Shown: positions 1 through 64,000 of the stretch, piece by piece
Layout: each line of letters starts with the position of its first letter
How positions within the stretch are numbered: position 1 is the first letter of the stretch
Assembly (NCBI GenBank): GCA_029582155.1
Contig: CM055902.1
Span: forward strand, 16,449,279-16,513,278
Reading direction: 5' to 3'
DNA length: 64,000 nucleotides
From: Panopea generosa
Lineage: Eukaryota; Mollusca; Bivalvia; Adapedonta; Hiatellidae
Notes under the pieces: generated by a model
Told to the model about the DNA's origin: nothing
Databases searched by the model: none
Seen by the model: the letters and a program-made list of their open reading frames with translations, nothing else
Position numbers and translations under genes: made by a program

Positions 1-231
1 ATTTATATCATGTCTCGTTTTCATTTATTGATTTATTTCTTTGTTTCAAAGTGACTATCATGCACACTTTACTTTCACTTGCTATTTAAATTGTTGAAAT
101 GAGCGACATATCATTGAAATTTGAAGACTGTATACCTGATATTACCTTAATTGCAAAGACATCTATTGATGGTTGATAATGTATGCAATTCATATACATA
201 TGTATGTATTGGATTTATATATTGAAAAACG

Positions 232-449
232 GGGCATGGTTAGTTTTAATATTTGTTTATTATAGATATAAAAGGTCAAATATATAGTTTTGCTACAAAA
301 CAAATCACAATTTGTAGAAAAAAAAATATTGTATATATACGGGCATGGTTAGTTTTAATATTTGTTTATTATAGATATAAAAGGTCAAATATATAGTTTT
401 GCTACAAAACAAATCACAATTTGTAGAAAAAAAAATATTGTATATATAC
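232..449. repeat. Tandem duplication, 109-bp unit x2
   Basis: Two copies of a 109-bp unit lie head to tail (232-340 and 341-449) and look essentially identical. Each starts GGGCATGGTTAG and ends in an A-rich run followed by TATATATAC; a third copy aborts after GAGCATG at 450. The near identity implies a recent duplication or an assembly duplication. No coding content is visible. Confidence 0.95.
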
Positions 450-1454
450 GAGCATGTATTAAGACATTATGTATAAATGTTGCATATACAATAGAATAAA
501 TAGGCAGTCAGATAAGCAAACCATTGCAGACAATACAATGACATTTTCAAAGTACTTCTTCAGCTAGAACTATTTTAATTAAGGTAGAATGTCTAATATG
601 ATTGGTAAGTCTGCGAATTTTCGAGTAGTCCGAAACTGATTTATGTATGTGCGACCGCCATCATATTTTGTTGCATGAATTAAAAAAGATTTATATTTGG
701 AAATGGCAGAAGTTTGTTCGACAAATATTTCAGTCACATGTGATGACAATATCTACTTTTCAATGTCTCACTTACCAATTACATCCCAATAGGGCCAGTA
801 GCAAGTTTGTTGCGACTAAGATATTAGAGCTGTGTAAATCAGACGGGCATTTGTTTTGTTGAAAATACTTAAACAGTCATTATTTTGTATATTGAGGACG
901 TTGGAACATTTTTATAAGTTCTTTCAAGTATGGGTGTCATTGTGTACTATTGAATAAAGATATAAAAGTTTAAAGATGAGTAGTGATTCACTGCCACAAT
1001 TGACCAGAATTCTCAAACATGAAGTGGTTTCATCAAAACATCAAAATTGTCAACCCCATGTTTTTTCCTACATACTTTGACTAACAGTGGACAATCCATG
1101 GAAACAAAAGACACTTTTACAGCCATTGGAGTTCCAGATGTGCATGTCTGTTTACGTAGAACAGTATAAAGTTAATTGGTGACGTGATAAGTGTAAGACC
1201 TAAATCAAGTATCAAGGTATTTAAGGAAAGTACTGTATCCGTTGAATATTCATCCGATATGAGGTCACATGTGTCACTTGTAAGGAATGATCGAGCAATA
1301 GGTTTTATGTTAGCATTGCTCGTTACATGTAAACTCATGCCAAATGAATGTTCAACAAAAAATCTACTTCTCAGATGTTGATTATTAAAACTGTTGATTA
1401 ACACCTCAGTGTCTCGTTTTACATTTATGTAGCACCGATTATTTGTAGATACCG
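450..1454. other. Intergenic/intronic stretch, nothing recognised
   Basis: AT-rich sequence with only short chance open frames (647-862 plus; overlapping frames on both strands at 1117-1404). None has a recognisable domain, codon pattern or splice context. Confidence 0.5.
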
Positions 1455-1532
1455 GTCATAAATCGACGTTAAGGCTCATTAACAAAACAGCAGAAGTTAC
1501 TTCCGCTTGAACGCTAACGGTTGATTTATGAC
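1455..1532. mobile_element. Short inverted-repeat element (MITE-like)
   Basis: GTCATAAATCGACGTTA at 1455 is mirrored by TAACGGTTGATTTATGAC ending at 1532, giving imperfect ~17-bp terminal inverted repeats around a short loop. This suits a very small non-autonomous DNA transposon or a stable hairpin. I see no clear target-site duplication. Confidence 0.45.
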
Positions 1533-2499
1533 GATGAAAATCTTAAAATGTATCACGTGTCTGACGCCATAATCAATTGCAAGTCGAAAATTATACCCGA
1601 ACTTAAAAAAGTCTGTTAATTGGTATGCGTTCATGGGAAAATGAACGACAATATCCTGGATAATTATGCACTAAATATGAAATAGGGTTTTGTTTTCGTC
1701 TTATTTCATCAAATCTTATGATTATTAGGTGTTTCCTATTCATGATGGCGCCAACATTAATTTGCTTATTTAAATCAAATGAAAGTCATTAATATCTGGA
1801 GCCAATGTTGTTTTATCTCTGTTAATTTAATTACATAGTCTGTTCCCGGAAACAATAGCAAGAAATTGCATAACATGTATATCACGTTGTTTAAAAACCA
1901 TTTAAATAAATAACAGGAGAATTTGTTTTACAATGAGCATGTTACGTGAAATAACGTTTTGTTGAAATGTTCCAGTAACGTCACATTTAATGTACAGAAC
2001 ATAACATTTATCCGAACGGGTTGTTATCAAAAATTTAATCGAAGTTTTAAACGTGAGTAAAACCAATACACCGTTGAATAAGATAAAGATAAAAACTAAC
2101 AGATATATTGAAATTGTTTGTGAAAGTACGAAAAAAGAAAATATGTTTTTACTTCAATTAAATCTTCGTTCAAACATAAAAATTTTTGAAATAGAATTTT
2201 GAAAATATTTGTGAAAGAACGATAAAAAAACATTGAAATATGAAAACATACTTTTATTTCAAATTAAATCTTCGCACGTAATATAACATACACATATCTT
2301 ATCACAAACATTATACAGTCGTATTTTCTTCTCTCTGTATTCTATCAATTTCAATAAAAAATATATGTTTAATGCTTCCTGTTCCACACAGGTAAAGGCA
2401 GGATATCATCATTTATCTTGCAATATGCAGCTTTATTTACACAATATAAGTTCTATATATAGAGCGCCACACGTCACCAAATTCACAGTTGGATACAAT
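1533..2499. other. Intergenic/intronic stretch, nothing recognised
   Basis: AT-rich, no long open frame. Two loosely similar A/T-rich blocks near 2100-2280 (both containing GAAAATATNTGTGAAAG-like text followed by TTCAAATTAAATCTTCG-like text) suggest a degenerate local duplication. Confidence 0.4.
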
Positions 2500-2690
2500 T
2501 GACCTGAAGCAATATGTCACTCAAACATGTCAATAATCCAATCAGCGAGTCTCAGAGAAGTTACTGCCGAGACCACCATTTCCTTTAGACAGGCAAATGA
2601 TCTGTGAGTTAACACTTAATTGTATTACTTAATATTTACTTAAATAAACAACGCCACGTTGCAAGTGGGCGGAGCAATAGCCACGTCCTT
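2500..2690. mobile_element. Degenerate MITE-like copy related to 12508-12702
   Basis: Shares ordered blocks with the element at 12508-12702: GACCTGA at the left edge, then AATCCAATCAGCGA, an ACCATTTCCTTTAGACA-like block, a GTTAACA block and AAACAACGCCA. Spacing is conserved, so these look like two copies of one short element. The right terminal repeat is eroded here. Confidence 0.5.
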
Positions 2691-2975
2691 TTGTTATCAG
2701 TTGATGTGTTATTCTAGTGGGCAAAATAATAGAACTCTTATTGCAATGTGGATATGCAGCTGATAGTTTTGACATCAGTTCATTATAAGATAGGCATGTA
2801 CTTCCTGAAATATGACTTGGATAGCACATAGAATATAGAAATCCACGGTACTTAATCTTAACCTAAAAAAAATACGTAAGTAATAATTATCTTTAATATG
2901 AAAAGATTTACGCCAAAGTCATTTTGAATTGCCCCCACATAGGCTATTTATAAAAAAACAGTAAACTATTAATAA

Positions 2976-2993
2976 ATATATATATATATATAT
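2976..2993. repeat. (TA)n microsatellite
   Basis: Short uninterrupted TA dinucleotide run. Confidence 0.9.
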
Positions 2994-3034
2994 CAGACAT
3001 TTTTGATTTACAAATCATACAAAAGACAAAATGG

Positions 3035-3140
3035 GACGAAAAGCCTCCTCGCTTGGCGCTCAACAATTAAGAGGATGATTCTAGGACTTGCCGGCCCGTG
3101 TCGGTATAATCACATTACGTATATGCGGCATGAAACACCG
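3035..3140 (+). mobile_element. SINE fragment, family 3 (body only)
   Basis: The block GCCTCCTCGCTTGGCGCTCA, then AATTAAGAGGATGATTCTAG, then GCCGGCCCGTGTCGGTATAA matches, in the same order, the body of the fuller minus-strand copy at 28685-28870 and the decayed copy at 36500-36665. The tRNA-like head is missing. From memory, this body is common in bivalve and gastropod genomes. Confidence 0.7.
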
Positions 3141-3365
3141 TCACGATATGACTGAACATTTGTTAAAAGTGACACCATGTGACAACAACATCAACAATTG
3201 ATATGTTTCTTTAAACGCAAATGTTGCAATTTTTAAGTTTCAGACCGCCGTCTACCACACCCAACAGCATCCTTGTGCTTATGGCGTAAACTCTTCATAC
3301 TGATCACATCAATACATATCTGAACAAATCAAGTCAATCCAACACATTTAAGTAACAATGACAAA

Positions 3366-3369
3366 GACA

Positions 3370-3420
<51 letters not shown>

Positions 3421-3698
3421 TAATATTTAGCGTCATTTTATGCCATCAAGAGCTAACAGACGATATATTAGCTTTACCACTATTTGTTGGATCTTGAAAG
3501 ATTGACCAGTACTCTAGCACACTACACCTCCGTAACTGATAACTTTCCCTCTTGAATTAGTGGTTAGAAACAAATGATAAATAGACACAATGTCGTGAAT
3601 AAATCATCACGGAGTTTTATCACGTGCTGCGGATTCGAACTCACGATCCCTGGATTAAAAGTCAGACGCGCTGCCGACTAAGCTATTCAGGCCCGGTG
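3366..3698 (-). mobile_element. tRNA-derived SINE, family 1, with (AATC)n tail
   Basis: Read on the minus strand it begins with a tRNA-like head (box A region TAGCTTAGTCGGCAGCGCG, perfect box B GTTCGAATC), then a ~200-bp body, and ends in an (AATC)n tail seen on the plus strand as the GATT run at 3370-3422. Flanks ACAATGACAAA (3355-3365) and ACATTGACAAA (3699-3709) look like an 11-bp target-site duplication with one mismatch. Related copies: 25609-25650 (fragment), 43828-44390 (two nested copies) and 45740-46085. Pol III transcription from boxes A and B is expected from the family; mobilisation would need a partner LINE. Confidence 0.9.
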
Positions 3699-3709
3699 AC
3701 ATTGACAAA

Positions 3710-6700
3710 TTATATTTAATTTGTCTCTTTGAATGACCCACCGCAATGCAAGCCATTGTATGCTTTGTTGATTATCTGTCACAGCTTGTTATCGGAGTCG
3801 GTGTTTAGCTGATTTACCATAATTACCTTTGAACATCAATATCGACTCATCTTTTTTTTCAATATTATTTTATGTTAACAGGACGATTCTGTGTATTAAA
3901 TTGTAGAGAGCCTGGTCTGTTAAATGAAAACTGATATTTTTATTGGTAGGGCTCAGAAAACATATTTTAAAAATATATCGATGTCTAGTTATCATTTGAC
4001 GCTTAATAAATTTAATTGACCTTGGGCTTGCCCCAAAGGCCATAGTATCAATGCAGGATTTCTGACGAGCTCAACTTTTGGCTGGTTGCCATCCCAAAAG
4101 TGCGAATTACTCCTATGTATGAATGAGCAGTAAAAATTACTCTTGGGTCCATCTGAACCGCATTCAAAAGCTTATGGCCGTGAATATTTAGCACAAAATA
4201 CCACATATTATTTTGATAAGCTTAGACCTTAATAAATTCATCAAAAAAGAAATTTAATCTCTTTCATCTATTGATTTTAAATATTCTGTATAATATTATG
4301 TTAGAAACATTATGTAGTTCTACGAAATTCAAAGTTAATGCAAATCGAACAAAAGATATAGAAGCTATTTTCCCTCGAAATACATACTACAATAAATTAT
4401 ATTGCATTAAATTTTGCGGTTGGAAAAACATGGCGGTGCCCTTAAGATGTTCTATTTATATGAATAAAGCGCTAAAGTTTTATGTAATATTCGGATAATT
4501 TGAAGACAATTAATTAAAATGGATTACTGAAACAAGACTTTAGGGAATTCTCAATCGTGGAGTAGAATTTTGAAAACTAAATGCTGCTTGGAGTGGAGTT
4601 TAAAAATGTTTACCCTAATTCACCACCAAGCCATCAGCAGCCACAGGTTTCCAGCGCTTTGATATATAATGGTCTGATCATAATGTTAATTAGTTGATAG
4701 ATTAAGGGAACATGTTAAAAGGATGAAATAGCATTCGCACAATTTAAGCATAACGTCAAATTATATTTGAACTATTTCCAATAACAATTTTTACTATTCA
4801 CGTAGGTGTGTTAATTCGTGTGCTTGATTCAAAATATTAAACGGAATTTATCAGGATTGCTCAAACTTTTAAAATTGCCTAAAAACATATTTTCTCTAAT
4901 AAACCATGCTTATATATACTCACTGACCCCATATTGCCAAAAGGATATATTTGTAAACATGCTGTAATAATATATTGAAAATGGGATTTCCTAACTTGGT
5001 GAGATTAAAAATGATTTCCCGCTTAAAAGTGCAACCTATGTTTGACGTATTAAATGAGTCAAATGATTTCAGTTTGATACGTTGTGTACAGGGGTTGATC
5101 AAAATTTCAGTTAAGAGAGGCGCAACACAAAAATAAACGGACTTACATGTTTTTCAGTAGAATTATAGTGAATTTTGATTAAATTAAGGAGTTCATAGGG
5201 GGCATACTTCGTTTTTTTAAAGAACAGATCCGCTATTGACACAGGCTTACACGTGATAAAAAATGTATCATCTAAGGAAGAGTCTGAATATCGTAAATCT
5301 GTAGTTAAGTACTGTCTGTTTTTAAATATCGATTTTGTCACGATTTGGTGGATTTGACATATCAAACCATTCGTATTTTATTTGTTAATGATAATGAGAT
5401 GCTTTTTATCCTTTTTAATAATTATCTTATTCAACATTTAAAGCGCGTTTTCCTAATATATTCCCTTTGAGAAAAAATAAATGAATTATTTTTTGTAAAA
5501 CGGCGTGTCAGCAGGAACAATTCATTAAATAAAACACCATAAAAAGTAATATTTCGCCAACAGGGAGACATATTGCAGGCACATTGTCCATGTATGAAAA
5601 CAGTTTAACAGATAAGACAACACATTAACAAATGAATATACAAAACAAACCACGTTCAACATCATATTTGTCGCCTATTTGGCTATTCCGATCATAGTCA
5701 CGTACCGCCGTGAAACAGTTTACGGTTAATTGATAACTAACGGTGAAAAACGCGATAAATGAGTTAAACAGAACCACTAAGTTTTATATTTCAAACCGTC
5801 ATTAATGCTTCAATATAATCTATTCACTTCCATATCAGCTTAATTGCAAATGTTATATGTACTGTTTCCGACCACGTCAGGTTCCAGGCTCTCCGTTACA
5901 AGCAAATAACAGGAAATTGCTTTGTAATATTTATATTAATTTGAATGTTATACCGCCAGTGACTCGACAGAAATTGATTCCATAACAGTAATGAAGTTAT
6001 AAACATGCCAATAACACCAATAAACTCAATTTGTGAATAACGATAGCATTTGCATGAAAATACAATTTGCCTCAAATCAATGTCCATAATGTTTAGATAA
6101 ATAACATAGGACGACTTTTAGCATGCATACAACAAACTGGAAACATATATATATACATTAGCGAATGGAAAGGCAGTGGCATAGAACAGTATTAGAAACA
6201 ATGTGACACTTCCAATAATGATGTTGTTATACTCAAAATTTGGTTAATTCATTAATGAATAAACATATAACCTTCAACATCTGCGTTTGTCCACTTTTTC
6301 ATTATAAGGAAGTTATCTGGCGAAGATTTTTTAACATGATTGTTCTCCGTAACATTCGGTCTATATAATTTTTTTCTTATAATCTGGTCACGTGTGCGTA
6401 CTCTAAATGTTTTGGAGTGTGGCTATATAGTAAAACACAAATTATGCAAGCATTTAACTTCTATTGTTTTTTTTAAAAAAAAACTACTATTTAAACGTTG
6501 TTCATCGCAGAATGTGAAGAAGAAGAGGAAGAAGGAGGAGGATGAGATGTAGGAGAATAATAAAAAGGTCGTGTTACCTCAACAATTATCGTAGTGGACA
6601 TTAACATTCTAGATCGAGTTATTTGAATGCCTTATATTTATGGCCAATATGTTGTATCATCTAAAATTGTAATTTGTTTGGTTTGACAAACGTTTGCAAT

Positions 6701-7929
6701 TACGTTTTGTATTTTACCAGTATTTAAATGTTTTACTGAAAAGATAGACAAATTATGTCCTCAATACAAATTTAATGACACATACAAATAATACTGGCGA
6801 CTATTTTAAAGGATTCACTTACTTTTATTCTAAATATCAAATTGTAGAGAGACTAATTCTTTTAACATGTTCGTTGGTTTGATATGGTAATGGTTTTTAA
6901 TGTATTTTTATTTTGTGTATTCCCTAACGGTTTATAACTGGAATAATCACTTTGTAAACTGAATCAGTTGGAACTTTAAATTAAAATGGAGCTTGGGAAA
7001 TGGAATACTCACAAAATGTATAGCGCAACGATTAATAATTCATTGGGACCACTAATGATCATGCTATCGAGCGCGTGTTCGTATGAGATCATGTGATGAA
7101 TCAATGAACGAATAAATCAATTAATGAATAAATTATTCATAATTCCGACTCAATGAATCAATCAATCAAAGAACGATTCAATGCACGTTGGTTTAACTGT
7201 GTATCAACACAGTATACAATCACCGTGTTTATTCTTAAAACAAAAAAAACAATAACAAACATATTGAAAACAAATCAACAATTTAAATGCAGAATGAATC
7301 TTAAACGATAATATCTAATATTACTGTATATTCTCTGCAATTATATTAAATGATAATTATCTTGTAACATGGATAATGCATGTAGCAGCACACTAGGCAA
7401 GTGTTTGTCGTTTTAGAATTGATGGTCCAAACCACATCGTGGGTGAATATTAGTGCAATTTGATTTTATTCAGGAATTTTGGAAATTTATAGGTATCCCA
7501 ACAAAAACCTGGTCAAGACTAGATTTTTTTTCTTTATACATGTAATTGAAGATTCTCAATAAGTGAAGAATTTGAGCGGAGACAAATGCTGCAGATTTTA
7601 TTTTTTAATGCGTTCGCTATAAGAAATGTAATAGTTGTGTGATACGTAAACACGCGATGAACATGAACAGTTAAATAAAAGAACCACTAAATTGGCATTT
7701 CATAGAAATAATTTTGTAACCAAAAATAAAAAAAAAGATATTCTTCTCAGTGGTTATCAGTATTCTTTATGGGAGAATCAAATGACTATTTTATTTGAAT
7801 TCGTTGTTTAATGGAATAATACAGAAGGGAAATCCCTTAAAATCTAAAACAGTCAGATCGGTATCTTATATCGATGAGATGGTCGGACTCACACATACGG
7901 TTTAACCACAGGCACCAGTGGTAAATAAG
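3710..7929. other. Intergenic/intronic stretch without supported gene
   Basis: AT-rich sequence. Frames of 60-84 codons (4271-4498 plus; 4920-5102 and 5111-5365 minus; 5896-6087 minus; 6340-6552 plus) show no domain. The minus-strand frame ending near 5147 is followed by a GTAAGT donor-like site (see findings). A GA-rich purine run lies at 6518-6556, and degenerate AATCAATG-type repeats at 7090-7185. Confidence 0.4.
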
Positions 7930-8800
7930 TTTTAATAAGTTTGTTACTTTACCTATATAATTGCCTTAAAGTAGCTTTTATTTGTTCATTTATATAATTG
8001 CATAAAACTAGTTTTTGTTAGTTAACCTATATAAATGCCTTCAACTAGTTTTTGATACGGTTACCTAGTATATGATTGACTTAAACTAGATTTTATTAGC
8101 TTATCTAGTATACAATTGCTTTAAACTAGTTTTTATTAGTTTACCTATATAATTCAAAGATTCTAAGTAGATATACAATATAAAATATGTAGCTATCAAT
8201 AATAATTTGAGAGTTACATTTGATAAGGGGCAAAAATCCGAAAAATCTGAGAACAGAGTTGATATTCTTAAATTATACTTTGGAAGATTTTATTGAGATA
8301 TTTAGTTTGTATTAGTTTATCTATATTATTGCCTTAAACCAGTTTTATTAGCTTAACAATGCAATTGCCTTAAACTAGTTTTTATAAGCTTACCTTTACA
8401 ATTGCCTTAAACTAGTTTTTATTAGTTTACCTATATAATTCAAACACTCTCGGTAGATATACAACTTAAAAATATGTAGTTGTCAATAATAATTTGAGAG
8501 TTACCTTTGATAAAGGGCAAGAGTCCGAAAATTCTGAGAATAAAATTGATATTATTAAATTATACTCCCATGGAAGATGTTATTGAGCTATTCAGTTTTT
8601 ATTAGCTTACCTATACAATTGCCTTAAACTATATGTTATTAGCTTACCTATAAATCTGCCTTACCTATATCATTGCCGTAATCTACTTTTTATTAGCTTA
8701 CCTATATAATTGCCTTCAACTATTTTTTATAAGCTAACCTATAAGTTTGCCTTAAACTATTTTTTATTAGTTTACCCATAGAATTGCCTTATTTGGTAAA
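7930..8800. repeat. Compound minisatellite with higher-order structure
   Basis: A 37-40-bp unit close to TTGCCTTAAACTAGTTTTTA followed by TTAGTTTACCTATATAA recurs about fifteen times in three blocks (7940-8150, 8320-8437, 8600-8790). The blocks are separated by two copies of an unrelated ~170-bp spacer, starting ATTCAAAGATTCTAAG at 8152 and ATTCAAACACTCTCGG at 8438, 286 bp apart. The spacers share a long AATAATTTGAGAGTTAC-containing segment. So the array has a basic monomer and a larger composite period. Confidence 0.85.
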
Positions 8801-10030
8801 ATAACAAATATATCTCTAGCACGTTATAGTAATTGCATGGTGATATTGCTATGATATTACTCCGGGTTGTTTTTCAAATGTTTCGACCTTTGTCATGGTG
8901 ATATACATTTTGTTTATGCAAACAGTGACAGGGTGTTTTGTTGCATATGTTTACTTACACCTGTGGTTCACATTCACATAATAAATTAATTGCGATTAAA
9001 TGCAGTTTTTTACAAAGGTTAAGATCCTCGATTTGAATAAAAAAACGCAATCACTTCGCAATTTTTGTATTTGTGTAGTAACTACTCTTTATTTTAATTA
9101 TTGTTAAAAAGTGAATCAGAAATACAAGTTTTCTCAATAATATCGACCTTATATGCGATGAGATGCCATATTTCGTCTCATATTAAACACCGGTGATAAA
9201 ACCCTTTGATATATTTTATTCATTTGATTATCAGCATAGATTGCTTAACGGAGTCTCGTTTTGTATCTCTCTCTCTCAGGAGAATGGCTTCCTTATAAGA
9301 TATGGTATAAAGATACATTAAAACAATCTTCAATTGATTCACATTTTTATATCTGTAAATTCAGCCTTGAAATAACCAGCAATAATAAACAATTTCGCAA
9401 TATACTCCATCTTTTGACACTGGTAACAATGAATGAATATGCAATTTGTTTCTAATCTATTTAATGCTATAGTGATTAATTTGTTTTAAGGAGACAAATA
9501 TTAATTTCAGTATTGCTACTTTATCATCCAGTATAGTTACCATTATTGACAACGGGAAGTCGCCATTTTGAATTGTTTGTTGATCGGAAATCGATAACGA
9601 AGAAACGAGACATTCAAATCATTGTATATACATAACAGAGTGTGGTGCACAAATATAATAAAGTTCATTGCCTTACGTCGATGTAAAAGGCAAGAATATA
9701 TAAAGTATACACGAGGACTTGCCAAGGTCCCACTGTTAAAATATACATAGCAGAACAATTCAAATCCAATGATTTAAAGCACATAAACAGCGCCTTATTT
9801 TGCATGCATTTCTAGGTAGCAGTTAATTTGTTTACAAACATACGAAAGATTGACATACACAAGTTGTTGAAACCGCATTATCAGAGTATGTACTACAAAG
9901 TCACTAAATATTAATTATATTTCACTTGAAAACAATGCAATTTGCATGATCAATCATAGTTTTGCCAATCGTGATCGTACCATTTCAGTTTCCACTCAAA
10001 GAAATATATGTTTCTCCGAAATCGATTTTG
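8801..10030. other. Intergenic/intronic stretch, nothing recognised
   Basis: Short open frames at 9261-9455 (plus) and 9543-9758 (minus) have no recognisable features and AT-driven composition. Confidence 0.4.
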
Positions 10031-10258
10031 AATAGGGTTTAACGACATTTTCAATACTTTTTTTATATTATATATTGCATATCCAGCTTTATTGGTAGAA
10101 GACTATTTTAGAAGAATATGAGTAGAACCACCGTCCCTCCGTAAATTACTGCCAATCATTCTCACGTGAAGTTTTTAGAGCGAGCGCACTCGAACCAACA
10201 ACCTTAGCGGTGAGAGATAAATGATATTGAGGCGGTGCCTTAGACCACTCGGCCACGG
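10031..10258 (-). mobile_element. tRNA-derived SINE, family 2 (Leu/Ser-like head)
   Basis: On the minus strand it starts CCGTGGCCGAGTGGTCTAAG, a typical class II (Leu or Ser) tRNA start, with a box B-like GGTTCGAGTGC. The body includes ACGGTGGTTCTACTC and the 3' side reads TTGAAAATGTCGTTAAACCC. Sister copies: 14500-14635 (plus, head side) and 24077-24220 (minus, 3' side). No poly(A) or simple-repeat tail and no clear target-site duplication, so the copy is old or truncated. Confidence 0.8.
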
Positions 10259-10383
10259 AAGAACCTCTCAGAAATCAGTAATTAATATATATATTGAGTG
10301 GCCCGTTAGCCTAATGCAAAATATTATTTAAATGGTTCATAGGACGGAACATTTATTTATGCTATGGCAAATTATTGTATTAC

Positions 10384-10460
10384 TTCGCAAAGCGGAGTCG
10401 ATAGAGTGCTTGTCGAGCGTGCTATAGGTTGACGATTCGATCTCATATTCAATCCCAAAG
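10384..10460 (+). mobile_element. Decayed tRNA-like SINE head
   Basis: AGCGGAGTCGATAGAGTGCT resembles a tRNA D-arm/box A region and is followed about 30 bp later by the box B-like ACGATTCGATCTC. The cloverleaf is broken and no known body follows, so I call it a SINE remnant rather than a tRNA gene. Confidence 0.4.
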
Positions 10461-10489
10461 CACTTCAAGAAACAAACACCAATCAGAAC

Positions 10490-11432
10490 GCTTACTCACT
10501 AGTGATTCACATAGACTCTGAGCTCATTTTGGAGTCGAATTAGAATTAATTTGTATAAACTAATTATGAATCTCATTCCAATATATCATTATATCATAAA
10601 TATCTTATGTGTTAACGATCTGCACATTTATGAAATTAAATAACCTTAAACAAAACACCGTATCCATAAACAATGTCATCAAAATACGAAATGAATATCA
10701 ACAATGTAGCTAATGATAAATTTCACATAATGATGATGTATTGATAGCAAAGCAAACAATGAACAATTGACCTATTGTCATATTCTGCTTTTCTGCATCT
10801 TATGGCCGACAATTAAAACAGAATAGTCTATTTGGTTTAAACAATACTTTGTTCCAAAACTGTACATAGAATATTACATAACATGCGCAAATTAATGAAA
10901 TGACAAACAATTCAACGGATTGGGATTTGGTAATCTCTTTGACAGGCGATGACTCAAGTTAAATATTATCTTCCATGCATTTAATATGCATGAACTCATT
11001 TCAATATCGTACGAGGAGGGTTCGGCATTTGCTTAATTAATGAAATGTTAGATGTATTATACCATTAACGTTCTTGATATTGTACCCTTTGAGCGCCCAC
11101 TGAGTGTTATGCCATGTCCCAGAGCGTTTATTTATACTATAAAAACAAACACTCGGCGTAATAAATCACTTTTTTTAATATATCATTCATACAAAACATA
11201 TTAGGGACGCCGGGAAGTTCGATTGTGCTAACAATTAAATACTGCAGAATCAAAAGCATACATTTGGATGTTATGCAAGACGTTTGTATTATGAATAAAA
11301 ATATCAAAAGTGATTTAACATGAATGGTTTATCATCAAATATATATATTAGTTTGAACCATTTGGCTTATATTCATTTACTTTGGCTCACTTGTAAAGAA
11401 AACTGTTTCGTCCGTTTCCTGGATATTGGAAA
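10490..11432. other. Intergenic/intronic stretch, nothing recognised
   Basis: No open frame above 60 codons and no repeat structure noticed. Confidence 0.4.
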
Positions 11433-11439
11433 GTGTTAG

Positions 11440-11505
11440 TTTTAACAGGTCGTCGGGTCATGCCTGGGATCAAACCCAACACTCTATCCGCTGAACTACC
11501 TGCAC
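11440..11505 (-). mobile_element. Decayed tRNA-like SINE head
   Basis: On the minus strand TGCAGGTAGTTCAGCGGATA (box A-like) is followed closely by GGGTTTGATCCCAGGC (box B-like). The anticodon arm appears deleted, so this cannot be a functional tRNA. The ORF at 11433-11666 overlapping it is a chance frame. Confidence 0.45.
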
Positions 11506-11834
11506 ATTATGATTTAGTGATACATATATACTCGTACATCGTACATCGTGGGCATTTCAAAACTCATAAAGACCTAAGTGTAGGTAGACAACTACTAAAA
11601 TTAAGACAGAACACATGCAAGTCAAACATCAGTCTATGTACTTCAACCCGTTATGACACTAGTTAATACAGAACACAATGCTACTATGATTATTAACTGT
11701 TTAAATGATTTATTAGACGCACAGCATAGTAAACCAAGAACACTTATTTGCACTTTCGATTTTATCAAGACATTTCAAGAAGATAATATTATTCAAGCTC
11801 ATAAATAACATTAGTTGTATTATGTTGTTGTATT

Positions 11835-11965
11835 CTTAGTGTTGAGCACATAGTGAAGTATCGGACCCATGAGGGGTTGTGGGTTCGGTTCTCCGTCACG
11901 GCAATGTGTGATATCCTTTAGCAAGATAATTTTCCCATATAAGTTTATAACTGGCCCTACCCAGA
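11835..11965 (+). mobile_element. tRNA-derived SINE, family 4
   Basis: Plus-strand remnant: GTTGAGCACATAGTGAAGTA (D-arm side), GGGTTCGGTTCTCC (box B), then TGTGATATCCTTTAGCAAGA, which aligns with the family-4 motif TGTCCTTGAGCAAGACACAT in the minus-strand copy at 40431-40570. The 'tgtccttgRgcaagacac' core recurs in animal SINE bodies (from memory). The overlapping minus frame at 11820-12008 is not a gene. Confidence 0.65.
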
Positions 11966-12507
11966 AATACTCTGCTTGATTTGTATCAGTTGTAATCACT
12001 TTTTTCACAATCTAAGTAAAATTAAAAGGTTTAAACTACTTTCGAGGAAAACATTAATTTCACCCCATGATTTGGAGAAGGACTGATCAATATTTGCAAT
12101 GTATTTTGTAAGTAACTTAAATATGCATTCGATGTGTTTAGTTTAAAATCGTGTCCTAATTCAAGTCAAATATATCTTGAAATGAAGATTTAAAAAAAAA
12201 ATCACTTTAAATGTCGACTCAGAAGAACACAAAAAATGAAAACATTCAAATAAAACGACTTGCTTGTGAATACAACAAATTACGTATAAACAACTCGACC
12301 TCCAGTTTCCTGTTGACTATTACTATATCGTCCAAGATCAGTTATCTAGTTATCTGATATGCAATTATATTACGTTCTTAATTTCATTTTATTTAAAGGC
12401 CAATCCTAATTTTTCTTTTTCAAAGTATTATAGTTGTGTGATAATAATCCGCCGTTCTTCTATTGCTATGAAATAAAAGTGGTCCGTATTGATGGCATAC
12501 GATCAGC
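11966..12507. other. Intergenic/intronic stretch, nothing recognised
   Basis: AT-rich, no repeat or open frame of note. Confidence 0.4.
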
Positions 12508-12702
12508 TGACCTGACGCGGGCTGTCAATCAAAAAAGTCGATTATCCAATCAGCGAATTGCAATGTTTCTAAGGCCGCCATTTCCTTAGACATACGAATC
12601 TTACCTAAGTTAACATCATATTGTGTTACATTAATTCTACTTTGGACAAACAACGCCATAATGGTCAGTGTGCAGAGTAATTGCGGCTCTCGCGTCAGGT
12701 CA
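12508..12702. mobile_element. MITE, 195 bp with 12-bp terminal inverted repeats
   Basis: TGACCTGACGCG at 12508-12519 is exactly mirrored by CGCGTCAGGTCA at 12691-12702. The interior shares blocks with 2500-2690, so this is a repeated non-autonomous DNA element rather than a chance palindrome. No transposase is nearby and no target-site duplication is obvious. The minus-strand frame at 12525-12758 overlaps it and is not supported as a gene. Confidence 0.75.
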
Positions 12703-13428
12703 ATTACACACAATTCCTGCGGCTGTTGATTCGACAAAATCTCGATATCTCGACTCAAAGACCTATTGTAAGACGTGTCTACTCATGTCCATTGACGATT
12801 CTTCCTCTATTTAATTAAACTCACATCATATCGAGGGTTAATGTCAAAACCATTTTATCTATCCTCTTTAACTGTATTGGGTAATGCTTGTTATCCACAA
12901 ACTCCTCGATATGTAGTATATACTTGGCAAATAAACATTACCTACTACATTCTTCTCCTATATAAGTTGATTGTATTGAACACATATTTCCTGAAACAAT
13001 ATTTCCGTCGGAGCGATACATATGTCTCATCATGACGTTTCAAGAACAAGCATTTCAACCTACGCATTTGTCTGCTGGTAAAAGTTCGTCGTAAACCTAA
13101 ATTATTAATGATAAAATCATTTTCACGACTTTGATGCTGTTAAAATCGATATAAACGAGTAAAAATTTTATATCGTATATATAAATCCAAGTTTTGTTGC
13201 CTTTCTTATTACATTTAAAGGATAATTTTACATATTTAAACATTTTTTTCAGAAAACTAAAACGTGATTGATTATATATAAAATGAAATATAGTTAAATC
13301 ACCTATTCCAAACCAGTTTTTTTAATAAAACTTTGCACGTATGTTCGACTTTACGCGGGTGTTTTAATGAAAAGTTTGAAACAAAAATATCATTAATATT
13401 ATTTGACTGAAACGTTAATTTTCAAACA
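12703..13428. other. Intergenic/intronic stretch, nothing recognised
   Basis: Contains one 64-codon chance frame (12841-13035). No domain or repeat seen. Confidence 0.4.
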
Positions 13429-13536
13429 ATTTGTCAAGGATGGTAAATTAACTTTATTTGTCAAGGGTGGTTAATCAGCCTAATTTATCAAGGGAAGTTA
13501 ATCAGTATAAATTGGCAAGAGAGGTAAATCAGCCTA
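13429..13536. repeat. 27-bp minisatellite, four copies
   Basis: Units begin at 13429/31, 13458, 13485 and 13512 (TTGTCAAGG, TTGTCAAGG, TTATCAAGG, TTGGCAAGA), each followed by GGTNAATCAGCCTA-like text. The period is exactly 27 bp with moderate divergence. Confidence 0.9.
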
Positions 13537-14499
13537 ATTAATTATAAATAAGTATTATAAATAACCTTGCAATATTCTGTTATCATCATCACTTTTCTAT
13601 TAGTCTTTTCTTTGTGTTTCATGATTTTTAAAAATATTTAGTCTTGATAGCGATAGCACTGTAGCATATCGAGTTCATGTTTAAATGGTTTTAAAATGCA
13701 TTATATTTCATGAAATGATTAAATTGCAACTTTTCATTGTTCCTTACAACATTGTTATGACTTATACACGAGTTTATTTTATAAACACATGATGCAATGT
13801 TTAGCAAGTTATTACACATATTGTCTCGTTAACTCACAATTAACAGTGAACCAGGTGATGTTAAAGTTGCTTACTTAAAAAAAGCAATATGTTTACGATT
13901 GAGAACGGCCATGTTTCTGTTTGACAACAACACCATTCCAACAACATGGGCATCGCAGTGAACCGAAATGTAAAACAAATATAATACCGTTGTTGTGATT
14001 TCAATTATTTCCCTTTACGAAATATAATATCTATGATTTCACTGTATCGTCATGATCCTACGGGTTTCTATGTCTGTTCATTATATTAACTCTTAACTGG
14101 ATACTACTCACATTAATCTATCATTTCTAATCGGTGTATGTAATTTTTCCCTCATGTCCAATTGTCTTACATGTAAAAACATAGTATATAAGTAAAAGTT
14201 GACACAAAATATTTTGGGTTGGTTGATGGTATGATAGCCGTTGTCTGGTTTGTAGAAGTATGTATGGCTGTTCACGAATTATCAACTCCATAAACACACA
14301 TGCAAACACATCGAAGAAGAACATTAGCATCAAGTTAGAGCTGTCAGTGAAAATCCCGTGCCTGACCAATAAGAAATGGAAATAAAGACTAGCATGACTT
14401 TTTTGTATATTAATTTACAGACCGGATCATTGTCTTTGTTGAGATTTCGCTACATGATCTGAGACTAATTTAACTTATTATTAGTTACAAATCTGACGG
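13537..14499. other. Intergenic/intronic stretch, nothing recognised
   Basis: An 80-codon minus frame (14127-14369) has no recognisable domain. Confidence 0.4.
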
Positions 14500-14635
14500 G
14501 GTCACCGTTGACGAGTTGTCTAGGACGCCGCTTCAAGTTCACTCACCTCTTAACACTTTTGTCGTAGGTTCGAGTCCCGCTGGCTTCAAAAGCTTTATGT
14601 GAGGACGTTTGTCAGCTACGTTCGAAAGGACTTAG
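14500..14635 (+). mobile_element. SINE family 2, head portion, plus strand
   Basis: GAGTTGTCTAGGACGCCGCT and TAGGTTCGAGTCCCGCTGG give the box A and box B regions of a class II tRNA-like head. The following TTATGTGAGGACGTTTGTCA then CTACGTTCGAAAGGAC matches the antisense of the body at 10090-10170. The 3' half is absent. Confidence 0.7.
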
Positions 14636-14639
14636 AATC

Positions 14640-17600
14640 ATGGTAAGAGCTCCACAAATAAAACTGTATATATCATATAACGTGAAATGTGTTGAAAATG
14701 GCGCCCAAACCCATTATAAACACTTATCTGAAGCTCATGGTTGCTGCTTTGAATAAAACAGTGGTGAAAACAGGGCTTGACGGCGTTAGGGGTGTTACAG
14801 TACGTCTCATGAACGGTTTTGATATTTGTATACGCACGTTCTATACTTTCAAATGTATGCTTTTTGCATATGTTATTAGGAAAATTGATATGACAACATA
14901 ATTTTTCTTTACTATTCCATGTCATATTTTTTTAATAGATACATAACCGTTAAATAGTGCTTTACAATATTTCTTATCTAATGTAATGCTGTTAAAGTAC
15001 AAGTATTTCTCCTGTTGTCCCCCATAAACTATGTACGCTTAGAATGCTGCTCCCATGAACAGTGCGACATATGGTGAATAATAATTATTCAACATAAAAA
15101 CATCTTGTAAGAGTGCATATTTACACGTTTGTGTTGACGTATTTACATGTAACTTCAAATGCCCGATACATGTTTTTTTAGCAAAAGTCATGTAGAGGCA
15201 AAGTATAGTAATGTTTTATTGAATAATACAATTACAGGCTAGTTATAACTATAACTATAGCCGGTGACCGCTTACAGACAGTATTCCCATTTGTCATTTC
15301 ATGTAGTACTACATGTTTGTTTTGTACTACTCTAGGTTGTGTTTTGAAAGGCTAGATACATCCGTTCTTCAGGTATAAGTTCCGCAGTGCTGATTATTGT
15401 TTTATTACCGGTTGTTATAAGTCAACTGTACCTGATGCCATTTCTTTTTTATATAATATGCATTTTGTATATTTTTAAATTACTACTCGTACTGCACCCC
15501 CTGTTCGACACATTTTCTTATCTTCAAATTGAAACTATTTCGTCGTACTTTTCAAGAAATACCATTGTATAAACCAGACAGCTTGTCGTGCTCATTGTGA
15601 CTTGACAATATGTTCTACAATAACAATAAATATATATGACATAAACACACGCACAAATTAATCACCACAATGTATTGAAGAAACAGGTGGGACCTCGCTC
15701 CATATTTGATGCATCGTTTGCCATGTAATTGGATATATTTCATGCCATGGTAAAACGCTATAAATGTTTTATTCGTATAACAGCATTTTGTTCACCTTAT
15801 GCATAAATTTAATATCAATAATATAAGTTCGAATAATATACAGAATCACAAAAACAAACTTTAATTTATTTTCTATACTTTTTGGTCACTTTTAAGTTTA
15901 GTTATTATGTAATATTCGATCTGTATGTTTATGAAAACTTTATGTATAGTCACATTATGCTAAGAGAACCTAGACTTAACCTTTTCATTCAATAATTTAA
16001 AAAAAATTATAAACTACATGAATTTACTTTTCTCTTATCAATCACTAAATTTAAAATAAAACAAGTGGTGGTAGTATTAGAATTTGCATAAAATATTGTT
16101 TTTTTACAATATGCATATCCGACAAGTCCGTCAACAATATTTTATGATTTATCGCAATAGGAAAGGAAATTCGAATCTAACTTCTGTATAGTTCCCACAC
16201 AGACATTTGTGTAAGCTGACAGTCAGTATCTAAGAAATGTTGTCTGCAAAATAGGTATTTCTGGCTACTACCCATCGGCATTCATACAAATAGACATTTA
16301 ATTTGTATCTAAAGTACTTAACTGACAGGCTTACAGTTCGTCTGATCACAACTGCTTATCACCACCATGATTGTAAAAACATACAGGACAGGTGTTAGGT
16401 TTTATTTTTTACTTTCAAGGAGTCCTAAGAAATTCATTTAAAACAGTTTTACTTTACCAGATAAATGAACTCTTTATTAACCTTTTAAATTCTGATAGCA
16501 ATATCTTAATATAACCTTCATGATTCAACACTTTCACAATACACATATTTAGACAGATTTATTGGAACAAACAAAACAGAACAACAGAGTTTGTTTTATT
16601 GCGGTTGTTAATGGATCATTGATGGCACATTCCTGTCAATTTTGTTTTTGTTTTGTTTAATGCTTTTTAGTATGAATGTTTGTTTAATTAGATAATATTA
16701 GTTACCATGACGGTCATTTTTTTCTTATTAGCGTGACAAATGTTGATCCAATGTTGTGCAATTTTATTTAATTTGGCATCTTCATTTTGTAGAAAACTGT
16801 AAAATTATGTTTGAATTTCAGGCAATCGGGTTCTTCAAAAAAAAAAGAAAAACACACAAACTTTATAGAAAGTCACAGAAATAAATAATCCTGCTAATTA
16901 CTGATTCAATTTTCTCTAGTAGTTGAATGAATAGTTTTAGAATTTTAAAATTAGCATTTTCTTTTCAAGTAGAGGACCACTTTGAATTTCAAAGAGAAAT
17001 ATATATACGAAGGGAGGGGCATTTTTACTGCGTTTATTTTTTTTCAAAACTAATGAAATAATTATCATTATTCTATACCTGTTAGTATACAACCAGACAA
17101 ATACTCCAAGAGGTTTATTTGACCAAATAAGATATTTATAGTGTAAAGTTCAAAATTCGAATGGCGATAAAAATAAAACGAAATACATTTATCAGAAATT
17201 TCAACGATAAAAACAAAACACACAAAATGTTCCGCATGACCATCAATACGTCCGAATAGCTGTCAACGCAACTGCCTTGTCGCTTTGAACTTACAATTTA
17301 TTTAATTAAAATGATCTTGACTTTTCTTTATTCTTTTCATAAATTCTTCCAGATTGAGATATAGAATAAAAATATCATTTTACAGTGTTTTGTCCAACAT
17401 GAAAATGTATTAAACACGTGCGTTTTGTGGTGAAAATCGTATTGCTTAATGAAATATCATTTGTATCACAATACGTCCTCCTACAATATATGCCCATATT
17501 GTGCAAAGCACTTTAAAATAACTTTATGATATAAAGCAAATGCATACGACGACGACGAGGTCAACGACGCCGTCGGCAAATACTATAGTTAGTAACAGAC

Positions 17601-20448
17601 ATGGCCTATAAGGTCAGGTATAAAGCTAATTAACTGTATTTATCCAATCGTGAAACATCGGGAATTACCGTATTTTCCTTATAATACACCTCGTGTATAG
17701 CTCTAGAATACACCAACGCTATTCGCCTGTGTTATAAGTCTGTGTTCAATCGCGTTAAAGTTACAAATCGGGTATCCGTCATAAAGTTAAATGTATGTTA
17801 AAGGTAAGTTGATGGTAATCACATTTAAAACATCCTTGTTTCTTTTCCTTCCAGACAGTAAATAATAGTCTCTGGCAAAACTTCCACAAATGTGGTATAA
17901 GGAGGCCACCATTTTATTTTATCATGTGACTGAAAGTAGTTCCAAAATGGCGTCTTATTATGTCAGAGGTCTATTGCGTAGCATAAAGGCCGAGGTGGTC
18001 AGATGTGAATTTATCGTGTTATTATGTAATACTGACACTCTTTACTCTGTATGCACTCAAAATTGGCACGAATTCTGCCTCCTTGAATTCAGTTATTAGC
18101 ATGCATGTTATATACTAGTCGGATTACTATGCCATCTGTAACATAATAAATTAATACCAGTGGCTAAGAATATCGATTACATGTTGTATGCAACAGATGT
18201 TCATGAATTAACAGTGTAAATATCATAATTATTATAAATCGTTTATAATCTCCTCATGCAGATGTCATATTGAGATTTTTTGTGGGAAAATATTTTTTTT
18301 TCTCGAATACGATCGTTAATTGCCAACGTTATATTTATAGATTTTTTGTTTTTTTAACCAACAGTAATTATAGCTATCTAATATTATATACGATTGTCAT
18401 AACAATTTACTTGTGTCCTAATATCATATTCACATGAGAACATGTTTTTCATGTGTGGATGCTACCATGTAATTAAAATATGTATCTGGTGAGGCGTTTT
18501 AGGTACATGCTGAAGGGAATTCCCACGGAAATTTTGTTTAATGATGTTTAATGGTGTCTTATTAAGAGGAAATTGAGGTTGTTTGCAACAAAAAATCAGC
18601 CTAAATCATCTCTGGCTTGGTTTTGCTTCTGACATTTCCAAGGCGTTAATTCAATTATAGTTCAGTTAGAGCTATGGTAACCGTTCTATATTGATAAAAC
18701 AGACATTATGGGTGTTAGTTAGTTTAAATTAAGAGGGTGTAAAATAGTTTAATTGTTATCAAACAATAAATGTCCATTTTGTAATATTTTGTTTTTAGAT
18801 TATTTCATACAGAAGATGTAATAGATGAAGTCGATATAGCAAGGAAGGTGAAAGTACAATGAGGTGTATCGCCATGACACTATCACTGCGACAAAAGTGT
18901 AACTGGTGAGCTGAATTGGAGTTTACCAGGGAAAACCTCTATGAATGCCTTAACAGATGTAATTGTTTTAAAAACGAACAAAGGCAATTTCATTACCATT
19001 AATGAATAAAATACAAATGTTTGAGTATGCTTAATCATCCAAAAACGTTACAAAATTGACATTTAATTTGTAGTGGTTAACTTGAAACGAAATCACCATT
19101 TTAGAAATAGACAGCACTTAAATTTCGTATTTTTATTATAAAGCAATGAGGGCAAATATCCATGAAATACTACAGAGCAAATGCAATAGACAGAGCGAAC
19201 ATTCATTTTACCAAACTTTTAAAAGGTATAGTTTATAAAGGCTAAACGTTTAGATATCTGAGATCTTACAAAGAAAGCAAATTCCACAAGTGTTAGAGAA
19301 AGCAACACGCATCGCAAAAGATTTGTGTCAAGAGATTTAAATTAAAGCGAAGTATGTTAATAGTATACATTTAGAAAATGTCTACTTTTTTGTGAGAAAT
19401 GTAAATACGTCTTATATGCCTTTAATTTGAATGATATTCCCAATTTACCAAATGCAAACCAATTATTATACAGCTTGAGGGACTTTACTAGCCAAAAGGA
19501 GATGATAAACAGTATAAGTAAGTTAGTATTTATAAAATCATTATTAAATGAGAAATGCTTATTATGAAAGACACATTCTGAATTAGAACAATTAGTCTGC
19601 TGGGTTTGTAGTATATTTTCCTTGTTAATTGATGATCGCTGTACAGTCCGTAATGTATCTCAAATGATATAACAGAGTGAAAATGTAATTTGATCTCTAT
19701 GTAAGTCCCAATGATCTACTAAATTATCAAAGCTGCTTATAATGTAATATCCTACTTAACCGACGCTGGTATCAAAAGAATTTAACAGAAGCCGTTTCGT
19801 GTCATTGAATGCATTTATATCTTCGATTAGCTAGTAGTATGCTTAATATACATAAGTATTAGATTCAAACATTATTTCTTTATAGTTATAGAGCAGTACA
19901 AAATAAAAAATATTGTTTTTAGTGCGAATAGAATTCTCCATTTCGATATATATCTATTTTTACGGGAAATGATTCGAGGTATGTGCATGCGCGAAGTGTT
20001 GGTGTAATTTTTTGTACTGAGCAGACAAATGGAATATTATTAGATTAAAATCAAATATACGTTTTTCAAGAAGTTGTGCTGATGACTTTAGTTAAGTTAA
20101 CTACTGTTTGTAATGATTTATCATATATGTAATGGTAAAATACTTGGAAACTACACATTGCTTGGTGTGTATTTGTGGACCAAAAACGTTTTTTCCAAAA
20201 TTTGAAGAAAAAAAATCAATATTAACGAAATCATATATATTGACTCCAGTATACATATCATAGAAGTACATTGCAGTGTAAACAGCCTGACGATACTCAT
20301 TACATGACTTTTAATATGTAAACTGTTATGTCAGCTCCAATCAGCCAATGGAGAATCAAGTGTTAACCGTTACAGCAACCTGAATCATATTGACAAATAT
20401 CACTTAATCACCAATCATAGAACACATCAATGGTTAACTACGAGAAAT
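14640..20448. other. Long AT-rich stretch without supported gene
   Basis: Overlapping frames on both strands at 14638-14925, and frames at 15387-15572 and 17890-18099, lack recognisable domains. Local features: a perfect 16-bp palindrome CATGTAGTACTACATG near 15300, an imperfect palindrome GGCTAGTTATAACTATAACT near 15238, and AAAATGGCG motifs at 14694 and 17945 like those in the 24.8-25.5 kb repeat. I see no RNA gene or element in the rest. Confidence 0.4.
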
Positions 20449-20688
20449 ATGTCCAGTAACAGTTTACTTCGTGTGGGTCAAGTCGTAGGTGATCACGGGG
20501 GATTTGACCGCAACACAGTGTCATGTGCTGTTTCGTCACCAAATATTGCTTATACAGAAATGTGCTTCGATGATTCACAAACATCTTTAAAGAAGCCGTT
20601 TGCGATAGACTCAGGTGCTACCATACGTAACGATGATGGTGACTTTGAGAGTGTAAGCATAGTCGTATTGACAATGACACACCTATAA
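20449..20688 (+). pseudogene. Upstream ORF fragment of the LINE region, 79 codons
   Basis: An open frame of unusually balanced composition (Asp/Ser/Val-rich) just upstream of the LINE. After a frame change it continues around 20690-20830 (segments such as VISRNISLTVLHAVSDF and IQISGLSKYQLEQIVSAF), so about 380 bp appear once coding. No named domain is recognised. It may be the LINE's first ORF, or the N-terminal part of an unrelated inserted gene. Confidence 0.45.
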
Positions 20689-21050
20689 GTGACAGGTTGC
20701 CTGTCATATCACGTAATATTTCTCTGACCGTTTTACATGCTGTGTCTGATTTTAATACACCCTCGAGCATTCAGATATCTGGCTTGTCAAAGTACCAGCT
20801 AGAGCAGATTGTATCTGCATTTCGTTAGCTCCCTTCTTCATGGTTTAAATGGTTGGATAAAATGTGCTTACGCATCATGTGATGTCAAAATGGAAGCAGT
20901 TATGTCCGATTTATTCGATCTAGTGAGGCAGATAGAAGGAATCCCGTACTATTGTGTTGAGATGAAACGGAACCAAACAAAGCAAGGAAACACTCTCGCT
21001 AATTAATTGTCACAAGGTATTTATACACTCGTGTCTGTTTTAAAGACTGT

Positions 21051-21434
21051 TTGAATTCCAATGGAGCTAAAGAACTGGTGAGTAAAGAAGAAATAAAACT
21101 CTTAGGTGATCTTGTTAAGATGTGTGAAGAAAAAATCACTACTGAGCGTTTAGGCAAGTCCGGAAGATTTAACTCATTGTGCAGACTAGCACGTAAATCA
21201 TCAAATTGTAAAGTACGTGCTCAAAATTGGAAAAAAATAACAATTCAAGAACCAACAACAACAAGTCGTGAATCAGACAGTGACAAACTAGTTTTAGTTG
21301 AGGAAGTGGCAGTAAAAGACGAAAATAGTCATTATGTACCGCTTTGTCAAAATACTTTGCATGTTTTGATAATGCACATACGTCCGACCATACAAGAGAA
21401 ACCGCATTTTCATGTCAACAAACAGTTTATGTAA
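21051..21434 (+). pseudogene. LINE ORF fragment, 127 codons, Lys/Glu-rich
   Basis: Open for 127 codons with a charged N-terminal half (KEEIKLLGDLVKMCEEK, predicted helical) and a basic segment (LCRLARKSSNCKVRAQNWKK). It precedes the endonuclease, so ORF1 C-terminus or the start of ORF2 is the natural inference. A second frame (21344-21571) overlaps its end and may continue it by frameshift. No zinc knuckle is seen. Confidence 0.5.
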
Positions 21435-21711
21435 ATAGTGAAATAATAAATGGTGATGTATCACAAACCTATTCAGTGGTTGTTTCTAACCCAGTTCAAC
21501 ATTTCAAACAAATCTCCGTAATAATATCTTGCAATACACGAAAAGTGGGTGGGTGGGGCTTTACAGAATGATTCACGTGGTACAATGGGTGATAATTCTA
21601 CTTTTCAGAGTAGAATAAAGAAGGTGCAAAACCATACTGAGAATTTGAAGCTCGAGATGGGAATTGTAACTCATCTTTGCGATCCAAGGTGCACGTATAT
21701 GTTCACCGCTG

Positions 21712-22227
21712 ATGTGTACATTACGCAAAGGAAGAGTCGCATTGATATTGAATTATGCATTGTGCAATAAGATTGTACCATGTAATGATGACAGAATTAT
21801 TGGTTTAAAATACGAATGCTCTAAAAATGTATATATGTACATGTTCCAGGTATATCTTCCAAGCAGTAATCACTCTGTCGAGCGATATAGAAATTTTATC
21901 GAAAAACTATCTGATATTATGAACATTTATTTGCACAAAGGTCGAATTATGATTATGGGTGACATTAACGCTCACATTAACTCTAGAAAATTCACTAAGA
22001 ATATTGACGTAAAGGGTAATTGCATTCAATCGCTTTTTAATGAACACAATTTATTGTCTATCGATACTTTGTGTCTGTATACTGGTGCTAATTTGAACTA
22101 TTTGTCATATCATCTTGTTAATGAATCTTTGATAGACAATATAATGATATGTGAAGATCATTTAGACTTTATGTTAAGATGTGAAGTTCTAAATGACGAT
22201 GCAGTCTCGTACAGTCTCTATACATGA
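21712..22227 (+). pseudogene. APE-type endonuclease domain of LINE ORF2
   Basis: 171-codon frame with the order of an exonuclease-endonuclease-phosphatase fold: VYLPSS at residues 47-52, a helix, IMIMGDINAHI at 80-90 (the GDxN metal/active-site motif), and SLIDNIM at 139-145 (the S-x-ID-x-I motif near the C-terminus). In LINEs this domain nicks target DNA to prime reverse transcription. The N-terminal catalytic Asn/Glu strands and the terminal SDH motif are lost or out of frame; around 22195 the frame switches to the 22193-22402 frame, which carries the sequence expected next. Confidence 0.85.
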
Positions 22228-22429
22228 TGTTGAGCATGAGTGTACCCCACATTATTCAGTACCAAGGACTAAGTGGGAAAAGTCGACTACACAGAATATA
22301 GTAGACTATGGTAATATGTTGGATAATGATATAATGCTCAAAAACTTACTCATGGCATTGTATATCGACCACAAATTGATAATTTATAGGACATACTTGT
22401 AATGTCTCTATTGAAAGCTTCTGATTCAT

Positions 22430-22955
22430 GTATCCCGAAGGCAAAGTTTGGAAAATTATTAAAACCCTACTGGAATAACTACTTATCTACGTTACAAAAC
22501 AAAATGAAGAAGCTCGAATTACTTGGATGAATAACAGTAGGCCAAGAATCTCGACTTCGTCATCATTTCTTCGCTACAGAAATGCAAAAAGAGAATTTCG
22601 AAGAATTCATAGGATAGCTGTTGAAACCTATCTAAAATTGATCAATCACGAGCTAGACCAGGCTGTTGAAATGGACTGCAAGTTGTTTTTGAGAATTATT
22701 AATATGAAAAAAGCAAATCCAAGGATTTAATTGGTAATGAAATGAAGTTTGGTGGTAACATTTATCGGGGTTCTAACAGTTTTGCATATGAATGGGGTAA
22801 CTACTTTTCTGACTTGTATACGCCATCAATTAATCACAATTTTGACAGTACCTTTAAGGAAGATATTTCTGAAAATGTTAATCAGTTGCATAGTCACTTA
22901 TATCAAGATAGCATAAGTGGGCGCAGTTGTTTTATATTCTCGAACGATTATATAT
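22430..22955 (+). pseudogene. LINE ORF2 linker between endonuclease and RT
   Basis: Three out-of-phase pieces: KPYWNNYLSTLQNKM (from about 22460), NAKREFRRIHRIAVETYL within 22527-22730, and a segment in 22742-22955 containing FAYEWGNYFSDLY. The order WxxxL / basic KREFRR / W..YF.dLY is characteristic of the region before the reverse transcriptase in CR1/Jockey-like LINEs. At least two frameshifts separate the pieces. Confidence 0.75.
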
Positions 22956-23580
22956 AACGAATGCATTAAGTAAAGTGAAGAAATCAAAAGCCTCCGGGGA
23001 TGACAAAGTGTGCTATGAATATTTGATATATAGTAATTGCGTTGAATGAAAACTATTGGTGAAATTATATAATTATATCTCATATACACCCAAACATAAA
23101 AAGAGAGGTATTATGATTACTCTATATAACGGTGATGACCCAACAGTTATCGTGTTATCACATTATCATCTGTTTTGTTATATTATATGAGTTTATGTTA
23201 TCAAATAGGTTAAAGCGTAATGAAAATATGAAAATTGATAGGCAGCAGGGTGGTTTCCAACAAAAGTTGTATTGTGAAATGACGTCATTTTCACTAAGAG
23301 AGTGTATTTTCTTTGGTAAATAATGTGATTCTAAAGTATATATTTGCTTCTTAGATGAGAAACAGGCCTTCGACAGAATATGGCAAAATGGGTTATTATT
23401 TAAATTAAATGAACTTAAAAAAAATAAAAATATATATATAAGGCTTTCTTAAGTCTTTACACGGATATAGAAAGTCGCATTAAATTCATGATCACTTTTC
23501 GGACTGGTTCCCTGATAAACAGGGTACCAGGCAGGATGTGATAACAGCCCGACACTCTACGTAATTTTGAATAGAGCGTT
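22950..23580 (+). pseudogene. LINE reverse transcriptase, N-terminal half
   Basis: Recognisable in broken frames: VKKSKASGDDKVCYEYLI near 22973 (RT motif 0/1, 'K.sGpD'), QQGGFQQ with MTSFSLRE near 23244-23305, LDEKQAFDRIW at 23351-23385 (motif A region, 'fLD..kAFD.vW'), and SDWFPDKQGTRQ at about 23497-23535 (motif B region, 'QGTRQG'). Motif C (ADD) does not follow. The A-type Asp is kept, but frameshifts preclude function. Confidence 0.85.
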
Positions 23581-23610
23581 ATTAATTCATAGTATGGTTG
23601 TCCTTAAGGA

Positions 23611-24076
23611 ATTATAATTATTTATAGTTTTTAGAATATGGAGTCATAACTATATTAACATATAAAGCTCTATTCTTATTTTCGAGTTTCAACCAGATAT
23701 TTTCTCCAGTAAATAGTTGAAGAGTAGATTTTGTGTTTCCCTCGTGTATATGAACGGAAGTGTAGTTCAGAAACATGTTATTCTTCAAATGCAATACTTC
23801 TATTTGTCGCAGATGTTGTTATTTAAATATGTGCTATTTGTTTCATAGCTTTATCAAAGCATGGGAATGCAAATATAATCAAAGGGGGAAGGGCATGACG
23901 TCATGCCATTTGCATATGTAACTTCATGCAGAGTCATCCGCCATCTTTTTACAGCAGTTGAGGTTCTTGGACGTTTCAATTTGCACACTTTATTATTACG
24001 TTTGCATAACACTGCACGAAAAGATAAGTTTTATTTTCGATTAGTTTTAAGATAAGTTGTTGTTTAATGCATTTAT
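23611..24076. other. Intergenic stretch after the LINE
   Basis: No continuation of the LINE RT and no tail is visible. GC rises slightly near 23880-23960 (GGGGGAAGGGCATGACGTCA), where the 8-bp CRE-like TGACGTCA palindrome occurs. No gene is seen. Confidence 0.4.
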
Positions 24077-24220
24077 AATGGGGTTTAACGCCATTTTCAA
24101 CACATTTAAGGTTATATATGGCATGTCGAGTGTTACAGGTGGAGGAAGACCTTAGGCTGAGTCAGACTGAGTAGAACCACCGTCCTTCTGCAAGTAATTG
24201 GCAAATTTTCTCACATAATG
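24077..24220 (-). mobile_element. SINE family 2, 3' portion, minus strand
   Basis: GGGGTTTAACGCCATTTTCA and GAGTAGAACCACCGTCCTTC align in order with 10031-10180. The tRNA-like head is missing. Confidence 0.75.
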
Positions 24221-24614
24221 CAATTTAGTTTGATTAAAGCATATACATGGAAAATAACAATTGTGGCTGCCTACACAAATGGCTCGTAATGGAGGTGACA
24301 GCTTCAACATGTATTACTTTATAATATCTCCTAAATATGGTTTGTTATTATTTTATCATGAAAATAAGGCATGCACATCAAATGTTTATAAGGTTTGCAA
24401 TCCACAGTTATCAATTCAAAACCACGTTTATCAGTCAGTATCTATCGTTGCCGTTGTTTGGCTTTTTGCCAGTAATATTAAGACAAATGATTTGGCAGCT
24501 TCCGTTTGGACACTTTACATATATCACGAAGACGGCCACGCAATTTATATATCATTTGGCAATGAAATGACATAGAGACCAAAATGAAAAATAAATATAG
24601 CTACGTATTGCAAA

Positions 24615-24800
24615 TTGTGTATAAATCGTTCGCCGTCGCTATATGTTACAAATAGAGTGGTTCGGTGTAAACGAAATGTTGATGGGCTATTTGTTATAGA
24701 GAGCTATCTTCATGATGGCTTCACTCCTGGGCAAGGACATATTCAGGACTATAAAAGACTGGCAGATAATCCGAGTATTTTCACTGAACCTTGCATGAGA
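24615..24800 (+). pseudogene. Coding-like fragment of unknown origin
   Basis: Within a 74-codon frame, residues ~15-60 have a protein-like composition unlike nearby AT-driven frames (segments NRVVRCKRNVDGLFVIESYL and GFTPGQGHIQDYKRL), and the similarity to coding sequence stops where the tandem repeat starts at about 24795. I do not recognise a family. It could be an exon, a captured gene fragment or an unidentified transposon remnant. No confident splice sites flank it. Confidence 0.3.
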
Positions 24801-25540
24801 GTGTATAGTTTGTTTTGTTTTTTTTTGCTAAAATGGTAGTCTATGATTTTATGTCGGATGACACTTTGTCATCATTGAACATTTTTAAATAAACAAGATG
24901 GCGTCCAAAATGGCCGCTTATTTGCTCGAATTCCAATATTTTGATGATAATAACTATTATATATGACATTATTCATACTAAAGGACACTTTTGATGTGTT
25001 TGATATTAAAATGACAAATTAGGCATTAGGCATTTCGAAACAAATAAGATGGTGCCCTAAATGGCCTCCAGTTTGCTGGAAATACAATATATAGTTGGAA
25101 ACTACTATTAGGTATGAAATTAATCATACCTGAAAGTGTATAGCAATATATATTTTTTGCTAAAATGATAGTCTGTTTGCAGTGCTTTGATTTTATGTTG
25201 GATGACATATTGTCATCATTGAGCATTTTAAAATAAACAAGATGGCGTCCAAAATGGCCGCCAATTTGATCGAAATGCAATATTTGAATGATAATTTCTA
25301 TTAGGTAAAAGATATTTACACATGAGAGTGTATAGTATTAGTTTATTGCTAACATGCTAGTTTATATATAGTTCTTTGATTTTATGTTGGATTACATTTT
25401 GTCATCATTAAGTATTCTTAAATAAACATAATGGCGTTCAAAATGGCTGCCAGTTTGTTAGAAATGCAATATAAAGATGGAAATTGGTATTACATATAAA
25501 CGTATCCATACGCTTGATGTGTTTTGTGTTTAGGTGACAA
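24795..25540. repeat. Tandem repeat ~150-193-bp unit with paired ATGGC motifs
   Basis: About four diverged units. Anchors: AAGATGGCGTCCAAAATGGC at 24896, AAGATGGTGCCCTAAATGGC at 25048, AAGATGGCGTCCAAAATGGC at 25239 and an ATAATGGCGTTCAAAATGGC version at 25429. A second anchor, GAGAGTGTATAG or GAAAGTGTATAG, precedes TTTTTTGCTAAAATGNTAGT and ATGTYGGATGACA. Spacings are ~150, ~191 and ~190 bp. Each unit carries two ATGGC cores in direct orientation; AANATGGC resembles a YY1-type site (inference). Confidence 0.85.
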
Positions 25541-25608
25541 ATACATTCGCAATTAAAAGTACTTGATCTTTAATATGACTGCTATTTTTCCAAAGAAGTT
25601 TGATTTGT

Positions 25609-25650
25609 TTGAATATTTAGCGTCATTTTATGCCATCGGGTGTTAACATT
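25609..25650 (-). mobile_element. SINE family 1 fragment (tail-proximal end)
   Basis: TTGAATATTTAGCGTCATTT then TATGCCATCGGGTGTTAACA is the tail-adjacent body of family 1 (compare 3420-3460 and 45815-45850). The rest is absent and the GATT tail is lost. Confidence 0.75.
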
Positions 25651-26642
25651 AATCATCTTCAATTATTCTGCAGGAGAAAATGCTTTCTCTTTTGGAACTG
25701 TCTTAGGAAAGTGCTTGGGTAGTAATGCTTGGTGGGTCAGAATCCAATGCATGTTTCCATATACATGTCTGTATGTGAGCTTTTTTTGCATTTCCAACAA
25801 GGTTACAGAATCTTATGTTAGTGGTAAAGTATTTAAAGTATGCATTGTTTAACAATTAACATCGCCTACAAACTTTAGTGACTATTAATGCCTCGTATGT
25901 TTTAAAACTATTTCCTTTCCGATACCATAATACCATGCCACGTTATAGCAATCAGACAGCCCGTGGTCGTTATATTTATGTCTAACAGTTCTTTAACAGG
26001 CGATCTCTTTAACACAGCTTTATTAGGGTTTCCTAAAGATAATGATAAAGTTAAAGTACAAATACATCAGTATCATTTGAAATTTCTGTTATGCCTCTGT
26101 TTAGTTTATGTGCTGCTTTGATCACTTGTGCGAAGATATTATCTGCCTCATCGTGTCGTGATTTCAATGTCATCCTTTTTTATATTTATTTATCTCAACT
26201 GGTATGTCATTTTCTCCGATATATGTGACAACAAGTTTATGAGCGCATGTATGTCGTTCACGGAACTACATGAATGCTATCAGTTGGTGTCATTTTTGTT
26301 ACTTTTAAAACTATTTTCCAAGCTGGAATTGGCATATTAAGGATGAGTCCTGCATGTCTGTACTAGAGTATGTGATACATTTTGTGCTGAATTTCCATTC
26401 ACTTATTCGTGCATTTAATTTAAAACTTCATACGTTAAAACGCTTCACGGTACCACCATGTTTACATCGTTGTTGTTTTTTTTACATTTACCGGATATTA
26501 ACTGTTTTCATATTAGCTCTTTATTGCTCTTCTATGGCATTTGATTCTTCGAAAATGCAAGTTATGAACATTTTAACTTTATAATATTTCTTTAATACCG
26601 AGTTACCATTATCCGATAATTGGTTACGTATCTATATTATAA
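25651..26642. other. Stretch with three adjacent unexplained plus-strand frames
   Basis: Frames at 25640-25852, 26128-26340 and 26354-26584 (70-76 codons each) are hydrophobic and follow one another on the plus strand. The composition (Phe/Leu/Ile from T-rich DNA) is what chance gives, and no domain is recognised. Confidence 0.3.
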
Positions 26643-26738
26643 AGGGAGATAATTAAATTCACAACAACAGAATTTCCGATTTTGACATACAGGGAGATAA
26701 TTGAATTTACAAAAACGGAATTCCCGATTTTGGAATAT
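26643..26738. repeat. Tandem duplication, 48-bp unit x2
   Basis: AGGGAGATAATTAAATTCAC at 26643 is repeated as AGGGAGATAATTGAATTTAC at 26691, and both are followed by an ACNGAATTYCCGATTTTG block. Confidence 0.9.
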
Positions 26739-27939
26739 ATATATATATATGCTTAAGAGCCACATGATCAAACTGTTGTAACCAATATTTACATTTTAAG
26801 AATAAAGTGTTTTTTGTTGATGACTTTGCAAATAAAATTGACAAAAAGCATTTATGAAATACCGTTACAAACATAGTCTAAAACTGTATATATCGCTTAC
26901 ACTAGCTTGATATCATGGCACCCGTGTTTTTATATCCTTTCAGTACACTCAAAAGTATGCATCCATATCCAACAGTAATTATTGTTTTTTTATGTTACTG
27001 GTTATTGGCTTGAAATGTTACTGAATGATCGGTACCTTCTGCATTGGTGTGACTTTTTGTCATTACCAAGTAAGTTCCCTCTCAACACTGTATTGCGTGC
27101 TTTATACACATTTCTGTGTTGGGTTTTCATTGATATTGAATATGTAATAGATGACGTATCAGTCAAAACTTTGTAAGTTTGTTAATTATTTAAATACAAT
27201 GTGAAACAGAAGCCTAATCAATTAAACCTCTGTCAGTATATTGAAAGTATATTTATATTCAAATACTATCTCCATAGAGATATTTGATACAATGGCTTGT
27301 AAAACATACAAAGATATATGTATACGTACTTTATTTGTTTGATCGACTTTAAATAAGAATATGCATTGACTTTTAAAACATTTGTAAAAACAGCATAATA
27401 CATATATACAAATACTTTAATATAAACATTGTACCAGGAAAGAAATAAAACTTCAGATGTTAATTCGATATTGACTCCTCAGGAAAGGTTTTATAATGAT
27501 CATGTCTTTGTCTTCTTCTGCATAGTTGTAACATCGTAAGTGAGATATAAGTATTGTCTTATCTGTGTAATTATGATGTCTGCAGTATGAACGCTGATTC
27601 TACTGATGATGAATTAATCTCTATATCCTTGATACCATTTGATAAAATATATGATTTCTGACAAATCGATCCTTGGGAAGAAAAAAAAACTTAAACAAAA
27701 AAGAGCCGTTTATTTTATTTTCATTTTTTATTTTTATTGTGTCTGTTGTTTAAGGTGTGTGATTTTGCCAAACATTATAAAAGCGTCTGTTTAAGCATTA
27801 TTCCATTTTGGAGTAAGACTCAGTTAACGCACTGGTTCCAAAGGACCAACCAGATATATTAATTTATCTTCTTTTGTAGTAACTAGATGTAGTTACTTTT
27901 TTACTCCCACCAAACAAAGGTGACAACTACAACTATCTG
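26739..27939. other. Intergenic/intronic stretch, nothing recognised
   Basis: One 64-codon hydrophobic frame (26982-27176), no domain. Short TA run near 26740. Confidence 0.4.
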
Positions 27940-30900
27940 ACAACTATTGTGAAAATCGAATTGATGTTCAATGGACATAATTTAATTTGTATATGCTCTA
28001 TAATGTGGTTTAGGATATTTCACTCAAACACCGACCGGTTAGTGCATTTAGAAAAAAAAACATTAAATTATTTAGTTACTTTAACGATCAAACTACTAAG
28101 ACATAACCCGTTGTGATATATGGTGTCAGCGATCGGGCACAGCTGTTCATTGACGTATGAAACATTGTGATACAAGTTAGATAATAGCATAACGCTAACT
28201 GACATTAAATATTCTAAGCTTTATTGATGTTATAACATTGACGAAAGCTAAATAAGATTATTTCTTGAAAATAAACGTAGATAATTGGTCTCATGGAAAG
28301 AAAAATGTTATTTTTCAATGTTCTCAACTGTGTTTAAAGCTGTTACTTTTCTTTAATTAATAATGCCAATTCTGGCGACAGTATCGTTATATTGCACAGA
28401 ATGTGCCTGGATAGTGCAAATATAGTTCCAATTATCTATCGGATATTATAGTATCCTATTGTTGTTTAAGTAGAAAAACTGTTAATGGACCGTCTTAGCT
28501 GTGAGTCATGACATTGCATAGATAATGTATTTCTTAATGTTATCATATACATGACTTCAGATAACTTTAATATATTGTATGGTGTTTAGAGTAGCTTTTA
28601 ACAATGTTTCAGTCATATCGCAAAAGTGTCTACTTGAGACAGTATTCTGAGCACTGCAACACAGAGTATCATGCCGCAGACACATGATACCCCAACCAGT
28701 CATATATTCACTGACACCGAACCGACAAGACCTAGAACTATCCTCTTAATGGTGTGCGCCAAGCGAGGAAGCTTCTAGTACCGTTAAGTCTTTGTAACGA
28801 CCCGGTCGGAAGTTGAACCCATTACCTTCCGCATGCGAGACGGGCACTCTACCATAAGATCATGCTGTGATGTCAGCTAACTTTAAAAATATAGCACAGC
28901 AAAACCACAATACCTTAAATTTGGTATATCTTTTTACGGACCATTGGTAATTTGGAGCATCTTTAGTCGTATTTAAAAATATGATACAGCTTAAACAGGT
29001 GCTAAAATGTATCATTCAGTATTTTTCAGAAATCAACTAATGGAACTGAGTCGGCAATTGTCTACATTTTTTAATATGTCTTAGCAGATAGATTCGAATG
29101 CTATCACCATATTTAAGCTTAATAATATTAAAATTACTTAAGATATTTCAAGTTTGTTTAAATGTGTGAATTGACAAACAGTTTTAATATAATGGGTCCT
29201 GTAAAGACTATACTCACATAGATTTTGTTGCGATTTCACCTCTAAGATTATCTTTCTCTTTGTCACGCTTGAGCGGGATCCAAACGATTTATATACACGT
29301 CATGAATGTTTATTAGATTTTTTCATATACATTTTGAACAGAACGTTTTTTTATACCGTTGTTTTTTCATGATAAATAATAAATATAAACAAAATTCTCT
29401 TTTGTTTGTTTAACGGATTGTCGTCATATTTTTCTCTGATAAATCATAGAGCGTATCTAACAAACATCAAGACATAAATAATATTAATTTTGCCATTATA
29501 TATTGTTCTTATTTCCTATCATATCAATTAGTTAAGACATCGACAAAAATAAATCGTAAGTGCTTGATATGCTGTTTAATTTAGTATAGTGTTTGAAATA
29601 GTGAGCGTTATCATTAGGTTTGCATACAATAAAAGTAGTTCATAGTTTCAGAGACTGGCAATGAATTTGCCCTTTTTTAATATCACTACTTTTGAGTGTG
29701 TTACTGTGTTAACCATTCAGATATGAAAATAAATCAACAAATAATACAAAGTAACCACTAAGCTTCACTTAAATCGATATTTACTTATGTTTGGCCGATA
29801 CATGTGCATATACACTTAAAAAATGTACCAAGTTAAAACTAATGCATCATCACATCTAGGATATAGACATTACTGGTTTATTAAAAGTATTGTTTATTGG
29901 ACGTTGTTGGGGACGTTTATCTATATTTGAGCTCAGAATACTTTGTTCATAGTCAATTTGTCTGAAAGAGTACTTTCGTAAAATGATGTTAAGTGTAAAA
30001 ATCAAAGAATTTTTAACATACATCAAAGAAAATACTGCTTATAGCAATAACGATAGTGACATTTCTATCTGGAACCGCGCTGTGAAACGTTAATATAGCT
30101 TTAGTCCATAATAAAAATTGGCAGTTTTATTACTATAGTTTATCCAATTTCCTCATTTATATTATTCAAGCACCGATGCAGACATGCTTTACAGATGGAC
30201 ATACTGCATACTAACTCATAACTGGTTGTCTGCTTTCATTCGACATCAACTGTTATTTTCAATTCGCGTATTTATTCTGAATAGTTTCTTTTTAACTGTA
30301 CATTATTTCTCAGAATTTGTCTTTGGAACATTTTAAATTCAAGTGTCGTACAAGCGTTTTCCAATCAAATAGTTGTAAATTAGTTTGTGAATACCGGCCA
30401 GATGCGTGCCTACAAAAGAAGAACCCTCTCAATGACCTTGTTGTAATGATAGATGTCAGCACTTTTGATATAAGAAATGTGAACAGTACGAGTGCAATAT
30501 ATCTTATAATTTATATTTGGGTGATTGATCCGCATTTTAACGCTTTCTTAATGTGAAATAACAGAGGTTATTACAAATGCACTCACCGTATGTCGGATCA
30601 TCAGCTTAATTTGCGGAATACAAATACAACACATTGTAGTTGCTGATGTTATGTGGGTTTACTTATTTTACACCAACTAGTTGTGTAATGTGACTTTAGT
30701 GAGTACAAATGATTTGATTCATTAAACCTTATCGCTTAAACTTATAAATGTAATGACCAATGCATGTGAAAGATTCATCTCTTTAAGTGTTTTTCTTTAT
30801 TCTAGATAAGGCGTTTTCGTCAGGGCTGTATATGTTTTGTATTAGTTCACGGGAGCCACTGATCTGTTGCATTTCAAACTGAACTCTGTTCAATATATAG

Positions 30901-30985
30901 TGTACAACTTCTTATTACAAAAATACACATTACAGTTTGTAGTTATTTGAAAATCATAAAAGTATTAAAATACTTGAACAAAATA
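27940..30985. repeat. Large noncoding duplication, copy 1
   Basis: Collinear with 54955-57052 plus 59886-60865 in the same orientation. Shared landmarks: GACAACTATTGTGAAA (vs GACTATTGTGAAAGC), GTTAGTGCATTTAG (vs GTTAGTGCATTCAG), TGTGCCTGGATAGTGCA (vs TGCGCCTGGATAGCGCA), AGTCAATTTGTCTGAAAGA (both), CGTTAATATAGCTTTAG (both) and GTACGAGTGCAATATATCTT (both). This copy is uninterrupted where copy 2 carries the tyrosine-recombinase element, so it is the empty site. It carries a family-3 SINE instead. No gene is recognised in either copy. Confidence 0.85.
28685..28870 (-). mobile_element. tRNA-derived SINE, family 3
   Basis: On the minus strand, GATCTTATGGTAGAGTGCCC (box A side) and GGTAATGGGTTCAACTTCCG (box B-like GGGTTCAACTTCC) form a tRNA-like head. 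The body GCTTCCTCGCTTGGCGCACA, TAAGAGGATAGTTCTAGGTC and GGTTGGGGTATCATGTGTCT follows. This is the fullest of three family-3 copies here (others at 3035 and 36500). It lies inside duplication copy 1, with no equivalent seen at the matching place in copy 2. Confidence 0.85.
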
Positions 30986-31257
30986 TGAAAGGCAATTGTT
31001 TGTACATTATGGGGATAAGTTGTCTTCTCGGCATGCTGTCTTATATCAAACATTTATGTTGCATTTAGTTCTGACAGCCAAGTGGTCATGTAAGTAGAAC
31101 AACACTAATAATCGTCAAATAGTACGGGGAATGCTTCTGTACAGTTGTAAGAGGATATATCTACAATTTACAACTAAAATAAAATACAGAATTCTTTACT
31201 TATTAATTTATAGATAGCCAGGAATGAAAATAAATCGGTACTATCGATATTCATTTT

Positions 31258-31575
31258 ACCACAGCACTAGGCACTATTACTAAAAATGTGATCAAATAAT
31301 ATTTTGCCCCTCATGATATTGTCGTTTTTGATACCCACTGTTCTTAGATTAAGGCAATTCTGGATATGATTCAGCAGTAACGAAGTCCTTCTTTGAATGG
31401 CTATAATGTGGTATCATCTGTATCAATGAATAAACAAATGTTACGTAAATCATCCCTCTGGCATGTAACTAAATTATACAGGTAAATAATGAGGCAAAAT
31501 ATCACATTTTTAGTAATAGTGATTTTTTTCTGAACCAAAGATGTAATTATCATCTTAGATATTTATCACTGTGGT
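31258..31575. mobile_element. Foldback/MITE-like inverted repeat, ~320 bp
   Basis: CACTATTACTAAAAATGTGA (from about 31273) is mirrored by TCACATTTTTAGTAATAGTG (31511-31530), and ATATTTTGCCCCTCAT is mirrored by ATGAGGCAAAATAT. The outer ACCACAG (31258) pairs with CTGTGGT near 31569. The arms contain unequal inserts. No target-site duplication could be fixed. Confidence 0.6.
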
Positions 31576-33445
31576 GTAAGCTGGTCATGTTGAAATGTTT
31601 AAATTTTCCGCAGATAGTTGAATAGTGAAACAGGGGCATAGAGTTTTCGAACTTTGAACTTCAATGTAATTCCTGATATGCTTTAGAAAACCAATCCAAG
31701 AGTCGAGTCAGTTTGTGAATATGGTATGTGCTCAATTAGAATCATTGACAATTATTTCGGTAATGACAGGCAATATTTAACTAGACAAAGTATTTATTAC
31801 ACTGATTTCGTTTTCTTAACCGTATTTTAGTCTCTTCTGTATTTCAATCGATACAACATATGGTTGTTTGTTATACACTACTTTATCAAAATGCATTTGT
31901 TGTTCATTTAATAACAATAAGTATACCACTCCATTAGTATCATCGTGTGGAATATCTTTTACAAACTTTTTTGGCGAAATTCTACATCATTGATTTTCTC
32001 AGATATTGATTGTATTACACGTTTTTCACTTTCTTTTTTAACAACCCACTCTGTTAAGGTTGGTGGTTTTTCAAATCCAAACAAATTTATATCACCACTT
32101 GTTTTAATTCTCCCTGCATTAATTGTTTACCATCAACACAGAGTTTATATGTCTTGGAATCCGTTGTCTGTGTAGCTAGTCTGTCTACCATTTGGTTTAA
32201 CATTCCGAGTGTTATAATATGGCTTTCGTTATTACAGCTAGCTGCTTTCAAGGGTAAAGCAAAGTTAACCCCGGCATCACCAGGATTAATATCTTTTCAT
32301 GCTTGCATTTTGGCTTGCTTATGAAGTTAAGCCATTTACCATGCATGGAATAAGCAGTAAACAATTCACAAAAACTTCTTGACTATTAAACTGAAGCGCA
32401 TGGCCGTTGTTGTGTCTTTACTATAAAATTTACACACGTCAAAGAACAGATGAAATGCAATATTATCTTGGGCGAATCTGTTTCATTGAATCACGTGATG
32501 AAATGCCAACAATTTATGCAATTCCCCAATGTTTAAATATTCCATCTAAAGAGCTGCGTGTAACGTTTCACAAAAAAATGCAGAACTGTTTTTCTTTTTA
32601 ATCCAATATTATTGTCAATAAAATAATATGATAAATATATTTAACACCAGATAAGATTCTGCAATACTTTGATCATACTGCTTATATTTGGATTATAAAT
32701 ATTTATTCGTAAGCATCTTGTTTCTATTTGCATTCTTAATCCGTCAAATAGATTTATTCTCAGTGATAACTCAGGTATTGTATTGACAGACTTACATATT
32801 GAATGTTGTTGTCTTCTATGCTCCTGTCATAAATTAAGATAAGTTTAATTTATAGAACATGGGTGTCACGAAGCAATGAATCAGTTATGCCTGTTATTAT
32901 AAATATCATAATAATATATCTTATTTTCAAATCTCTCCAAATCTAATAAACTGAAACTTGTGTCGTCAGCCGAGATGATGTTAGAGATTAGTTATAGTGA
33001 TTGTTTTTGTGCTTCCTTAATCTTTCCTGTTGGTTGTCCACTATCATCATAGAAGTTAGGTTGATATGGGAATAAATACCAAGTATGTGTATATGTCATT
33101 TTAATATAAAATGACTGCACTATAATAAAAAGTCAAACATATTATTAAAATGCAATAAGTCATATACAAACTGATTGACTAGATTTTAAAAATCGTATAT
33201 GACTAGAATCAAATACTGAGTTATTAACACAATACAATACACAATACCATTAAAAGGTGGGCAAATATTCGCCAACACAATAAGCTCATATAGTATAGAA
33301 ATTACTACAAATATAATCAATATGAGCTACTCACAATTAAAGATAAATTTAGCGACTTACAAGAGCAGTACATAGAATGGAAATCAATTGTAAATTATCA
33401 GCAGTCAAATCTGAAAGGTTACAGAACTGATTATAGGGCGGTGAA
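31576..33445. other. Intergenic/intronic stretch, nothing recognised
   Basis: Frames at 31945-32175 and 32407-32601 show no domain. A GC-richer patch near 32240-32290 is not explained. Confidence 0.4.
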
Positions 33446-33607
33446 CTAGGGAAAGGTGGTCTCTGCAAAACTTCTTTTAGATTCAATAGCAGCCCTGAAT
33501 ATATTCTCGATTTGTCTTGCATCAAATAATCTTAGTCTTGGCGAGGCAATCAGTTGCCATGAACACGATCGCTGATGAATGAGTTGGCGTAACTGACATA
33601 TTGCCAT
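33446..33607 (-). CDS. Small coding-like ORF, 53 codons, unknown
   Basis: An ATG at 33605-33607 opens a 53-codon minus-strand frame ending in TAG at 33446-33448. Composition is protein-like (Arg, Gln, Ser, Leu), with segments CQLRQLIHQRSCSWQLIA and DARQIENIFRAAIESKRSF; the second would make an amphipathic helix. GC is higher than in the flanks, and the other frames close quickly. It could be a terminal exon or a remnant of an unidentified transposon protein. A stop (TGA) lies four codons upstream of the ATG, so it would stand alone unless spliced. I do not recognise the family. Confidence 0.3.
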   Translation of the reverse strand: MAICQLRQLIHQRSCSWQLIASPRLRLFDARQIENIFRAAIESKRSFAETTFP

Positions 33608-35352
33608 TTTATGTAGACATCATTTAAACGGAAGTACAAGAATAAATGTTTTGGCATCTGTATATTTAGAAGACAAATATCATGTTAAAGGGAAGTATTA
33701 TAGTTCATGTTTGTTAATATGCATAAATCTAGAACACAGATATTTGTGTCTTATTGCTATACGTAGTAAACTAACTAATCGCACGAAATATAGATATTTC
33801 ATGTTCATATATCATGTGTTGTATAGATTTTGTAATGATAGTTTTAAATTATGAGCTAGCGGACTTAAGCAACATCTGGTCAGCATTTATACGTCAATGC
33901 CCACAACAATGTGACTTGTATATGAATTAGCTGTCACTTTAATGTAATTAAATAGTTTTTATTGCCAGTTTTAGTTTTTTTGGAGTAGGTAATTTTACTT
34001 CTGGAAGCCAAAGAGGAAAGTTTTGTTTTTTTAGGCAGGGTGGTTGGGTTTTGAGTAGGAATGTGTGTCTTAAGATCTGAGTAGGGAACTTTGTCTGAAC
34101 TATGTTTTGAATATCGTGTTTAAGTAGTGACAATTACAGTTTAAAATGTAAGATGGAATAATGTAAGAATAAAATATAGATAGAAAGTCCTGCACTTTGT
34201 GTAGTGTGTGTGTAATGTTAGAACAATATTTTTTTTTTTTTTTGCAATAACACTACGTTTTCCAAAGAAGTGACATAGTTAAATACTAAATATAAGTGTG
34301 TTTGTTTATATTGTTTATAGGTTTCTCAAGAATGTTCCACTTGCAGTATTTCATCACAAATTGTTCTATACATATAGATAATTAACTGTCTAGATAAATT
34401 TTAGATTTTTTTCCTTTTATGTGTGACTTATTTTTTATCATAACTATATATCGTGAAAATTCATTTTGTCTTGTGCTTTTCAATCAATGCATACTATCAT
34501 AAAGAACTTAAGGTACAACGAACATATTGGCTAATGTATTACACTATTATTATAACTATAATTGGAAACACGCATGAAAATTTACCTAGTAGGTTTTCAA
34601 GGAAAAACGCTATATTTAATGATAAATGAACTAGCAAAATAAGTGCCTGGCCATGCACGTTGTTTAGTGGACAGTGGCTTTGTCTCTTAGAAGAAACTGT
34701 ATCGACGTACTGAGTGTGATCCCATAGGTCAGCTTGAAGATGTTGTCAACAAATCATCGTCAACAAATGTTGTAGTCCGGTATCCATCCTGGCATTGACG
34801 TGACTAGAAATCATTTCTCGGACCAGTATTCCGCCCGTTACGAGGAATAAGGTATATTCTACCGAAACGTTCACTTTATATACACAATATTTTCCTAGTT
34901 ATATATTGAGTAATAAGAATACGTATTTAAATAACATAAACCCAAGAGAGAAAAAATACTTAACGCTTTTAAACACATAAACGGCGCATGTGTTAAAGTT
35001 TAGTTACTTAGGGTACATGTTATAATTAGTCTTTAGTGAAATACCATTTCTGAAAGATAGATTTGACAGAAAAATAAATGTCATTAGACTACTTACGTTT
35101 GTCGTTTAAAAAGTAAAGTTCGACAACTAAATTATTGTATTATATAAATATATTATTATAATATACGTTTTATATAAACAAAATAGTCTTGATTGAAATA
35201 ATTCCTGATGAAAAATGAAGACATGCTTTTAAAAAATAGTTATATTATTTCATCAAAATAAATGCTGTAACGACGGATCTTAAATGGAAAATATAATTTG
35301 ATTATTCCACCAAGTTGCGATTTTTATTGTTTGGAATAATCTATTCCTACAG
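33608..35352. other. Intergenic/intronic stretch with one GC-richer patch
   Basis: 34680-34850 is GC-richer; a short plus-strand frame there reads SGIHPGIDVTRNHFSDQYSA before a stop, which may be a decayed coding scrap. A poly(T) run lies near 34229-34243. Nothing else is supported. Confidence 0.35.
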
Positions 35353-35513
35353 GCAATACCAGTACTTCATGATGTCGTTTGCAGAGCCCGGTGTTGTGAA
35401 AGTAAAGAAAGCTTTCGACGCCGACGACACTTCTTTAATATATTAAAGTCTCGGGACATCACCTTCGAAGAAGATGCTATGCCAGATAGTATCGCCCCCG
35501 GGGGCTTATCCAG
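35353..35513 (+). CDS. Candidate internal exon, 161 bp, unknown protein
   Basis: A pyrimidine-rich stretch ending TATTCCTACAG precedes 35353. The next 53 codons stay open and end at 35513 with CAG|GTAGCG, a usable but weak donor. The predicted peptide has a Cys/Arg cluster near residues 10-25 (VVCRARCCESKESFRRRRHF) and an acidic, Gly/Pro-containing end (FEEDAMPDSIAPGGLS). Local GC is far above the flanks. The exon phase would be 0 in and 2 out. I recognise no family. It could instead be a coding scrap of a transposon. Confidence 0.3.
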
Positions 35514-36499
35514 GTAGCGTCAAGACTGCTTCCATAGTGTTTTCAAACCATTTGATCGACAGGCGTACCAAGATATAACGTGCCCAGTGCCTTTTAACAT
35601 ACTTTAAAACTTATTTAATTTATACGGTCAATGCCACCATGAGCACTTATAAAATAAAAAGTAATATCAATTTAACTACATTAAACATGATGCATTTCAG
35701 TGTTTTACTTTATAAATAAGCGTTTGAATAAAGTCAGTAGCATACACACAACTGCGTCGGGTATGAGCATCATTGAGGATTCGATTCGAATCTACGCGAT
35801 TGGGTTGTTATGATCGGAATGTGAAATTTATGCAAGCCTCGTTTTCTTTAAACGTTCAGTTGGTAATTTGAAAATATCCGAAACCGTACTTCCGATTTCA
35901 GATGTAAATGTTATCGATAAGTGGGTAAATGTGATGTGAAACTATGTTGAGCGTTGATGGTGTTTTGGTTATTATAAACAACAAAACCTTTATTTATTGT
36001 AATCTTGTATGTTTATATATAACTACAACTATGATCATTAAATGAATACAAGTATAACTTTGACATTTTTTTACTCACATCTTTGAATTTGTGCTTGATT
36101 CAATACGTTGTGTTAATTTCTTTTCAATCATCAAGGTATACATAATAACTAAGAGCTATGATTGACTTCGCAGTATTGTTCGCGCACAAAATAACGTTGT
36201 TTTTTTTCTAAACATTACGTCAAACTTCGTAACCATAATATCCCGGACGAGTTCTAGCGTGATTCGACCACAGTTACAGGGCTTATAAGCACGTTTAAAG
36301 CCAAACTTTAAAAACATTTTCTCTGAAAATTCAAGTTCTAGATCTAAACTATTTAACATCATGTAGCATTACATGGATGTCGCCTAAAAGATTTGTTGAA
36401 GAAAAAAAATACAAAAAAAAACATTTCCTCGGAAATGTTCATCTGTCCATTTGTTGCCAGAAGAGCGAATCAGGCCCTCCTTGGCCTCGTGATTTCTGT
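35514..36499. other. Intergenic/intronic stretch, nothing recognised
   Basis: A 68-codon minus frame (36156-36362) has no domain. An A-rich run occurs near 36400. Confidence 0.4.
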
Positions 36500-36665
36500 A
36501 TATTTTCGTTAATTGGTCTCCGACAGAGTCACACCAAAGACATGAATAATTGTATTAGATGCTTCCTCATTTGGCGCTCAGCATTTAGAGAATTATTCAA
36601 GGTATGGTCAGCCCGTGTTAGTATATTGTTACTGGATGGATCATATCATGTGTCGTGCCATATTA
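36500..36665 (+). mobile_element. SINE family 3, decayed copy
   Basis: GATGCTTCCTCATTTGGCGC, TCAGCATTTAGAGAATTATT, GGTCAGCCCGTGTTAGTATA and ATCATATCATGTGTCGTGCC follow the order of the family-3 body at 3035 and 28685. Upstream text may hold a degraded head. The 104-codon frame at 36377-36691 is this SINE read as protein. Confidence 0.65.
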
Positions 36666-37617
36666 CAAGTACTCCAGTATACAGTGTTTAGGATATTCTT
36701 TCAAGCAGACACATCAATATGCTTTTGGTGATAAGCGTCGAAATCTTGCCTTGAGTTGCAATATATCATAATAAATTGAAATGTAATATATTTATATTAC
36801 TGTCGTTTATGATAAAAAATCATACTGGTTATGAACAATATTTCCAACATCATTAACGGTTGTTAATAATTTATTAGTACCGCTTCAAACATATCGGGTA
36901 ATCAACTCTCTTAGGGATATTAAATCATGTTTGCGAACTTAATTTGAAACAATTTCTCATTTTCCAAATTGTCTGGAAAGGGAGATATTTCTAAAATTGG
37001 TATGTATCGCTTATTAATATTGCGGTACTTTCGAAGAAGATACGGCTTAAAACAATAAAAAGTGACGTTTATCTCGTTGCTCTGTAAACCATAAATATCG
37101 CTATAAACCATACAGTGTAACAGTTTTATTACGCTGCTTAGTTTAATAACGGAACATGCGCGATCTACTAAAGCTGGATCGACATCAAACATTTGGGAAT
37201 TGACATTGGCAGTCAGTCCGATAAATACATCCCCACCACAGCTATACTTAAACAGAACAACGAAATTTTACAATTAATTAGATTTAAACGAGTAAAGTAC
37301 ATGTAATAACGTAAGTCTCTTTCTCTCATTCTCTCCTATATACATATATATATTTCTTTGCTTTCATTCACTAATTAAAGCCCACAAGATAGAAATATCA
37401 TAAGCATATGATAACAATATTGTTCTTTCTTATTGAAATACAAATCTTGCCAAATGACGAAATTACTAAGGATCAATATTTCTTAAATAAAATATAAAAG
37501 ATAATATAGAGACATAATTACACAAGATACTATATATGTTCTCTATATATATTCCATATAAATTGTTAAATGTTTAAGTTTTTATCATCATTAAATTCTT
37601 CGTTATACTAATTTAGT

Positions 37618-37671
<54 letters not shown>

Positions 37672-38489
37672 TGAACGATGTGTATAACCTCTACCGGATT
37701 AATGACAAACATACTCTTTAATATAATTGCATTATATACAGTTGATATTCTTTAATTTACTGGTCCAGAAGTGTATTTTATATACACTGTTTATACTTGC
37801 AAGCATAGTGAATGTTCAAAATCGTGTATATCTATTCGTAGTTCTAGGACCAGAAAAGTGTGTGTTTAGTTTTTAAGAGTTAGACCTTTTTAACTTTCGT
37901 ACATATCATGAGCAAAACGTCATCGTCTGAGTTGCTTCTCAGTTTGAAACCTGCTTAAAACACTATTTCAAATATTAAGTTCATAGTCTAGTGAAGCCAA
38001 CCAGTATGTATTGAAACAATAAACTATATAGTACAAGAGTACTTACATGCTACAAAGCTAAGACAGTATAAAATGGTAGTAAATAATAATTACAAATAAT
38101 TATTAGTGATAATGATTACGTTATAATAAAACAACAGTTTCAATCTGAATACACTCTTGATTTGAGATGTGACACAAACAATACAATACTTTATATGTGG
38201 TTCTAAACTTGCTTTGTTTAAGAGCTGAATAGAAGCTCATGCTGGTGAAAGAACTAAGTTTTTGTCATAAATCATGGCTAAAGATAAAATCCTTTTATTT
38301 TATTTTGTTCAAAAGGATTATTTATATTTACATATACATTATGAAATGAAGTATTATTAAAACAACACAACTCATAATTTAATACTTGCACAATTAGTTA
38401 TAAGACACAAGCGTAATGAGGATAAATAGCGATAGAATGCTCGGTGCTATGTGTGCAATGGAACGTGATACTCGTATAGTGGTGAATAG
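36666..38489. other. AT-rich stretch, no gene supported
   Basis: A 90-codon minus frame (36920-37192) is unexplained and domain-less. The rest is AT-rich and includes the TA microsatellite listed separately. Confidence 0.4.
37619..37670. repeat. (TA)n microsatellite, ~26 units
   Basis: An uninterrupted TA run of about 52 bp, the longest simple repeat in the window. It is expected to be length-polymorphic and able to extrude as a cruciform. Confidence 0.98.
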
Positions 38490-38751
38490 TGTTGTACAGG
38501 CTAGAAGGGCCTATACAAGAGAATGTAAAGAGACAAGTTAAATTTAACTTATCTTATTAGAAGTTGGGTAATGCACTACTAACCAATTAGTCCGTTGAAT
38601 AGTGAACGTCTGTATTGGTTTGGTAGGTGGTTGGTAGGCAAGAGAGCAATTGAAGGCTATTTCGCTCCTCACAACATTTCGGTTCGTCTTCTGATTGGCT
38701 GGTTGCAACTTGTTTACTTGAGGGGTTCATACATAATAAGCTAGCACAACA
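38490..38751 (-). repeat. 3' LTR (left copy)
   Basis: 262 bp, aligning over its full length with 42682-42946. Shared blocks include AATTAGTCCGTTGAATAGTG, GTCTTCTGATTGGCTGGTTG and TTCATACATAATAAGCTAGC. On the minus strand the second contains CCAATC, a CCAAT-box-like sequence. Confidence 0.88.
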
Positions 38752-38766
38752 TTCTACCCCTCCTTA
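38752..38766 (-). promoter_or_regulatory. Polypurine tract of the LTR element
   Basis: Read on the minus strand AAGGAGGGGTAGAA ends exactly at the 3' LTR. This is where plus-strand DNA synthesis would prime, and it fixes the element's orientation. Confidence 0.75.
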
Positions 38767-39003
38767 TTTGAAAAGACTCTTGTAACACTCGTATATAAAA
38801 TTAATAAAGTCTTTGAAAAAAAACCGTAAGTATATAATATTTGACTAAATTGATGAATTTGATTTATTGCCAGATCAAAATGCTATATAACAACCATACA
38901 ACCAGACCAAGTGATTAACCTTATTATTAAGAGAAAAAAAGTTGTAGCAGTTACATTATAAACTTTTTCGTAACTAAACTTACTTAATTTGATATGAATA
39001 ATG

Positions 39004-39568
39004 TACGGTGTCCCGTTGGGGCAATCGTGGCATATTTATTAAATTAAGTTAAGTCAAAACAACGAAACAACGATGGTGAAAAGTCGAAATAACGAAACAA
39101 CGATGGTGAAAAGTTACAACTACGATGGTGAAAAGTCGAAACTACGAGGGTGAAAAGTCGAAACAACGAAACAACGACGGTGAAAAGTCGAAATCATTTC
39201 GACTTTTCACCATAATAGTTTCGACTGTTTACAATCGTAGTTTCGTTGATTCGTTATTTCGGTTTTTCGCTATCGTAGTTTCGATTTTTCAGCATCCTTA
39301 TTTCGCGTTTTCACCATCGTTGTTTCGCGTTTTCACCATCGTAGTTTCGCGTTATTACCATCGTTGTTTCGACTTTTCACCATCGTAGTTTCGCGTTTTC
39401 ACATCGTAGTTTCGACTTCTCACCATCGTAGTTTCGACTTTTCACAATCGTAGTTGCGACTTTTCATCATCGTTGTTTCGTTGTTTCGACTTTTCACTAT
39501 CGTAGTTTCGTTGTTTCGACTACTTTAATTTAATAAATATGCCGCGATGGCCCCAACGGGACACCGTA
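39004..39568. mobile_element. Foldback element with internal minisatellite, 565 bp
   Basis: TACGGTGTCCCGTTGGGGC at 39004 is mirrored by GCCCCAACGGGACACCGTA ending at 39568; the inverted repeat continues inward for over 40 bp per side. Direct flanks ATAATG (38998-39003 and 39569-39574) look like a 6-bp target-site duplication, though a TA duplication is also possible. The interior is built of ~22-24-bp units such as CGAAACAACGATGGTGAAAA in the left arm and their reverse complements (TTTTCACCATCGTAGTTTCG) in the right arm, meeting at GTCGAAATCATTTCGAC near 39186. The element can fold almost wholly into one hairpin. The ORF at 39125-39388 is the repeat read as protein. No transposase is encoded. 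Confidence 0.88.
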
Positions 39569-39649
39569 ATAATGAGCAGCAGCAACATGCCGATACACTA
39601 ATTTGAAAACTTGAAAGTAAGAGTAACACAACTAACTAAACAATAAATA

Positions 39650-39800
39650 TAAACAAGTCAGTTATATAGTAGCGATGCATTGCAATGAAATATAAATCAG
39701 CTATACAATAGCCATCTATTGAATTATAAACAAATCAGCTATACAATAGCCATCTAATGAATTATAAACAAATCAGCTATACAATAGCTATGCACTCGAA
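39650..39800. repeat. 38-bp minisatellite, four copies
   Basis: ATCAGCTATACAATAG anchors occur at 39657 (diverged), 39696, 39734 and 39772, a 38-39-bp period, with the units separated by ATTATAAACAA-like text. It lies in the LTR element's internal region. Confidence 0.9.
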
Positions 39801-40230
39801 TCCTAAGTGTGCTATTCATATAACGACTGCATGAATGGATTGTCAGAGTGACACATGAAAAGAACCACTAAATACATAATTTAGTTGTGCAACAATACTA
39901 ATTCCAGAAAGTAAAAGTAACATTTTATATTGAATATTAACAAGAACAAACAGCCACTCCAGAGATAATTGCAAAGCATATCCAGGTTACGGTTAGTAAT
40001 TCCACTAGCACAGTATATCATAATATTACACTAGCATAGCATCATACAGATCCATTACAGTAAAACAAGTGATCTGATACATAATTACAAAATCAATATT
40101 TAAATAAAATGAGCGATAAATTGATGGAATGATATAAATGCAAATGATAGGTGATTACTAAAACACATTTAAATTAAAATAAACTCCCAATTGACCATTT
40201 ATCCAAAAGACAAATACCAACAGCACGTTT

Positions 40231-40935
40231 CGACAAAACGTAATAGCTGATCAAAACTGTTCCTGCTGTGTGTCTTTCTTTAAAGTCATTTTTTTATAAT
40301 AAAAATGTGTCGCACAATGCAGACAAAACGAAATAGCTGATCTACATTGCAACGACCCTTAGTTTAAACTTATTTATTTAACTTCGATTGTAAAACAAGT
40401 TCTTACAAATCACGCACGAAGTCTTCCTGGGTATAACCAGTACAAAGTATAATATCATGCAGAAAATGTGTCTTGCTCAAGGACACTTAACATAGCCGTA
40501 GCGGAGGATCGAACCCACGACCCTCCGATCGTGAGTTTGGTGCTCTACCACTGGACCACGCGCTCCGCATGACCCTTAATGTGTCATGTAATTTGTTAAA
40601 TCAATATTTTACAAACATAGACATACAATGATAACTCTTTCGATAAAACGTACCAGCTGATCTAGATTACCATCACTGTAAGTATTTACAGATGTAGACA
40701 CACAATGATAGCTGTCTCGACTAAACGTACCAGCTGATCTAGATTACCACCACTGTATGTCTTTAATTAACTAAACATTAAAAGATAATCATAAATCTAT
40801 TTAAGTCAGTCTTGAGCAGTCCCGACAAAACGTATAATCTGATCCAGACTACTAAAAACTATACGATTCAATAAAATAATTTATCATAATGGACATAATG
40901 CCCCAGACAAAACGTACCAGCTGATCTACGACAAC
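40231..40935. repeat. Degenerate tandem repeat, unit 77-105 bp, six copies
   Basis: The motif CGACAAAACGTACCAGCTGA (variants with TAATAGCTGA or AAATAGCTGA) starts at about 40231, 40321, 40641, 40718, 40823 and 40904. Spacings are 90, 320, 77, 105 and 81 bp; the 320-bp gap contains the family-4 SINE. Each copy is followed by TCTAGATTACCAYCAC-like text in the better-preserved units. It lies where pol would be expected in a complete LTR element. Confidence 0.8.
40431..40570 (-). mobile_element. tRNA-derived SINE, family 4, inside the LTR element
   Basis: On the minus strand GGAGCGCGTGGTCCAGTGGT then AGAGCACC (box A side) and GGTCGTGGGTTCGATCCTCC (box B GGTTCGATCC) form a good tRNA-like head. 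TGTCCTTGAGCAAGACACAT begins the body. A second family copy is at 11835. The acceptor stem pairs only partly and a SINE body follows, so I do not call it a tRNA gene. Confidence 0.75.
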
Positions 40936-41239
40936 ATCACAACCAATATAGAACTATACAGTACAGAAATATTCAGCGCTTCAGATAAACACTATTTGGG
41001 GCTATTTAAGCACTAAAACCTCCAAATAAAGCATAATAATTTCAATCAAGGGATAGTCTCAATTTAAGTGTTGATTAGTTTATTTTAAATTGCAGTTTAA
41101 CCAAAATGTTCTCTTTTACTCTTTTACTCTTTACATTGCATGCTAATTTAAGGAGTAAAATACTCATTTAAAGAGAAGCTTATCTGGAGCACTGATTTTA
41201 ATATTAAAATAACAGAAATCAGGCAAGCTTTTTAATCAA

Positions 41240-42306
41240 CTGACCCGAAACGAGACTACTGTCAACTAGCCTGGGTCTACTGGTAACAACCGCGTAGCAA
41301 TGAAGTATATCGACTCGTCATCCCCCTGTTTTACTTGGTGTAGTTTTTGTCTGACGGCTTTATAGGTGTCATTCGTATCAAACCGCAACCTCATTTCGTA
41401 AGAAAATGGTTCATATTCAGTCAAATCCCCAATAAAATGTTCCATTTTTGGGGGTGGGGCGACATTCTTTGCAGTCGAGTCTGGGGGACGAGTTTCTAGA
41501 TATCTCCGACGACTTGCTGTCTTGGGTTATCTTTATTTCGGTCTTAAACCCTCTACGAGGCATATTTACGTTAACAAAATTGTGTACATAATTTACATCC
41601 TCTGCTTTACTAGCAGAAAATTGGGGTGTATAAATTACATTAGTTGGCAGTACCCTCGATTTAGTCAATAGTGTGTGGATATCTTTGCTTTCATCTTTTA
41701 CAACTGATGACAGAACCAGCTGTTTTATACCACTTTCATTGACTGTAAATTCTGTCAAATTTGGTAGTGTAGAAGCCAATTCATCAACGATCACCTTTTC
41801 ACCTCTAATTTGTCCTTTCTCTATTTTCTCGACCCTCGTTCGTAAATCGAGCTTCGATGAGAGTGTTTCTGTAACAGACTCTCCTATTGAATTCATCTGA
41901 TGACCAATACTATCCACCTTTCTTTCCGCTGATCCCTTGAAGCTACATAACTCCTCAACGTTATTCTATGTAACTTCTAGCTTACTCCCCATTTTAACCG
42001 ACATTGCTCTCATTGTGTCTCCTTTTCTAGCCATATTGTCACCCATTCTAGACATTTTCCTTTAATTTCCCTCATCATGAATATTATTTTCTCCAACTGG
42101 GACCTTCTCTGGTAGTCAAAGGTAAGTTCTAAAGAGATGTGACCCTGTGTCTCATACTCTTCCCAGTTCTCTTTACTTACCTTGTTACAGGCTAAATCAC
42201 TGAATATCATTGATTGCCGTCTTCCTGTCCTTACTACTTCTCTTAATTGTAAAACAAAGGAAGAAGTGACAGGACCAACACCCGCCAGAGTTTGTAACTC
42301 TTCTGC
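41240..42306 (-). pseudogene. Gag-like remnant of the LTR element
   Basis: Three out-of-frame pieces on the minus strand, in order from the 5' LTR. 42306-42010 is an open frame with AEELQTLAGVG and a charged helical C-terminal part. 41917-41417 is 166 codons, with an N-terminal coiled-coil-like segment (LDLRTRVEKIEKGQIRGEK) and a Cys-containing end (LDCKECRPTPKNGTFYWGFD). About 41400-41310 reads VRQKLHQVKQGDDESIYFIA, which resembles the 'R.kf..lkQ...Es...fa.Rl' stretch of Gypsy-type capsid proteins. Frameshifts separate the pieces. No zinc knuckle or protease follows. Confidence 0.65.
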
Positions 42307-42659
42307 CTAGCACAAATACACGTTAATACAGGACATTTTGACAAGAGAATTGCCAAAAATATAACAAAACAAATTAAATTTTAATCGAAACGGAAGTAAA
42401 ATCTCCCGCAAAAATAGACGGTGTCGATGTAAATTATTACACCGGAACCAGAAATGACGCTTTGAAAAACGTGCAATATTTTGAACAAAAAACACTTTAA
42501 GCCAAAATATATTACGCAATGAATATAAACAATATAATCACAGTCAATAATGACAATGAAAACTACAACATGTTATAAATATAAGCTTGAAATTATGTTT
42601 CACAAATGCAAATTTGGTCAAGCGGATAAATTGCGGAGTATTACGAATACGCTAGCTCC

Positions 42660-42681
42660 TATTATTCGTCGCAACGTCAAT
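42660..42681 (-). promoter_or_regulatory. Expected primer-binding-site position
   Basis: This is the minus-strand sequence directly after the 5' LTR, ATTGACGTTGCGACGAATAA. By position it should pair with a tRNA 3' end, but the expected TGG start is absent, so the site is mutated or uses an unusual primer. Confidence 0.35.
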
Positions 42682-42946
42682 TGTTGTACTGGCTAGTAGG
42701 GCCTACAAGAGAATGTAAAGCGACAAGATAGATGTAACTTACCTTATCATAAGTTGGGTTATGCGGGGCTAACAAATTAGTCCGTTGAATAGTGAACGTA
42801 TGTATTGGTTTATGGGCGGTGAGCAAGAGAGTAATTGAAGACTATTTTGCTCCTCAAAACATTCCGGTCCGTCTTCTGATTGGCTGGTTGCAACGTGTTT
42901 ACTTGAAGCACTTCGATAGGTTCATACATAATAAGCTAGCACAACA
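42682..42946 (-). repeat. 5' LTR (right copy)
   Basis: 265-bp partner of 38490-38751. It has an extra CACTTCGATAG-like insert near the end and numerous substitutions relative to the left copy. Confidence 0.88.
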
Positions 42947-43827
42947 ATAGCTTTACGTTAATTAATATTCAAATAATGTTCAGCTTTAAACCGTCGTTTC
43001 GTGCTTAATTCGTTTTATTTCCTTATTCATGATATTCATTATAAATACGTTTTTGAAAACAAAAAATACAATGAGCGTTTATTAAGTTAAATATAAATAC
43101 AATAATAAGTTATTCGTCCCATGAATTATCAACCGTGAATATATAAATTGTAATTGTTTAGTCAGAAATATTGATACCAACAAACAAATATTGAAATTTT
43201 CAGAATACTGTTTATCATAGTCTTGACCACAAACAATCGTAACACTACAGTCAAATATAGTTGGGGAAAAAAAAGCTTCTAAATGTGCTCGTATGTATAA
43301 GTTTAAATCCCACATGTGCCGAATTTTATTTTCGCTGAGCTGTCCTTGGTGCAACAAGTAATATGGATTTTTCTGGCGGTCTATGTATTATTTGCATTAT
43401 TTATATTAATATCGGTGTTGTCTCAATATTCCACGAGTGCTAGTTCGTTGTAAATATGTTTTCGAATTTGTTTATATAACTGAATATCCGTTTATGGATA
43501 CAATTTGCTTTCAAATATTCTCATTTTAAATATTTTGAAAACTATCTATTTCATCTTCAGTTCCAACAGCACTATATGCCATACGTGGACTACAAACAGA
43601 TTTATATCAAATAAACGGTAGCCCCATAGCATTTCTTTAATAACTATTTCAATCAATGTCTGAATTTAGTAAGGATGGAATCAAATTAAAGCTGATAAAT
43701 TGTCGATCCTTTCATATTGTTAGTTATTTCTTGTTTTTGTTCTGAATTCAAACTGAAACTATTCGAAAAAAAAATTACTCTTAACTACTCAATTATTTTT
43801 TAATAAAAAATGACTACGATAGTGTTT
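42947..43827. other. Intergenic stretch with one unexplained minus frame
   Basis: A 91-codon minus frame (43082-43357) is open through AT-rich DNA; no domain is recognised. The rest shows nothing. Confidence 0.35.
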
Positions 43828-44390
43828 GACTATTTAGTGATATTTTTATGTCATCAAAGGCCTTCAGGTGAAAAGTTAACCTAACCACTCTTTCCTAGAA
43901 TCCAGAAAGGTTATTCTAACACTCCCAATTCGACAAGTAACTGATACTTTTCCCAAATCATTAATTGATTGACTGATTGATTGATTGATTGAATATTTAG
44001 CGTCATTTTTATGCCATCGAGGGCTAACAGACGATCAGTTAACCTAACCACTGTTTCCTGGGATAAACCAGTACTCGAGCACACCCCATCTCCGCAAGTA
44101 ACTGATAACTTTCCCACTTGAATCAGTGGTGAGAAACGAATGATAATGAGACACAATGTCGTATATCAATCATCACGGAGACTATTGCCGGGCGGGGATT
44201 CGAACTCACGATCCCTGGATTGATAGTCAGACGTGTAACTGACTGAGCTGATCGGGCCCGACTTTTTTCCCACCTCAATCAGCGTTGAGAAACGAATGAC
44301 AATATGACGCAAATTCATATATCAAACTTCCCGGATACTGTGACCGAGCGGAGTACGAAGTCGGGACCCCTGGCTACTGTTCCCGACCAT
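43828..44390 (-). mobile_element. Old SINE family 1 copy, split by a younger copy
   Basis: The tail-side half (43828-43960: ACTATTTAGTGATATTTTTA, then TAACCTAACCACTCTTTCCT) and the head-side half (44261-44390: CCACCTCAATCAGCGTTGAG, ACGAAGTCGGGACCCCTGG) are the two parts of one degenerate family-1 SINE. They are separated by the well-preserved copy at 43961-44260. The box B of the old copy is mutated, so it is dead. Confidence 0.85.
43961..44260 (-). mobile_element. Younger SINE family 1 copy nested in an older one
   Basis: A complete copy: tRNA-like head (box A region AGCTCAGTCAGTTACACGTC-like, box B GTTCGAATC near 44196), body, and an (AATC)n tail seen as GATT repeats at 43963-43994. Flanks ACTTTTCCCAAATCA (43946-43960) and ACTTTTTTCCCACCTCAATC (44261-44280) overlap as the duplicated target from the older SINE. 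The ORF at 43911-44156 runs through both copies and is not a gene. Confidence 0.9.
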
Positions 44391-44487
44391 AAGTTAGTGT
44401 ATTTTTGCTGCAAATAATATTCTTTAGAAATACGTAGAATTTTAAGATAATATTGGATTAGAAGCCAAAATAACTATTTTTTTAAAT

Positions 44488-45173
44488 ATGTTTTTTTTAT
44501 ATATTTTATTTGCTTTAAATGGAAAAGAAGAAAATAATCACACAAAGAATATCTCAAATAATAAAATGTCTACATATTTTTTTAATTTCTATATTATAGA
44601 TCTGGAATACATTTCAACAACCTTTTTAAACGAAATTGTATATAGTGCAATAAAATGTTTTAAATTCAATAAATATTCTCTTTTTTGCCACTGCTATTGC
44701 ATCATTGATCTGAACATGAAAATTATTCTATTTATTCGATTCATTTATTTGATTCAACAACTATGAATTCAAATAAAAGAATTACATTAAGTGCATGCAG
44801 GAAAATTGCTGCAAAATATTGTAACTCTTTTGTGTTTTTTTGTGGTAAATTACAGACAGTATGCAGATTAAAGGTAAATTGTTTGTCACACCTTTTTCTA
44901 CTGCACTCTTATGATAATTTTAATTTCATCAGCAGAATATCACTTATAGAAGGAGATAATCAGGTCTTTTATCTTAGAGATATAGTTTTTTTAATAAAAA
45001 TCCATCTTCGTTCATTGTCCCGCTCCCCATTTACCCCACGTGCAAATGTCATATATAAATCGAAAGAAGTGTTAAATTTTACGCGTCAATTGTTTAATCA
45101 AAAGGAGCTAATGATATGTTATTCCCTCGTCTCCAAAAACAGAATAATTTTTTCACCGCTGATATTCTTTTGA
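44488..45173 (+). other. Two adjoining unexplained ORFs (92 and 136 codons)
   Basis: 44488-44766 and 44763-45173 overlap by 4 bp (ATGA), so nearly 690 bp of AT-rich plus-strand DNA contains a single stop across two frames. The second peptide has a basic Ser/Arg stretch (IHLRSLSRSPFTPRANVIY) and several Cys. No domain is recognised. With this base composition a frame this long is borderline by chance, so I do not call a gene. Confidence 0.2.
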
Positions 45174-45727
45174 TTTCGTCAAATATAACTGGTACTTAAT
45201 CTCTGTGTAGCTGATGTATATTATTATGCTCTTTATGCTCAAATTACAGTATAGTTTAAATAGCCTTGTAATACACTCTATAATGAATATTAAAGCATAT
45301 TTGCGAAATTGTTACGAACGTTTCGCAAATGCCCAGATTGTGTGAAAGTTTTATTTTAAGTTGGTGTGTTATGCAAACAAACCGCAATATTGATATTTTA
45401 ACATGGACGAAAACTCGACTAAATCAAAATAAAGAGAAGTTTTCTTCTTAGTTATTCTGTAAAATTTAAGCGTCGCTATAAAACAAACATTTTGACAATT
45501 TTACAACATATTTTCATTTTATTTTTCGCTAACACAGCATGTGGTTTGCCAATAAATGTTTCATAACCAATTGTCTTTGGTTGTCCGTTAAAAAAAACAC
45601 ATGCACCAGGAAATATATAAACAACAATATGCAATGAAATGTCAGCGAGTTTTGTTATATATGCTGCGTTTACGAAAGGTCTCTCATCGTATTGAAAGTG
45701 ACTACATATAACCAACCTAAAGCATCT
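45174..45727. other. Intergenic stretch, no supported gene
   Basis: A 79-codon minus frame (45476-45715) contains PGACVFFNGQPKTIGYETFI, oddly protein-like, but I see no splice sites or family. Confidence 0.3.
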
Positions 45728-45739
45728 CCGCGTTAATGA

Positions 45740-45772
45740 TTGATTGATCGATTGATTGATTGATTGATTGAC

Positions 45773-45818
<46 letters not shown>

Positions 45819-46085
45819 TTTAGCGTCATTTTTATGCCATCGAGGGCTAACAGACGATCAGTTAACCTAACCACTGTTTCCTGGGATTAACCAGTACTCG
45901 AGCACACCACATCTCCGCAAGTAATTGATAACTTTCCCACTTGAATCAGTGGTGAGAGACGAATGATAATGAGACACAATGTCGTATATCAGTCATCACG
46001 GAGACTGTTGCCGGGCTGGGATTCGAACTCACGACCCCTGGATTGATAGTCATACGCGTAACCGACTGAGCTTACCGGGCCCGGC
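45740..46085 (-). mobile_element. SINE family 1, recent copy with perfect 12-bp TSD
   Basis: CCGCGTTAATGA occurs at 45728-45739 and again at 46086-46097, a perfect 12-bp target-site duplication. In between on the minus strand: a tRNA-like head (GTAAGCTCAGTCGGTTACGC, box B GTTCGAATC), a ~230-bp body and a long (AATC)n tail (GATT run at about 45740-45816). It closely resembles the copy at 43961-44260. Its completeness and TSD make it the youngest-looking SINE here. Confidence 0.95.
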
Positions 46086-46097
46086 CCGCGTTAATGA

Positions 46098-46261
46098 AAG
46101 AAAAATATTTTAGAAAATATTGTATTATATTACATTAGGATTTGTTTTTATGTTACAAAAAAGACAACATTACTGGTATAAAATATTTTATTTTGTTAAA
46201 TAACATAGATTCTGAAAAAAAATTTTCCTATAGATCAGTCTTGTTTTCTTTGATAGCATGA

Positions 46262-46293
<32 letters not shown>

Positions 46294-47640
46294 ATAAAAC
46301 CGTTTCATGAAATATAAAAACAACTGGCAAAATGGATTTTAAAAAACGAATGCACATTTCTCTAGTCCCTTTTTATTCAATATATTGTTATAAGGCTATA
46401 CCGCGCACACCATACATATGTAGAATTATAAGATACAAATATAACTATGTTTTTTCATATATACGTACATCGATGATAGGGTGTTTCTACTCAGTATGAT
46501 GCAAACGAGCAAGTGTGATCAAGTTTAGGCAGGAATACCAATTAAGACGTTGTAAGCGTAATCTGCAGTGATACCAATGAGGAACGTCTCCAGTTTCCCT
46601 GCAGTTTAATCGGGGCAATATATATAACCATTCATGTTCTCTTTCGTATTACATTAAATTTTCTTAAATTTTTTTCTTATTAGAGACATCGATTATTTTC
46701 AATTAACTCTCTCTTTCATCATATAGTACAGCTGCAATTAGAAAGTAATATGTGTTCAAGGTGGTAAATACAAAAATACAATGTCAACGATATTTATGTA
46801 TATGAACATTATTTGTTTGTGAGATATGTTCAGTGCCGCAGTTATTTTCCTCTGCGTTTTTTGTGAGACATATAAACACAATAATAATAAAAAGTCCTTA
46901 TTTGCGATGTTATGAGCGTAATATAATCATATTTACCTTAAACAAGACAGCTTAGTTGTGCGGCTGTTATACAACGATGTCGACATCCATTCAATTGAAC
47001 TAATCTACTACATTGACAAGCAACTGGAGATGACTTGGTTGACAATAGCTTATTTCGTTAACTTAAGCAAAGCTGTATTACGTCACCGCCACAGTAACTC
47101 ACGTCATATCGGATTGCTCAAGATATCAAAACCGATGTGGGTATTATATGCATGTATCAGATCGATGTAATGAACACTAAAGGTCACATAACAGTCATTA
47201 GTTTCATTTAAATAAACATATTTTGTGTCATTGGCTATCTTAAATTCGTATGTAACAATTAAAAACACAACCTGAATTTTAAAACTCACCAAAGAACAGA
47301 TTGCGGTTCGAATCCATGTATTTTCTTTGTATTATTGTTGAGAAAAATTGACCAAGGCCGACAACTCACGAGGGTAGAATACAAGTATACTCAAAATAAA
47401 GCTAACAATTTTAATTTTACATGAATAAAATTATGAACATACACTTATACAATGTATACAAATTAAAGCTTATTAATCATCAACAAAAAAAAACTGGTTT
47501 AGAAATGTCCTATGGTGGAATTAACACTTTTTTAATCACAAGTTTTTTCTCTTTCACGTTCCGTATAATTGTGTCGCGATCCAAACTGCTTACATCATAT
47601 AAATGTTATAACTGTTATGAAAATACCTTAATATTGTATT
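46098..47640. other. Intergenic/intronic stretch, nothing recognised
   Basis: Short frames at 46958-47170 (plus), 47104-47292 (minus) and 47421-47645 (plus) lack domains. It contains the TA microsatellite at 46266-46292. Confidence 0.4.
46266..46292. repeat. (TA)n microsatellite
   Basis: Uninterrupted TA run of about 27 bp. Confidence 0.95.
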
Positions 47641-47649
47641 TATGATACT

Positions 47650-47905
47650 ACTTCCGCATCTGGATTATCGTAGATTTAGCGTCAATCGTCCCTCGTGGCG
47701 ATAACTATATAAACAGGGTTATCTTCCATAGAACTCTGTACTGAGTTATCTGGCTTTGTGTCGCCTCGTACCGACTATCTTCGACTGTATTCCGATGCCA
47801 GGATCGTCAAGTTGTCCATATAAGGATATACGGGTTGTTGTCCTTATGACGGTACTAACACAAGCTGACTTCCTGTCTCGTCTAAAGGTCGTTAACTAGA
47901 GGACA
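47650..47905 (+). promoter_or_regulatory. GC-richer patch with TATA-box-like motif
   Basis: CTATATAAACAGGG near 47706 sits at the start of a ~200-bp GC-richer segment bounded by AT-rich DNA. This layout is seen in core promoters and in solo LTRs. I find no paired LTR copy or downstream ORF, so both readings stay open. Confidence 0.25.
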
Positions 47906-47964
47906 CATGCCTTGCGTACAACAATATATATATATAAACTCAAATTTACTAGTTACTCAATACG

Positions 47965-48190
47965 TAATGACATTGCCTCTATTACTTACCATCTATCAAT
48001 GTCATGGCATTTTAATCAGTATATAATAACAGTGCATCCAATTCTTATCAACTAATAGTTTCATGGTATATTTATCAATATATGATAACAGTGCATTCAA
48101 TTCTTACCATCTAACAGTTTCATGGTAGATTTATCAATAAATTATAACATTTCATTCAATTTTTACTATATGCAGTTTCATGAATAATAG
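47965..48190. repeat. 59-bp minisatellite, about four copies
   Basis: TCATGG anchors at 48002, 48061 and 48120 and TCATGAATAA at 48179 give a 59-bp period. Each unit holds a TTTATCAATATATGATAACA-like block and an ATTCAATTCTTACCATCTA-like block. A partial unit precedes at about 47965. Confidence 0.9.
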
Positions 48191-49068
48191 AATAAGCATC
48201 CACAAAATTTAATTACACATATCAATCAATTCTAACATAATGAATTTCAATACTTCATCGTAAACACGATATCAACAGTTCGAAATAGGTTCTCAGATTC
48301 CTCGGCCTATATTCTAACAAAAAACTCTCAATACCACGGATGTGAAATTAAATTACAGACATTCTCGTCGGAATGGAAATGAACAATTTATTCAACTTTA
48401 CTTAGATCTGATTACGTCAAAATATATCTATCAGACATTTAAATAACTAAACCATATACTACATAGTATAAAAAATCACATATCCGTCTGCTGTTATGTA
48501 ATGGCACAGTAACATGCTATATCCTTCTCGTCACAACGATTCCAAAAGATGTTTTCTGCTAGAATGGACGAAGTTTCCATAATACAGTTAGATATATATA
48601 GTAAAACACTCCACATACCTTAGAGAATTTCGTGCAAATTATGAATCAACAACTTTCAATATATCGTACGATGCAGATTTTACGCTATTAGGCTCAATGT
48701 ATATTTAAATTAGTTTTATAAATAATAAACCCGTATATTTGTTCTAACATTCTGAATATTAAATGGATTTTCATGAAAAAACCGTTCAAATGATTTATTC
48801 TTTAATCAAATGATGAATATGTTAAAACATCTTAAAAACGTTACTCCTATCGAGCTATCGATACGTTTTAACATACCCACGCTACCTGCTCTAAATATAG
48901 CCTATATCATTCCAATAGACATGTACTAGCTTACACTAATAAATTAGGCCATAACAACCTAACTGTTTCGTTACAATCATATATTTTATAACAGAAACTA
49001 CTCATATTGTTTTTAAAATAAAAAGGTAGTTTCTAAAAATAACAAAATCTGAAAAACACAATTATACA
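48191..49068. other. AT-rich stretch, nothing recognised
   Basis: No open frame of note, no repeat identified. Confidence 0.4.
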
Positions 49069-49074
49069 CAGGTA

Positions 49075-49670
49075 AAAATGCCACGTATGTTTTACATATG
49101 TTTCGTCCAACATATGTTAAACATACGTTAAACGTATGTTTTACATGCGTTTTGATTAGCATACGTTTGAAAACATACGTTTAACTTACGTAAATAAACA
49201 TATGATAATCAGAAATGCACGTTAAACATACGTTTACAGAAACATATGTTAAACGCATGTTAAACGTACATTTGTCATACGTGATTCAATTCATATGTTT
49301 AACATACGTCAAAATGAATATATGATTATTGCCCTAAAATCTTCCACAGCACATGACACTCACTATTTTTGGAAATATCACTAGCAGAACCAGTACGAGA
49401 ATCATAAATACAAGTTTGATAATCAAAAACGTATGTAAAACATACGTTTGTCATATGCGTTTCGATTCAGATGTTTAAAATATGTTTAAAAGTCTATATA
49501 ATGATTGCGCTAAAATATCCAACAACACTTAGAACATACTGTTTTAGGGCTCATTAACAGAGGCAGAGGCTAATTTTAAAAACAATCATGTTACATATTA
49601 TTCATATATGTTAACAAAACCATATGTAAACATATGTGTGTCATACACATTTTTAATCCAAATGATTTAT
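49075..49670. repeat. Left-arm array of palindromic ACGTATG/CATACGT motifs
   Basis: Dozens of near-palindromic words such as AACATATGTTAAACATACGT, AACGTATGTTTTACATGCGT and AAACATACGTTTAAC follow in irregular spacing, interrupted by unique spacers at 49325-49425 and 49490-49590. The density recalls subterminal transposase-binding repeats of DNA transposons (inference). Confidence 0.85.
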
Positions 49671-50917
49671 TCATTTAATCCAAATAATAAAAAAGCTTTC
49701 CATCCACGCCTTATCATATCAGGCTAATTGCTGGCATGCTCGAGTGTAACAGTTGAACAGCTTCACAACTGAAATAAAGTATAAAACATTCTTAATTTTA
49801 TAAATATAACTAGATCTGTTTTATTGTGAAGCTGTCAAATATAATGGCATCTTTTATTTCCTTTTGTGAAATAGAGGGACTCAATGAAGATCATGAAATA
49901 AAGAATATATCTTAATATCAAGTATTACCTACTTCTTTAAACAGTTGCATATAAATAAATATATAAAAATTAATTAATCAATCAAAATAGTAAATATCTT
50001 TATTAAAAATTTAATTACTTTTGACCGAGATAGGCCTATATGCTTCCACCGATTTTCCAGCCAGTGGCACAAGCCCATTTGGATAGCTATAAAGTAAATA
50101 GTAAATAATAGAAAGTTGGAACACTTCTTAAAGGCATATCTGGTGTGAAGGGAGAAGCCACAGGACATTTAGCAAGTAAATAAAACCAAGATTTCGGAAT
50201 AAAGTTTGTCTTGATATCTTATAAGCAAACATTGAATAAACAAATGTTAATTTAGACAGCCGGAATATATTTAGCCACTGAACGGATTGTTGTGAAACTT
50301 CAGTAGACCACAGTCATGCTAATTACCTCGATTACTAGACTTAAAGGCAATGTCACAGGATTTTTATCTTTATCAGTGTTTTCTCAGGAGCGCGTTTCTT
50401 GTGTTTGTGACGCAATTAAATCTAAATTGACGCAATCAAGTTTGTTCAGTGTGTCCACTATGACACAACCTTAAAGATACAGAAATTCAAACTACACAGA
50501 TTTATTCGGCAAGTGGGTTTCAGAGTTATTATTTTGACACTGCTAACAGTTTTGACAGATCACGCGGTATTATTCACGGAAACTCCGGTCACTCGTTTTA
50601 CTAAGTTACGTAAACGCTTTAATTGGTTATTAGCGCTATATTGTTGCAATCGTATCAACAATTATGATCACGTACAAAATTTTCCGCAATATTCTAACTG
50701 CACCCATCCATTTCAATTGTTACACTGTCCCTAGGTAAGAAATTCTAAGTGCGCATGTGTGACATAATGCTATTATATGGGAAATCGTAGTAATACGTAT
50801 ATTGCGGTATTAGGTATATAAGGGATATACCCAGTTTTAGGTTGTTTGTATATAAAGATATAATGTGGAGATCATGAAACTTATAAAAAAAGTTGTTCAA
50901 AATGTACAGAAAACATT

Positions 50918-51065
50918 TTATTTTGTTTTCTATAAGGTATCAAGACGTCCATGCGCGACATTTTAATACCAGTTTAAGCATCGACCAGTCCATGACAGTA
51001 TTACCAGTTCTGTTAAGTTACCATTAATATGTTTTAATATTTTTTTAAGGTAACATTATTCTAAA
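50918..51065. repeat. Inner inverted repeat, left arm
   Basis: TTTTCTATAAGGTATCAAGA, ACATTTTAATACCAGTTTAA and TTTTTTTAAGGTAACATTAT match the reverse complement of 51645-51800 (AGTAATGTTACCTTAAAACA, TTAAACTGGTATTAAAATGT, GATACCTTATAGAAAACAAA). The loop between the arms is about 580 bp. Confidence 0.85.
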
Positions 51066-51644
51066 AAATCGCTATATCATAAATAACAAAAAAAATCAAT
51101 TGAGACTGAATGAATAGATAGTAAATCAGTGTTTTATTCATCTCCAATTTCTCGGGGTCATTGATGACTCACTGACTTAAAATCTCGGGGTCATTTTCCA
51201 AATCTGGGGATCACCATTGACTAGTTTTAAACTCAATCAACTTGAATAAATAGAGGTGAAGACGCATATTTTACTAAAACAGTTTAACTTCCTGTTTCAC
51301 ACATTTTAAAACAAAAATTGCAACTGAAGTCAACTTAAGTTCCAAACAAATTTTTCACTTCTATTCCAACAAGTTACAACAACTTGAAACTAGTTGTCTT
51401 TTCCTTCCTAAGGACAGTTTTAATGATCATGGCCACAGGGCCATGAACTTTTCAAATGTCATGGCTCCAGCTCAAGCATAATTGCCCTAACTATTTTTAA
51501 TGAAAAACACTAAAATGATTAATTTCAGTATTTTATATTTCAGCTGAGCTACATGTTTAGCGTTACTAAGCATTGTACTCCTCGGAAAATAAACTTTCAT
51601 TTTCCCATATATATAAGAATTTCTCTTCTGGCTCATACCCATTT

Positions 51645-51800
51645 TAGAGTAATGTTACCTTAAAACAATATTAAAACATTTTACTGGTAACTTAACAAAA
51701 CTGGGAATACTGTCATAAAACAGGAACTGGCCGATGTTTAAACTGGTATTAAAATGTCGTGCATGCACGTCTCGATACCTTATAGAAAACAAAGTTACGG
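51645..51800. repeat. Inner inverted repeat, right arm
   Basis: Partner of 50918-51065. Similarity is high but with small indels (for example an extra TAAAACAGG block near 51715). The centre of this pair (~51360) does not coincide with the centre of the outer pair (~51230) because the outer arms carry unequal insertions. Confidence 0.85.
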
Positions 51801-52439
51801 TTTATTTAGTCTGAGTAAGCCAGTGCCGACCTTTACCTTGAAACATGCCAGGAAACAGGAAACATCGATGTTGATTCACAATTTTTAATCTGTGGAACCA
51901 TATAGGTCTCGGTCAAAAGTAACAAAGGATTCAAATAAACATTTTATTGCATAGTGTGTGTTAGTGAACCGATGTGAATACAGGTTTGGTAGATGTGAAA
52001 ATGGGATAATGCAAAACCGAAAGTACAATATTGTACAAAAGTCAGAGGGCCAAGATAATCAGGTAGATCTACTGTTTATTTTTTTTTAAATTTTAATTAT
52101 TTTTTTTAATAAAAATATTTACTATTTTGGTTGATTAATTGTTTTTTATGTATTGATTTATATGTAAATGTTCATAGAAGTAGGTAATACTTGACATTTA
52201 GATATATTCTTTAATAAATATGGTCTTCATTGAGGCCCTCTATTTCACAAAAGGAAATAAAAGATGTCATTATATTTGACAGCTTCACAATAAAACAGAT
52301 CTAGTTTTATATATATATCAAATTAAGAATATTTTATACTTTATTTCAGTTGGGAAGCTGTTTCAACTGTTACATTCGAGTATGCCAGCAATCAGCCTGA
52401 TTTGATAAGGCGTGGATGGACAGCTTTTTTATTATTTGG

Positions 52440-52715
52440 ATATCTGATCTGCTGTCCTCAGGAGATGCAGAAATAAAAAATGTCAAAAGGCTCCTTAGAG
52501 ACGTGCAATATGTCGCACTAGCAAGCAATGAGAATAATGAAGAGGAGGACTAATTAAATATTGGACATAATATGCACTCGATTAACTACCTAGATGGTGT
52601 TTACTTGGATGATTATTATATTGTGGCTATACTACTTAAGAAAAACAAAAAAATATTGGGAAAATATTGCCGGTTCCATTTTTTATCTCGTGTCAGCTGT
52701 GATAATGTATCAGTT
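52440..52715 (+). other. Right-arm-only segment with coding-like text
   Basis: This ~275-bp segment interrupts the match between the arms (left arm reads straight across at 49672-49690). It contains a short frame with LSSGDAEIKNVKRLLRDVQY and ALASNENNEEED before a stop, and a second frame at 52572-52790. Its composition is more protein-like than its surroundings. It may be an insertion in the right arm, or original sequence deleted from the left. The family is not recognised. Confidence 0.35.
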
Positions 52716-52719
52716 ATAC

Positions 52720-53390
52720 ATGTAAATGAATTAAATCATATGGATAAAACATATGTATGCCACTCATATGTTTGCATATGGTTTTGTTAACATATATGAA
52801 TACTATGTAACATGATTTATTTTAATTAGCCTCTGTATCTGCTAGTGATATTCCCTGAAACAGTTTGTCCTAAGTGTTGTTGGAGATTTTAGCGAAATCA
52901 TTATATAGGGTTTTTAACATATATTAAACATATGAATCGAAACGCATAGGACAAACGTATGTTTCACATGCGTTTAACATATGTTGATGTTAACGTATGT
53001 TATAAATATGTTTTTGATTGTCAGACATGGATTTATGATTCTCGTACTTAAATTGGACCCTGCCTCTGGCTCTGCTAGTGATATTTCCAAAAAAAATAAG
53101 TGTCATGTGCTGTGGAGCATTTTAGCGCAATAATTATATATTCATTTTAACGTATGTTAAACATATTAATTGAATCACGTATGACAAACGTACGTTTAAC
53201 ATGCGTTTAACGTATGGTTTTGTAAACGTATGTTTAACGTGCGTTTCTGATTATCATATGTTTCTTTACGTATGTTAAACGTGTGTTTTGAAACGTACGT
53301 TAACCAAAGCGCATGTAAAAGATACGTTAAACGTATGTTTAACATATGTTGGACGAAACATATGTAAAGCATACGTGGCATTTTGACCTG
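52720..53390. repeat. Right-arm array of palindromic motifs
   Basis: Mirror of the left array: AACGTATGTTTAACGTGCGT, AACGTATGTTTAACATATGT, TACGTTAAACGTATG and relatives, with the same unique spacers (for example CTAGTGATATTTCC mirrored with GGAAATATCACTAG). The minus frame at 53196-53381 is repeat translated. Confidence 0.85.
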
Positions 53391-53619
53391 TGCAAGGTTC
53401 TACAATTTCTACGTTGTATTAATCTGTCCATCCCATCCCAAAATATTTAGACTCACTATTAAATAACTAATTTTTACAATAAATAATCATATATTATCGT
53501 CGATGTTAAACTAAAGGTTTAGTAATACATTTGAATTTCTGATTACCACTTTATCGGTTTATTTACATGTTAGATAATGAAGTGGGGGAAAAAGCCGACG
53601 TATCGCTGGTGTTAAATCA
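53391..53619. other. Flank between foldback structure and MITE
   Basis: AT-rich, nothing recognised. Confidence 0.4.
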
Positions 53620-53755
53620 GGGCTGCATTCAGTTCGGTTAGCTCAACATAGTTTCCTGAACACTGGCTCAACCTCATATAAGCACGCAGTACGCGATACT
53701 TTCAGGTAACCAGACATTAAACATGTTTGCTGTTTAGCGGTGCTGAACGCAGCCC
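53620..53755. mobile_element. MITE, 136 bp, GGGCTGC-ended
   Basis: GGGCTGCATTCAGTTCGGTT at 53620 is mirrored by GGTGCTGAACGCAGCCC ending at 53755; the imperfect terminal repeat extends ~30 bp (TTAGCTCAACAT against GTTTGCTGTTTAGCGG). No coding capacity. The target-site duplication is unclear (TTAAAT left, TTATAT right). The CAGGGCTGC start recalls hAT-type ends (inference). Confidence 0.75.
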
Positions 53756-54954
53756 AGGTTATATTTGAAACAAAACAAATGTATGTAAACAATTGATGGC
53801 GCTTGTCAATATAAACGGTCTAACTACCTAACTTTATTAAATAGGCGTGGTTGGTTTATACTATATTTTCTGTCTAGAAAATGAAAGTAGTTATTATAAG
53901 ACGGTAGCATTTTCTTCTGGACTTAATAGCTTACATGACAAAGTTGTGTATTAAGCTAGCAAGACTAACATTTATCTAGATATCACATATGCCATCTTTA
54001 CGTAAACAACGTTATTAAATAAAATAAAATAGGTATTAATCAGATGGTTGCGAAACTTAATGGATATATGTATAAATTTAGAAATATTAACAAGTGGTTT
54101 CGTGAATTATATATTAAGACCAATACCTAATTTCTGTCTTTGCTTTGAAACAAAGTGAGAATATGCGCGCACGGCATTGTTCATTTAAGTGAGTTACATT
54201 TGTTTACAGTTTCTTATCTTTATTACACATAATACGATTCTTAAACCATTCAGAATGTATTTATATTAAAATTTTATTGTCATTTCTTTGCCACATGATT
54301 TAAAAATGTTTTAAATAGCCAAATGAATATGTTGACTGATAGTTTGCCAATAAAATTGAAATTGAATGAACTTAATTAAACTCAACTATGAGTCATTACT
54401 AAAAGTATACCTCAAAAGGAGTTTTTGTCACGTGCATATCATCCACAGACGAAATTGACAATGATTAAAAGACTAAGTAATATTGACTTTAGTTTGCACA
54501 GCAACAGCTTTCCAGACTTCGAAGTAATTACTAATTTTAAAGTAGTAAGAGCCGTCTAGTTGGCATTTAAGTGAAAAGGTTCGAGTTGTCTTCAATTTTA
54601 AAATACCATATCACTTTCAGAAACATAACAAATTATAGATCTTGTTAATAATTTATTAAATATCAAATATTGATCTCACACTCGTATTTTATATATATAT
54701 ATCGGGCTTTAAATGAAATGGTATCGCAGATGTATGATAGTAAGAATAATATTTTATTCTGATTGGTTGAAATTCCAAAACCAAATCTGAAACATCTTAA
54801 CGAAATTGTACCAAATTGGGCAAGACTGTTTATCTATAAAAGTTGTGTATTTTGGTGCAGAACTGATATTCAACAAGGTCGGGAACAAACTTGAGTCAGA
54901 TTAGATATGGTGAATACAAGAAATAGTTATACCTGTCATGTCCCCTAGCTTTGG
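53756..54954. other. Intergenic/intronic stretch, nothing recognised
   Basis: No open frame above 60 codons. Short TA run near 54690. Confidence 0.4.
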
Positions 54955-57052
54955 AAACGACTATTGTGAAAGCTGAATCCATCCTGAATGGACATAACAA
55001 TATCGATTAGAAAATTTCGTTATAACTCCGATTGGTTAGTGCATTCAGAAAAATATCATTATGTTACTTTAACGATCTAACCACCCAGAAATATGGTGTC
55101 AGTGATCTGGCACAGATGTTTATTGGTGTATGGAACATTGTGACACTAGTTCGATAACAGTATGGCGCTGAATGGCTTTAATATTCTAATCTCTTTTGTT
55201 GTTTTATCAAAATAACATCTTCGAAAACTAAATACGATTTTTATCTTGATAATTAACGGAGCTTATTGATCTCATGGAAAATATGTTACTGTTCAATGGT
55301 CTCAATGGTATAAAGCTGTTATTTTAACTTTATTAACAGTGCCAATTTTTTCGGTATTACCGTTACATTATTAGGATTGCGCCTGGATAGCGCAGATATA
55401 TTCTCCATTATGTAACCTCTAAACACTCTTCCTTAGAGGTAGTTCTTCCGTCGGTATTACCGTTACATTACAGGATAGCGCCTGGATAGCGCAGATATAT
55501 TCTCCATTATGTAACCTTTAAACACTCTTCCTTAGAGGTAGTTCTACCGTCGGAGCTTATTAAGTTGTTGTTTTCCAAAAAAGGATACAGCTTTAACCCG
55601 TGCTTATTTGTATAGTTAAGTACTTAGAAACAAATTAAAAGAAACCGACTCTTCTATTGTCTTCATTTTATGTTCTAATAATTTTTTTTTCTATTTTCTT
55701 AAAATAAATATGCTGGCTGTTTGCTATTAGTGTATCTTTTATCAGATAGATTGAATATAATTATCATATTGAAGTTTAAAATTTAATAAAAAAACTGAAA
55801 ATATTTTTTGAAAAGTGTTAATTGGCAAACCATTTTTACCCAGTATATACGGCTAAGAATATACTGACAAAGATTCTGTTTCGATTCCACCATTGCGACT
55901 CTGGTAACGTTCTTTGTCTTTATCATGTTTGAGCGGATCGGATTCCAAATGATTCGTATGTAAGTTATGAATGACTAATAGATTGGTTATATTCAATTTG
56001 ATCGTAACTTGTATAATGTTCCGTTCTCATACTAATATATAAACACAATTCTCCTCTATCTGATACACAGACTATGATCATATTTCTTTCTGATAGATAT
56101 ATCATAAACATATCGAACAAAAACATACATAACATTCGATAATCAGCATTAGTTTTGCGAATATGAATTTAAGTACTTCTGTCATTAAAATGACGATTTT
56201 ACAATGATCTTAGTAAGATAAACAAATACAACTTTCAGACAATTGCCATAACATATTGTTCTTATTTTCTATTATATTTGAATCCGATTTCAAATAGTTG
56301 AGATATCGACGAAAATCCTAGATGCTTGGTTATATGTTGTGTTTAGTATTTGCAATATTGAGTGAAGTTTTAGTAAAAGTATAGTTGCATGTGGCATGTT
56401 TTTTTTTTTGCAATATCGAAATCAGCGTTATTACTGTGTTTGCATATGACAAACGTAGTTCATGAACGGAAAAGGACATTTTAGAGACTGCCGATGAATG
56501 AGTCGTTTTATGAGATCACTACTACAGAAAATGTTACTGTATACATAATTCAGATGTGAAAGAGACCAACAAACTATACATCAAAATGTCACACCACCAT
56601 ACTTTACTTAAAGCAGTTTAAACAGATATTTACTAAAATAAATGTTGATTTGGCCGAAACATGTTCTTATACCCCTAACATATGTTACAAGTTAAAACAA
56701 ATGTAAATTTGGATTATTATCAAATGTAGCATATAGACATCATTGGTCTAGTAAACGTTTTGTGTAATGGACACTGCTGGGAACTTTTACCGATATTTGA
56801 GCACAGAAATAATTTGTAATAGTCAATTTGTCTGAAAGAAACATTTCGTCAATTGATGTTTAGTGTAGACATCCAAGACTATTTATATCCTATCTTTTAC
56901 GAAAATACTGCTTATGACAATAATGATAGTGACATTTTCATCGGGAACCATGCTGTAAAACGTTAATATAGCTTTAGGCCATAAAGAATTGTCAGTTTTA
57001 TTACTAAAATGTATCCAATAACTTCATTTACATTTTTCAAGTACAGAAGAAG
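54955..57052. repeat. Large noncoding duplication, copy 2, left part
   Basis: Direct-orientation homologue of 27940-30180. The last shared text before the tyrosine-recombinase insertion is TTTTTCAAGTACAGAAGAAG, aligning with TTATTCAAGCACCGATGCAG at about 30165. It lacks the family-3 SINE of copy 1 and carries the 100-bp tandem duplication listed separately. Confidence 0.85.
55351..55552. repeat. Tandem duplication, 100-bp unit x2
   Basis: TCGGTATTACCGTTACATTA starts at 55351 and 55451. Each unit holds TGGATAGCGCAGATATATTC and a hairpin-capable TAACCTCTAA...TTAGAGGTA. The copies are nearly identical. Confidence 0.93.
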
Positions 57053-57115
57053 ACGTCTTAACTAAACTCTCAAACGAAATAACAACTACTATTTCTTGCA
57101 TACAGCGAGCTTTAT
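57053..57115 (-). repeat. Split direct repeat Y, outer copy (element 3' end)
   Basis: ACGTCTTAACTAAACTCTCA, then AACGAAATAACAACTAC, ending CATACAGCGAGCTTTAT. It matches 57767-57827 with few differences. Confidence 0.9.
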
Positions 57116-57701
57116 TACTTGCGTGTTCGTTCGTGATTGTTGTACGTATACAACAAATCATACAATACGAACATACAAAGTCACAATTACAGAAATACAT
57201 CACAGGTGGCTGCATGCCGTCTACGCAACCCTACTCACTGTGGAAGGGGGACGTACGATTTGACCATGTGCTGTACAGCATAGACGAATAATAAAGACGA
57301 GTACTAATCAAACAGGTATCATACCGCCAGAATAATTAATGATATGGTCCTGCAATACCAGCGCAATCACGTGATTATTTGTCTCTGGTGTTGACTCACC
57401 TACCTGAATATTCAAACTAAACACATATAAACGTATGAAACACTTTATGATTCCAATGTTACTTTTAACATTTGTATTGCTACATGAGATACATAAAAAG
57501 CCATAAACTGTACACAAATTATAATATTACATAATTCGCTTTTCAAAAATTATTTTATTTATTTTAAATATAATTTTAATTTGAATTCGATAAGAAACTC
57601 GACGGAACACGTTGAAATCTGGCGTAGAAACGATTAAAAAAACAAATCACCCGCCAGTATCCGCGTGACAACTATTGTCACGCGCTCAAATACCTTGAAT
57701 T
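57116..57701. other. 3' spacer of the recombinase element
   Basis: The ~590 bp between B2 and A2. Frames at 57024-57215 and 57308-57517 (minus) are not recognised. It ends with the strong hairpin at 57662-57684. Confidence 0.5.
57662..57684. other. Perfect 10-bp-stem hairpin with 3-nt loop
   Basis: CGCGTGACAA, CTA, TTGTCACGCG: GC-rich and exact, about 20 bp from the inner X repeat. It could be a recombinase-binding or RNA-structure element (inference). Confidence 0.9.
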
Positions 57702-57765
57702 CTTTTCACGAACAATACCGTTAAGACAATAGTTCTTTGCTATATGTTGTAACGCAGAGAAGTGA
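57702..57765 (-). repeat. Split direct repeat X, inner copy
   Basis: CTTTTCACGAACAATACCGT, TAAGACAATAGTTCTTTGCT, TTGTAACGCAGAGAAGTGA. It matches 59822-59885. Its right end is one base from the inner Y repeat, reproducing the junction a circularised element would have. Confidence 0.9.
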
Positions 57766-57766
57766 T

Positions 57767-57827
57767 ACGTCATAACTAAACTCTCAAACGAAATAACAAC
57801 TACATGCATGCATACAGTGAGCTTTAT
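57767..57827 (-). repeat. Split direct repeat Y, inner copy
   Basis: ACGTCATAACTAAACTCTCA through CATACAGTGAGCTTTAT, the second copy of the 57053-57115 repeat. Confidence 0.9.
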
Positions 57828-57946
57828 AGACTGATAAATTTTAGAAAAATTTTCAATTTCAAATTTATGAGATGTACGTGTAGGCCTACACTTATCTACA
57901 TTTACGTATATTGCCGCTAAGTAATGTACTGATTTTCAGAGTTATT

Positions 57947-58860
57947 TTATAAGTTGAATTTCTTAGTAATGAATAATCTCTTCTCAACTGAATCTACCAC
58001 ATAACCATCCTTGTCCTGATTGGTTTTCCATCTACCGTGTCTCTTCAGACACCTATCAGTAACGCCAGCGTTTGCTGCCATGGTTACGCCACTAGCTCTT
58101 AATGGATGAGCTCCTAAATGTTAATGCGGTGCAACCATCTTCAATTTGCTAACGATACATTCGTAAGCTCAAGTGTAACTCAACTTCTTGTTTTATCTAT
58201 TAGCTTACACTGCACTGACACTTTGACCCAATATGAGAGTAATTGTCAGAAACCGTTTTTTACCTGTAACTGACATTTATTTGACCAACATTTCATTCGG
58301 ACATTCGTTTCAACAACCCTTTGCGATAAGAACCTCTATACATATCTGTTTTACTTGTTCTCAACTCAACAACAACATCGTCAGCATTGAACTTTGTAGC
58401 ATTCCATTTTATTTCACTTATCTCATAAATTCAGCATAACCCAATATAACTGTTGATAAATCTCTTAAATGCAAAAAATCTTCTGTATTAAACATTCCGC
58501 ACAGTAGCTTCAATAATTCAGTATTTACAGTGTCTATTTAAAAATAGGTTTGGATCTTAACCTCTTTGCTGCTTCCAAAAGCTTCTTGACAAAACTATTT
58601 GAAGTAGGATCATCTGAATTGTTCATATCATGTGCCCACTCGATGCTGTAAAACGCTGCACTAATTACACTGTACGAAACATCACTGTCTAAAAGATGAG
58701 TCAAATACACCGAAACGTTTATGGACGATGTTGGTATAGCAACAAAACACTTTTGTTCAAGCTCACTGCAACTTTGATAATTATGTCCAATTTGTATTGT
58801 GAGCCCTAGAACACAATACGTACTTGGCCATCGTCGAAATGGTTTCACAAGCTTCGTTCG
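57947..58860 (-). pseudogene. Tyrosine recombinase (integrase) remnant
   Basis: Three pieces in N-to-C order on the minus strand. About 58860-58534 is an N-terminal helical domain (FRRWPSTYCV, ISAAFYSIEWAHDM, then FVKKLLEAAKRL). About 58440-58350 holds KFNADDVVVELRTSKTDMYR, the 'sKtD.yr' strand region of the catalytic core. About 58150-57947 holds HPLRASGVTMAANAGVTDRC and CLKRHGRWKTNQDKDGYV, carrying the HxxR box, the second His and the nucleophile-position Tyr of the R-H-R-H-Y family, ending at a natural stop (57947-57949). Frameshifts and stops separate the pieces and the first catalytic Arg is not securely seen. The role would be integration of the circular DNA intermediate. Confidence 0.85.
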
Positions 58861-59159
58861 TCGACGTCTTTATCCCAGCTTTCTGATACTCTTTCGCCAA
58901 CGATTCCTTTTTACCGATACCTGTTAAAACACATGAATTTGTTTCATAATTTTTCATTTTTACGTGATAGTGTCACTATGATTATAACTATGATATATGC
59001 ATATTTTTTGATACACCGAATCTTATTTTTAATGCTAGTAAATCAATCTCAACCTGTCTTTACTGAATATGCCGTTATTGCCTCTGACTTTACAAAGATA
59101 ACAATATGTCATCGTGTATGAAATATTGAAATGAGCCGGTATCGTTCAACAACAACGGC

Positions 59160-59765
59160 CAGAAATTTGCCGATGTCAACATGGGAATAACCATTGTACA
59201 ATCTGCGCTTTCTGTTTCTATCTTTTTTATACTATTAGATATCAAATCAGGCGGCGGAACGAAAAAAAAGTTTATTTAACTTGACCAAACCTGATCGATT
59301 GCATTAATGCCTTCCGTTCTTGGTACCCAGAACTTTGAATTGAACAGCAAACATTTGTTATTGAAATGTGAAGAAAACCTATCTACTGTGTTGGGACCCC
59401 ATTTAAGATCAACTGCTTTCTCATTTCCATCTCTGGACATTCTGGACATATTTCTATATTTTTGTTCTCACAAACACTGTTTATACCAAGCGCAACTGAC
59501 TGTAAATCGATTTCTCTGCAGAATTGACTTATATTGTCTGAATATATCTTTATTCTTTTGTTTTTAAAGTATCAACATGACTCTTTAAAATTCTTCTAAC
59601 GGCTTCTATCTTACGCCAAGTGGGGCTTCTGTTTTGCTCTTCTCTTAACCACTCAACGGATAGTTCTATTCAGAACTTTTAAGGTAGCCATCGATTTATC
59701 GTATGCAACAAAGTGTTTGTCCACTTCCTGGAGACGCATTCTTATGATCCTTAAATATGATCTGA
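59160..59765 (-). pseudogene. RNase H-like domain remnant of the recombinase element
   Basis: In broken frames on the minus strand: EEQNRSPTWRKIEAVRRIL near 59640, KIYSDNISQFCREIDLQSVA near 59540 (the DN motif region of RNase H), MSRDGNEKAVDLKWGPNTVD near 59420 and FNSKFWVPRTEGINAIDQVW near 59320, then FFSVPPPDLI. The order (W.E..A, DN, LSR, the D.wgp.TvDrF...yns+fw.p box) is typical of the DIRS-order RNase H C-terminal region. RT motifs should precede it toward 59820 but only about 60 bp remain before the X repeat. Confidence 0.75.
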
Positions 59766-59821
59766 TCCAGTGATTTTTTCTTTTCTTTTAAACTGATACA
59801 ACTCTTGTCATATGCTATGAT

Positions 59822-59885
59822 ACTTTTAACAAACAGTACCGTTAGGACAATAGTTTTTTATATACGTTGTAAAACAGAGAACTGA
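59822..59885 (-). repeat. Split direct repeat X, outer copy (element 5' end)
   Basis: CTTTTAACAAACAGTACCGT, TAGGACAATAGTTTTTTATA, TTGTAAAACAGAGAACTGA. It matches 57702-57765. Confidence 0.9.
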
Positions 59886-60865
59886 CCAATGCTAACACGT
59901 GGACATACCGCATAGTAACTCATAGCTAGCTGTCTGCTCCCAACTGTTGTAACTGCTACAAATTATGGTTCATATTTATTACAGTTTAAAATGCGCTTTC
60001 GAGTACTTGGAGTCAGTTCGAACAATTAATCACACCGGTCTTGGTTATGATATGTTACCGTTTAAATATTCACAAATAGATAGCTGAACTACGCATTTAG
60101 CATCAACATTTGCTTTCAATCACGTATTTTTTTTTTGTATAGTTTCTATATCACTATAAATTATTTCTTGGCATTTTCTTTGGAATACTTTAAAAGCAAC
60201 TATAGTAAATAAATTTTCTTTTCAAATAGTCTCATATCGATGACCTTATTGTAATGATATGTATATGCACTTTTGATATAAGAAAGACTATGAGTCGTAC
60301 GAGTGCAATATATCTTATAATCTATCATTGGGTTATCATTGGTATCTTAAACGAAATCTCAATGTGAAATAGCAGAAGTAATTTGAAATGCATTTTGTAA
60401 GTCGGATTAGCGCCTCTTTTTCGAGCGTCTAATCAGTTACGTTTAAAGAACTTTCATATTGAAGAAATTGCACTTTCTGATTTTTAAATGTACGTTGGTA
60501 AACGTTATTTTTTACCATATCAATATGTACGATGCGTCATTATGGAGTTTTTTATTTAATGATTTAATTTATCCACAATCACAACTTAAACTTATAAACA
60601 AAATGCTTCTTGCAAGTTTTGCATCAGCGTACGTGTACATCTGCATGATACATCTCTTTAACAGTGTATTTCTTTATTTAAAATACAGTGTTTTAAGTCA
60701 TGACTGTATATGTTTTGTATATATTCACAAGAGCCGAACTCCTGTTGCATTTCAAATTGAACTTCCTTTAAACATATAGTAAACAACGTCCTAATACCAA
60801 AAACACACAATACAGACTGTAGTTATTTACAACAAAGTTTAAAATACTTGAATAGATTCAAGATT
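59886..60865. repeat. Large noncoding duplication, copy 2, right part
   Basis: Resumes homology with copy 1: GTGGACATACCGCATAGTAA (vs GATGGACATACTGCATACTA at about 30196), GATGACCTTATTGTAATGAT (vs AATGACCTTGTTGTAATGAT), GTACGAGTGCAATATATCTT, TGTAGTTATTT and TTAAAATACTTGAA at the end. The frame at 60459-60779 is unsupported as a gene. Confidence 0.85.
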
Positions 60866-61139
60866 CAAATATTTTTTTTCAGTAAATTAAACATATAATG
60901 TTTCTCTTTACATGCAAATTCAAATTAAAGATGCAACACATGACACGTATATAATAGACAAATAATCAATAATGATAGATTCAATTAAATTAGATATATG
61001 ACATTATCTAAATACCCTTTTTTTTTTCTTTTTTTTTTTTGAGGTTGGACAAATATAGACAAAAAATTTAACACACTTTGTCATTATATACTTGAGATGA
61101 TCAACACAAATAGATAGATGAAAACATGTATGCAATTTG

Positions 61140-61820
61140 ATTTTACAAAAATTTACAAAGGCTCGATAAAAATATTTGCAAAGATTTAATAAACGTGAAT
61201 ACTTCTTACTTTGCATGAACTCAATGAATCTAAACATACTTGGTCGTTTGTAATAATATGGTTTAATAAAACTTTCACGAATAGTCTGATAACTAGGATA
61301 TATTAACACAAAATCATATTCATCTTCTATGTCGTTGAAGTGACATAAAATACAATAACGCAAATAACGTTCCATTCTGTTCTGAGCAAAACGACTGGTT
61401 TCAATTTTTAACTGATGTGACGATAATCTTAGCCTTTTCATAGGAATTCTTAATTTTCTTGGAAGCATATCTTATAAGTACATAACGAACGACCGTTTTC
61501 GATTTCATTAAACCATTTTAGTTTAAAATTATCTAAAAAATCTCTCTTTATAAACCAAATGAAATTTTAACAAATTATCATCATCAGTACTTGACCATAT
61601 ATATGAAAATCCATAATCTTCCAGTAGACATTTGATGCCTTTTACCCAATTGTTACTACCTTTTTTTCAATCAATAAGTAGTGAATTATATGAATATAAA
61701 TATTTAACAATAATGTTGTCAGATTTAACAATTTTAGTCCAGTATATAATCATACGAACATATCTATTTATATACAAGGGATATCTACCTATCTCCATAT
61801 ACTCCCATATAACATGTTGA
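61140..61820 (-). pseudogene. LINE ORF2 C-terminal domain
   Basis: Pieces such as RYPLYINRYVRMIIYWTKIV (about 61790-61730) lead into the 61468-61004 frame, which holds LRLSSHQLKIETSRFAQNR, CILCHFNDIEDEYDFVL (the C-x2-C / ED-E-HF-like core with the later Cys lost) and KRPSMFRFIEFMQSKKYSRL. This module follows the RT in many invertebrate LINEs. The frame runs on into the poly(A) tail as Lys codons, so its last ~45 codons are probably 3' UTR read open by chance. Confidence 0.8.
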
Positions 61821-61822
61821 AG

Positions 61823-62935
61823 TTAACATTTAACAAATATTAACAAAATTTCAGATATCTCGCAGGCGTAATTAAAAGTTGAGCCAACAAATGCATCAAA
61901 TAATTGACAGACGGTTTTAGGTTCCAATGTATATTTACGAATATTTGCCAGTAAAATATGTAATGCTTTCAGACCCTTTTCATCCAATGCTTCCTGATTA
62001 AAAGAATAGTTACCGGTATAATTAAAAACAGTGCCCAGGTAAATAAAATCATTCACTTCTTCTGAAGGTTGATTATTGAAAGTCCAATGTTCATCGCTTT
62101 TTAAAATACCATTTTTTTCGAAATACAACAATCTTAGTTTTAACAGTATTCACCTCTAACCACCAAGTTTTACAATAATTATATAAACGATTAATACCAT
62201 TTTGTAGATCAGTCGTTTTTTAACTTAATATCACCATATCATCAGCAAATGGCATTAAAATAAATGTAATGGCATCCAGGTTCATGCCACAGTTTGGATC
62301 TTCGCACAAGTACAGATCTAGATCTTTTAAAAATAATAAAAACAAAGGAGGAGAAATTACTTCGGATCCCCTTGTTTTAAACCGAGAGCGCATTGAAAAA
62401 AACTCGGGATATGAGTTACATCCCCTAACACATGCTTTCACATTTAAATACATGTCATGAATAATAAAAATCTTTTTAGCATTAACACTTAATCGGTAAA
62501 GTTTAAACAATAAACCATTCCGATAGATACTGTGAAAAGCTTTCTTTACGTTCTACAAAGGCACATGCTAAGCGGTCATTTTTAACAATACATTTTGTTT
62601 AATGGGATTAAGTACAAATATTGCATCAACAGTCGACCTTCCACGTCTAAATCAAAATAGAGCGTCACTCACACTATCATTTTTTTCAATCAAAGTATTA
62701 ATTCGCTTAATTTAAATACCAGTTAATACCTTAGATAAACAACCGACTAAGCTTATACCCCTAGTATAATTATTAACTTCATCCGGGTCATATTTCTTAT
62801 AAACAGGCACCATTATCGCTTCAAACCAATTATCAGGAAAGTGACCAGAATTAAAAATAACAAAAAGATCTGAAGCCAATATATCACAAGATTCAATAAG
62901 TATTTATTTAGTAGTAGGTCACCAGCAAAGGCTGG
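61823..62935 (-). pseudogene. LINE reverse transcriptase remnant
   Basis: In order on the minus strand: ILASDLFVIFNSGHFPDNWF and MVPVYKKYDPDEVNNYTRGI (motif 1, about 62880-62760), LVGCLSKVLTGI, RRGRSTVDAIFVLN (motif 2a, about 62650), NVKKAFHSIYRNGLLFKLY (motif A with its Asp lost, about 62550), VISPPLFLLFLKDLDLYL (motif B side) and FADDMVILS (motif C, catalytic DD intact, about 62230). It then continues to DFIYLGTVFNYTGNYSFNQ and FDAFVGSTFNYACEI in 62131-61823. The motif A Asp change and frame breaks make it inactive. Confidence 0.88.
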
Positions 62936-62944
62936 TCGTACTAT

Positions 62945-63799
62945 TTCCCGATCCTTAAATAATGTATATTTGGCAACAATTTTACCTACAGTGGTGGAAT
63001 TAGCTGATACCTATACGGTGCACACGCTTAAAACGAATCCAATCAACAATATCCTGTGCAATTTTTAGTTTGGAGGTCATGAATTCACGTAATTTGTCCT
63101 CTTCTTGCATGAGCGTCTCGTTCATCTCTTCTGTAAGGTTGGCAAATATGAGATTGTTGCGCATTGACTGTGATTGTTCGTATAATAAATCGTTTTGCGT
63201 TGAAATATTGGCCTTTTGTAAACTGGTTATTTCATCTCGTGTTAACACAAGTAAAAATTCCATGTTGTCCGCATTGTCACTTATTCGGGTCATTTTCTGG
63301 TCAGTACTTTTGATATTATCATGTACAAAATTCCACAACTTTCCATTTCTACATCAAATCTACTAACCTTTTGCTCTAAAATATCCAAAGCATTCAAGCG
63401 TTTGTCCATAGTGTTTATTTTGGCATCCATTGACTTTAAATATTACATAATGTCCGTACTGGACGGTAACAAAGTTGATCGCGTGGCCTCGATATGTGAC
63501 ACAGGTGTACACACAGGTGTACCATTAATAACAACGACCGCAGATACAACAGGTGTGTCACTAATCGTAATCCCTGTTGATGTTGGTGGTAGTGATGCAA
63601 ACACTGATCCATCCATGCTACTCTCAGAATCATTGAACAATACCAAGTTCGCTTTCCGTAATGTATCTCTTACACTAACACTGTAAACATCTGGAGGCGA
63701 CGCGACATTTCTGGGGTTTTTTTAATTTGAATTACAAGTGTCACTGCTTTTCTTGCGTATACTTGATTTTTTTCACCGTTTTTTACTTTTATGTCCCAT
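62945..63799 (-). pseudogene. LINE ORF1 remnant (coiled coil + RRM-like)
   Basis: The start at 63799 gives a basic N-terminus (MGHKSKKR then stop, KKSSIRKKS) that stays in frame, apart from two stops, with the 63646-63443 segment. A coiled-coil region (MDAKINTMDKRLNALDILEQ) follows, then a frameshift near 63340 into the 63338-63000 frame. That frame continues the coiled coil and contains SMRNNLIFANLTEE and FMTSKLKIAQDIVDWIRFKR with VHRIG, the typical order of a LINE ORF1 RNA-binding domain. KIVAKYTLFKDREIVR near 62970 is the C-terminal part in another frame. In active LINEs this protein binds element RNA. Confidence 0.8.
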
Positions 63800-64000
63800 T
63801 AGTGATGTATTGTCAGAGTATTCATATACTTTTTAAACAAGTTTTAATCAATAGTTATAACGTTTTCGGTATTTAAAACTCAAACTTTCACGTAAATCTC
63901 ACCGCTGATTTTTTGTCGGCCATTATCGATACCTGTCGCGTGATTAGACAGACAACAGGCGTTTCCAGAATAGAATATGTCTCAATGAAAGATAATGGTT
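63800..64000 (-). other. Probable LINE 5' UTR reaching the window edge
   Basis: No frame is open here and the ORF1 start lies just downstream on the minus strand. The element's 5' end and any target-site duplication would be at or beyond 64000. Confidence 0.4.

Follow-up and report, generated by a model that had tools for sequence, protein, structure and literature searches.

We examined a 2,833-bp span, 57053–59885 in minus orientation, within a 64-kb window (the whole stretch of DNA analysed; G+C, 32%). Four short repeats, belonging to two pairs, surround a decayed coding region. Read along the minus strand, the order is the left terminal repeat A1 (59885–59820), the coding remnant, the internal copy of the right repeat B1 (57827–57767), the internal copy of the left repeat A2 (57765–57699), a 583-bp spacer, and the right terminal repeat B2 (57115–57053). 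A1 and A2 (the X pair, outer and inner copies) were identical at 55 of 66 positions with one gap column and scored 64.4 bits, and B1 and B2 (the inner and outer Y copies) were identical at 57 of 61 positions with two gap columns and scored 80.6 bits. The inner copies are almost in contact: A2 ends at 57765 and B1 starts at 57767, leaving 1 nt between them. The initial annotation had described this succession as Y...X–Y...X and read it on the minus strand as an A1–ORF–B1–A2–B2 plan; our alignments bear out both statements, in the form A1–coding–B1A2–spacer–B2. The X alignment that it gave, 57702–57765 with 59822–59885, is contained in the pair reported here (57699–57765 with 59820–59885), and its Y pair is the same as ours (57053–57115 with 57767–57827).

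The X and Y pairs were the two best direct repeats within 56900–60100, and both were far above chance: the best repeat per simulation averaged 24.9 bits in 200 first-order Markov simulations, with a maximum of 32.8 bits. Beyond these pairs, the 64 kb contained no significant third copy of X or Y (next best match, E = 0.13). Divergence between copies amounted to 17% of aligned bases for X and 7% for Y, a difference between the pairs that was not significant (Fisher p = 0.10). The 3-nt integration core was not readable in this decayed copy when the outer flanks were compared with the inner junction. A short AGAAG similarity also occurs upstream of the outer Y copy (57053–57115).

The spacer between A2 and B2 (57116–57698, minus strand) has a G+C content of 35.5%, similar to the coding part (35.1%) and above the 2-kb flanks (30.7% and 28.2%), which favors the spacer as part of the element. 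It contains a perfect hairpin with 10-bp arms and a 3-nt loop (57662–57684), 14 bp from A2, whose G+C content is 57%; other perfect hairpins of this type, (TA)n runs aside, occur at three places in the window, all with 33% G+C or less. In RNA folding of the minus strand (57710–57640), the z-score was −2.76, and 2 of 200 shuffles were as stable. The hairpin 10-mer AACTATTGTC recurs in inverted form in A2 and in A1. Elsewhere in the window, (TA)n runs lie at 37621–37670 and 46266–46292. There are also two A+T-rich perfect hairpins (49119–49141 and 49427–49449) whose arms, AAACATACGT and AAACGTATGT, are related; spaced by about 300 bp, they are possibly parts of a small element.

A tyrosine recombinase remnant (57950–58767, minus strand), broken over three frames, is situated between A1 and B1 and on the strand predicted from the repeats. 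A pattern search located its HxxR-x22-W-x8-Y catalytic block, open in one frame at 58001–58108, where the open stretch 58108–58001 reads HPLRASGVTMAANAGVTDRCLKRHGRWKTNQDKDGY. The catalytic residues comprise the Arg of FMR (58423–58421), the Lys of SKTD (58352–58350), HxxR (58108–58097), the Trp of HGRW (58030–58028), and Tyr (58003–58001), with the upstream Arg and Lys in frames other than that of the HxxR block and an N-terminal stretch at 58767–58537. The spacing within the block (W at +26 from H and Y 9 further, at +35) is the same as that of H289, R292, W315, and Y324 in Cre, as numbered in the relevant part of PMC4381057, and the upstream Arg and Lys spacings, about 24 and 81 codons in the remnant, are roughly those of Cre (28 and 88). 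The pattern H..R.{22}[HW].{8}Y had a single match in the six frames of the window; since it also matched twice in 30 simulated 64-kb windows (about 1 per 15), the catalytic pattern by itself is suggestive rather than proof.

Profile comparison was less clear. Phage_integrase (PF00589) matched with E = 0.014 and 15.6 bits, below the curated cut-off of 27.1, and the query consisted of pieces joined across frames, with X at stops, that had been selected by eye for their fit to the family pattern; unjoined pieces and single frames had no match to PF00589 in Pfam. By comparison, TssR_C reached E = 0.02 with an unrelated ORF from the window, so the PF00589 match alone proves little, and three of nine single-frame pieces gave weak Pfam matches (E = 0.07–0.16), which we took as chance. 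The recombinase remnant proposed in the initial annotation therefore stands on catalytic residues with Cre spacing, and the weak, sub-threshold profile score adds little to it. The same holds for the assignment to order DIRS as far as it depends on a tyrosine recombinase, which is recognized here mainly by its residues.

Convincing relatives were not found in the collections searched (viral_contigs, genome_contigs, phages, and plasmids). Two protein scans of viral_contigs returned 26 and 2 pattern stretches, none of which was confirmed, and neither a degenerate DNA pattern for DR-x2-KRHGRWK nor the B core as DNA had a match there. In genome_contigs, the DR-x2-KRHGRWK DNA pattern occurred at six loci, all of which were dropped. 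Four were inspected: the motif lay in two 506-aa proteins and one 184-aa frame that were not recombinase-like by eye, and the fourth locus had no ORF reaching 100 aa. This indicates that the short motif alone is not diagnostic. Searches by tblastn gave no match in phages and two weak matches in plasmids (E = 0.1 and 1), the second of which is annotated as a tyrosine-type recombinase; a distant blastn search of the element against plasmids gave no match. NCBIfam profiles had no match, PHROGs returned one unknown family at E = 0.24, and three remnants compared with PDB sequences gave chance-level matches (E = 0.058, 1.3, and 0.65). A literature search with the letters RHGRW found no related work.

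Other retrotransposon genes were hardly represented. A stretch spread over three reading frames (59437–59692, minus strand) resembles by eye the RNase H of DIRS-order elements. It had no RNase H match in Pfam or among PDB sequences, and Pfam gave just Hom_end_hint at E = 0.1, a chance-type score; the RNase H remnant of the initial annotation thus found no support from any profile. RT, RNase H, and gag families had no Pfam match in the three minus frames of 57800–59900. Neither RT nor gag was found in the three minus frames of 59886–61000 or in the spacer, where none of the six frames had a Pfam match at E ≤ 1. These scans between and beside the repeats agree with the earlier statement that the element has neither gag nor RT. 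Further out, 2.3 kb beyond A1, the same strand does carry an RT-like remnant (62552–62223, minus; RVT_1, E = 3.3e-3, below the curated cut-off), which by eye is probably a separate LINE-type element. Another retroelement remnant occurs at 21670–22224 on the plus strand (Exo_endo_phos_2, E = 6.2e-6, below the curated cut-off).

DIRS elements carry a methyltransferase of the Dam type. Upstream of the recombinase remnant, a single-frame stretch interrupted by an internal stop and by a second near its end (59087–59440, minus strand) matched Dam (PF05869) with E = 4.3e-4 and 20.4 bits over profile positions 21–112 of 169, below the curated cut-off of 28.1. When all 700 aa of the frame were used, with stops written as X, the match was again below that cut-off (E = 9.1e-3, 16.1 bits). 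Modeling the piece with AlphaFold from a single sequence gave no useful fold (mean pLDDT, 34).

The passages of PMC4157794 and PMC3266345 on classification describe DIRS elements as carrying a methyltransferase, DIRS1-like elements with inverted repeats and PAT elements with split direct repeats, and describe Ngaro and VIPER as having split direct repeats without a methyltransferase. Split direct repeats in the arrangement A1, B1A2, B2 are present here. By these published definitions, their combination with a Dam-like stretch 5′ of the recombinase points to a PAT-like rather than a Ngaro element. The split-repeat plan thus upholds the earlier label of Ngaro/PAT-type, which the Dam-like stretch, at its sub-threshold score, would narrow to PAT. 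As no relatives were found, this placement is by architecture rather than phylogeny, and we hold it with moderate confidence.

The same kind of fossil could derive from a Ngaro-like element, with the Dam match being a weak false positive. The repeat plan is common to Ngaro, PAT, and VIPER in the descriptions cited above, the Dam score falls short of its cut-off, and Ngaro has been reported from bivalves and Lottia. However, Dam was the sole family matched at E ≤ 10 among the three minus frames of 57800–59900 (in one of the three), and none of seven shuffles gave a match. Moreover, the stretch lies upstream of the recombinase, as expected from the order RT–RNase H–MT given for pol in the corresponding passage of PMC3266345. 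We therefore consider a Ngaro-like origin unlikely. It is much harder to believe that two unrelated repeat families flank a recombinase fossil by chance, as with a Crypton-like or cellular recombinase beside nested insertions: other retroelement remnants are present in the window, but coincidence would have to account for the exact A–B–A–B order, for inner copies only 1 nt apart, for the correct strand, and for the matching G+C content of the spacer. A DIRS1-like element, with a methyltransferase and inverted terminal repeats, would fit the Dam-like stretch but is scarcely credible beside the strong direct pairs, as no DIRS1-type inverted terminal repeats were found, inverted matches between different end regions were no better than E = 0.48, and the 10-bp palindrome that each B copy carries within itself (E = 0.04) is distinct from a terminal inverted repeat.

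The geometry of the repeats and the catalytic block of the recombinase support the core interpretation, namely a retrotransposon with a tyrosine recombinase and split direct repeats. More specifically, we read 57053–59885, with a probability of roughly 75%, as a PAT-like element (order DIRS) in minus orientation that is dead and has undergone internal deletion. By our reading of the frames, the coding remnant contains at least seven frame changes and nine stops; together with the 7–17% divergence between repeat copies, these indicate that the copy is dead, shortened, and old. It is not a recent copy but an unremarkable fossil of a type already known, and its mechanism brings nothing new.

In the live element, transcription would have started near A1 and been followed by reverse transcription. 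The internal B1A2 junction, judging from the repeat geometry, would then have allowed the ends to be completed and the DNA to be closed into a circle with a B–A junction, which the tyrosine recombinase would recombine with a short matching chromosomal site, placing A1 and B2 at the two ends without target duplication. In the DIRS1 model, as set out in the pertinent section of PMC3266345, internal complementary regions help join the ends into a circle, and recombination at a 3-bp junction proceeds without target duplication; by analogy, we infer that the B1A2 contact may be the counterpart of these regions in a split-repeat element. The gag and RT genes would have been lost by deletion, either here or in a non-autonomous parent element that helpers moved. 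It is rather improbable that the span exemplifies a family of short PAT derivatives that moved non-autonomously as 2.8-kb units with all four repeats, methyltransferase, and recombinase, lacking RT and mobilized by a helper RT, in which the hairpin beside A2 would be a cis signal for end completion. As a dead PAT-like copy, the locus extends the record of a sparsely documented group by one clearly bounded fossil. It also suggests that split repeats can stay recognizable after the genes are ruined, and repeat geometry could thus reveal old PAT-like copies missed by protein searches.

Among known systems, the copy shares with DIRS1-like elements a recombinase and, at a sub-threshold score, a methyltransferase, whereas the inverted terminal repeats and internal complementary region that the cited section of PMC3266345 ascribes to them were not found here. 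It is closest in description to the echinoderm form of PAT-like elements (sea-urchin and Lottia gigantea Pat1-like), with which it has split direct repeats, a recombinase, and a methyltransferase (here at a sub-threshold score) in common, according to the relevant text of PMC4157794 and PMC3266345. That text of PMC4157794 reports the echinoderm form from Lottia gigantea, Nematostella, and others, and puts the internal repeats of the nematode Pat1 form between methyltransferase and recombinase; from this we infer that those of the echinoderm form lie downstream of the recombinase, as they do here. The likeness is one of description, and the present copy differs in lacking RT and gag, the latter encoding a zinc-finger protein in Pat1, in its doubtful RNase H, and in its disrupted frames. 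Ngaro-like elements share the A1–[ORFs]–B1A2B2 repeats and the recombinase, as described in the parts of PMC8547959 and PMC9210276 that cover them, and differ in being described without a methyltransferase, whereas the present copy has a Dam-like stretch, albeit sub-threshold. VIPER and SIRE, a short derivative of it, are known from kinetoplastids and share the split direct repeats, and SIRE is a precedent for a truncated derivative that retains repeats; in the account excerpted from PMC6681497, SIRE corresponds to the A2–B2 region, whereas the copy described here keeps all four repeats and a recombinase remnant.
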